This document shows positions 1 to 38,545 of a stretch of 38,545 nucleotides of DNA, piece by piece. Both the position numbers and the translations under genes were made by a program. Source of the stretch: Candidatus Saccharimonadota bacterium (GTDB lineage Bacteria; Patescibacteriota; Saccharimonadia; Saccharimonadales; Saccharimonadaceae); the NCBI GenBank assembly GCA_017480095.1, contig JAFVBG010000006.1:1-38545 (forward strand), given 5' to 3'. Within the stretch, counting starts at the first letter, position 1. Every line of letters begins with the position of its first letter. The notes under the pieces are model-generated. The model made no database searches and was not told where the DNA came from. It saw only the letters and a program-made list of their open reading frames with translations.

Positions 1-903
1 TCCAAGCACTTTACTGCGTACCCTGGTTCGGTCCTCCACTGCGTGTTACCGCAGCTTCAACCTGCTCATGGTTAGGTCACCCGGTTTCGGGTCTAATACT
101 GCCGACTTGTCGCCCTGTTCAGGCTCGCTTTCACTGTGGCTCCATCATCTGACTTAGCCTCGCCGACAACATTAACTCGCTGGATCGTTCTACAAAAAGC
201 ACGCCGTCACCCCCGAAGGGGCTCCGACACCTTGTAGGCACTAAGTTTCAGGCTCTATTTCACTCCCCTCCCGGGGTTCTTTTCACCTTTCCATCACTGT
301 ACTTGTTCGCTATCGATCAATCAACATATTTAGCCTTGGCAGGTGGTCCTGCCGGATTCAAACAGGGTTTCTCGTGCCCCGTCCTACTTGATGTTAAGAT
401 ATCATAAGCCTATGACCATTTCGCTTACAGGATTTTCACCTTCTGTGACGCACCATTCCAAGTGCTTCAGCTATGATCAACGGATTGTATCTTATGCCAC
501 TCAGTTAACGCTGTTGGTTTCTATGTAGAGAAGTGAAACTAAAGTTGACTGCTCTACATAAAAAATATCTTAAATCGCAACCCCTTTAACAACTCAGGCC
601 GTTAAACCGTTAGGTTGTCTTAAGGTTTGGGCTGTTCCAATTTCGCTCGCCACTACTTTCGGAATCATTGGTTATTCTTTTTTCCTCAACCTACTAAGAT
701 GATTCAGTTCGGCTGGTTCCCGTCTCATTATCCTATGTGTTCAGATAATGGCAACATAGTATGACCTATGCTAGGTTTCCCCATTCGGAAATCCCCGGAT
801 CAATTCTCGTTCTCAGATCCCCGAGGCTTATCGCAGAGTCCTACGTCCTTCATCGGTGTTGATTGTCAAGGCATCCACTATTAGTGCCCTTATATACCTT
901 TTT
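1..903 (-). rRNA. 23S ribosomal RNA, 5' portion (3' part lies outside the window)
   Basis: The reverse complement reads through the conserved 23S 5' domain. The 5' terminal segment ending in GTGGATGCC lies near 871-903, the GAAAAGAACCCC stretch near 270-290, and the GGAGGACCGAACC segment near 25-37. The 5' end at about 903 comes from alignment by eye with E. coli and B. subtilis 23S, so it is good to a few bases. The segment is roughly 100 nt longer than the matching E. coli part. Much of the excess falls in a helix extension near 520-560, where ATGTAGAG and CTCTACAT pair. No 16S gene lies upstream on this strand. Small ORFs inside it are spurious. Confidence 0.97.
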
Positions 904-1137
904 ATGCATTGACATAACTAGCAATCGGCGCTCCATTCAGAGTGCAATTCTAGTATCCGTCTTACATTGCTCTCATCACTTACTCGCGTAAATAATGAGG
1001 CTTTTCATCGTTGTTATCTCAAATTGTTAACGGGATTTTCGACAACTTCAGAATCACCCTACGTTTTTGACCTAGAGTGGAAGTTTTACTAGAATCTCCA
1101 CTAGTGCAGAGGAAGCTGAGCGCTTCTTGCGTAACTG
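904..1137 (-). other. Leader of the 23S rRNA transcript
   Basis: About 230 nt separate the predicted transcription start (near 1137) from the mature 23S 5' end. No tRNA or 16S gene is present. The stretch probably holds the 5' side of the rRNA processing stem, but its partner is beyond the window. I searched for a boxA-type antitermination element (TGCTCTTTA-like) and saw no convincing one. Confidence 0.6.
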
Positions 1138-1143
1138 ATATCT

Positions 1144-1172
1144 AGTATAGCAAACCTTCTGGAAAAATGCAA
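1144..1172 (-). promoter_or_regulatory. Dedicated 23S rRNA promoter
   Basis: On the minus strand, TTGCAT (1167-1172) and TATACT (1144-1149) are separated by exactly 17 nt. This is the best promoter in the gap between pepN and the 23S gene. It explains how the 23S gene is transcribed without a 16S gene in front. Confidence 0.8.
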
Positions 1173-1175
1173 GAC

Positions 1176-1209
1176 TTTTTTTCGACTTTTTTGGACTTTT
1201 TTCGTTTTT
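1176..1209 (-). promoter_or_regulatory. Phased A-tracts upstream of the 23S promoter (UP-element or curved DNA)
   Basis: Four A-runs on the minus strand (T-runs on plus at 1176-1182, 1187-1192, 1197-1202 and 1205-1209) begin about every 8-11 bp, in step with the helical repeat. They abut the -35 box on one side and the pepN stop codon on the other. Such tracts commonly bend DNA and bind the RNA polymerase alpha subunit at rRNA promoters. Confidence 0.65.
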
Positions 1210-1210
1210 C

Positions 1211-3808
1211 TTAGAATTTTAGGCGTTTCAAGGTGGTATGGACGGCCTTGTCATCTGTTGAGATGAGGCGCAGACGAGCCTCAATCTCCGCTTTAGCTAC
1301 CTTCAGAGTGCGTTTCAAGACTGGATTGTCGGCGTGCTGGCTGAAGAATTTATCAAAAGTCGCGGCTTTTTCTGCCGTGCGAATCGCCCCAGCGAGGATA
1401 CGCGGGTAATCTTCAATCGATTTTTCCCCGTTCATTTCTTCAACATAGCCCCAGTTTTCATAGAGCCAGTTAATCGTTGCCGAGCGAGTGCGATAGTTTC
1501 TGAGTAGGTAGATAAAGAGGTAAAGATGATCCTGCGGACGAACAATTTTCGGCTCTTTGAGGAGTTTCAAAAGCTCAACGTTATGCTCGCGAGCGGTGGT
1601 TAGAATATTTAATAACTCGTTTTTCAGGTCTGGTTCGGCAATTTTCTGATAATTTTCGTATATTACAGGGAAGAAATCCGCCTCATCTCGTCGCATTTTC
1701 GCATATAAGACCGCGTAGCGCGTTTCTGGATCCAACTGGGCTAGGACGGCTCTCTGAGCTTCGGCCGCCTGAGAAGGCGTTTTAGCCCCCTTAGAGGCGA
1801 TTTTTGCCAAAGTTTGGTCGTAAATTTCGGCTAATTTAGCCTCAATTCCGGCATTTTCAGTGAAAAGTGCCAATCCTAAGATAGTAGAGCGTAATTTTAC
1901 GTCGTTTTCAGACTCATTTTTGATATGTTCTACCCCTAAACGGTCAAACTGTGGCTTTACTATATATAATATATACCGCTTAAAACGGTCAAAATCTGGG
2001 TCGGAAACTGGGAAAAAGAGCTTTAAGTCGCCAATTAACCCTGCGATTGGCCCCCAAAGGGATTCATCTGTCTCTTCTCTGAAGCATGGCAAAAGCTCCA
2101 GATGAAGCGCCGTGGAGACAATCTGAGTCTTCGCTAGCAAAGAGCGGTCAATGAGCAGTCTGGCTTTCTGCTCAAAATTGAGCTGATTAAAGCCATCTAG
2201 CTTAGCCTGAAACTCCTCTGCCGAGAGATTTAAGAGATAGTGGCCAGACATATCATCCGTCACCTCTGGAAGCGGCCAAGTCTCGTCGGTAATTGGTTTC
2301 GGCTTTGCACCCTCACGCCCCCCTTTCCCTGGCAAGTTCCAGTTTTGCTCCTCATAATCAGCCGTCAAGAGGAAACGCATCTGGTCGCCATCGGTTACCA
2401 CTGGATAGCCGGGGCGCGAAATCCAAGCATCCATAAACTCTTTCACGTCAAACTTCGCATGAGGTTGCAAGGCATTCCAGAGGTCGTCGCCCGTAGTATT
2501 GGCATATTTATGCGCCTTAAAATACTCTTTTAGCCCCGCAAAGAAGCTCCGTTCACCCATCAAGCGATAAAGCATAAACATCAGATGCGCACCCTTAGCA
2601 TAGACAATAGCGCTATCAAACAGCGTGGCGATTTCTGCTGGGTCGTTCACATCCTGCTGGACAGCCTGCACCCCCGGCAGAGCATCCCGATTCAGCGCCG
2701 AACGACACTCGCCAATGAAGAAATCTTCCAAAATCTTATACTCTGGGTGAATTGCATCCACACAAAGATACTCCATCATAGTGGCAAAACTTTCGTTCAG
2801 CCAGAGATTATTCCACCACTCCATCGTTACAAGATTACCAAACCACTGGTGCGAAAGCTCATGAGCGATGACAGTGGCAACATATTCACGGTCGTCAATC
2901 GTAGCAGAATCGCCAGACAGCAAGCAAGACTCGCGATAAGTGACTAGCCCCCAGTTTTCCATCGCGCCAGCTTCAAAATCTGGAATCGCAATCTGGTCGA
3001 GTTTCTTCAGAGGGTATGCGATGCCAAAATTATCATCATAATAATCCAAAGCTGCCGTCGCAATCTCATTGGCAAAATCTACTGATTTCAAATCATGATT
3101 AAGCGCACAATAAGTCGTCACCTCTACACCATGCTTGGATTTGGTAGATTTAGACTGGAATTTACCGATACAGAAAGCCAGAAGATAAGTGGACATCCGC
3201 GGCGTAGTCTCAAAAGTGATGGTTTTGGACTCGCTAGGTGTTGTATTTTTTACAACATTCAGGGCTGGGGTGTTGGCAATCACGGTGTCATCGAGGTCTG
3301 GCACGGTAATTTCGAGATCAAAAGTCGCCTTCGCGCCTGGCTCATCTACACATGGGAAGCACTCGCGAGCGTAGTGGGATTCAAACTGGGTAGAGACAAG
3401 CTTTTCTTCCTTACTGTTAAGCTGATAAGAGGATAGATAGCAGCCCATCATGTTGGTATTAAGGGTAAAATGATAATCGATTAAGATGGGAACGAAATCG
3501 TTATTTGTCGCGACAGTACGGAGGCTGGCAAGCCGAGTAGTAGTGCGATTACCCCTGTGGCGACAGGGGTAATCGACACGTGTCGCGAAAATAACGATTT
3601 CGTTTTCATCCCTGTCAACTTCCCATTTTACCTCATTACCATCCAACAGGATGCGGTCGATCGTCAAGTCCTTTGCATGAAGCTTGATAGTATCACATTT
3701 AGGCTCGCCGGTAATCGTGACGCGACCGCGAGCAGTGCCTTTATGCTTGTCAATATTCAGTTGAAGTTTATAGTTGTCGGGTTTGAAGTAATTAATCAGT
3801 CTTTCCAT
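1211..3808 (-). CDS. pepN: M1 family aminopeptidase (PepN-like)
   Basis: An 865-residue zinc metallopeptidase that removes N-terminal residues from peptides. The M1 signature is complete: GAMEN at 281-285, HELSH at 316-320 with second glutamate ligand E339, and the likely transition-state tyrosine Y403. The length is typical of the family. No signal peptide is seen, so it is probably cytoplasmic. In an organism with little amino-acid biosynthesis it would help recycle scavenged peptides (inference). The start at 3808 has no Shine-Dalgarno sequence; TATAAT lies 8 nt upstream, suggesting a leaderless mRNA. The stop codon touches the A-tracts of the 23S promoter, so readthrough into 23S is possible. 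Confidence 0.95.
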   Translation of the reverse strand: MERLINYFKPDNYKLQLNIDKHKGTARGRVTITGEPKCDTIKLHAKDLTIDRILLDGNEVKWEVDRDENEIVIFATRVDYPCRHRGNRTTTRLASLRTVATNNDFVPILIDYHFTLNTNMMGCYLSSYQLNSKEEKLVSTQFESHYARECFPCVDEPGAKATFDLEITVPDLDDTVIANTPALNVVKNTTPSESKTITFETTPRMSTYLLAFCIGKFQSKSTKSKHGVEVTTYCALNHDLKSVDFANEIATAALDYYDDNFGIAYPLKKLDQIAIPDFEAGAMENWGLVTYRESCLLSGDSATIDDREYVATVIAHELSHQWFGNLVTMEWWNNLWLNESFATMMEYLCVDAIHPEYKILEDFFIGECRSALNRDALPGVQAVQQDVNDPAEIATLFDSAIVYAKGAHLMFMLYRLMGERSFFAGLKEYFKAHKYANTTGDDLWNALQPHAKFDVKEFMDAWISRPGYPVVTDGDQMRFLLTADYEEQNWNLPGKGGREGAKPKPITDETWPLPEVTDDMSGHYLLNLSAEEFQAKLDGFNQLNFEQKARLLIDRSLLAKTQIVSTALHLELLPCFREETDESLWGPIAGLIGDLKLFFPVSDPDFDRFKRYILYIVKPQFDRLGVEHIKNESENDVKLRSTILGLALFTENAGIEAKLAEIYDQTLAKIASKGAKTPSQAAEAQRAVLAQLDPETRYAVLYAKMRRDEADFFPVIYENYQKIAEPDLKNELLNILTTAREHNVELLKLLKEPKIVRPQDHLYLFIYLLRNYRTRSATINWLYENWGYVEEMNGEKSIEDYPRILAGAIRTAEKAATFDKFFSQHADNPVLKRTLKVAKAEIEARLRLISTDDKAVHTTLKRLKF

Positions 3809-3816
3809 TATGTATC

Positions 3817-3844
3817 ATTATAGCAAATCTTACCCCATCTGCAA
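3817..3844 (-). promoter_or_regulatory. pepN promoter, leaderless type
   Basis: On the minus strand, TTGCAG (3839-3844) and TATAAT (3817-3822) are 16 nt apart. The -10 is extended (TGCTATAAT), and the ATG follows 8 nt after it. Confidence 0.75.
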
Positions 3845-3896
3845 GCCAGAAACTGCCCACAAAAAACTAATCAAGTCTCCATTTTCCTTCGTCTTA

Positions 3897-3905
3897 TGTT
3901 ATAAT
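3897..3905 (+). promoter_or_regulatory. Extended -10 promoter placed for a leaderless start
   Basis: TGTTATAAT ends 7 nt before the ATG at 3913. No Shine-Dalgarno sequence is present. Confidence 0.65.
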
Positions 3906-3912
3906 AATGAAT

Positions 3913-4323
3913 ATGGAAGATAAGCTTAAGAATTATGAAAATTTTATCAGAAAAGCGGCCAACCAGCCTACGCCAGAACTGGCCGAATATCACGCCCAAA
4001 TGGTAAAAAACTTCCAGCACGAGCGCGCTATCCATCTAGCGGTCACCTTATTTTTCGTAGCGATGGCAGTAGTCCTACTTGCACTCTCGATGTGGCTCAT
4101 CACCTTGACGCAAAATCCCATCGTCGTAGCACCTTCACTCAGTGCCGCTGGGATTATGATTATTCTCTCGATTTTTTACGTCCGCCATTATTATTTCCTT
4201 GAAAATCATATTCAAACTTTATACGATTATACCAAAAAGATTTACGACGGACTTGAAAGGCAAAAGAACGAGACGCTTGTCGACAAGATTACTAATACAG
4301 TAGAAAAGCTCTTCGACAAGTAA
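3913..4323 (+). CDS. Small membrane protein with two TM segments, function unknown
   Basis: A 136-residue protein with an amphipathic N-terminal region, two hydrophobic segments (about residues 40-62 and 70-90) and a charged C-terminal tail. I recognise no family. Two ATGs are possible, at 3907 and 3913. I chose 3913 because TATAAT at 3900-3905 would start transcription at about 3912-3913, giving a leaderless mRNA; the ATG at 3907 would lie upstream of the start site. It converges on the methyltransferase gene with only 6 bp between stop codons. Confidence 0.75.
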   Translation: MEDKLKNYENFIRKAANQPTPELAEYHAQMVKNFQHERAIHLAVTLFFVAMAVVLLALSMWLITLTQNPIVVAPSLSAAGIMIILSIFYVRHYYFLENHIQTLYDYTKKIYDGLERQKNETLVDKITNTVEKLFDK

Positions 4324-4329
4324 ACGAGC

Positions 4330-5082
4330 TTACTTATCACCAGGCTTCTCTAGCCTATAATAAATCGACGGCGCAAAGCGTATCGGTGCGAGGATTTTTT
4401 GTACCTTATCTTCCATCTTCACAAGCTTTTTAGTGCCGAACAGCTTCTTCAGCCTCGCCGAGCGGAAATTTGAAACGGAAAGTACTTTCTCAATCTTAAA
4501 TCCAGCTTTCATGAATAAATCTTCCATGTATTTTGGATGGTAATTATAGAAGCCGTCTGGATCAATTTCTTTCAAATTTGCTACCTTGCGGTCAAAAGGC
4601 GAGATTTTAGTCCTACCAGTTAGATAGCGAGCGATACGTGGCAGGGTTTTCTTGTTCGCCACCTCAATCACGGCGATACCCCCTGGCTCAAGCACGCGAT
4701 AAAGCTCGGCGAGGACTTTTTTCATGTCTTTAAAATGATGGGTGGCGCGCACCATCAGGAGCGTAGAAAATTCACCATCCTTGAAAGGCAAATTATAAAT
4801 ATCGCCAGCCTTCGTCTGGAGCTTATCGCCCCATTTTTCCTTCGCCTGCGCCAGCTCAGTTTTGCTATAATCAAAGAGCGTGGCTTTATCCGAGCGTTTT
4901 ACATATTCATCAGCCAGGCGACCATAGCCACCAGCAATATCAACAAAGTTCTTCATGTGTTTTGGGAGGAGTTTGCGCACTGCAAGACGGTCAGCCTGAT
5001 CTTCATAAGCGCGGTCGGCATCTTCCCAAAAAATCTTTTTATAATCGTAACCGTTGTAATCTGAAATAACTTTTTCTGTCAT
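4330..5082 (-). CDS. Class I SAM-dependent methyltransferase
   Basis: A 250-residue soluble protein. Motif I (VDIAGGYGR, about residues 47-55) is the glycine-rich SAM-binding loop. It is followed by an acidic residue at the end of beta2 (LFDYS), a motif near GDIYNLPF and the post-motif LEPGG, the usual Methyltransf_11/25 layout. The substrate cannot be told from sequence. The gene lies downstream of murJ on the same strand but has its own promoter overlapping the murJ 3' end. TATAAT lies 6 nt before the ATG, so a leaderless mRNA is likely, although a GGTGG just before the start could also act as a short ribosome site. Confidence 0.85.
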   Translation of the reverse strand: MTEKVISDYNGYDYKKIFWEDADRAYEDQADRLAVRKLLPKHMKNFVDIAGGYGRLADEYVKRSDKATLFDYSKTELAQAKEKWGDKLQTKAGDIYNLPFKDGEFSTLLMVRATHHFKDMKKVLAELYRVLEPGGIAVIEVANKKTLPRIARYLTGRTKISPFDRKVANLKEIDPDGFYNYHPKYMEDLFMKAGFKIEKVLSVSNFRSARLKKLFGTKKLVKMEDKVQKILAPIRFAPSIYYRLEKPGDK

Positions 5083-5088
5083 GCCACC

Positions 5089-5117
5089 ATTATATCATTA
5101 TTCGGCAACGTTGCCAA
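5089..5117 (-). promoter_or_regulatory. Methyltransferase promoter with an embedded palindrome
   Basis: TTGGCA (5112-5117) and TATAAT (5089-5094) are 17 nt apart on the minus strand. A perfect 12-bp palindrome, GGCAACGTTGCC at 5104-5115, overlaps the -35 box and the last codons of murJ. It could be an operator or a chance result of coding sequence. Confidence 0.55.
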
Positions 5118-6729
5118 ATAATATTTTCTTCACTTTGGCGATAACCGGTTTGACCTCTTCCAAATCAAGGAAATAACCTGCAAGGAGATAAGCTACCACT
5201 GAAGTAACAGAAATCAAGAGAAACTTCGGCAAGGCAGCAAGGAGTGAAGCGTCCGTCTTCATTAGCGGGAAGAATTTGGTCATTGAGTAAGCTACGCAGC
5301 CAGTCACTACGCCAGAGATGAGCATTCTCACAAAGACGCGCCAAAACTCTTTGTTGAGCAATTTGCCATTGGATTTTTTCTGTAAGATTACGAGCAGAAT
5401 AATGATTTCTAGGATTGCGCCAATCGACTGAGCGAAACCTAAGCCCTCTGGGCCGAAGCCGAGTTTAGTAAATATCACCGCCAGCAGGGTGGATAGCCCG
5501 ATTGCAATAATGCTCACGACAAACGGTGTCTTAGTATCTTGACGAGCATAAAATCCACGCGAGGCAATATGGAAAATCGAACGTGCAAAAATCGCCAAGA
5601 CTAACGTACCCAAGACAGAGGCAATCAGTGCGTCACCGCCATTTGCCACAAAAGACACCACATATCCACGAGCGAAGAAGGCAATAATCGCCACGGGCAG
5701 AGAAATCCAGATAATCATGCGTAGAGCCTTACGAAAAGTCTCGTAAAACTTCACGTCATCGCCCTCGCCGACATCTTCGGTCATCTGCGGGAAGAAGGCA
5801 GTCGAAATCGCCACGCCAATCAGGTTGACTGGCATCTGATGAAGACTAGTCGCTTGTTGATAACAACGCAGAGAACCTGCGCCCATGCGCGAGCTTAGGT
5901 TAGTGTTGACGAGCGTGTTAAAATAATCAATTCCCTGGTCGAGCGAACGAGCCGGAAGCAGACCGAGGATACTGCGGAAGCCCTGATTTTTCCAATTAAT
6001 CTTGAACTGATAGTCGAAGCCGAGACCGACTAGACCAACTAAGGAGACAATCACCTGCAAAATCGCTCCGAAGACCACACCAATAGCCACCCCCATGATA
6101 CCGCCGTCGAAGAGCTGGATGCCGAAGATGTTGATGCCGCCCGTAAACCAAGTGATGCCAATCAAGATACCGACATTATAAAGTGCTGGTGCAAGAGCAT
6201 AGAAGACAAACCGCCCCACCGCCTGTTGAATGCTCGAAAGCACCGTGGCGATTGACATTAAGAACGGGTTAATCGCAATCACGCGCATCATGTTGATGGC
6301 GAGAATCGTGCCAGGTTCATCTAGACCAGGCCCAACTACATAGCGAATCAGCGGCTCGGCAAAAATCATAATCAAAATACTAGCAATCAAGGTGGCGATG
6401 GCGAAAAGGTTAATTACGCTAGAGCTGAGTTCCCAGGCGGATTTTTTATTGCCCTTGGCCAGGCGCTCATTAAAGACTGGGATAAATGAAACCGCCAATG
6501 CGCCAGAGGTTAAGATGAAGAACATAAAATCTGGCACCGTGAAAGCAGCGGTATAAGCGTCGATGCCAGTTGGATAAGTATTAAGATAATAGGAGTTCAA
6601 GAGGCGGTCGCGGAAGATGCCGAGCAAAGCCGAAACAAGGGTGCTAGCCGATAGAATAATGGCAGCAGATTTAATTGAGAGCTTTGAATTAGCGAGGGCT
6701 ACGACCGATTTGAATTTCAATCTCTTCAT
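5098..6729 (-). CDS. murJ: Lipid II flippase MurJ (MviN family)
   Basis: A 543-residue polytopic membrane protein with about 14 hydrophobic segments. The N-terminal SAATILSASTLVSALLGIFRD-like region, with an Arg-Asp after the first helix, is typical of the family, as is the conserved arginine-rich ARSLDQG stretch mid-protein. MurJ moves lipid-linked peptidoglycan precursor across the membrane, which fits a Gram-positive-like wall. The gene is translationally coupled to ftsH: the ftsH stop and murJ start share an A in TAATG at 6727-6731. Confidence 0.93.
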   Translation of the reverse strand: MKRLKFKSVVALANSKLSIKSAAIILSASTLVSALLGIFRDRLLNSYYLNTYPTGIDAYTAAFTVPDFMFFILTSGALAVSFIPVFNERLAKGNKKSAWELSSSVINLFAIATLIASILIMIFAEPLIRYVVGPGLDEPGTILAINMMRVIAINPFLMSIATVLSSIQQAVGRFVFYALAPALYNVGILIGITWFTGGINIFGIQLFDGGIMGVAIGVVFGAILQVIVSLVGLVGLGFDYQFKINWKNQGFRSILGLLPARSLDQGIDYFNTLVNTNLSSRMGAGSLRCYQQATSLHQMPVNLIGVAISTAFFPQMTEDVGEGDDVKFYETFRKALRMIIWISLPVAIIAFFARGYVVSFVANGGDALIASVLGTLVLAIFARSIFHIASRGFYARQDTKTPFVVSIIAIGLSTLLAVIFTKLGFGPEGLGFAQSIGAILEIIILLVILQKKSNGKLLNKEFWRVFVRMLISGVVTGCVAYSMTKFFPLMKTDASLLAALPKFLLISVTSVVAYLLAGYFLDLEEVKPVIAKVKKILFGNVAE

Positions 6730-8645
6730 TAGTGCAACTTAGCCTCCACTGGCAAAGTGGTTCCCTTCAGTAGGTCTGGCAAGTCTTTTTCTTCCAAGGT
6801 TTCCTGTTCGAGTAGCGCAGCGGCAAGGCGATCGAGAATAGTCTTATTTGCCTTTAAGACAGCTTCGGCGCGTTTAGCCGCTTCGTCCGTCAAGGCTTTA
6901 ACTTCTTCGTCGATGAGTTCGGCCGTTTTTTCCGAGTATGGCTTCCCCGTGGTGATGGTATAATAACCAGAATCTTGCTCTGGGAAGACGAGGTTGCGAG
7001 TTTTTGCACCCATACCCTCTTCGGTGATCATTTCTTTTGAAAGCTCGGCTACGTGTTTCAGGTCGGAAGAAGCACCGGTAGTGATAGCGTCTTTACCAAA
7101 GATTATTTTCTCGGCAACGCGACCACCCATAGCGCGAGCGAGGACATCTTTCAGCTCAAAGACATTCTTATAACTACGATCTTCTGGCGGTAAGAACCAA
7201 GTAACACCACCAGTCTGTCCACGTGGAATAATCGTTACTTTGTGGACAGGATCGGAATCTGGAAGAACATGACCAACAATAGCGTGACCGGCTTCGTGAT
7301 AAGCGGTAATTTTCTTTTCTAGGTCGTTCATTACCTTGCTCTTGCGCTCTGGACCGATGGCTATCCGTTCAAAGGCCTCGGTTAGATCGGCATTGGTAAT
7401 TTTCTTATGACTTTCACGCGCAGCCGTAATAGCAGCTTCATTGGCAATGTTGGAGAGGTCAGCACCAGAAGAGCCAGCCGTCTTCTTTGCGATGGCTTCG
7501 AGGTCAACGTCGTCTTCGATTGGCTTATTCTTAAAATGTACCTTCAAAATCTCTAGACGGTCTTTGCGCTCTGGCAAAGTCACGTTGATATGACGGTCAA
7601 AACGACCCGGGCGGAGCAAGGCTTTATCTAGCATATCGACACGGTTGGTCGCCGCCATCACAATCACGCCTGATTCATTATCGAAACCGTCCATCTCGAC
7701 CAAGATTTGATTGAGGGTTTGCTCATCTTCACGCCCAGCCCCACCGCGCGCATCACGCTTATGAGCGACAGCATCAATTTCATCGATGAAGATAATCGAC
7801 GGAGCGTTCTTTTTTGCCTTCTGGAAGAGGTCGCGCACGCGAGAAGCGCCGACACCGACAAACATTTCGGCAAATTCTGAACCAGAGATACTAAAGAACG
7901 GCACATTGGCTTCTCCTGCTACGGCACGCGCCATTAAGGTCTTGCCAGTACCTGGCGCACCAGCCAGCAAAACGCCGCGCGGAATCTTGGCGCCGAGCTT
8001 CTCATAGCGGTCTGGATTTTTTAAGAAATCAACAATCTCGGTTAAGTCTTGCTTGGCGGCTTCGTTCCCCGCTACGTCCTCAAACTTGACTTTTTTCTGG
8101 TCTTCGCCGTAGAGTCGAGCCTTTGCCTTGCCAAAGCCGAGCGATTCGCGGTTTGCCGAGGAGACTTGATTCATGATGTTTGAGAAGAAGATGAAGAGAA
8201 TGACAATCGGTACCACGAGAATCGCCACGTCAAAAATCATACCCCAGAAATCCGTCGCTTCTTGATACTCAATCGTCGGGTATTTTTCTTGACATTTAGT
8301 GTATTCTTCCCCCGTTAAATCGGCGCAATAGTTAATCAGGCCTTGCTCGTAGAGCGTGCCAGAGCCGTCTTTGCGTGAGGTCTGAGTTGGCTGGTCGTTA
8401 TTCTTCAACGTGATTTCGAGGTTCTGACCAGTGACGGTGATTTTCTTGATGTTGCCCTCTGGGTCGTTCGCACGAGCGATGACATCCGAAAGTGGGACTT
8501 CTTCCTTGCTATGTTGCGGGACGAGGAGGCCAGAAAGTCCAACGCAGAGCAAGATTAGCATAAAGAAAAACATGATTCGACGAGAGATATTACTCAGGGT
8601 ATTCTTCTTATCAGCGGGGTTCGGATTTGAATTAGGTTTTGACAC
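6729..8645 (-). CDS. ftsH: ATP-dependent zinc metalloprotease FtsH
   Basis: Membrane-anchored AAA+ protease that degrades misfolded and short-lived membrane and regulatory proteins. An N-terminal TM segment, an external domain and a second TM segment precede the AAA domain. Walker A is GAPGTGKT (about 229-236), Walker B IIFIDEID (about 284-291), the arginine-finger region follows, and the zinc motif is HEAGH (about 450-454). I place the start at the GTG at 8645 (638 aa), not the ATG at 8669. The TATAAT box at 8670-8675 abuts that ATG, so transcription would begin inside it, while AAGGAG at 8653-8658 sits 7 nt before the GTG. Coupled to murJ. Confidence 0.95.
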
Positions 8646-8652
8646 GATAAAA

Positions 8653-8658
8653 CTCCTT
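8653..8658 (-). promoter_or_regulatory. Shine-Dalgarno sequence that fixes the ftsH start
   Basis: AAGGAG on the minus strand, 7 nt before the GTG at 8643-8645. It argues against the upstream in-frame ATG at 8669. Confidence 0.85.
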
Positions 8659-8669
8659 AACTGTTTCAT

Positions 8670-8693
8670 ATTATACCAAAAAGATGCTATAAT
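8670..8693. promoter_or_regulatory. Back-to-back -10 boxes of the divergent ftsH and 8700 genes
   Basis: TATAAT on the minus strand (8670-8675, extended TGG) serves ftsH. TATAAT on the plus strand (8688-8693, extended TGC) serves the gene at 8700. They are only 12 bp apart, so the two polymerases would compete for the same DNA. Confidence 0.75.
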
Positions 8694-8699
8694 TGGAAT

Positions 8700-9296
8700 A
8701 TGCGAAAAATGAAAATAATTGGGTTTGCCATCATTATTTTGGGATTTGTCAGTATTATTGCCGCCGTCTTGTTTGGTAATGCTCGTGGCAATTCCATCAA
8801 AGTAATCGAGGAAGAAGCCTGGAGCTTAGGGGATTTGATTGAATATGAAGAAGACCATGCCCAGCAATTCGCAAAAATCCACGCCGTAGGTGAGCCGCAT
8901 CTCTTTGCACAGAAAGAAAACAGTGGCAGCAAGGGCTACTATTTTGTCGTAGATGATAATTATAATTATATCGTCTATATGACCGAGGCCACCGCCAAAA
9001 AGTTAGCGAGTGACGGAGAGTTAGAACTCCGGGGGGTGACCAAAGAGTTTACCAATGATTTGCGTACCGCTGCTGTCAACTGGATGGAGCAGATGAACGA
9101 GGAAAATGAGATTAACACTACGAATTTTCGCCTTTATTTTGGTGCAACTTATCTCGACACAACCGTGGATGCAAAAGCGCTCACTACCGAGCTGAATATG
9201 GCTATTCGAGTGAGCGCAGTTTTGGGCGTATGTTTGATTATTTTAGGACTTATATTGCTGTATATCCGCCGTCCACAGGCAGAATCGCACCAGTAA
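8700..9296 (+). CDS. Membrane protein with one N-terminal and one C-terminal TM segment, unknown
   Basis: A 198-residue protein with a hydrophobic segment at about residues 5-25, a mostly beta/acidic extracytoplasmic region, and a second hydrophobic segment at about 170-190. I recognise no family. The overall plan (TM, soluble domain, TM) suggests a domain held outside the membrane. TATAAT ends 6 nt before the ATG with no Shine-Dalgarno sequence, so the mRNA is probably leaderless. The 3' end overlaps the 3' end of the SDR gene on the other strand by 47 bp, so the transcripts can pair. Confidence 0.8.
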   Translation: MRKMKIIGFAIIILGFVSIIAAVLFGNARGNSIKVIEEEAWSLGDLIEYEEDHAQQFAKIHAVGEPHLFAQKENSGSKGYYFVVDDNYNYIVYMTEATAKKLASDGELELRGVTKEFTNDLRTAAVNWMEQMNEENEINTTNFRLYFGATYLDTTVDAKALTTELNMAIRVSAVLGVCLIILGLILLYIRRPQAESHQ

Positions 9297-10011
9297 CGTA
9301 GCTGGCTTCTTTCGAGGCGAGAAATACGGCGGCGGCATCAAGCTCGCCTGGCTGACCATAGCGTTGCATTGGCACATGTGTATGCGCAAACTCTTGGAAT
9401 CTATCCGTCCTCAGTACATCTCTAGTAAGCTCAGTCTCGAAGTAGCCTGGGCAAATGGCGTTGCAGGTGATACCGTCCAGCGCTAGCTCCGCCGCTACGG
9501 CACGCGTGAAGTTTACTACGGCACCTTTTGATGTGTGGTAGGCAATGGTATGAATTTCGGTGTTCCCTACGAGACCATACATCGAGGCAATATTGATGAT
9601 GCGCCCATATTTTTGCTGCTGCATCATCTTCGCAAAAGCACGCGTCATTTTGAAGACGCTGGTTTCGTCAGTGGCGATGGTAAAATCCCATTCGTCATCA
9701 GTCATCTCGACCACGCCTTTATCCTTAGAAGAGCCGGCGCAGTTCAAAAGAATATCACACTTACCATATTCTGCCTCCACGGCTTTAGCCGCAGCCTCAA
9801 TCGATTCGGTACTAGTAACATCACACTGAATCGGTAAAACTTTCACCTTGTATTCTTTGGTTAATTTGTCGGCAAGCTCGTCTAGACGCTCCTTGCGTCG
9901 AGCGAGAATCGCCAAATCCGCACCCTGCTTGGCAAATGCTGTAGCCATCTGCACGCCGAGCCCAGAGCTAGCCCCCGTGACAACAGCCACATTTCCTTTG
10001 AGATTAAACAT
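9250..10011 (-). CDS. Short-chain dehydrogenase/reductase (SDR)
   Basis: A 253-residue NAD(P)-dependent oxidoreductase of the classical SDR family. The Rossmann cofactor motif TGASSGLG is at about 12-19, NCAGS follows near 90-94, and the catalytic set is S143 with Y158 and K162 (YHTSK). It ends with the typical VDGGY. It resembles gluconate 5-dehydrogenase and FabG-like enzymes, but the substrate cannot be assigned. It is coupled to the upstream HdeD-like gene through a TAATG overlap at 10009-10013. Confidence 0.9.
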   Translation of the reverse strand: MFNLKGNVAVVTGASSGLGVQMATAFAKQGADLAILARRKERLDELADKLTKEYKVKVLPIQCDVTSTESIEAAAKAVEAEYGKCDILLNCAGSSKDKGVVEMTDDEWDFTIATDETSVFKMTRAFAKMMQQQKYGRIINIASMYGLVGNTEIHTIAYHTSKGAVVNFTRAVAAELALDGITCNAICPGYFETELTRDVLRTDRFQEFAHTHVPMQRYGQPGELDAAAVFLASKEASYVTGAILPVDGGYTAI

Positions 10012-10598
10012 TATTTCTTAATTTCACCTTCCTGGATGCTTTTCACTACATCTTTAACTTTTTTCTGCACGGTCTTGAGATTCTTCTTCAGCATAAACAT
10101 ATCAGTAAGATTAGAGACGGAATGAATTACCATCACAATACCGACGAACATCATCATCGCTTCGGAGCCAGCCCACGGGTTGATAATGAGTACAATGCCA
10201 GCTACGAGCGAAAGCACGGCGGCCAAGAGCGACGGAGCATAAGCTTGCGTCCCTTTGAGCTTTGTAGTGACTTTGCAGGCACTGACAGAAGAAACTACAA
10301 ACCATGCACCGAGGATGACTGGAAAAATGTTCATCACGCCTGGATTGATAGCGAAGACTACGCCCAGGATGACTAATAGCGTACCAATCAGCGAAATATT
10401 AAAGAGAGAGAAGCTCTTCTCGCGGGTAAAATCAAGGGCGATTAAATAAGCCCCGATAGCCAACGCGCTAATACTGATAATCCAGCGAATCACATCTAGC
10501 GATGTACTTGGCCAGACAATAAAAATGAGACCGAGCAGGACGAATGCCGCCGAGGTGATAATCGAGGCGTTCAAGTAGCTCTTGATTTGTTTTTGCAT
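10011..10598 (-). CDS. HdeD-like (DUF308) membrane protein
   Basis: A 195-residue protein with six hydrophobic segments in three helix pairs, each pair with a GIxxxxxP-like turn (IVWPST, FAINPG, IINPWA). This matches the HdeD/DUF308 pattern known from acid-stress loci; the role is otherwise unclear. The reading frame is open upstream to 10958, but AAGGAG 5 nt before the ATG at 10598 and TATAAT at 10623-10628 fix this start. The first gene of a two-gene operon with the SDR. Confidence 0.8.
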   Translation of the reverse strand: MQKQIKSYLNASIITSAAFVLLGLIFIVWPSTSLDVIRWIISISALAIGAYLIALDFTREKSFSLFNISLIGTLLVILGVVFAINPGVMNIFPVILGAWFVVSSVSACKVTTKLKGTQAYAPSLLAAVLSLVAGIVLIINPWAGSEAMMMFVGIVMVIHSVSNLTDMFMLKKNLKTVQKKVKDVVKSIQEGEIKK

Positions 10599-10622
10599 AC
10601 ACACTCCTTTATTATTATCCTT

Positions 10623-10655
10623 ATTATACCACAATCGCGATGCTTGTGCTATAAT
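10623..10655. promoter_or_regulatory. Divergent promoters of the HdeD/SDR operon and the 10666 gene
   Basis: TATAAT on minus at 10623-10628 drives the operon. TGCTATAAT on plus, with its hexamer at 10650-10655, drives the 10666 gene. Confidence 0.7.
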
Positions 10656-10665
10656 TATATGTAAT

Positions 10666-11487
10666 ATGGAAAAGATGTTTGGTGCCGTCAAGTTAGAAGA
10701 TTTGGAAAAAACCACTACTGATACCCCTAATGAAGAAACCCCGAAGATGGGTGCAGTCAAGCTGGAAGAATCGCCTGACGAAAAGCCGGCTGACACTCCT
10801 GATGATGCTCCTGCCGACGTTCCAAAGATGGGCGAGCAGAAAGAAGCGCCAAAGCCCGTGGAGACTTTTGTACCAAAAATCCCAGGCGCAAATAAAGAGT
10901 CTGAAACAGCAGAAAGCAAAGATAAGGGGCTCGGTGCCACCAGTTTCCAGATGGACATGATGGTAGAGGCGGACGAGGAAACTGGCTCGTCTCAAGGTAT
11001 CTTCTCCGGCGCAAAAGAAGCGCCAAAAGCCGTGACGCCCATTCGTTCAGCAATTTTTCAACAAGATGATGTAAACTTCAAGGGTAAGACTGCCACCCAT
11101 GCCGAGACCGTGTTTGATACTGATACCTCAATCAAGGAAGAACAGAGAGAAAAGGAAAAAGCGGTGGAAGAGGAAAAGTCTGCCGAAGCCGGCGCAAAAC
11201 GCACCAATAAGGCCTGGGGAGTCGGGACTGGTGACGCTACTGTCGAAGCAGCCGAAACCGCTAAGGCAGAGGTAGAAAAAATCAAAGCTGGCAAGACCGT
11301 TGAAGAAAAACCTGCCGAGCAAGCACCAGTTGTGTCCGCAAAAACCGAAGCTACACCAGAACCAGAGAACGCCAATGCTGGGATTTTCACCGCTAAACCA
11401 GCTAAAGGCTCATTTATCAATAAGATTTTTGGTAATATTCAAGCGATTTTCAATAAGCCAATTGGTAAGCCAAAAGAAGAAAAATAG
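10666..11487 (+). CDS. Acidic, low-complexity, probably disordered protein
   Basis: A 273-residue protein rich in E, K, A, P and T with no TM segment or signal peptide. The N-terminus carries an imperfect repeat: MFGAVKLEDLEK and MGAVKLEESPDEK, each followed by a D/P/T-rich stretch. The middle is charged and likely helical (EEQREKEKAVEEEK). The C-terminus ends in a short amphipathic segment, FINKIFGNIQAIFNKPIGK, that could bind a membrane or partner. I recognise no family. TATAAT ends 10 nt before the ATG and there is no Shine-Dalgarno sequence. Confidence 0.7.
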   Translation: MEKMFGAVKLEDLEKTTTDTPNEETPKMGAVKLEESPDEKPADTPDDAPADVPKMGEQKEAPKPVETFVPKIPGANKESETAESKDKGLGATSFQMDMMVEADEETGSSQGIFSGAKEAPKAVTPIRSAIFQQDDVNFKGKTATHAETVFDTDTSIKEEQREKEKAVEEEKSAEAGAKRTNKAWGVGTGDATVEAAETAKAEVEKIKAGKTVEEKPAEQAPVVSAKTEATPEPENANAGIFTAKPAKGSFINKIFGNIQAIFNKPIGKPKEEK

Positions 11488-11538
11488 CCTTTTGCAGGCT
11501 AATCTATCTATTATAGCACACTTCGTCGAAAAAGTCAA
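11480..11538 (-). other. Promoter-terminator micro-unit downstream of tRNA-Pro
   Basis: On the minus strand, TTGACT (11533-11538), 17 nt, then TATAAT (11510-11515) predicts a start near 11503. A hairpin, TAGCCT/AGGCTA (11485-11501), begins about 2 nt later and is followed by TTTTTC. The predicted RNA is about 24 nt and is almost entirely a terminator. The same arrangement occurs at 33437-33496 behind tRNA-Phe. The hairpin also sits on the 3' end of the 10666 gene. Confidence 0.55.
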
Positions 11539-11554
11539 CCTTTACAGGGGTAGA

Positions 11555-11630
11555 TGGTCTGGGTGAACGGATTTGAACCGTCGACCTCGCAGTCCCGAAC
11601 CGCGCGCGCTACCAGCTGCGCCACACCCAG
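11555..11630 (-). tRNA. tRNA-Pro(CGG)
   Basis: A 76-nt cloverleaf with the CCA end encoded. The acceptor pairs CTGGGTG with CACCCAG. The C1-G72 pair and A73 discriminator are hallmarks of bacterial tRNA-Pro. The anticodon loop TTCGGGA gives anticodon CGG. Confidence 0.95.
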
Positions 11631-11641
11631 ACATAGTTTGT

Positions 11642-11647
11642 ATTATA
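11642..11647 (-). promoter_or_regulatory. -10 box of the tRNA-Pro promoter
   Basis: TATAAT on the minus strand, 11 nt before the tRNA 5' end. The -35 region is weak. Confidence 0.6.
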
Positions 11648-11740
11648 TCACATCACCTTCGGAAAAACTAGGGGGAGCTATGCATGGACTTTCACCCTTC
11701 CCCTGCCACAAGATTCTCGTTGCAAGATTTTCACCACGAG

Positions 11741-11772
11741 AAATAGAAAAGGCACCGCTCGCAGACGGTGCC
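11741..11772 (-). terminator. Intrinsic terminator of the envelope operon
   Basis: GGCACCG and CGGTGCC form a 7-bp stem with an 8-nt loop, followed on the minus strand by TTTTCTATTT. It ends transcription from the VPDTG surface-protein gene, about 150 nt after its stop codon. Confidence 0.8.
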
Positions 11773-11920
11773 AATCTAAGATTTAGCCAAAAACAAACAC
11801 TTTTTATCTCCACTTCGGCTCTCACCCCGTCCTAGAGATAGCCTGGGCTGTCCCCCGCCCAGTTGGGGAGCTAGGGGCTCATTCTTAGCCCTGTAGCTCA
11901 ACTCAACTTTTAATTTTACT
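11773..11920 (-). other. Structured 3' untranslated region of the envelope operon
   Basis: Between the stop codon at 11925 and the terminator, the minus-strand RNA can form several stems: GAGCT with AGCTC enclosing GGGCT with AGCCC (near 11860-11900), GGGC with GCCC, and TATCTC with GAGATA (near 11800-11845). It is GC-rich compared with neighbouring spacers. I could not match it to RNase P RNA, tmRNA, SRP RNA or 6S RNA. Confidence 0.35.
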
Positions 11921-11924
11921 AGGT

Positions 11925-13421
11925 TTAGCGGCGACGCCGTGACGAGCGACGATCGTGCTTTTTGAGATAAACCAGAGCAAAGAGGGTGACAATGCTGAAG
12001 CCTATGATACCAGTGATGACATAATCAGCTTTTGCCAGGTTGATTACTCCACCAAAGAGACCAGTATCTGGCACGTCTGGAGAATCTGGCTGGGTGTATT
12101 TAATGTTTAGCTGAACTGGACCCGTATCACTATCGAGTATACCGATATTCTTAGTGCTACCGAGGATTGGGTAAGCCAGGGCTAGAACTTTGATTTCGCT
12201 GAAGTCATAACCTGCCAAGTCAAAATCACTAAGGTCGAGCGTGACCGTGCCGCTACCAGCGGCGCCAGGATTGGCCACCACGGTGCGTGAAGACGGAATC
12301 GCGATTAGCTTGCCATTTTTATCGACAATGTGGAAATAGATTTCCGCAGTATTATCATCGTAAGTATAATCCGCAGTAACTACCGCGCCACTAGCAACTG
12401 CTACACCAGAGCCACTACCGACTAGGGTAAAGGTAGTCGAAGCCGAAACACCAGATGAGAAGGTGACGGTCATGGTGTGTGTACCGAGGCTCAAAGTTTG
12501 GACGTAATCGTCGTGTAAGGTAATGAGCGTACTACCAGTAGCCGCGTCATAATCGCTTGGATCGACATAGTTGCCGTCAACATAGACTGTACCGCCCGTT
12601 GCAAAGGTTGCGTAATCCACGTTGATGCGGAAGGTTGTGTCAACCACATTATAGATCACCACGACAGAGTCTGCATTTACTTCGGCATTAGCAATCGGAC
12701 CATAAGCCGTAGCAGAGGCGGAATAGTTGCCACTCTCCAGACCATAATCCGAGGCTGGGACGGTGATTTCAAATTTACCAGCCGTACCAGGATTCTCGAT
12801 TGGTACACTGATAACATTGTCTAATACCGTCTTGCCGTTTTCATCCAAGAGGTCAAAATCTACTTTCGTAGTCTGAGCATTATAGACGATTTCGAAGATT
12901 GGGTCGCCGTTTTCATCCGTGCCGATATAGGTTACCGAGACTGGAGCGTAACGGAAGCTGGTGCTATCCGAGACTTTTTGTCCGTTTGAATTGACCGTTG
13001 AGGTCAAAACGTATTTACCGTAGCCACCATAGGCTAAGAGATTAAGTGGGAAATTATTATCGCCCGAAGTTGGCGCATATGGCGGGATAAAGGTGTCAAT
13101 CTTGGTAGTACCAGAGGCCGACGTATCGTCGCCTACGGAGCCATCACCCCATTTGATAGTATAGTCCACCGAATCGGCATCACCATAGGTGTGTTTGACA
13201 TCTACTACTGAATCCGTAGTGACGGTGCCATCGGCTGGCGCATTGATAATCGATTCAGGGTCACCAGAATAAACTTTGACCTGAACTTGAACCTCCCCGC
13301 CAACGCTAGCACCACCAGTGGCGTTAGCATCTGGAACGGGGATGGCGAGAGCAGCAACGGTCATTGCGCCGACTAACGCAAGACCGCTGAGCCCTAAGAG
13401 GTTTTTTGTGCTTTTTTGCAT
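11925..13421 (-). CDS. Sortase-type surface protein with a VPDTG anchor and beta-rich repeats
   Basis: A 498-residue secreted protein. An N-terminal signal peptide (hydrophobic core about 10-28, cleavage after NATG/A-type residues) is followed by beta-sandwich-like domains rich in V, T, D and G. One segment near 60-100 resembles a PKD/Ig-like fold (DVKHTYGDADSVDYTIKWGD). The C-terminus has the classic anchoring order: VPDTG at 450-454, a hydrophobic helix and an arginine-rich tail. It is probably linked to the wall by a sortase that is not in this window. Last gene of a three-gene operon with two WxLIP-like proteins, as in Gram-positive WxL operons. No strong Shine-Dalgarno sequence is seen. 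Confidence 0.8.
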   Translation of the reverse strand: MQKSTKNLLGLSGLALVGAMTVAALAIPVPDANATGGASVGGEVQVQVKVYSGDPESIINAPADGTVTTDSVVDVKHTYGDADSVDYTIKWGDGSVGDDTSASGTTKIDTFIPPYAPTSGDNNFPLNLLAYGGYGKYVLTSTVNSNGQKVSDSTSFRYAPVSVTYIGTDENGDPIFEIVYNAQTTKVDFDLLDENGKTVLDNVISVPIENPGTAGKFEITVPASDYGLESGNYSASATAYGPIANAEVNADSVVVIYNVVDTTFRINVDYATFATGGTVYVDGNYVDPSDYDAATGSTLITLHDDYVQTLSLGTHTMTVTFSSGVSASTTFTLVGSGSGVAVASGAVVTADYTYDDNTAEIYFHIVDKNGKLIAIPSSRTVVANPGAAGSGTVTLDLSDFDLAGYDFSEIKVLALAYPILGSTKNIGILDSDTGPVQLNIKYTQPDSPDVPDTGLFGGVINLAKADYVITGIIGFSIVTLFALVYLKKHDRRSSRRRR

Positions 13422-13495
13422 ACTCTACACTCGCTTTTTTATTTTGTATTTTTGTTTTGGACATGCAGAGTAGCGTTTATTTTCGCAGTTCAACC

Positions 13496-14482
13496 CTAGA
13501 CAAGTAGTCTAGATTTGCGCTCTCTGCGCTTCCTGACTAGAATTATAATCCAAATGATAATTAATGTCAATAGGATTATGGTTAAAACTATCACGAAAAT
13601 TGGCATAATCACGACAATCCTGGTAGTTTCTTCGATTTGGTCGAGGGCGCGAACGACGTAACGAACCTGGAAGATACCCATAAACGGCGTACCCTCCCAG
13701 TCCATGTGGACGCGACGCTCGGTGTCTGGCAAGACATTATAGCTGCTATTTTTCTCGTAGAGCTGACGGCCAAAGAGAGACTTGATATTCAAGGAATAAA
13801 CTGCCTCAAAATCTGTATTACCAGCGTTGACAACTTTAGACTCGGTGGTAATCTTGCCCGTAGTCATGAAGCCTGGAATCTGAATGTCTTTAATCTCGGC
13901 CTTATCAACAGTGTTACCATCGGTGCGGCCATAGACGATTAGACCAACACGAGAGACTGTCTTGATACCAGAGCCGCTGACGGAGCCTTCGGTCTCGTCA
14001 CTCTCGGCAAAGATACAAGCATACTGACCACCGTCTGGAATATCGTCTGGTACGGTGATGCGATAAGAGACGGATTGAGTCTCGCCTGGGTTGATTTTGA
14101 AGCTGGCAGTCTCTTGGAGTTTACCTTCGTTATCATAGAATTTAATCCAGCGAGCGACCTGCGTACGGTTAGTCTCTGTGCTGAAGGAAACGGCGTAATC
14201 TTCACTAGTGATAGAATATGGCGCCGCATAGACATGGTAACCAAAAGCTTCCGAGCCAATGTTGCTAACTGTGAAAGAGTAGTCATACTCGCCACCCTTA
14301 GAGAGGGAGACGCGGTTCGACACTGGCGAAATCTGGAGCCAGACGGCCGGAGTGTTAGATTGACCCTCTTCCGCATAAGTATCAATGCGCGGCGAGGAGA
14401 GCGTGGCAGCGCCAACGCCGAGAATCGTAGCGACAGCGGCAATCCCGGCGAAGGTGGCTGATGCGATACGTTTGATTTTCAT
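13496..14482 (-). CDS. WxLIP (DUF916)-like membrane protein, copy 2
   Basis: A 328-residue protein with a signal peptide, an extracellular beta-sandwich region and a C-terminal TM helix (about 290-316) ending in a basic tail. The N-terminal pattern LQISPVSNRVSLSKGGEY, then a glycine-tyrosine strand and DIPDGGQYACIF, resembles DUF916 (WxLIP) proteins, which bind peptidoglycan and WxL-domain proteins in Gram-positive bacteria. It is a clear tandem paralogue of the gene at 14495-15439. AAAGGAG lies 5 nt before the ATG. The assignment rests on motif memory, so treat it as moderate. Confidence 0.7.
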   Translation of the reverse strand: MKIKRIASATFAGIAAVATILGVGAATLSSPRIDTYAEEGQSNTPAVWLQISPVSNRVSLSKGGEYDYSFTVSNIGSEAFGYHVYAAPYSITSEDYAVSFSTETNRTQVARWIKFYDNEGKLQETASFKINPGETQSVSYRITVPDDIPDGGQYACIFAESDETEGSVSGSGIKTVSRVGLIVYGRTDGNTVDKAEIKDIQIPGFMTTGKITTESKVVNAGNTDFEAVYSLNIKSLFGRQLYEKNSSYNVLPDTERRVHMDWEGTPFMGIFQVRYVVRALDQIEETTRIVVIMPIFVIVLTIILLTLIIIWIIILVRKRRERKSRLLV

Positions 14483-14494
14483 TGCAACTCCTTT

Positions 14495-15439
14495 CTAATT
14501 AGTTGCTTCTTTTTCTACACGCTTGCGACCACGAGCGCGGGAGACGAGCCAGAAGATCATGAAGAAGATGAGCGCAATGATGATGAAGAGAAGCCAGACT
14601 GGACAGATGATGACGAGCTTCTTGACGGTGTTTTCTTGACCAAGGTAGCGGATAGTCTGCTCTACGGTGAAGATACCGAGCTTTGGTGCGCCGTCCCAAG
14701 AGATAGTAGAGAAGCGGCGAGTTTCTGGCATAATGTCGAGCGTACCAGGATTTTCTTCATTGTTATAAACGGTTTCGTTGCTGAAAAGTGGCCAAATCTT
14801 GAAGATGTATTCAGCGGTGGTTTCGATGTTACCAGTATTCTCAACCAAGGCGGTCACGGTGATTGGAGGGTTAAAGAGGAAACCTGGGACTTTATTCTCA
14901 ATCACACTGCCTTCGGCGCGAGTGTTGCCTGGAATGTTGGCGTAGAGGATCATGCCGACGCGGTTAACAACGCGGATGTTGGCATCATCAGCGTTACCAT
15001 CTTCAGTCTGCGCCATGATGGCGGCGTATTGACCACCAGATGGAACGTCTTTTGGCACGTTAATCGTGAACGGTACATCGACGGTCTGCCCTGGCTCAAG
15101 ATGACCAGTCTTCAGCTTCTCGTCGAAGGTAATCCACTGAGAAATCTGTGAGTAAGTCGAGATGGAACTATAGTTTGGACTATAGTTGACATCGGTAGTG
15201 CTGTATGGCACAGCTTCGGTACTATAGTTGAAGGCTTCCGTGCCGACATTCTGTACCTTGAAGCTGGAAACGTAGCTTGAGCCTGGGTCGAGCGAAAGTT
15301 TTTGTTTGACAGGAGAAACCTGTAGGTGAATCGGATTTTGATCGGCGTAAGTCGCAGTTGCCGAAGATAGATTAGCAACACCAGCCGCCAGAGAAGCGAA
15401 AATTGCTGCCAATAGAATATTTTTATGCTTAATAGCCAC
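14495..15439 (-). CDS. WxLIP (DUF916)-like membrane protein, copy 1
   Basis: A 314-residue protein with a signal peptide, extracellular domain and C-terminal TM helix (about 277-299) with a basic tail. It shares with its neighbour LQVSPVKQKLSLDPGSSY, DVPSGGQYAAIM and a VPGFLF/IPGFMT block, so the pair arose by tandem duplication. It starts with GTG at 15439; AAGGAGG lies 4 nt upstream and no alternative ATG fits. First gene of the envelope operon, 12 bp before the next. Confidence 0.7.
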   Translation of the reverse strand: MAIKHKNILLAAIFASLAAGVANLSSATATYADQNPIHLQVSPVKQKLSLDPGSSYVSSFKVQNVGTEAFNYSTEAVPYSTTDVNYSPNYSSISTYSQISQWITFDEKLKTGHLEPGQTVDVPFTINVPKDVPSGGQYAAIMAQTEDGNADDANIRVVNRVGMILYANIPGNTRAEGSVIENKVPGFLFNPPITVTALVENTGNIETTAEYIFKIWPLFSNETVYNNEENPGTLDIMPETRRFSTISWDGAPKLGIFTVEQTIRYLGQENTVKKLVIICPVWLLFIIIALIFFMIFWLVSRARGRKRVEKEATN

Positions 15440-15463
15440 TAAACCTCCTTGTTACTGCACTCT

Positions 15464-15492
15464 ATTATAACGGACTAGAGATGAAAAATCAA
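15464..15492 (-). promoter_or_regulatory. Promoter of the three-gene envelope operon
   Basis: TTGATT (15487-15492), 17 nt, TATAAT (15464-15469) on the minus strand. The leader is about 18 nt and contains AAGGAGG. Confidence 0.75.
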
Positions 15493-15517
15493 CCCTTTTT
15501 TAGAGGGTTTGGAGAAT

Positions 15518-15550
15518 AAAAAACACCCCCGATTTGCTCGAGGGGGTGAT
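15518..15550 (-). terminator. Terminator after the first WxL-like gene
   Basis: CACCCCC (15524-15530) pairs with GGGGGTG (15542-15548). On the minus strand the stem is followed by TTTTTTATT. It separates this gene from the envelope operon just downstream. Confidence 0.85.
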
Positions 15551-15566
15551 TTTTATACCTTGAATA

Positions 15567-16127
15567 TTATTCTACGGCAGTAGCAGTGTAAACTACAGTG
15601 TCGGAGTAGGTACCAGAAGCGAGGTCATTGCCAGAAGCAACACCATAAGTCGTTTCGGTTTCCTCTTCGTTGATGACAGCGTTGGTCAAAGCAACAGCAG
15701 ATTTGAGAGTAAGTGCCGTGCCGTTGCTGGCTGGCATAGCAGCCCAGTTGGTTACTTCACCACCTTTAACGGCCCAGGAAGAGGTGCCGGCGGTTGGGGT
15801 AGCAGCAGAAGTGCTAATCTTGAAGGCGGTTAGAGAAGCGTGCTTGAGATCGGTATCCGTATCTTTATCGTTAAGCTTCAGAGTGTAGCCACCTTTAGCA
15901 TTGGTCGAAACCTTAGCTTTGATCTTCATCGTAGTAAGATCAGCCTGGCTCAAATCGATGGCGGTAGAAGCAGATTCGGTATCAAGCGCCATGCTGATGG
16001 ATGGGTTAATCGTAACATTGACAGTTGCGTCAGCCGTAACTGGATCAACGGCAAAGGTCGTGAGTGGCATAGCAGCAACGCCGAGAGCAGCCGACACGCC
16101 GAGAGCCTTAATAATTTTTGCAGTCAT
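15567..16127 (-). CDS. Secreted WxL-like surface protein
   Basis: A 186-residue protein with a signal peptide (about 1-26, cleaved after TTFA) and a single beta-rich domain. Its landmarks follow the WxL domain in order: a VNVTINPSISM strand, GYTL at 80-83 where WxL proteins have GWxL, and the terminal SGTYSDTVVYTA where they have aGxYxxxLxWxL. Tyrosine replaces both tryptophans. If the homology is right, it attaches non-covalently to peptidoglycan and to the WxLIP-like proteins next door. AAGGAG 7 nt before the ATG at 16127 fixes the start; the frame is open further upstream. Confidence 0.7.
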   Translation of the reverse strand: MTAKIIKALGVSAALGVAAMPLTTFAVDPVTADATVNVTINPSISMALDTESASTAIDLSQADLTTMKIKAKVSTNAKGGYTLKLNDKDTDTDLKHASLTAFKISTSAATPTAGTSSWAVKGGEVTNWAAMPASNGTALTLKSAVALTNAVINEEETETTYGVASGNDLASGTYSDTVVYTATAVE

Positions 16128-16173
16128 TTTATTTCTCCTTTTTTGTTTTTGTTTTATTTGTTTTTGGTTTTTT

Positions 16174-16220
16174 ATGACCTTTATGTTCTCTATTATATAC
16201 AACCAAACCGTTTATGTCAA
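16174..16220 (-). promoter_or_regulatory. Promoter and leader motif of the WxL-like gene
   Basis: TTGACA (16215-16220), 17 nt, TATAAT (16192-16197). The transcript would begin at or next to CATAAAGGTCAT (16174-16185 on minus). The same 12-mer lies at the same place in front of the third WxL-like gene (33564-33575), together with a shared TTGACATAAmCGGTTTG across the -35 box and spacer. Confidence 0.75.
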
Positions 16221-16260
16221 TAGATTTTTCGGAAGATTTTTAAGAATTTTAGCCCGTTTT

Positions 16261-16286
16261 AAAATCCCCTTTCTCAAGGGGATTTT
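16261..16286 (-). terminator. Terminator of the barrel-domain membrane protein gene
   Basis: AAAATCCCCT and AAGGGGATTTT flank a short loop. The symmetric A/T ends let it work in both directions, but its gene is on the minus strand just upstream. Confidence 0.8.
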
Positions 16287-16288
16287 AC

Positions 16289-17470
16289 TTACCAGTCTGT
16301 AGCAATATCAAGTTGTTGTGGATTGCTATAGATGAACTCACCGGTATCACAAACAATACCCATCCCCCGGCTAGTCGGGACGAGGCTGCCGCGCGGATGA
16401 ATGTTCAGGTCGGCAGCCACCATGATGTAATCGCCGAGCATCTTACAACCGTCTTCGCGCACCCAATATTCATCAGTATTTCCCATGCTCCGCATAATAT
16501 CCACTACGCCTTGCATCGGAAGATTATAATAGGTCTCTTTGCCACTCGGACCTTCGACCGTACCGTTGACGGCGTTGATTACTGGGCCATCCCATTCATA
16601 ATCATCTTCGACGTGTTGGACTTCGGTCTCGGCTGGGTCTTCTTCAATCACATCAGGTTCAGCTGAGGCTTCTTCGGTGATCTCCTCGAAAGCTGGTGTC
16701 GATTCCATCTCGCCAGTACTAGGAGATAAAGTTTTAGCTTCAGTTTCAGCCATCTCTGGGATATTAAATACTTCTGATGACGTATCATTAGTCTCTGGAA
16801 CTTTTTCGACTAGACCAATGTCACCAGCATCTACCACTGGGGTCTCGCCAAGATATACTGGCATATCATGTTCTACTGTTGCCATAGTTTCGTGTGGTGC
16901 AGTGGTCGCCTGAACGTGCTCGGAATCTTCGCCGACCAAGTGCGCTGGTGTCAAGAATAGCGCCGCCGCACCAGCCATGGCTAAGATGCCAATCTTAGCT
17001 CGATGATAAATCTTCTTCGCAATCTCTGCCGTGCGCGCCTTGCGCTCCTCAGTGATATGATAAATCTCCTGCTGGCGTGCCAGAGTTTCTTCCTGAGCTC
17101 GCAGTGCGTCTAGTACCCATCCCCGCAAAGCCTCGACTCTTTCCCTAGCTTCGGCATCACCATCCAGGGCGCGATTATAATCATTGTCGATAAATGGACT
17201 ATCAATCAAATCCGCATCAGCCGACTCAAATTCCTCATTAAGTGGACGTTCGAGTGCGGCAATCGTCTCCCGACGTGCCACGGTTTCTGGATCAAGATTT
17301 TCTTCAAACTCCGCCCGACCATAAGCAGTCTCATCTGGAGTGTCATAAAAGCCTTCCGTAATCCCATCATCCCACAAATCTTCAGTCGTGATCCGTCCAA
17401 GTTGACGTACTTTTGCACGATCGAGTTTGGGAGATTGTTCTGGCGTCGGGGTGATACGATTCGGATTCAT
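16289..17470 (-). CDS. Membrane protein with an extracellular double-psi-barrel (3D-like) domain
   Basis: A 393-residue protein. About 155 cytoplasmic residues, acidic and coiled-coil-like near 105-150, precede one TM helix (about 159-178). A long acidic linker follows, then a compact C-terminal domain (about 300-393). That domain has GPSGKETYYNLPM, YWVREDG, GDYIMVAA, a conserved CDTGEF and a final LDIATDW, the pattern of small 3D/double-psi beta-barrel wall domains I know from Firmicutes. A wall-cleaving or wall-binding role is likely but not proven. TGCTATAAT ends 6 nt before the ATG, so the mRNA is probably leaderless. Confidence 0.75.
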   Translation of the reverse strand: MNPNRITPTPEQSPKLDRAKVRQLGRITTEDLWDDGITEGFYDTPDETAYGRAEFEENLDPETVARRETIAALERPLNEEFESADADLIDSPFIDNDYNRALDGDAEARERVEALRGWVLDALRAQEETLARQQEIYHITEERKARTAEIAKKIYHRAKIGILAMAGAAALFLTPAHLVGEDSEHVQATTAPHETMATVEHDMPVYLGETPVVDAGDIGLVEKVPETNDTSSEVFNIPEMAETEAKTLSPSTGEMESTPAFEEITEEASAEPDVIEEDPAETEVQHVEDDYEWDGPVINAVNGTVEGPSGKETYYNLPMQGVVDIMRSMGNTDEYWVREDGCKMLGDYIMVAADLNIHPRGSLVPTSRGMGIVCDTGEFIYSNPQQLDIATDW

Positions 17471-17476
17471 ACCCTG

Positions 17477-17482
17477 ATTATA
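17477..17482 (-). promoter_or_regulatory. -10 box for the barrel-domain gene, leaderless type
   Basis: TATAAT with extended TGC on the minus strand, 6 nt before the ATG. It sits in the 18-bp gap after ligA. Confidence 0.7.
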
Positions 17483-17488
17483 GCATAA

Positions 17489-20637
<3,149 letters not shown>

Positions 20638-20657
<20 letters not shown>

Positions 20658-21522
20658 CTTCCAACCTCTCTATGCGTTTTTCAATTGGTGGGTGCGTACT
20701 AAATAAGTTTGTTAGTGTCCCCTTGCGCAATGGATTACTGATATACAACGCCTCCATCGCAGCATTCTGCGACTTCATCGGGCGAGCATGACTGTCGAGT
20801 TTCTTTAACGCCGAAATCATTCCTTCTGGATAACGGGTGAGGTTAACCGAGCTGGCATCTGCTAGATATTCCCGCTGACGCGAAACCGCCATCTGAGCTA
20901 GCGAAGCTAACAGTGGCGCAAGAATAGAGAAGACTAGTATAATAATCATGCCGACTGGGCTACGGTCATTGTCATCACGATCGCGATGTCCGCCATAATA
21001 GAGCATCCGAAAACCAAGATCAGAGATAAAACCAATCAGTGCGACTAAACCGAAGACGATAGTCGAGACGCGAATATCATAATTCTTGACATGAGACATT
21101 TCGTGCCCCATCACAGCCGTTAGCTCTTTATCGTCCATGATGTCTAATAGACCAGAGGTGGCCGCCACCGAAGCGTGCCCTGGGTCGCGACCAGTAGCAA
21201 AGGCATTTGGCGCGTCGTCGTTAATCACATAGACTTTTGGCATGGGTAGGCCGGCTGTAATTGATAAATTCTCTACTATATTATAAAGCCTGGGGTTGTC
21301 TTTTTTGGTGATTTCCTTTGCGCCAGCCATCATTACGGCCAGCGAACCCGCAATAAAATACTGAAAAACAGCGTAGACTGCCGAAATCGAAAAAACGTAA
21401 ATTAAAACAGACCAATCATCAAAATACCAAGCAAAACCCGCCCCAATAACCGAAATCAATACCACAAACCCCATCATGATGAGGATGGTATTTCTCTTAT
21501 TGGTGGCGATAGCTTTGTACAT
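20638..21522 (-). CDS. htpX: Membrane zinc metalloprotease HtpX (M48)
   Basis: A 294-residue M48 peptidase. Two N-terminal TM helices precede HEMSH at 140-144, two more hydrophobic segments follow, and the third zinc ligand E218 lies in EYLADA. HtpX cleaves damaged membrane proteins and complements FtsH, which is also encoded in this window. It follows lemA, a pairing common in bacteria. The 54-bp spacer holds a perfect palindrome. No obvious Shine-Dalgarno sequence precedes the start. Confidence 0.93.
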
Positions 21523-21531
21523 TTCTCATGC

Positions 21532-21564
21532 CAGAAAGTGTTGTAAAATTTACAACACTTTCTG
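21532..21564. repeat. Perfect 16-bp-arm palindrome between lemA and htpX
   Basis: CAGAAAGTGTTGTAAA (21532-21547) and its exact reverse complement (21549-21564) flank a single base. No T-run follows on the minus strand, so it is not a standard terminator. It may be an mRNA processing or stability hairpin, or an operator. Confidence 0.75.
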
Positions 21565-21576
21565 CTTTCCTTCCTG

Positions 21577-22140
21577 TTAGAATTTTACTTCTGGAGCGTC
21601 GTTGATTTTAGCTTTTTCAGCCTCGTCAACTTCGTAGTAGGCGCGCTTCTTGAAACCAAAACCATTAAAGAGGTTGATTGGGAAGAGCTTGATTTTAGTG
21701 TTCAATTCCTTCACGCCAGCATTATAGAAACGGCGAGAAGCCTGAAGCTTGTCTTCGGTGTCAGTCAAATCTTCCTGAAGCTTCTGGAAGTTTTTGTCAG
21801 CCTTGAGCTCTGGATAAGACTCCGAGACAGCCATAATGCGCGAAAGCGCACCCATGAAGCTCTTGTCGGCTTCGGCAGTCTGCTGAACTGAGCGAGCACC
21901 CATCATCTTAGCGCGAGCTTCAGAAACCTGCTTGATAGCCTCGGTCTCATGCTTGGCATAGCCCTTGACGGTCTCGACCAGATTCGGAATCAAATCGGCA
22001 CGACGCTTGAGCTGGACCGTAATGTCGGACCAAGCTTCCTCGACACGCTCGTTTAATTTAACTAGACTGTTATAAGATCCCCAGATGAAGACGATGATGA
22101 CCAGCGCCACACAGAGAACCACGATTAACCAAATTGGCAT
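21577..22140 (-). CDS. lemA: LemA family protein
   Basis: A 187-residue protein with one N-terminal TM helix (about 3-20) and a helical coiled-coil body. The LVKLNERVEEAWSDI stretch followed by QLKRRADLIPNLVETVKGY is the family signature. The role is poorly known; it is often encoded beside htpX. AAGGAG lies 5 nt before the ATG. First gene of the lemA-htpX-membrane protein-ligA operon. Confidence 0.93.
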   Translation of the reverse strand: MPIWLIVVLCVALVIIVFIWGSYNSLVKLNERVEEAWSDITVQLKRRADLIPNLVETVKGYAKHETEAIKQVSEARAKMMGARSVQQTAEADKSFMGALSRIMAVSESYPELKADKNFQKLQEDLTDTEDKLQASRRFYNAGVKELNTKIKLFPINLFNGFGFKKRAYYEVDEAEKAKINDAPEVKF

Positions 22141-22167
22141 TTTATCTCCTTAATTTCTTATAATATT

Positions 22168-22196
22168 ATTATAGCTAATCTATATGCAAAATGCAA
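22168..22196 (-). promoter_or_regulatory. Promoter of the lemA-htpX-ligA operon
   Basis: TTGCAT (22191-22196), 17 nt, TATAAT (22168-22173) on the minus strand. Confidence 0.75.
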
Positions 22197-22383
22197 GTGG
22201 GTCCACATTCTCGTGCCGCTGTTTGCATCTTTCCACCTGTTTTGAGTTTTTTGGCTCCTCCTCAGGCCAAAATCGCCCCCAGTTTCGCAAGAGCCGGGGG
22301 ATTTTCTATGTATTTTCTGGACTTTTGTATTTTGGACCGCCAGGATTTTGCATTTCGGACCGCTAGGATTTTCGCAAGAAAAT
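22197..22383. other. Gene-free stretch with a GC hairpin
   Basis: No credible gene here. CCCCC (22276-22280) and GGGGG (22296-22300) form a hairpin with T-rich flanks on both sides, possibly a second terminator. A short tandem repeat lies at 22329-22374. ORFs drawn through it lack start signals. Confidence 0.5.
22329..22374. repeat. Two copies of a 23-bp tandem repeat
   Basis: ATTT-GGACCGC-AGGATTTT-GC occurs at 22329-22351 and again, slightly diverged, at 22352-22374. Parts of a third, poorer copy can be seen before it. Confidence 0.6.
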
Positions 22384-22408
22384 GCCTCCCAACTTCGCGC
22401 CGGGAGGC
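22377..22408 (-). terminator. Terminator of the minus-strand lectin-fold-like gene
   Basis: GCCTCCC (22384-22390) pairs with GGGAGGC (22402-22408), followed on the minus strand by ATTTTCTT. Confidence 0.75.
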
Positions 22409-22458
22409 TTGTGTAAAAATGGGGGTTGCTTGGGCGGATTTGCCCATGTAAAGTGATT

Positions 22459-23070
22459 TTATTTGATTTCGTGCACGAGACGCACAGTCAGGCCGTGATC
22501 GGCCGGAAAGGTAGTAACTTCGAGACGGCCGTCTCTGGTGGCGGACAGGATATGCGCATAACATTCCAACGTGTTTGGACGATAGAATGACTTTGGCTTA
22601 TCTCTGTGCCCGGTGAGGAAATACTGTTCCTCACGCTCCCGATCCACGGTGCTGGTCCAGTAGCCACAGAAGCCACTAGCGCCACCACGGGCGGTGGCAT
22701 AGTCCGAGAGTTCAAGCTCGTCGGCATAGTTATGTAGCCTTTCCGGAATGATCCAGCCATTTGGAGTGAGTTTTAATCGCTCAATCAGAGCAGAGCTGGG
22801 GTTGATTCCGTCGCCAGGATCAGTGCTGAATTCATCGACTAATCCTTGAAATTCCTCTTTAGTTGGCAGACGCCAACCTTCCGGTAGTTTATTCTGGCTC
22901 TGCAGATCCATAATTTCAGGCCAGCTGAAATACCGTTTGCCAGTTTCTTTACAAACAAAGTCTTCTGGTGCCACAATCAGTGGCAGGGTTTTTGAGCGGA
23001 TACCATACTGTAGCCAGTCAGTATCACTCGCTTCGGGGACCAGATATTTTTCTCCATACTTCCTAATCAT
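22459..23070 (-). CDS. FISUMP/C-type-lectin-fold-like protein, divergent copy A
   Basis: A 203-residue protein without signal peptide or TM helix. KRYFSWPEIMDLQ, then LPEGWRLPTKEEF, then GGASGFCGYWTSTV and a final GLTVRLVHE follow the order seen in FISUMP and C-type-lectin-fold domains. The ligand is unknown. I start at 23070 because GAGGAGG lies 8 nt upstream, although the frame is open to 23115. Its paralogue is transcribed away from it at 23281. The leader is about 80 nt and can fold, so regulation through the RNA is possible. Confidence 0.7.
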   Translation of the reverse strand: MIRKYGEKYLVPEASDTDWLQYGIRSKTLPLIVAPEDFVCKETGKRYFSWPEIMDLQSQNKLPEGWRLPTKEEFQGLVDEFSTDPGDGINPSSALIERLKLTPNGWIIPERLHNYADELELSDYATARGGASGFCGYWTSTVDREREEQYFLTGHRDKPKSFYRPNTLECYAHILSATRDGRLEVTTFPADHGLTVRLVHEIK

Positions 23071-23157
23071 ACTCGTAACCTCCTCAAATGTGCATTGGGC
23101 TTTTGGCCGCCCCAACGAAAAAGCTTCAGTGCCGCCTTAAATGCGACCCATGTTCTT

Positions 23158-23186
23158 ATTATATCACACTTAAGCTTTTTTGTCAA
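23158..23186 (-). promoter_or_regulatory. Consensus promoter of copy A
   Basis: Exact TTGACA (23181-23186), 17 nt, exact TATAAT (23158-23163). No better promoter exists in the window. Confidence 0.9.
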
Positions 23187-23193
23187 TATATGC

Positions 23194-23250
23194 TTGACTC
23201 TACATCTGAAGTATGGTATAATTTGAGGATAGCTTGCCTTATGCAAGCTA
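23194..23250 (+). promoter_or_regulatory. Consensus promoter of copy B with a 5'-terminal hairpin
   Basis: TTGACT (23194-23199), 17 nt, TATAAT (23217-23222). The mRNA would start near 23229, directly at a perfect hairpin TAGCTTGC/GCAAGCTA (23230-23250). The two -35 boxes of the divergent pair are only 7 bp apart. Confidence 0.85.
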
Positions 23251-23280
23251 AATTTGTACCTTCATAGGAGGTGTTTCTCT

Positions 23281-23916
23281 ATGAGAAATACGCAGATAGA
23301 ATTATCAAGATTATGGGTAAAGACTGGCGTCACTTCCAGCATGTCTGGCCTGACGGTCGCACCGGTGGATTTTATCCTGAACGACCCCTACGGCTATAAC
23401 CTGTTGGAGCTGGATTATCCAGATTTCGAGCTGGCGAATGGCTATTGTAGCGATAAGGATTGCAACTGCCCATTGCGCGGTAAAAGATTCTTCACTTGGC
23501 ATGAAGCTACCCTGCTCGAAAAAGAGGGTGGATTCCCGCCCGGATGGCGCCTGCCGACTTACGGCGAAGCAGTCATGATCATCAACGAGTTCGGAAAATA
23601 CAATTCCGACCACAGTATCGGACAGAACTTGATGGACTGGCTGAAGTTCGAGCCGCTCGGCACACTTAATTTCTCTCGTATGGACGAGTATAATAAGTCG
23701 CCCTTCAAGTTTAGCCCTTGGCACTTCAGTGGTCGTGGTGGAGATAGTGCCTTTGGCGCATACTGGCTGCGCGAAAGTGCAGACGAATACGGTGGCAACG
23801 CCGACGAAGCCTATGTACTGCGCTATGGCAAGCAGGTCAAGACGGAGCCGTTCCCTCTCGAGAAGAATGACGGTATACCGATTAGACTGGTAACCACCAC
23901 ACAGCACATATTCTAA
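23281..23916 (+). CDS. FISUMP/C-type-lectin-fold-like protein, divergent copy B
   Basis: A 211-residue protein without signal peptide or TM helix, paralogous to the gene at 22459-23070. Shared landmarks are KRFFTWHEATLL, FPPGWRLPTYGEA, GRGGDSAFGAYW and a final GIPIRLV. A CxxxxCNC cluster near residues 57-64 is an extra that could bind metal. AGGAGG lies 9 nt before the ATG at 23281. Function unknown. The strong promoter and 5' hairpin suggest high expression and a stable mRNA. Confidence 0.7.
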   Translation: MRNTQIELSRLWVKTGVTSSMSGLTVAPVDFILNDPYGYNLLELDYPDFELANGYCSDKDCNCPLRGKRFFTWHEATLLEKEGGFPPGWRLPTYGEAVMIINEFGKYNSDHSIGQNLMDWLKFEPLGTLNFSRMDEYNKSPFKFSPWHFSGRGGDSAFGAYWLRESADEYGGNADEAYVLRYGKQVKTEPFPLEKNDGIPIRLVTTTQHIF

Positions 23917-23982
23917 AAGCGATGCTCCTCTGCGAGCTTTCAACACTTCCTTGATTTTATTTAGTCGGGCCTGAGTACCGAC

Positions 23983-25086
23983 CTACCCCGTAACATCTGT
24001 ATCTATAATGACAGCATATGAAAAATCGGGGTATTTTTCTTGCATTTTTTGCTTGATTTCTGCCACTTTCTCCTCTGGCTTCAGCTCGTCAAAGTCAAAA
24101 ATCAGGTCAAAAGAGATAGTCTTTAGCCCCTCATCGACATAAAATCCGTGCATCTGAAGAATATGCGGATACTGCTTGATTAACTTTTTTAGATAATCTT
24201 TGACATCCTTAAACTTCCCACTATCATTCGAAGCATAGATGCCGATGGTCAGAATGATGCCATATTTCTCGTAAATGCCATATTCGATGCGCTTGGTGAG
24301 GTGGTGAATATCGCGTGCGGTAAGAGTATCATCCACCTGGATATGTGCGCTTCCGACAATCTTGTTCGGACCATAATTATGCACGGCGAGATCGTAAACC
24401 CCCTGGATTTGCGGGTCAATCTTGGCAATGGACTTTTTTAATTTGTTAGTTAACCCCTCGTCTGCACGCACACCGAGCAAGTCGTTGATCGTACTCTTTA
24501 GGATCTCGATCGCCGCCTTCAAGATCATCGCGGAAATAATGATACCGATATAACCTTCTGGCGCGACATGGAATACGAGGCTGATAAAGATGCCTACTAG
24601 GGTTGAGAAGGAGAGTGCCGCGTCCGAAACCGCATCCGTACCCGTAGCAACGAGACTACTGGAGTTTAATTCTTTCCCCTTTTGGCGAACATAACGACCG
24701 AAGAAAAACTTCACGAGGACTGCAACAGAGACAATAACAATCGTAGCGACAGAGTATTCCGCCATCTGTGGTTCAATCACCTTCTGGACAGACTCAACCA
24801 GGGCAGTGATACCAGCGGCGAAGACGATTAGTGCTACCGCGGTAGAGGCAATATATTCAACTCGACCATGGCCGTAAGGGTGATTTTTATCTGGACGTTT
24901 ACCCGAAATCACAGTGCCGATAATCGTGATAATGGCGGAAAGAGCATCTGAGAGGTTATTTAAAGCATCAAGGACGATAGAGATGGAGCCAGCAATCAAG
25001 CCCACCGTAGCTTTAAACGCAACTAAAATCAAGTTGACAAAAATACCGATGATGCTGATTTTAATAATCTGTTTTTCGCGATTCAT
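23983..25086 (-). CDS. Cation diffusion facilitator (CDF) transporter
   Basis: A 367-residue metal/proton antiporter that exports divalent cations. Six TM helices are followed by a cytoplasmic domain (from about 205). The transport site is readable: N43 and D47 in helix 2 (ALNNLSDAL) and two aspartates spaced by four in helix 5 (TDAVSDA). An N-D-D-D site is usual in manganese-type CDFs, so Mn or Fe is more likely than Zn (inference). The cytoplasmic domain is longer than the family average. TGTTATAAT ends 6 nt before the ATG with no Shine-Dalgarno sequence, so the mRNA is probably leaderless. Confidence 0.9.
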   Translation of the reverse strand: MNREKQIIKISIIGIFVNLILVAFKATVGLIAGSISIVLDALNNLSDALSAIITIIGTVISGKRPDKNHPYGHGRVEYIASTAVALIVFAAGITALVESVQKVIEPQMAEYSVATIVIVSVAVLVKFFFGRYVRQKGKELNSSSLVATGTDAVSDAALSFSTLVGIFISLVFHVAPEGYIGIIISAMILKAAIEILKSTINDLLGVRADEGLTNKLKKSIAKIDPQIQGVYDLAVHNYGPNKIVGSAHIQVDDTLTARDIHHLTKRIEYGIYEKYGIILTIGIYASNDSGKFKDVKDYLKKLIKQYPHILQMHGFYVDEGLKTISFDLIFDFDELKPEEKVAEIKQKMQEKYPDFSYAVIIDTDVTG

Positions 25087-25092
25087 TCTTTT

Positions 25093-25117
25093 ATTATAAC
25101 AGAAAGTATGGTAAAAT
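25093..25117. promoter_or_regulatory. Divergent -10 boxes of the CDF gene and tRNA-Leu(UAA)
   Basis: TATAAT on minus (25093-25098) serves the CDF gene and TAAAAT on plus (25112-25117) serves the tRNA, which starts 8 nt later. Confidence 0.6.
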
Positions 25118-25125
25118 AATAGAGT

Positions 25126-25210
25126 GGCCGGGTGGCGGAATTGGTATACGCGTTCGACTTAAAATCGAATGGAGTAATCCATACGGGTTCAAGTCCCGTC
25201 CCGGCTACCA
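25126..25210 (+). tRNA. tRNA-Leu(UAA)
   Basis: An 85-nt class II tRNA with a long variable arm. The anticodon loop CTTAAAA gives TAA. The acceptor GGCCGGG pairs with CCCGGCT, with a G1-U72 wobble; A73 and an encoded CCA follow. Confidence 0.95.
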
Positions 25211-25315
25211 AATTCGTATTAGAATTTGAATCTTGACATTTTTTCTCGCTCGCTCGACTTGTAGTCGCGCTTCGCTCAAAGAAAATGCCAATCTTCTAAA
25301 TTCTATCTACGAATT
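25211..25315. repeat. Long imperfect hairpin between two tRNA genes
   Basis: AATTCGTA (25211-25218) pairs with TACGAATT (25308-25315), TAGAATTT (25220-25227) with AAATTCTA (25298-25305), and a looser third stem follows. The centre (about 25250-25275) is GC-rich and can form its own small stem. It nearly fills the tRNA-Leu to tRNA-Cys spacer. Confidence 0.6.
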
Positions 25316-25322
25316 ACCACAA

Positions 25323-25396
25323 GGTGCTGTGGCGGAGTGGTTACGCAGCGGTCTGCAAAACCGCGTACACCGGTTCAATTCCGGTCGGCACCTCCA
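25323..25396 (+). tRNA. tRNA-Cys(GCA)
   Basis: A 74-nt cloverleaf with anticodon loop CTGCAAA (anticodon GCA), acceptor GGTGCTG/CGGCACC, the U73 discriminator typical of tRNA-Cys, and encoded CCA. Confidence 0.95.
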
Positions 25397-25427
25397 TGGT
25401 ATCGATTTGAGTAGAGGCCAGAGGGTG

Positions 25428-27176
25428 CTACTGCTTACCCTCGTAAGTTTCACCGGCGAACCAGACCTCACCAGTGCTTTTATCACGGATTAAGAACACG
25501 AACGGCTTATCAAAGGTAATGTCAATCGTCTCGACTGGCACATCCCAAAGGTATTCAAAATCACCTCCGCCAGCGCCGCGCCCACCAGCAACAACCGTAA
25601 CTGCGGCCGCCTTAATCCCAGTGTTCGAGAAGTCGATATTTGCCTTGTGGATGGCGTCGAGGATAGAAAGTTTTGGCTCGCCTTCTGCAGTCGTGAGCAT
25701 CGCCGAAAGGTCGGCAGTGCTTTCTTCAAAGATATCTTTTACGCCCAGCTCTTGCAAGTCGGCTTTCAGATTGAGGCTGTAGTCAAAGCTGAAAAACGGT
25801 ATTTTGCCAGTGATTTTTGTCACTACGCCGTCTTTCATGTTCTCAAGAACTGGCTCTTTAAGGCTGGAAATAATGTTCGATAGCTTTTCTGCGTTAGTAT
25901 TTGTAACGAACTTCTGCAAATCCTCGTTCTTTGGCATGACTGCGACGTATTGGAGGGTCGAGCCATCATACTCTTTGAGATCTTTGGCAAAAACCTTCAC
26001 CTCGTCAGTATCATTAAAATAAAAGTCAGTCGAAACATCGGCGCGACCATAGTTTGTTTTTAGCTCCTCCATATAGCCATCAATATATTTATCAGCATCT
26101 GGCTCATATACACCTGGGTCCATAGCTACGATTTCCTGAATTTCGGCACTGTTATACCATTTTTCGTATTCAGCTTTGACGGTATTTCTGATATATTCCT
26201 CGCCGAGTTCTTTGATGATGTCATAACGGTTAAAACTACTACCAATTTGCGCAGCAGTTGACTGCGCTCCATTAAAGTCCATTGTGCCATATTTTTCGTC
26301 GATATACGGCACTGAGTCACGGTAATTCTCGTGCTCATATCTGACTTCGTATGACTTATTTGGGACTTTACTATCTTTTTCAAGATAGCTAAACTGGAGT
26401 TTGTAGTTCCAGTCCATATCAATCGCCAGGGCGTTGATTAGAAGGAAGTAGGTATCGCCAACCACCTGATCATCCGACAAGAGATTCTTAATCTGCCCCA
26501 AAGTTTGCTTTTCAATCCAATTATTCGCGCTCAAAGCAGAGGTGAACGGGTCAAAAATAACCTCAGCACCATAGCCCTTCTTGAGAGTGGTGATATAATC
26601 TGGAATCAGGCGTGCCTTGATATCGTTTTTAACAAAGAAAGCATTAGCGAGCGAACGATTGGCACTGTTTAGATAACTTTTGGCTTTGTAATCTCCTAGC
26701 AGATTAGTAATCTGCGCCTTGGAAGTGCCACTAGTGCCATCTGCCAACATGGAAAGTGCATATTTGATAGAAAGTGGACTGTAGATTTTATTTTTCTCAT
26801 CTTTCTCAAGATTGAGGAAGGCAATATCAAAATCACTCAGACCATTCCCCACTAGACGCAACTCCGACTCTTTCACTTCTGGCTCAGGAGTTGGTTCGAC
26901 AGAATCAGCAACTTGGGTGTTGTTCTGATTTTGTAGCAGGATAACCACCGCTACGCTTCCGCCAATCGCTAGGACAAGGAAACAGATCAGAGCGATGACA
27001 AGAGGCTTTTTATTCTTTTTAGCTGGAAGGGTGATTGCTGGCTCTGCCGTCTCTGGGAGATCTAGGTTTGGCAATTCCAGGTTAGGCTCTTCTGCCGGAG
27101 TGTCTGGATTTGGCAACTCTACTGGCTGCGTATTTTCATTTGTGTTATCAACTTGATTTTCTGATTCCATTTTCAT
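25428..27176 (-). CDS. Membrane-anchored serpin-family protein
   Basis: A 582-residue protein. An acidic, proline-rich cytoplasmic tail (1-55) and one TM helix (about 58-82) precede an extracellular serpin domain (from about 110). Serpin landmarks are IYSPLSIKYALSMLADGTSG (131-150), LINALAIDMDW, and the reactive-loop hinge GIKAAAV starting at 520. KPFVFLIRDKSTGEVWFAG closes the fold. An extra segment of about 90 residues near 285-390 is unusual for the family. The loop GGRGAGGGD is glycine-rich; by spacing the scissile bond lies near R533, but I am unsure. Such proteins trap serine or cysteine proteases. Confidence 0.88.
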   Translation of the reverse strand: MKMESENQVDNTNENTQPVELPNPDTPAEEPNLELPNLDLPETAEPAITLPAKKNKKPLVIALICFLVLAIGGSVAVVILLQNQNNTQVADSVEPTPEPEVKESELRLVGNGLSDFDIAFLNLEKDEKNKIYSPLSIKYALSMLADGTSGTSKAQITNLLGDYKAKSYLNSANRSLANAFFVKNDIKARLIPDYITTLKKGYGAEVIFDPFTSALSANNWIEKQTLGQIKNLLSDDQVVGDTYFLLINALAIDMDWNYKLQFSYLEKDSKVPNKSYEVRYEHENYRDSVPYIDEKYGTMDFNGAQSTAAQIGSSFNRYDIIKELGEEYIRNTVKAEYEKWYNSAEIQEIVAMDPGVYEPDADKYIDGYMEELKTNYGRADVSTDFYFNDTDEVKVFAKDLKEYDGSTLQYVAVMPKNEDLQKFVTNTNAEKLSNIISSLKEPVLENMKDGVVTKITGKIPFFSFDYSLNLKADLQELGVKDIFEESTADLSAMLTTAEGEPKLSILDAIHKANIDFSNTGIKAAAVTVVAGGRGAGGGDFEYLWDVPVETIDITFDKPFVFLIRDKSTGEVWFAGETYEGKQ

Positions 27177-27195
27177 GACCCTATAATTATGTTTA

Positions 27196-27270
27196 TGGTA
27201 CCCCGGGTTGGAATCGAACCAGCATTGTATCCTTAGAGGGGATATGTCCTATCCGTTGAACGACCGGGGC
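27196..27270 (-). tRNA. tRNA-Arg(UCU)
   Basis: A 75-nt cloverleaf with anticodon loop CTCTAAG (anticodon TCT), acceptor GCCCCGG/CCGGGGT with a G1-U72 wobble, A73 and encoded CCA. The T stem has one C-A mismatch. Its 5' end is repeated twice upstream. Confidence 0.92.
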
Positions 27271-27450
27271 GAGTGAGGAGAAGGCGTTTTTGAAAGTTTA
27301 CTTTCAAAAACATCTTCGACGAACGAGCTCTGGAAGGCGAAGCCTACCGGGGCGAGTGAGGAAAAAGCGTTTCAAAAGCTTGCTTTTGAAAACATTTTTT
27401 CCGAACGAGCCTCGGAAACCGTATGGTTACCGGGGCGAGTGAGGAAAAAT
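27264..27450 (-). repeat. 83-bp tandem repeat array in the tRNA-Arg leader
   Basis: CCGGGGCGAGTGAGGA begins at 27264 (the tRNA 5' end), 27347 and 27430, an exact 83-bp period. The units are diverged, yet each keeps two hairpins whose arms change together: GTTTTTGAAAG/CTTTCAAAAAC in one and AAAGC/GCTTT in the other, and GGTAGGC/GCCTTCC against GGTAACC/GGTTTCC. Such compensation points to a conserved RNA structure in the pre-tRNA. Confidence 0.8.
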
Positions 27451-27460
27451 CCTCCTCTAT

Positions 27461-27466
27461 ATTATA
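27461..27466 (-). promoter_or_regulatory. -10 box of the tRNA-Arg transcript
   Basis: TATAAT with extended TGG on the minus strand. It predicts a pre-tRNA leader of about 185 nt that includes the whole repeat array. Confidence 0.65.
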
Positions 27467-27527
27467 CCATACTTTAAGGATTTTTTCAGAGATTACTCGC
27501 CCAAAACCAGAATGGTATTTCTTTTAC

Positions 27528-28655
27528 CTACTCATTCGCCACACAGACGCCTTTTAGTGGTACGGCTCCTGTCCCACCTGCATCGTCAAAACCGGCATAG
27601 CTATTGCCAAAGAATGCTAGCGCCCAGTTATGCCCAGTGCTTGCCACCGTTGATGTGGCATACATATCCATAAATCCGCCTGTAAAGCCCATATCACTCT
27701 TCATCTGGCTAATTTTTGCACTATCTTCCAACTTGAGTCCATATGGCCAAGTATTTTCCGTGGTTGTCGTGGCACCATAGGCCATCAATATATCATAGAA
27801 ATCTGCCCCTGTTGGCAAGTGCGTATTTTCAGGGCAAACTAAATCTTCTTCGTTGCTCGATGTTCCCGCCACTGCAGTTGTTGACCACAACTGGCCATCC
27901 ACTTGTCGTTTATACATCACGCCCGCGACTTCACAGGTATCCCCTGCTGTCGTCCCGCAACTCTCAAAGGGATTATTGACTGTTCCATCATCCAACGTCG
28001 TTGCTGTGTAAACTAATGTCGTCGTGTAGGTTCCGCTCGCCTGGTCTGGAGCAGTCGAAACACCATAGGTGATATTCGTTTCTTCACCACCAGAAGTTTT
28101 TGTCCCGCGAGTGCGAATCACCGTTGGGTTTGCATGCATTTCCGACCAATCGTTCACAATTCCGCCGTCTGTCTTGTATGCCCATTTTCCCTGACCACCA
28201 GCCTCACTGGTTAACGACCCAGTTGGAATAGTATAGTTTCTATCTTCCACATGCGTCAAATCCGTTGATTCCGCCGCCGAAACGCTCAGTTTGTATCCGG
28301 CCGTATTATTTGTATAAACGTTCACTCTTGAGCTAGATGTATCAAACGAATTTGGTAACATAGTGATTTTTGAGCAGGAAGTGTTGTTGTTTGATATTTC
28401 ATCATAGGTATCAACTACACCTGAGCTGTTTCCTAATGCATCCATATACCGACTTACCTTGCCACAACCCGCATGGTTATCATGCGTTCCTTCGATTGTC
28501 ATGGAAATCGCTGGCAAAACCTGGACATAAATCTCTGTATTACCAGACACCGAGACTCGTCCCGTTGTTGCAGAAATATTATACAGTGGCAAAGCCGCCA
28601 GCCCAATAGTTACGACTGACCCCGCTGCCACTAAAAGATTAGTGGAGTTTTTCAT
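27528..28655 (-). CDS. WxL-like surface protein with a C-terminal FISUMP domain
   Basis: A 375-residue secreted protein with a signal peptide (about 1-30). Residues about 35-225 form a WxL-like domain: IYVQVLPAISM, GYKL at 120-123 and ASGTYTTTLVYTATTL at the end. Residues about 230-375 form a FISUMP (Fibrobacter major paralogous) domain with cysteine pairs and LPTGADFYDIL. The fusion suggests wall attachment through the first domain and ligand binding through the second. AAAGGA lies 4 nt before the ATG. The 5' UTR is about 85 nt and very A-rich. Confidence 0.72.
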   Translation of the reverse strand: MKNSTNLLVAAGSVVTIGLAALPLYNISATTGRVSVSGNTEIYVQVLPAISMTIEGTHDNHAGCGKVSRYMDALGNSSGVVDTYDEISNNNTSCSKITMLPNSFDTSSSRVNVYTNNTAGYKLSVSAAESTDLTHVEDRNYTIPTGSLTSEAGGQGKWAYKTDGGIVNDWSEMHANPTVIRTRGTKTSGGEETNITYGVSTAPDQASGTYTTTLVYTATTLDDGTVNNPFESCGTTAGDTCEVAGVMYKRQVDGQLWSTTAVAGTSSNEEDLVCPENTHLPTGADFYDILMAYGATTTTENTWPYGLKLEDSAKISQMKSDMGFTGGFMDMYATSTVASTGHNWALAFFGNSYAGFDDAGGTGAVPLKGVCVANE

Positions 28656-28746
28656 TTTTTCCTTTGATTGAAAAAGTGTGGAGACTATTTCAAATCTGAT
28701 TTATTTTTATTTATTTTTGTATATTTTTACTTCTATACAGATATTA

Positions 28747-28774
28747 ATTATATTTATATTTCAAACAATGTCAA
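28747..28774 (-). promoter_or_regulatory. Promoter of the WxL-like/FISUMP gene
   Basis: TTGACA (28769-28774), 16 nt, TATAAT (28747-28752). Its leader lacks the CATAAAGGTCAT motif of the other two WxL-like genes. Confidence 0.75.
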
Positions 28775-28810
28775 GTGGTTGCGATTGCTAAAATGCAATA
28801 AAAGCAGATA

Positions 28811-28830
28811 ACCGAGCTATATTCGCACGT
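28811..28830 (-). repeat. Partial duplicate of the tRNA-Gly 5' end
   Basis: This 20-mer matches 28911-28930, spanning the tRNA-Gly 5' end, at 18 of 20 positions and exactly 100 bp away. In the transcript it lies just after the tRNA and could pair with the acceptor 3' strand (ATTCGCAC with GTGCGAAT). Confidence 0.7.
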
Positions 28831-28849
28831 TTTTTCGGTACATAAAAAA

Positions 28850-28926
28850 TGGTGCGAATGAAGAGACTCTAACTCTCGACCTCTTCCTTGGCAAGGAAGC
28901 GCTCTAAACAACTGAGCTACATTCGC
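28850..28926 (-). tRNA. tRNA-Gly(GCC)
   Basis: A 77-nt cloverleaf with anticodon loop TTGCCAA (anticodon GCC), acceptor GCGAATG/CATTCGC, A73 and encoded CCA, then a TTTTTT run. TATAAT at 28940-28945 on the minus strand is the likely -10 box. Confidence 0.94.
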
Positions 28927-28974
28927 ACGTTATATGATAATTATATCAAACTTATAGGGTTTTGGCAAGAGGAT

Positions 28975-29442
28975 TTATTTCTTGGTATTTTTACGTGGGC
29001 AATATTCGCTCCCATCGCACTTGAACGTGATTCTATATTCTTCCCTATCACTGATAAATTCTGTTGTTTTGACATCCAAATTCCAAGCTTCGTAATCTAC
29101 ATATGGCTCTCCATCTTCATTAATTCCATATTCTGTCATCCGGCACTGCCACTCGTTTCTATTCGTGAGCGGGTATCCATTCTCATCATTAACTGGGAGA
29201 CCACGTTCGTCAATTTCAAGACCATAATCATTAAGCTGTACGCAATCGTGGGCGTAGTCATGCATCAGATGCGGGTATAAGCTGAGATAGGCTTCCTCTT
29301 CTGGGGTTTTCATCTTGCTGCTTTTATATAAAATCACACCAATCAAGGCGCTAATTAAGACTAGTATTATTGCCGCCATGGCAATAATCACGATTCCAAA
29401 TTTTCGATATTCGTTTTTTCTCTTTGTGCTTTTTGTTTTCAT
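28975..29442 (-). CDS. Single-pass membrane protein with a small cysteine-containing external domain
   Basis: A 155-residue protein with a basic N-terminus, a TM helix (about 15-37) and an acidic external domain with four cysteines (in HDCVQ, EWQCRM, TFKCD and EYCPR) that could form two disulfides. The repeated GLxxDERGLPVNDENGYP-like stretch resembles asparagine/aspartate-glycine turns of short surface repeats. No family recognised. AAGGAG lies 5 nt before the ATG; promoter TTGACA (29482-29487), 16 nt, TATAAT (29460-29465). Confidence 0.75.
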   Translation of the reverse strand: MKTKSTKRKNEYRKFGIVIIAMAAIILVLISALIGVILYKSSKMKTPEEEAYLSLYPHLMHDYAHDCVQLNDYGLEIDERGLPVNDENGYPLTNRNEWQCRMTEYGINEDGEPYVDYEAWNLDVKTTEFISDREEYRITFKCDGSEYCPRKNTKK

Positions 29443-29459
29443 TGAGACTCCTTACTTTC

Positions 29460-29487
29460 ATTATAATATTACTGTATTTTTTGTCAA
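29460..29487 (-). promoter_or_regulatory. Promoter of the 155-residue membrane protein gene
   Basis: TTGACA, 16 nt, TATAAT on the minus strand, starting right after a GC-rich hairpin that would insulate it from upstream transcription. Confidence 0.75.
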
Positions 29488-29490
29488 GGA

Positions 29491-29515
29491 AAATCCCCCG
29501 ATCAAAGATCGGGGG
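29491..29515 (-). terminator. Third hairpin of a terminator cluster
   Basis: CCCCCGATC (29495-29503) and GATCGGGGG (29507-29515) form a 9-bp stem, followed on the minus strand by ATTTTCC. Confidence 0.7.
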
Positions 29516-29554
29516 CGTTGCGGAAAGTAGGATTAGATACAGCATCCTTGGCTT

Positions 29555-29577
29555 AAAAACGCGCCTTTCTTGGGCGC
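29555..29577 (-). terminator. Second hairpin of a terminator cluster
   Basis: GCGCC (29561-29565) pairs with GGCGC (29573-29577); on the minus strand GTTTTTAA follows. Confidence 0.6.
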
Positions 29578-29588
29578 ACCTTGGAACC

Positions 29589-29612
29589 AAAAAACCCTCA
29601 CGAACGCAAGGG
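29589..29612 (-). terminator. First hairpin of a terminator cluster
   Basis: On the minus strand CCCTTGC-GTTC-GTGAGGG is followed by TTTTTTGG. Two G-U pairs complete the stem only in the minus-strand RNA; in the plus strand they become C-A mismatches, so the minus strand is the used one. Confidence 0.7.
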
Positions 29613-29679
29613 TCTTTTTTGTTTCCCTTTTTCGAGTTTTCCCGGAACTCTGGCGGCTCTCAACTTCGCCCGAATTCCT
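29589..29679 (-). ncRNA. Candidate small RNA of about 90 nt
   Basis: A minus-strand promoter, TTGACA (29710-29715), 18 nt, TAGAAT (29686-29691), predicts a start near 29679. The first terminator lies about 70-90 nt downstream, with two more behind it. No credible ORF with a ribosome site lies between. The RNA contains a small GAGTT/AACTC stem. It matches no RNA family I can recognise. Confidence 0.45.
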
Positions 29680-29806
29680 AGCTTTATTCTATCATAGCCA
29701 GAAGCGTTTTGTCAAGCTTGATTTTCTGCAACTTTGTTGGTTTTTCTTATGCTAATCTTTGCATAATTTTACAGAGGTAGATGGTCAAAAACCGAACACT
29801 CTCCCC

Positions 29807-29857
29807 TTGACTTTTTATACTGTTTGTGCTATAATTAGAATATAGGGCTTGCGTGCA
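29807..29857 (+). promoter_or_regulatory. Distal promoter of the GCPTCG/DsbA operon with 5' hairpin
   Basis: TTGACT (29807-29812), 17 nt, TATAAT (29830-29835). Near the predicted start lies CTTGC/GCAAG, a small hairpin like the one in front of the 23281 gene. A second, nearer -10 (TGCTATATT, hexamer 29885-29890) would give a leaderless mRNA. Confidence 0.7.
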
Positions 29858-29898
29858 AGTCTGGATTTCTTGTGGGTTTTCTGCTATATTATATAGTG

Positions 29899-30585
29899 AT
29901 GAGCGAGGTAAAAAAGTTTCATAAAAAGGAGCTGAAAAAGTGGAAGTTAGCCTTCCGTGGTATTTCTCTAGCGATGCGCGAGAAGAGATTTTGGGTGGCT
30001 TTCGTTCTAACTTTTTTGATTTTTGGAGTCGTACTAAATCTGCTAAATAGCGGCACGGCCGGCGTCAATCTGTTATTTATTGGTGGCATTGAGGGATTCT
30101 TCCGGACACTCTGGAAATCCTTACTTGCAGTCTTCGGCATTGGGCGCAATTTTTCCGATTTTATACTCACATTTGGGATTTTACTATTGCAATCTCTGTT
30201 GATTGCCACTATTATCATCGTGATGAAGCATAATAGAGACGATAAGATCATCACGGCAGACGAAGCCGAACGGGCAAAGACTGGCTGGCAGAACTCCGGA
30301 CTGATTGCTGGTCTGGCGATTCTCGGTAGCGGCTGTCCGACCTGTGGCACGGCACTCATCACCCCTGTTCTGGGCATGCTTTTCTCGACTGGTGGCTATG
30401 CTATTGCTGGCACGGTTTCCTGGATTATTACCCTTTTAGCGATTATCGTGGCGATTTTTAGCTTACGCAGCGCTGGGATTGACGCTTACGCTGGGATTCT
30501 GAAAGTTTGCCCAAACATCGGCGGGCAAAGATTAAAGAAAAACTCACCGACAAGTCGGACGCAAGATGAGAAGATAATAGATTAG
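29899..30585 (+). CDS. Membrane protein with an intramembrane GCPTCG motif, likely thiol-redox partner
   Basis: A 228-residue protein with about four hydrophobic segments. A CPTC motif (C146 and C149) lies inside the third one, in a glycine-rich GSGCPTCGTALITP context; another cysteine lies near residue 208. It is followed after 11 bp by a DsbA-like gene, so I infer that it passes electrons to or from that protein, much as DsbB, DsbD or CcdA do, but it does not look like those families. The ATG at 29899 follows TATATT by 8 nt with no Shine-Dalgarno sequence; the frame is open to 29872. Confidence 0.7.
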   Translation: MSEVKKFHKKELKKWKLAFRGISLAMREKRFWVAFVLTFLIFGVVLNLLNSGTAGVNLLFIGGIEGFFRTLWKSLLAVFGIGRNFSDFILTFGILLLQSLLIATIIIVMKHNRDDKIITADEAERAKTGWQNSGLIAGLAILGSGCPTCGTALITPVLGMLFSTGGYAIAGTVSWIITLLAIIVAIFSLRSAGIDAYAGILKVCPNIGGQRLKKNSPTSRTQDEKIID

Positions 30586-30596
30586 AGAGGAGCAAA

Positions 30597-31301
30597 ATGG
30601 AAAACATCGGTAAAATTATTCGAACAGTAGCGCTAATTGCGGTTGGAGGATTCTTAATCGCACTAGTAATATTCAATGTTTCGGGTGGTTCGACCGCTGG
30701 TGAGAAAGCCTGGGATTTGCGTACCACGATCGGCAACCATGAAGCCAAGAATCATTTTATCATGTACACTGACCTCGCTTGCCCTTATTGTGATGTCTTT
30801 TCACGAGCTGTAATGGAAAATGAAGAGGAATTTCAGCAGTTGATTGCCGAAAATGATATTATGGTCGAGATTCGCTTGATGGATTTTCTCTATCATTATG
30901 GTGAAAGTAAACCAGAGATGTCAAAATGGAGTGCCGAAGCCACGGTTTGCGCCACGGAAAAAGATAAGTTTTGGGATTATTATCATGCTGGCCTGAAAGC
31001 CCTCTGGGATGATTACCATTCTAAAGGTATCGGCACTTCAAAAACCGCCCCGAAAATCGAGGGGATGACGCGTGATTACTGGGTAAACATCGGTGAAAAA
31101 GTCGGACTAGATAAAGACGAGTTCTCTACCTGTATGGACAGCGAGGAGACCACGAGGACTCTGGCGGAACGCCGCGAGAAGACTTTGCGTAGTGGCGCTC
31201 AGGGAATGCCGTATTTCGTCGAGGGCAAGTTCAAACAGAGCGGTTTTGACAACACCTGGGGCTGGGAAGAAGCCAAAACTTTCTTGACGGCTGGAATCTA
31301 A
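30597..31301 (+). CDS. DsbA-like membrane-anchored thioredoxin-fold protein
   Basis: A 234-residue protein with an N-terminal TM anchor (about 8-27) and a DsbA/Com1-type domain outside the membrane. The active site is CPYC at 62-65 and the cis-proline lies in GMPYF near 209-213. A helical insertion between them is normal for DsbA. It probably forms or reshuffles disulfides in surface proteins; several in this window carry paired cysteines. GAGGAG lies 4 nt before the ATG, and it is co-transcribed with the GCPTCG protein. It overlaps the converging methylase gene by 4 bp. Confidence 0.9.
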   Translation: MENIGKIIRTVALIAVGGFLIALVIFNVSGGSTAGEKAWDLRTTIGNHEAKNHFIMYTDLACPYCDVFSRAVMENEEEFQQLIAENDIMVEIRLMDFLYHYGESKPEMSKWSAEATVCATEKDKFWDYYHAGLKALWDDYHSKGIGTSKTAPKIEGMTRDYWVNIGEKVGLDKDEFSTCMDSEETTRTLAERREKTLRSGAQGMPYFVEGKFKQSGFDNTWGWEEAKTFLTAGI

Positions 31302-31993
31302 ACCATTGGGATTTGCTTCGCTTCAAAAAGCACCGTCGGTACCGCTGGAGGCGGAGTAAAATCAGTTGGCTTCAGAGGATACTTGATTTTAGTCTGATAC
31401 TGACGAATTAACTGCTGACCGAGTTGCGATGTATAGTGCCTATCTGTCAATAACAACTTCAGTGCAAATTGCTTTTGCAAAATGAGATAAAAACTATCGG
31501 GTGGGTTCTTCGCTTCAATTAGCTTATGCACAATGGCCGAGCTAAGGTGGAACGGCGGATTGGCAAAAACTTTATAATGACACTCCGGCAAATCTAGCTG
31601 CAGAAAATCTTTCTCGGCAAGATAGACCGTAGCGAGGCGCGGGCTTTTAGACTGAATCGTATTAGACTTCGCAGTTTTTACAGTTTTTACAGTTTTTGCA
31701 GCTTTTGGATCTCCCGACTGATTTATAGGCTCAGTAGGGTTTAAATCAGCATAATCCCGCACCATAATTCCCTGTTTTTGAAGATTTTTACGTAACTTAG
31801 TGGCAGTCTGCGTATCTGGTTCAACCGCAATTACGGTGCGACAGCGCTTGGCCAGCGCCGAGGTGATCACCCCAGAGCCAGCACCAATATCAACCACCAT
31901 ATCACGCTTCTTGATATTAGAATGACCAATCAACATCAGCGCCAGTCGAGGGCTACGCAAGAAGTGTTGAGATAGTAGATGGTTGCGTGCCAT
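31298..31993 (-). CDS. rRNA adenine dimethyltransferase family protein (KsgA/Erm-like)
   Basis: A 231-residue SAM-dependent methylase. LSQHFLRSP near the N-terminus and VVDIGAGSGVIT (about 34-45) are typical of KsgA and Erm. The catalytic motif is NPPF (in VFANPPFHLSSAIV); KsgA usually has NLPY and Erm N(I/L)P(F/Y). It is shorter than KsgA (about 270) and carries a lysine/threonine-rich insert encoded by a 9-bp tandem repeat near 31671-31706. It may dimethylate 16S A1518/A1519 or 23S A2058. Starts 3 bp after the hisS stop codon. Confidence 0.82.
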   Translation of the reverse strand: MARNHLLSQHFLRSPRLALMLIGHSNIKKRDMVVDIGAGSGVITSALAKRCRTVIAVEPDTQTATKLRKNLQKQGIMVRDYADLNPTEPINQSGDPKAAKTVKTVKTAKSNTIQSKSPRLATVYLAEKDFLQLDLPECHYKVFANPPFHLSSAIVHKLIEAKNPPDSFYLILQKQFALKLLLTDRHYTSQLGQQLIRQYQTKIKYPLKPTDFTPPPAVPTVLFEAKQIPMV

Positions 31994-31996
31994 ATC

Positions 31997-33313
31997 CTAG
32001 AACTTTAGCGGCGTAATCTCTCCCGTCTGCAAATTCTTCGCCATGTAATCACCCGTGGCCACTTCGCTCTCACCAAGCACGACTGCCGAGGTGGCAATCT
32101 TGGCCGCGTGAGTCATGCGGTCGCCGAGGCGTTTATCTGTCAAGATGATGTCGGTCAGGTAGCCAGCTTTACGCAGTTTCGCGGCGAGTTGCAGGGCGGC
32201 GGGTTGTTCACCGGCCGTAATCGGGATGATAGCGTAGCTAATCGGGCGAAAATCTTCGTCTTTTAAGAGGTTGTATTCAGAAAGAATATAGAACAAGCGC
32301 GTCAAACCAATCGAGCCGCCTACACCTGGGAACTTCTGCTCAGTGAAATAACCCGTCAAGTTCTCGTAGCGACCGCCACCGCCAATGGAACCAATCTCTT
32401 TATAATCTGGCAAAATCGTCTCAAAAACTGTACCAGTATAATAATCTAGGCCGCGAATAATCATCATGTCGGCGATAATTGCTTCGTCATCGCGCGGATC
32501 ATCATTTTCTAAAATACCAGCCTCCGCCAGGCGCAAAACTTCATCCAGTTCGCGGATACCTTCTTCAAAAATCGGGTCGGAGATTTCTAGACTCTTTAGC
32601 CTGGCGATGGCTTCTTCTCTCGTGCCAGAAATATGCATAAAAGTTTCAATCTTGGCTTTTTCTGCTTCAGAAAGACCCTCTTCTATCAGGGCGGCAGAAG
32701 TTTTTTCTGGCGTAACTTTCTCGGCATGGTCAATAATACTAGAGATGCCTGGCAACTTTTCTTTAATGCCTAGACCAGAAACTAGACCAGTTAAAAGCTT
32801 ACGGTTGCTAACGCGAATCAGAATCTTCTGGCTCAAAATCGCCTTAGCAGCGTCGAGAAAAGTCAAAATCACTTCTGCATCATAACTCAGAGGCAAATCA
32901 TTACGACCGATAACGTCCATATCACACTGATAAAACTCGCGGAAGCGCCCTTTTTGCGCCCGCTCACCACGAAAGTTGCGGCCAATCTGGGTAGCGCGGA
33001 ATGGAAAAGCCAGCTGAGACTCATGCTCCACAACATAGCGAGCCAGAGGAACAGTGTGGTCAAAACGAAGGGCTTGGTCTGAACCTTCCGAAGCTTCCTT
33101 AGTTTTGACGACCTTGTAGATTTGCTTCTCAGTATCTCCGCCAGCTTTTGCTAGCAAAATGTCCGTGCGGTCAATCACTGGAGTTTCGATAGATTCAAAG
33201 CCGTGGAGATGATACACCCGTGCAATCTCGTTTTTCATTTGATCAAAAATGGCTTGGCGCGCAGGCAAAAGCTCTTGCATGCCAGAAATTGGGGATGTAT
33301 TAATAGCTTTCAT
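31997..33313 (-). CDS. hisS: Histidine-tRNA ligase
   Basis: A 438-residue class II aminoacyl-tRNA synthetase. Motif 2 is in the QIGRNFRGERAQKGRFREF region, the histidine-binding signature is GLDYYTGTVFE, GGGGRYENL precedes motif 3, and a C-terminal anticodon-binding domain follows (about 345-438). TGCTATAAT ends 7 nt before the ATG, with no Shine-Dalgarno sequence, so it is probably leaderless. Its promoter overlaps that of tRNA-Phe on the other strand. Confidence 0.96.
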   Translation of the reverse strand: MKAINTSPISGMQELLPARQAIFDQMKNEIARVYHLHGFESIETPVIDRTDILLAKAGGDTEKQIYKVVKTKEASEGSDQALRFDHTVPLARYVVEHESQLAFPFRATQIGRNFRGERAQKGRFREFYQCDMDVIGRNDLPLSYDAEVILTFLDAAKAILSQKILIRVSNRKLLTGLVSGLGIKEKLPGISSIIDHAEKVTPEKTSAALIEEGLSEAEKAKIETFMHISGTREEAIARLKSLEISDPIFEEGIRELDEVLRLAEAGILENDDPRDDEAIIADMMIIRGLDYYTGTVFETILPDYKEIGSIGGGGRYENLTGYFTEQKFPGVGGSIGLTRLFYILSEYNLLKDEDFRPISYAIIPITAGEQPAALQLAAKLRKAGYLTDIILTDKRLGDRMTHAAKIATSAVVLGESEVATGDYMAKNLQTGEITPLKF

Positions 33314-33320
33314 ACTTGCA

Positions 33321-33345
33321 ATTATAGCACACTTTGTGATATAAT
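33321..33345. promoter_or_regulatory. Overlapping divergent promoters of hisS and tRNA-Phe
   Basis: TATAAT on minus (33321-33326) for hisS and on plus (33340-33345) for tRNA-Phe, 13 bp apart. Confidence 0.7.
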
Positions 33346-33356
33346 AATAGACATCT

Positions 33357-33432
33357 GGTCATGTAGCTCAGTTGGTAGAGCAGCGGCCTGAAGAGCCGCG
33401 TGTCACTGGTTCAAGTCCAGTCGTGACCACCA
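33357..33432 (+). tRNA. tRNA-Phe(GAA)
   Basis: A 76-nt cloverleaf with anticodon loop CTGAAGA (anticodon GAA), acceptor GGTCATG/CGTGACC, A73 and encoded CCA. Confidence 0.95.
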
Positions 33433-33436
33433 TACC

Positions 33437-33496
33437 TTGACTTTTTAGATAAAGTGTGGTATAATATAGAGATAAGCCCGCGTTTGCGGCTTTTTT
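33437..33496 (+). other. Promoter-terminator micro-unit downstream of tRNA-Phe
   Basis: TTGACT (33437-33442), 17 nt, TATAAT (33460-33465) predicts a start near 33472. A hairpin, AAGCC-GC/GC-GGCTT, starts about 2 nt later and is followed by TTTTTTC, giving an RNA of about 25 nt. It closely resembles the unit at 11480-11538, including AAGTGTG before the -10 box. Confidence 0.55.
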
Positions 33497-33528
33497 CTTG
33501 CAAAATGTAATTTTATGATAAAAAGCTC

Positions 33529-33575
33529 TTGACATAACCGGTTTGAACGTGGTAAAATGGGGTCATAAAGGTCAT
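33529..33575 (+). promoter_or_regulatory. Promoter and leader motif of the third WxL-like gene
   Basis: TTGACA (33529-33534), 18 nt, TAAAAT (33553-33558), then CATAAAGGTCAT (33564-33575) at the expected transcript start. The spacer holds an 8-bp palindrome, AACCGGTT. The same layout precedes the gene at 16127. Confidence 0.75.
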
Positions 33576-33613
33576 TATATAAACAAAAACCAAAAATAAA
33601 AAGGATCATTAAA

Positions 33614-34315
33614 ATGCGTATTCAAAAGCGTAAAACACATTTTTTGGCAGGCGTACTGGCTCTTGGTACGGTTGCCGGCGCTGTTGCAGGTAGCGCGTTA
33701 ATTTCACCTGCCCCTCAAGCGAGCGCTGAAGGTGGTACGGGTTCTTCGGCTGAGACACAGGTTCAGCTCAATCTCTTACCAGTACTTTCAGTGGCCGTAG
33801 ATGATTTTAACATTGAAATCACCCCGACCGACAATGGCACCGTAGCCCAATCTACGGGTGATGTCCTCGTCGATTCCAATAATGCCAGTGGCTACAAGGT
33901 CTATCTTTCAACCAAGACTTCCGAGACAGGCTTAACGCATTCCAATTCTGCTATTACGAAGAAGATTGCGGCCGTTTCTGGCGATATCAACCTCACAACT
34001 TACGAGTCCGACACAACCAAAAACAATACCTGGGGCTACATCCACGATAGCAAAATCAGTGCTATTCCTTACGACAGCTCTCTCACCAATGCTTGTACTG
34101 GTCTAGATGACGATGAAGTGGCTGAATGCTTTGCCGCTCAGCGTGCAGCAGTTTCTGCCAGCTCGGTCAAGATTTGCGAAGCCGACTCTGCCAATATGTT
34201 TGACCCAGATGCACGCGAAGATTGTACACTAACGATTGGCGTCAAGGCCGACAAGTCTATCCCATCTGGCACCTACTCCAATACTGTCGTCGTGACAGCG
34301 GTGCCAAACGCATAA
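33614..34315 (+). CDS. Secreted WxL-like surface protein
   Basis: A 233-residue protein with a signal peptide (about 1-38, cleavage after ASA). Landmarks of the WxL-like domain are QVQLNLLPVLSV, GYKV at 93-96 and the final SGTYSNTVVVTAVP. Two internal cysteine pairs (ACTGL/ECFAA and KICEA/DCTL) could form disulfides. The closest relatives in the window are the genes at 15567-16127 and 27528-28655. It shares a promoter and leader motif with the former, so the two are probably regulated together. AAGGA lies 8 nt before the ATG. Confidence 0.7.
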   Translation: MRIQKRKTHFLAGVLALGTVAGAVAGSALISPAPQASAEGGTGSSAETQVQLNLLPVLSVAVDDFNIEITPTDNGTVAQSTGDVLVDSNNASGYKVYLSTKTSETGLTHSNSAITKKIAAVSGDINLTTYESDTTKNNTWGYIHDSKISAIPYDSSLTNACTGLDDDEVAECFAAQRAAVSASSVKICEADSANMFDPDAREDCTLTIGVKADKSIPSGTYSNTVVVTAVPNA

Positions 34316-34359
34316 TATTAATCTAGTTAACCATTCCCAAAAAGAAAAAATGATCCTAC

Positions 34360-34395
34360 CCTCGGCAGGTTATCCTGTCGAGGACTTTGTTTTCT
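34360..34395 (+). terminator. Terminator of the third WxL-like gene
   Basis: CCTCGGCAGG (34360-34369) pairs with CCTGTCGAGG (34374-34383) around TTAT, one G-U pair; ACTTTGTTTTC follows. Confidence 0.8.
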
Positions 34396-34410
34396 AGAGT
34401 TAATGCAAAA

Positions 34411-35157
34411 TTAGCGACCAAGCTTATTAATAATATCAGTCGGAAGCATAATAACTGTCTTCTGAGATGGATCAGAAGAAATCTTTTCCAGTGTCTGCAA
34501 GGTACGGATATTTAGACCACCTGGAGTGCGAGCGAGCAAGTTCGCAGCTTCGGCCACGGCATTGGCGGCAGATTTTTCACCTTCGGCAGAGATAATGGCG
34601 GCACGACGTTCACGCTCGGCCTCGGCTTGTTTCGCCATGGCGCGTTTCATATCGGCTGGAAGCTCAATATTTTGCAGCTTAACATTCTCGATGTCGATTC
34701 CCCATTTATCCGTCTGAGCATCGACGATTTCGCGAATCTTCATCGAAATTTCATCACGTTTGCTCAAGATTTCATCAAGATCGAAATTACCAGTGACATC
34801 ACGCAAGGCGGTCTGTGCAAAAGTACTGGTGGCATAAGTGTAATTTGTAGTTTCCAGTACAGCCTTTTCGGCGTTCAAGACCTTGAAATAGACGATTGCA
34901 TCCACATTGACAGTGACATTATCTTTAGTAATCACCTCTTGCTTTGGAATGTCCATTGGAGTGGTACGGACATCTACCTTTACCATTTTATCAATATATG
35001 GGATAATTACGCGCATGCCTGGACTAAGAGTACGAGAATATTTACCGAGACGCAAGACAATGCCGCGCTCGTATTGGTTGACGATTCTGATTCCCGGTAA
35101 AATTATAAATACCAAAATTACAAAAATAATTCCTAAACTCGCAGTAATTGCGTCCAT
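34411..35157 (-). CDS. SPFH/stomatin-like (slipin) membrane protein
   Basis: A 248-residue protein with an N-terminal hydrophobic hairpin (about 5-24), the SPFH/Band 7 domain (NQYERGIVLRLGKY, then LSPGMRVIIPYID and VRTTPMDIPKQ), and a helical tail rich in A, E and R (AEAERERRAAIISAEGEKSA) that oligomerises. Such proteins organise membrane domains and often regulate proteases; FtsH and HtpX are encoded in the same window. AAGGAG lies 4 nt before the ATG; promoter TTGTAA (35198-35203), 17 nt, TATAAT (35175-35180). Confidence 0.92.
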   Translation of the reverse strand: MDAITASLGIIFVILVFIILPGIRIVNQYERGIVLRLGKYSRTLSPGMRVIIPYIDKMVKVDVRTTPMDIPKQEVITKDNVTVNVDAIVYFKVLNAEKAVLETTNYTYATSTFAQTALRDVTGNFDLDEILSKRDEISMKIREIVDAQTDKWGIDIENVKLQNIELPADMKRAMAKQAEAERERRAAIISAEGEKSAANAVAEAANLLARTPGGLNIRTLQTLEKISSDPSQKTVIMLPTDIINKLGR

Positions 35158-35174
35158 AAAACTCCTTTTTCTTA

Positions 35175-35203
35175 ATTATAGTAAAAAGTAAATGGTTTTA
35201 CAA
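35175..35203 (-). promoter_or_regulatory. SPFH gene promoter touching the 165-bp palindrome
   Basis: The -35 box (35198-35203) overlaps the first two bases of the outer inverted repeat, so the element may affect this promoter. Confidence 0.65.
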
Positions 35204-35366
35204 GGATAAAATAGCCTAATCTCAAAGAATAGAATGGAAAATTTCTAGCCAGTGGCTAGAAATTTTACAATAGGCTGGACCTCACGTTAAAATTACAACA
35301 CCGAACTGGTGTTGTAATTTTAACATAGTGGGTCCACCATCTTTGAGATTAGGCTATTTTATCCTT
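35202..35366. repeat. 165-bp nested palindromic element with 27-bp terminal inverted repeats
   Basis: Perfect 27-bp inverted repeats (35202-35228 and 35340-35366) enclose two more palindromes: 14-bp arms at 35238-35251 and 35253-35266, and 17-bp arms at 35286-35302 and 35308-35324, the latter extended by GGACC/GGTCC. It fills the space between the trigger-factor stop (35373) and the SPFH promoter. I see no target-site duplication and no second copy in this window. Confidence 0.9.
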
Positions 35367-35372
35367 ATGGGA

Positions 35373-36653
35373 CTACTTGTTATTTTCTTTTACTAAGAAG
35401 TCAAGAGTTTTTTCAATTGTCATGCGGTTCTTGATGTCTTGACGGACTTCTGGCTTTTTCAAATTCTCAAGCGCCTCTTTTGACTTGCTATAGACATCCT
35501 TCAGCTCGGCAATCTTAGCATTGACTAAATCTTCTTCGACTTCAATCTTCTCATCACGTGCGATAATCTGAAGTGCGAGTGAAGCCTGGACACGCTTAGT
35601 GGCGACTTTTTCGGCTTCTTTTTCCCATTCTTCCTCGGTCTGGCCGTTGCTCTTCAGGAAATCTTCAAATTTCATACCCTGCGCACCAGCATTACGTTCG
35701 ATGTCGTCATGGATGAAACGAATCTGATCCTTAATCAAAACTTCTGGAGCTGGAATCTTAGACTTCTTAATCAGTTCATCGACAAGTGCATCTTTATATT
35801 GTTCTTCAGCCTTGTGTTCGTTCTGGGCTTCAAGGTTTTTCTTGATGTCGGCTTTGAGTTCCTCCATAGTCTTGAACGGACCGCATTTCTTAGCAAAATC
35901 GTCATTATACTCTGGCAATTTACGCTCGTTGACCTGCTTCAAAAGCACCTCAAAGACTACTTTCTGCCCAGCAAGCTCTTTTGCATGATAATCTTTCGGG
36001 AAAGTCAAATCAAGGTCGAACTTATCACCGACTTCATGGCCGACGATGCCGTCTTCAAAACCAGGGATAAATGATTTTGAGCCAAGCTGGAGATGATAAT
36101 CTTTCGCTGAGCCACCCTTAAAGGCTTCGCCATCTTTTTTACCGGTAAAGTCAATCACAACTTCATCATCGAGCTTCGCGGCACGCTTGACTACCTGCTT
36201 CTCAGCATAAGCGTTGGCGATATTCTCAAGAATCTCTTTAATATCTTTTTCGGTGACCTTGACGGTCTCTTTTTTAATATTTAGCTTCTTATAATCACCA
36301 AGTTTGATATCTGGCAAAATGTCAGCCGTAGCAGTATATTCAGCAGACTCATTCGCAACAAATTTCGTCACTTCGACCTGCGGAATCATGATAGCGGTTT
36401 GCTTCTCGTCGTTGAAAGCTTTTGGCACGCTAGTGCGCACGGCAATATCAAGCGCCATCTGGGCAATATCGTTAGCACGAAGATGTTGTTCAGCCAAAGC
36501 AGCTGGGACTTTCCCTTTGCGGAAACCAGGCAATGCTAAATCGGCGGATAAGCGCTCAATCGCGAGTGGACGAGCCGCTTTCAGGTCTTCGGCATCGAGG
36601 GTTACAGTGATTTGGACTTTGGTATCTGATAATTTCTTAAGACTCGTTTTCAT
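35373..36653 (-). CDS. tig: Trigger factor
   Basis: A 426-residue ribosome-associated chaperone and peptidyl-prolyl isomerase. The ribosome-binding signature GFRKGKVP is at 43-50, the FKBP-like domain spans about 150-240 (DEVVIDFTGKKDGEAFKGG), and the helical chaperone arms follow. The frame is open to 36689, but MKTSLKKL at 36653 is the conserved start. TGTTATAAT ends 7 nt before that ATG, so the mRNA is probably leaderless. A strong terminator separates it from rpsG. Confidence 0.95.
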   Translation of the reverse strand: MKTSLKKLSDTKVQITVTLDAEDLKAARPLAIERLSADLALPGFRKGKVPAALAEQHLRANDIAQMALDIAVRTSVPKAFNDEKQTAIMIPQVEVTKFVANESAEYTATADILPDIKLGDYKKLNIKKETVKVTEKDIKEILENIANAYAEKQVVKRAAKLDDEVVIDFTGKKDGEAFKGGSAKDYHLQLGSKSFIPGFEDGIVGHEVGDKFDLDLTFPKDYHAKELAGQKVVFEVLLKQVNERKLPEYNDDFAKKCGPFKTMEELKADIKKNLEAQNEHKAEEQYKDALVDELIKKSKIPAPEVLIKDQIRFIHDDIERNAGAQGMKFEDFLKSNGQTEEEWEKEAEKVATKRVQASLALQIIARDEKIEVEEDLVNAKIAELKDVYSKSKEALENLKKPEVRQDIKNRMTIEKTLDFLVKENNK

Positions 36654-36660
36654 ACCGCCC

Positions 36661-36666
36661 ATTATA
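36661..36666 (-). promoter_or_regulatory. -10 box of tig, leaderless type
   Basis: TATAAT, extended by TGT, 7 nt before the ATG on the minus strand. Confidence 0.7.
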
Positions 36667-36678
36667 ACATATCTGAAC

Positions 36679-36707
36679 CAAAAAGCCAACCCCTGATGGG
36701 GTTGGCT
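36679..36707 (-). terminator. Terminator of the rpsL-rpsG operon
   Basis: AGCCAACCCC and GGGGTTGGCT form a 10-bp stem with loop TGAT (plus strand), followed on the minus strand by TTTTTGG. Confidence 0.9.
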
Positions 36708-36769
36708 TCCGCGTAGAAGCGCAGGCTAAAACAGTTCAGATTGGTATTTTCTCGGCCTATAAGGAGGTC

Positions 36770-36853
36770 AAAATCGCCTAGATTACCATTTTCTCCGCTC
36801 GAAGCGGGTCTATTCGACCAGCGAGAGCGGAAAAATGGTGAGATAGGTGATTT
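36770..36853 (-). repeat. Long stepped hairpin directly after rpsG
   Basis: In the minus-strand RNA, AAAATCACCTA pairs with TAGGCGATTTT (one mismatch), ACCATTTT with AAAATGGT, CCGCTC with GAGCGG, and GGTC with GACC around GAATA. The stem begins at the rpsG stop codon and spans about 84 nt. The terminator comes only 60 nt later, so this structure has some other role. Confidence 0.8.
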
Positions 36854-37332
36854 TAGGCCCTTGCGAAATGGGCGAAGGCGCGGTTGGCTTCTGCCATACG
36901 ATGACAGTCTTCCTTCTTCTTGAAGGCAGCACCAGTTTCGTTGTAAGCATCAATGATTTCAGCCTCAAGACGCTTGGCATAAGGCATACCAGAGCGAGCA
37001 CGAGCAGCCTGGACGAGCCAAGAGAAGGCAAAGTGCTGCTGACGGTGACCAGAAATTGGGAATGGAATCTGGTAGTTAGCACCACCAACACGGCGAGATT
37101 TCACCTCGAAATCTGGGGAGATGTTGGCAAGAGCCTTTTCAAAGACCTCAACTGGGTTCTCACTCTTGAGTTTCTTTGCAGCACCTTCGAGGGCAGCATA
37201 GACCGCGCGCTCGGCGGCCTGTTTTTTACCATCAAGCATGGATTTATTAATCAAACGCTGAACCAAAATCGACTGATATTTGCGATCTGGCATCGCTTTG
37301 CGCTGAAGAGAAGCGGTAACTTTACGTGGCAT
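36853..37332 (-). CDS. rpsG: 30S ribosomal protein S7
   Basis: A 159-residue primary 16S-binding protein that nucleates the small-subunit head. MPRK at the start, DRKYQSILVQRLINKSMLDGK and the RRVGGANYQIP block are standard. Translationally coupled to rpsL by a TAATG overlap. The usual next genes of the str operon, fusA and tuf, do not follow. Confidence 0.98.
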   Translation of the reverse strand: MPRKVTASLQRKAMPDRKYQSILVQRLINKSMLDGKKQAAERAVYAALEGAAKKLKSENPVEVFEKALANISPDFEVKSRRVGGANYQIPFPISGHRQQHFAFSWLVQAARARSGMPYAKRLEAEIIDAYNETGAAFKKKEDCHRMAEANRAFAHFARA

Positions 37333-37745
37333 TACTTATCCTCCTTCTTAGCACCGTATTTAGAACGGCCCTGCTTACGACCCTGGACACCCTGAAGATC
37401 GAGCGTGCCACGGACGATGTGATAACGTACACCTGGAAGATCTGGTACACGACCACCACGAACGAGCACAACAGCGTGCTCCTGGAGGTTGTGACCTTCG
37501 CCACCGATGTAGGCCCAGACTTCCTGACCATTAGTCAGGCGGACACGAGCGACTTTACGGAGAGCGGAGTTTGGCTTCTTTGGAGTCTTAGTAGTAACTT
37601 TGATACAAACACCACGCTTCAATGGAGATGGCTGATCATAATACCGAGTCTTAAGGGTATTGACAATCGAACCGAGCGCTGGTGCACTAGATTTTTTCGC
37701 AGCCTTTTTGCGAGGCTTACGAATCAACTGATTGATAGTTGGCAC
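37332..37745 (-). CDS. rpsL: 30S ribosomal protein S12
   Basis: A 137-residue protein of the decoding centre. The [11 protein letters not shown] loop is wild type, so no streptomycin-resistance change is visible there. The extra segment around [13 protein letters not shown] matches the longer Gram-positive form. It starts with GTG at 37745; GAGGA lies about 7 nt upstream. Confidence 0.98.
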
Positions 37746-37758
37746 TTCAATTTCCTCT

Positions 37759-37774
37759 ATTATAATATATTATA
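37759..37774 (-). promoter_or_regulatory. Tandem -10 boxes of the rpsL operon
   Basis: Two TATAAT hexamers on the minus strand (37759-37764 and 37769-37774) are 10 bp apart. The -35 is unclear; TTGCTG lies at 37790-37795. Confidence 0.5.
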
Positions 37775-37837
37775 TTGACTGTCCTTTTACAGCAATCAGA
37801 AACAGTCTGAAACTCTTGAAAAATATTGTATCACACC

Positions 37838-37866
37838 TTGCAAAAAAATGCAAGCCGTGGTATAAT
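37838..37866 (+). promoter_or_regulatory. Promoter of the VPETG surface-protein gene
   Basis: TTGCAA (37838-37843), 17 nt, TATAAT (37861-37866). The transcript would begin at CATAAAGAGTCAT, close to the CATAAAGGTCAT start of two WxL-like genes but with one extra base. Confidence 0.7.
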
Positions 37867-37895
37867 AGTTGCATAAAGAGTCATTGGAGTTCAAT

Positions 37896-38309
37896 ATGAA
37901 TCAAAATTATGGGAATAGCAAGACCCAAAACTTGCGCTTCATTATCGTGACCGTCTTAGTCGGACTAGTGATTCTCGGCATTGCGGTCTGGGCGATTACT
38001 TTTGTGATTGGTAATTTTAGCAAGAAGCCAGCCGTCTCAGTTGATGAGGATAAAACTACCACTTCGAGTGTTTCTGCCTCTTCGGATAGCTCAGCTATGC
38101 CTAGCCCGGTTGCCAATCCATCTGATACACCAACTTCAACTACCACACCATCTACCACCCCTTCAACCACCGAGAACGCAGTAGTCACCACTCCGCCAGC
38201 CGTGACGGTTTCCTCAGTACCAGAGACTGGCCCAGAGGACATTTTGCCTTTTGCATTAGTTGCTGGCACTAGCGTAGCTTATGTTACATCTAAGAAAGTT
38301 CGCGCCTAG
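37896..38309 (+). CDS. Small sortase-type surface protein with a VPETG motif
   Basis: A 137-residue protein with an N-terminal TM/signal anchor (about 15-38), a stretch of about 70 residues made almost only of S, T, P, V and A, then VPETG, a hydrophobic segment and KKVRA. The low-complexity part looks like a wall-spanning stalk. The C-terminus is a weak sortase signal. No domain is displayed beyond the stalk, so it may be a linker or a glycosylation target. GGAG lies 6 nt before the ATG at 37896; the frame is open to 37869. Confidence 0.72.
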   Translation: MNQNYGNSKTQNLRFIIVTVLVGLVILGIAVWAITFVIGNFSKKPAVSVDEDKTTTSSVSASSDSSAMPSPVANPSDTPTSTTTPSTTPSTTENAVVTTPPAVTVSSVPETGPEDILPFALVAGTSVAYVTSKKVRA

Positions 38310-38343
38310 ATTAGTCTAGTAAGCTCCTCGACTCAAATCTTGT

Positions 38344-38374
38344 AAATCCCCTCTAGCCTAAAGGGGATTTTTTG
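38344..38374 (+). terminator. Terminator of the VPETG gene
   Basis: AAATCCCCT and AGGGGATTT form a 9-bp stem, followed by TTTG. Confidence 0.88.
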
Positions 38375-38412
38375 TTCCCCTGTTGCTACTTGTAGCTGAG
38401 ACCGATTTGTGC

Positions 38413-38418
38413 TATAAT
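38413..38418 (+). promoter_or_regulatory. -10 box of tRNA-Leu(UAG)
   Basis: TATAAT, extended by TGC, 8 nt before the tRNA. Confidence 0.65.
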
Positions 38419-38426
38419 AATCATAT

Positions 38427-38511
38427 GCCCGTGTGGTGAAATTGGTATACACGTATGCCTTAGGAGCATATTCCGCAAGGCGTGCTGGTTCAAGTCCAGA
38501 CGCGGGCACCA
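38427..38511 (+). tRNA. tRNA-Leu(UAG)
   Basis: An 85-nt class II tRNA with anticodon loop CTTAGGA (anticodon TAG), acceptor GCCCGTG/CGCGGGC with one U-G pair, A73 and encoded CCA. Confidence 0.95.
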
Positions 38512-38532
38512 TTGACAAAATGTGTATGGTAT

Positions 38533-38545
38533 TGGGCCTTCGCCA
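38533..38545 (+). tRNA. Probable start of tRNA-Gln, cut by the window edge
   Basis: TGGGCCT followed by TC and GCCA fits the U1 acceptor, positions 8-9 and D-stem start of bacterial tRNA-Gln. Only 13 nt are visible, 21 nt after the tRNA-Leu end. Confidence 0.4.

What the first reader, a model, noticed from the sequence alone, without database searches (positions are those of the whole stretch)
27264..27466. Array of 83-bp covarying hairpin units copied from the tRNA-Arg 5' end
CCGGGGCGAGTGAGGA, the reverse complement of the tRNA 5' end and its immediate leader, recurs at an exact 83-bp period (27264, 27347, 27430). The two full units differ at many bases, yet two hairpins per unit keep pairing because both arms change together. 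Drift in junk DNA would not do that. The only good promoter lies beyond the array, so the units would be transcribed as an approximately 185-nt pre-tRNA leader holding two decoy 5' ends. It could control RNase P cleavage, act as a stable RNA in itself, or sense tRNA level. I know of no such element.
Basis: partly seen in the sequence, partly recalled or inferred. Interest (0 to 1): 0.78.

Follow-up and report, generated by a model that had tools for sequence, protein, structure and literature searches.

The report
tRNA-start double-hairpin repeats of Patescibacteria
The repeat in front of this tRNA gene is one case of an apparently unreported kind of DNA element that recurs at the start of many different tRNA genes across the tiny Patescibacteria, each copy usually carrying a duplicate of the first seven letters of its own tRNA; what it does is not yet known.

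Summary
The 83-bp array exists (two units plus a third start) directly upstream of tRNA-Arg(UCU). Blast finds no other copy in this genome, but the same architecture precedes Lys(CUU), Glu(CUC) and Asp here, and many other tRNAs across Patescibacteria. Each unit = copy of that tRNA's own nt 1-7, short stem-loop, imperfect complement (hairpin 1), CRYTCG, hairpin 2, CTCRYTY, tRNA G1. In 122 non-redundant units chosen without using the copy, 63% carry the exact own-tRNA 7-mer (0.2% with other tRNAs' 7-mers). Loci with and without a unit show an insertion at the tRNA 5' end. In one complete genome about 12 of 45 tRNAs carry it, and every full-length copy of the hairpins searched lies at a tRNA. 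Pairing is strongly conserved, but mismatches point to the opposite strand: A.C 60 versus G.T 17 on the tRNA strand (acceptor-stem control 0 versus 62). So the RNA-leader reading is only partly supported. Best guess: a tRNA-5'-end-specific palindromic DNA element, carried passively in the pre-tRNA leader. No Rfam family, antisense-promoter enrichment, required Y1 transposase or paper was found. Mechanism is inferred.

The parts
27196..27270 (-). tRNA-Arg(UCU); nt 1-7 GCCCCGG are the acceptor 5' strand that is duplicated
   Evidence: ARAGORN; Rfam RF00005
27271..27276 (-). leader TCACTC in front of tRNA G1 (CTCRYTY motif)
   Evidence: motif statistics
27277..27320 (-). hairpin 2 of the unit next to the tRNA
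27320..27325 (-). linker CGTTCG of unit 1; its GT can pair with AC of the leader
27327..27353 (-). hairpin 1 of unit 1: copy GCCCCGG (27347-27353), stem-loop, near-complement CCAGAGC (27327-27333)
27354..27359 (-). leader TCACTC of unit 2, in front of the copy in unit 1
27360..27402 (-). hairpin 2 of unit 2
27402..27407 (-). linker CGTTCG of unit 2
27409..27436 (-). hairpin 1 of unit 2: copy GCCCCGG (27430-27436), stem-loop, near-complement CCGAGGC (27409-27415)
27437..27454 (-). GAGGATTTTTCCTCACTC leader before the outer copy; looks like the end of a further truncated unit
27461..27489 (-). promoter-like site CTGAAA-17-TATAAT with TG before the -10

Best explanation
The array belongs to a Patescibacteria-wide family of roughly 70-85-bp double-hairpin units that sit exactly on the 5' end of tRNA genes. 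A unit is an insertion between the original leader and the tRNA that duplicates tRNA nt 1-7 (plus T8). Its left copy pairs with a near-complement (hairpin 1). A second hairpin follows, flanked by CRYTCG and CTCRYTY, and then the intact tRNA. Shown here: this architecture, the own-tRNA copy, the insertion position, the pairing, the recurrence at many tRNAs, and in one complete genome the confinement of all full-length copies found to tRNA 5' ends. Inferred: the unit is kept and spread mainly as a palindromic DNA element whose bottom strand folds; on that strand the conserved linker mismatches read as tandem G.A pairs and hairpin 1 often has GNA loops. Inverted-repeat template switching probably keeps the complement matched to the tRNA and the copy matched to the complement. 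In RNA it would ride as a passive pre-tRNA leader, with hairpin 1 tying up the duplicate acceptor strand so that it does not compete for the tRNA 3' strand, and RNase P cutting at the usual Y|G site.
For: Own-tRNA 7-mer in 77 of 122 units versus 0.2% null; complement at least 6/7 in 61% versus 7%. The copy stops at nt 7-9 (match 0.87, 0.77, then 0.21 at nt 8, 9, 10) and the first copy lies where tRNA +1 normally lies relative to the -10 (median 13 versus 12 nt). Orthologous Arg(UCU) loci with and without a unit align through the upstream gene and promoter up to the tRNA. Linker and leader covary as base pairs in all four Watson-Crick combinations: 94 of 112 both paired, null mean 54, maximum 70 in 20,000 shuffles. 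Hairpin 2: 16 of 17 pairs with double changes, covariation score 0.547 versus 0.204 shuffled, 0 of 500 reaching it. Strand test: hairpin 2 A.C 60 versus G.T 17, p 9e-7, 43 versus 11 elements; acceptor control 0 versus 62. Hairpin 1 triloops: 31 of 53 of bottom-strand GNA type versus 4 of sense GNA type. Genome G452: 14 of 14 hits to its hairpin 2 sequences at E below 0.001 are in front of tRNAs; near-identical hairpins precede Trp, two Ala and Arg tRNAs; tandem, often identical 73-74-bp units. More than one copy at 19 of 102 loci.
Against: No mobility protein is identified: Y1 transposase PF01797 is in only 8 of 166 genus genomes and absent from this one. Units in most genomes are too diverged in hairpin 2 to show recent spread. 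The match of the copy to exactly the acceptor strand suggests a tRNA-level constraint that a pure DNA element need not have. In some units copy and complement pair perfectly but do not match the tRNA (G452 Met and Ile, G428 Asp and Lys), so the tRNA-to-complement-to-copy chain is not universal. The strand asymmetry could in part be mutational, although hairpin 1 in the same leader does not show it.
Confidence: 0.4

Rival explanations
1. Functional pre-tRNA leader RNA: the precursor can fold two ways, with copy:complement plus a normal acceptor stem, or with the complement pairing the tRNA 5' strand (one long hairpin with hairpin 2) and the copy pairing the tRNA 3' strand. The balance would control RNase P cleavage or tRNA supply.
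For: The two folds are within 2 kcal/mol in 50 of 109 units; the second is favoured by more than 2 in 13. The complement matches tRNA nt 1-7 at least as well as the copy in most units by one count. Units sit in front of intact tRNAs, also inside operons (Ile-unit-Ala, Ser-unit-Met). Structure is conserved across the phylum.
Against: Near-equal energy follows automatically from the copy being identical to tRNA nt 1-7. When units with differing copy and tRNA are scored conservatively the preference is 10 to 6, not significant. A.C exceeds G.U on the tRNA strand. Presence at orthologous loci is scattered.
Confidence: 0.22
2. Antisense RNA: the opposite strand is transcribed and folds into the selected structure, acting on the tRNA or its precursor.
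For: The strand test and the tandem G.A reading of the linkers point to the opposite strand.
Against: Strong -10 sites facing the tRNA from within 150 nt downstream are not enriched (4 of 160 with a unit, 19 of 334 without). Units inside tRNA operons leave little room for such promoters.
Confidence: 0.13
3. No function: tandem duplication of the tRNA start followed by template-switch repair of the inverted repeats.
For: Template switching can create and maintain hairpins (PMC8794818). Identical tandem copies show active duplication. Hairpin 1 mismatches are strand-neutral.
Against: The same linker, leader and hairpin core (CRYTCG, CTCRYTY, TAAGC..GCTT) recur in many lineages of the phylum, and hairpin 2 shows a strong strand bias, which neutral repair does not predict.
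Confidence: 0.15
4. REP-like palindromes moved by a Y1 (RAYT) transposase.
For: Palindromes with conserved foot sequence and a dispersed family within a genome (G452).
Against: PF01797 is absent from this genome and from nearly all carriers in the genus; copies were found only at tRNAs, not between genes in general.
Confidence: 0.05

Closest known systems
E. coli tyrT repeats / RtT RNA (from memory; not found in the paper library)
   Same: Tandem repeats next to a tRNA gene, each carrying a copy of one end of the tRNA, transcribed with it
   Different: There the copied piece is the 3' end, downstream, and one operon is concerned; here it is nt 1-7, upstream, at many tRNAs across a phylum, with two hairpins per unit
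REP / BIME palindromes with RAYT transposases (REP paper PMC3733652 listed, not read)
   Same: Short extragenic palindromes with conserved foot motifs and intragenomic families
   Different: Found only at tRNA 5' ends, in tRNA orientation, with an arm copied from the tRNA; no Y1 transposase needed
tRNA-upstream-targeting retrotransposons of amoebae and yeasts (PMC5006619, abstract)
   Same: Elements that accumulate just upstream of tRNA genes in compact genomes
   Different: Those are retrotransposons inserting at a distance from the tRNA; these are about 80 bp, non-coding, flush with tRNA nt 1
Template-switch hairpins (PMC8794818)
   Same: A mutational route by which both arms of a hairpin change together
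   Different: A mechanism, not an element with conserved motifs and a fixed site

Membership tests
Any Rfam 15 RNA family | score above the family's gathering threshold | tested here: not met
   Only tRNA and rRNA reach it in the window and in 27 carrier loci
E. coli tyrT / RtT repeats | repeat contains the 3' end of the tRNA and lies downstream | tested here: not met
   Copy is tRNA nt 1-7, upstream
REP-RAYT | Y1 transposase PF01797 in the genome | tested here: not met
   Absent from G000; 8 of 166 genus genomes
REP-RAYT | palindromes dispersed between genes in general | tested here: not met
   14 of 14 hits at E below 0.001 in G452 are at tRNA 5' ends
Selected structured RNA on the tRNA strand | paired positions conserved with double changes | tested here: met
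Selected structured RNA on the tRNA strand | G.U tolerated, A.C avoided on that strand | tested here: not met
   A.C 60, G.T 17; control acceptor stems 0 and 62
Mobile insertion with target duplication | empty site lacks the unit and has one copy of the duplicated target | tested here: met
Mobile insertion with target duplication | dedicated recombinase or transposase | tested here: inconclusive
   only Y1 was searched, and it is not required
Mobile insertion with target duplication | observed movement between sites | not testable with these tools
   shared hairpin 2 within G452 is suggestive only

The most novel reading that the evidence does not exclude
A previously unknown class of mobile or domesticated element, dedicated to tRNA 5' ends in Patescibacteria, whose bottom strand folds as single-stranded DNA into a long hairpin closed by the tRNA's own acceptor strand and is recognised by an as yet unknown enzyme, re-tailoring its arm to each tRNA it enters; or, if RNA-level, a bistable pre-tRNA that switches between two acceptor stems.
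Probability: 0.3. Interest if true: 0.9.

Novelty: categorically new. Interest (0 to 1): 0.78.

Why it matters
It would be a phylum-wide feature of tRNA genes that has apparently gone unremarked, in bacteria with very small genomes where every non-coding stretch is of interest. It gives a natural experiment on how a seven-base acceptor copy and its complement follow a tRNA sequence over evolution. It may point to an unknown site-specific DNA element or to an unknown step in tRNA maturation in Patescibacteria.

Tried and rejected
Own-genome blast with the array alone suggested a unique locus; that was misleading because the copied arm changes with each tRNA. Phage carriage: 0 viral contigs with the pattern. 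Y1/REP transposition: not supported. Antisense promoter downstream: not enriched (one search was the same script failing). Idea that CRYUY linkers pair with a fixed GAGUG in RNase P RNA or another RNA: dropped when linker and leader proved to pair with each other (RNase P RNA located). Claim that the complement is selected to fit the tRNA rather than the copy: first count 33 to 8 shrank to 10 to 6 with a conservative choice, so it is not used. The first linker assignment mis-placed some motifs and was redone (one search replaces for that count). Near-equal energy of two folds is a consequence of the duplication and is not counted as evidence. A tree of the Arg(UCU) flank was too poorly resolved to count gains and losses. 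Integron attC sites were considered from memory only; the GTTRRRY box does not fit the linker by eye, and this was not tested further.

Full report
What was checked. The window lies in an 813-kb, 98% complete genome (G000); that it is a Saccharibacterium is inferred from named records carrying the same loci as its congeners. The only promoter-like site on the tRNA strand lies beyond the array.

It is not unique. An array-only search of 174 genus genomes gave a match in G172, which turned out to be a similar array in front of a different tRNA, Lys(CUU), with copies of that tRNA's own 5' end. Inspection of tRNA leaders then showed the same build in G000 itself at Lys(CUU), Glu(CUC) and Asp(GUC), so 4 of 45 tRNAs in all, and at Arg, Phe, Glu, Lys, Ala, Ile and Met tRNAs of relatives. 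A model of hairpin 2 with flanks and the first 14 tRNA bases (R1) found it in 48 of 166 genus genomes; in a search of 295 genomes of the order only 5 genomes outside the genus matched. A pattern scan of 85,000 genomes gave 90 stretches; my own estimate of chance matches is about 7. Named hits are nearly all Patescibacteria (Saccharibacteria, Kaiser-, Adler-, Nomura-, Zambryski-, Berkel-, Pacei- and other Parcubacteria), while the few from other phyla lack hairpins and copies. A second model (R2) found it in 26 of 380 genomes drawn over the phylum, 21 of 313 genera. Both models contain tRNA sequence, so they cannot by themselves show that the element is confined to tRNAs.

Anatomy, on the tRNA strand: original leader; copy of tRNA nt 1-7 (plus T8); a stem-loop, often TAAGC-NNN-GCTTN; a near-complement of nt 1-7; one or two bases; CRYTCG; hairpin 2 with a four-base loop (CNNG in 49 of 112); CTCRYTY; tRNA. 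In 122 non-redundant units selected by flanks only, the exact own 7-mer is present in 63% against 0.2% when other tRNAs' 7-mers are used. The copy ends at nt 7-9; T8-A9 is ambiguous because the element consensus also begins TA. Linker and leader pair with each other: their variable RY dinucleotides occur in all four Watson-Crick combinations, 94 of 112 fully paired against a shuffled mean of 54 and maximum of 70. G227 and G197 show the flip GT/AC to AC/GT at the same Lys locus, and G187 shows it between two units of one array.

Insertion. At the Arg(UCU) locus several species share upstream gene and promoter but differ in the unit; the alignments place the unit between leader and tRNA. The first copy lies where tRNA +1 lies in tRNAs without a unit. 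Presence is scattered, with too little resolution to count events.

Which strand. If the leader RNA were the selected molecule, G.U should be tolerated and A.C avoided, as in the acceptor stems of the same tRNAs (62 and 0). Hairpin 2 shows the reverse, 17 and 60 (p 9e-7; 43 versus 11 elements, p 1.4e-5; both parts of the set agree). Hairpin 1 is neutral (32 and 37). On the opposite strand the conserved C.U mismatches of the linkers read G.A, in the arrangement 5'-YGAR-3'/5'-YGAR-3' that, from general knowledge, forms stable tandem G.A pairs, and hairpin 1 loops are often GNA. The linker mismatch bases were partly fixed by the search pattern, but units picked by their copy show mostly the same leader bases. 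Promoters for an antisense RNA are not enriched, so single-stranded DNA is the likelier form; this is inference.

One complete genome. G452 (569 kb, fetched whole) has about 12 of 45 tRNAs with a unit. Near-identical hairpin 2 sequences precede Trp, two Ala and Arg tRNAs while hairpin 1 is fitted to most of them. All 14 hits with E below 0.001 lie in front of tRNAs; the one weak, partial hit elsewhere (E 0.009, 23 bases) is what noise would give. Units are tandemly repeated, often identically. Met and Ile there have well-paired hairpin 1 stems that do not match the tRNA, so fitting is common, not universal.

Alternatives. Two mutually exclusive precursor folds are near equal in energy, but this follows from the duplication itself. 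Whether the complement follows the tRNA or the copy is unresolved. Co-variation in both arms need not mean selection, because replication template switching can do the same (PMC8794818). Y1 transposase is not required, viral contigs lack the pattern, Rfam has no family for it, and paper searches found no description (the library lacks most subscription journals).

Verdict. I file it as a new kind of element with unknown function, with a tRNA-5'-end-specific palindromic DNA element as the best but unproven account.

Noticed in passing
G428 loci L305, L351, L354; L092: Copies of a longer tRNA 5' part (acceptor plus D-arm) stand in front of intact Ile, Thr, Arg(UCU) and Met tRNAs; possibly a relative or precursor of the units.
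   Followed up: no
L014, L028; G452 Arg(CCT) at C5:18150-18224: Leaders with hairpin 1 and a short linker but no hairpin 2.
   Followed up: no
window 25428-27176 (-): The gene just downstream of the tRNA encodes a 582-aa protein with a serpin domain (PF00079, E 2e-46).
   Followed up: partly
L007-L035, L146-L179: The acceptor stem of tRNA-Arg(UCU) turns over fast within the genus (GCCCCGG, GCCGCCA, GGGGTCG, GGGCTCG, GGGGCCG, GGGTCCG, GGGGCAG) while the body stays similar.
   Followed up: no
L315 and L320 (G428): tRNA-Asp and tRNA-Lys(CUU) share an identical hairpin 1, GCGTCCCGATGTCCATCGGGACGC, that fits neither tRNA exactly.
   Followed up: no
window 22323-22372 and 31672-31706: Short tandem repeats of 23 and 9 bases.
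   Followed up: no
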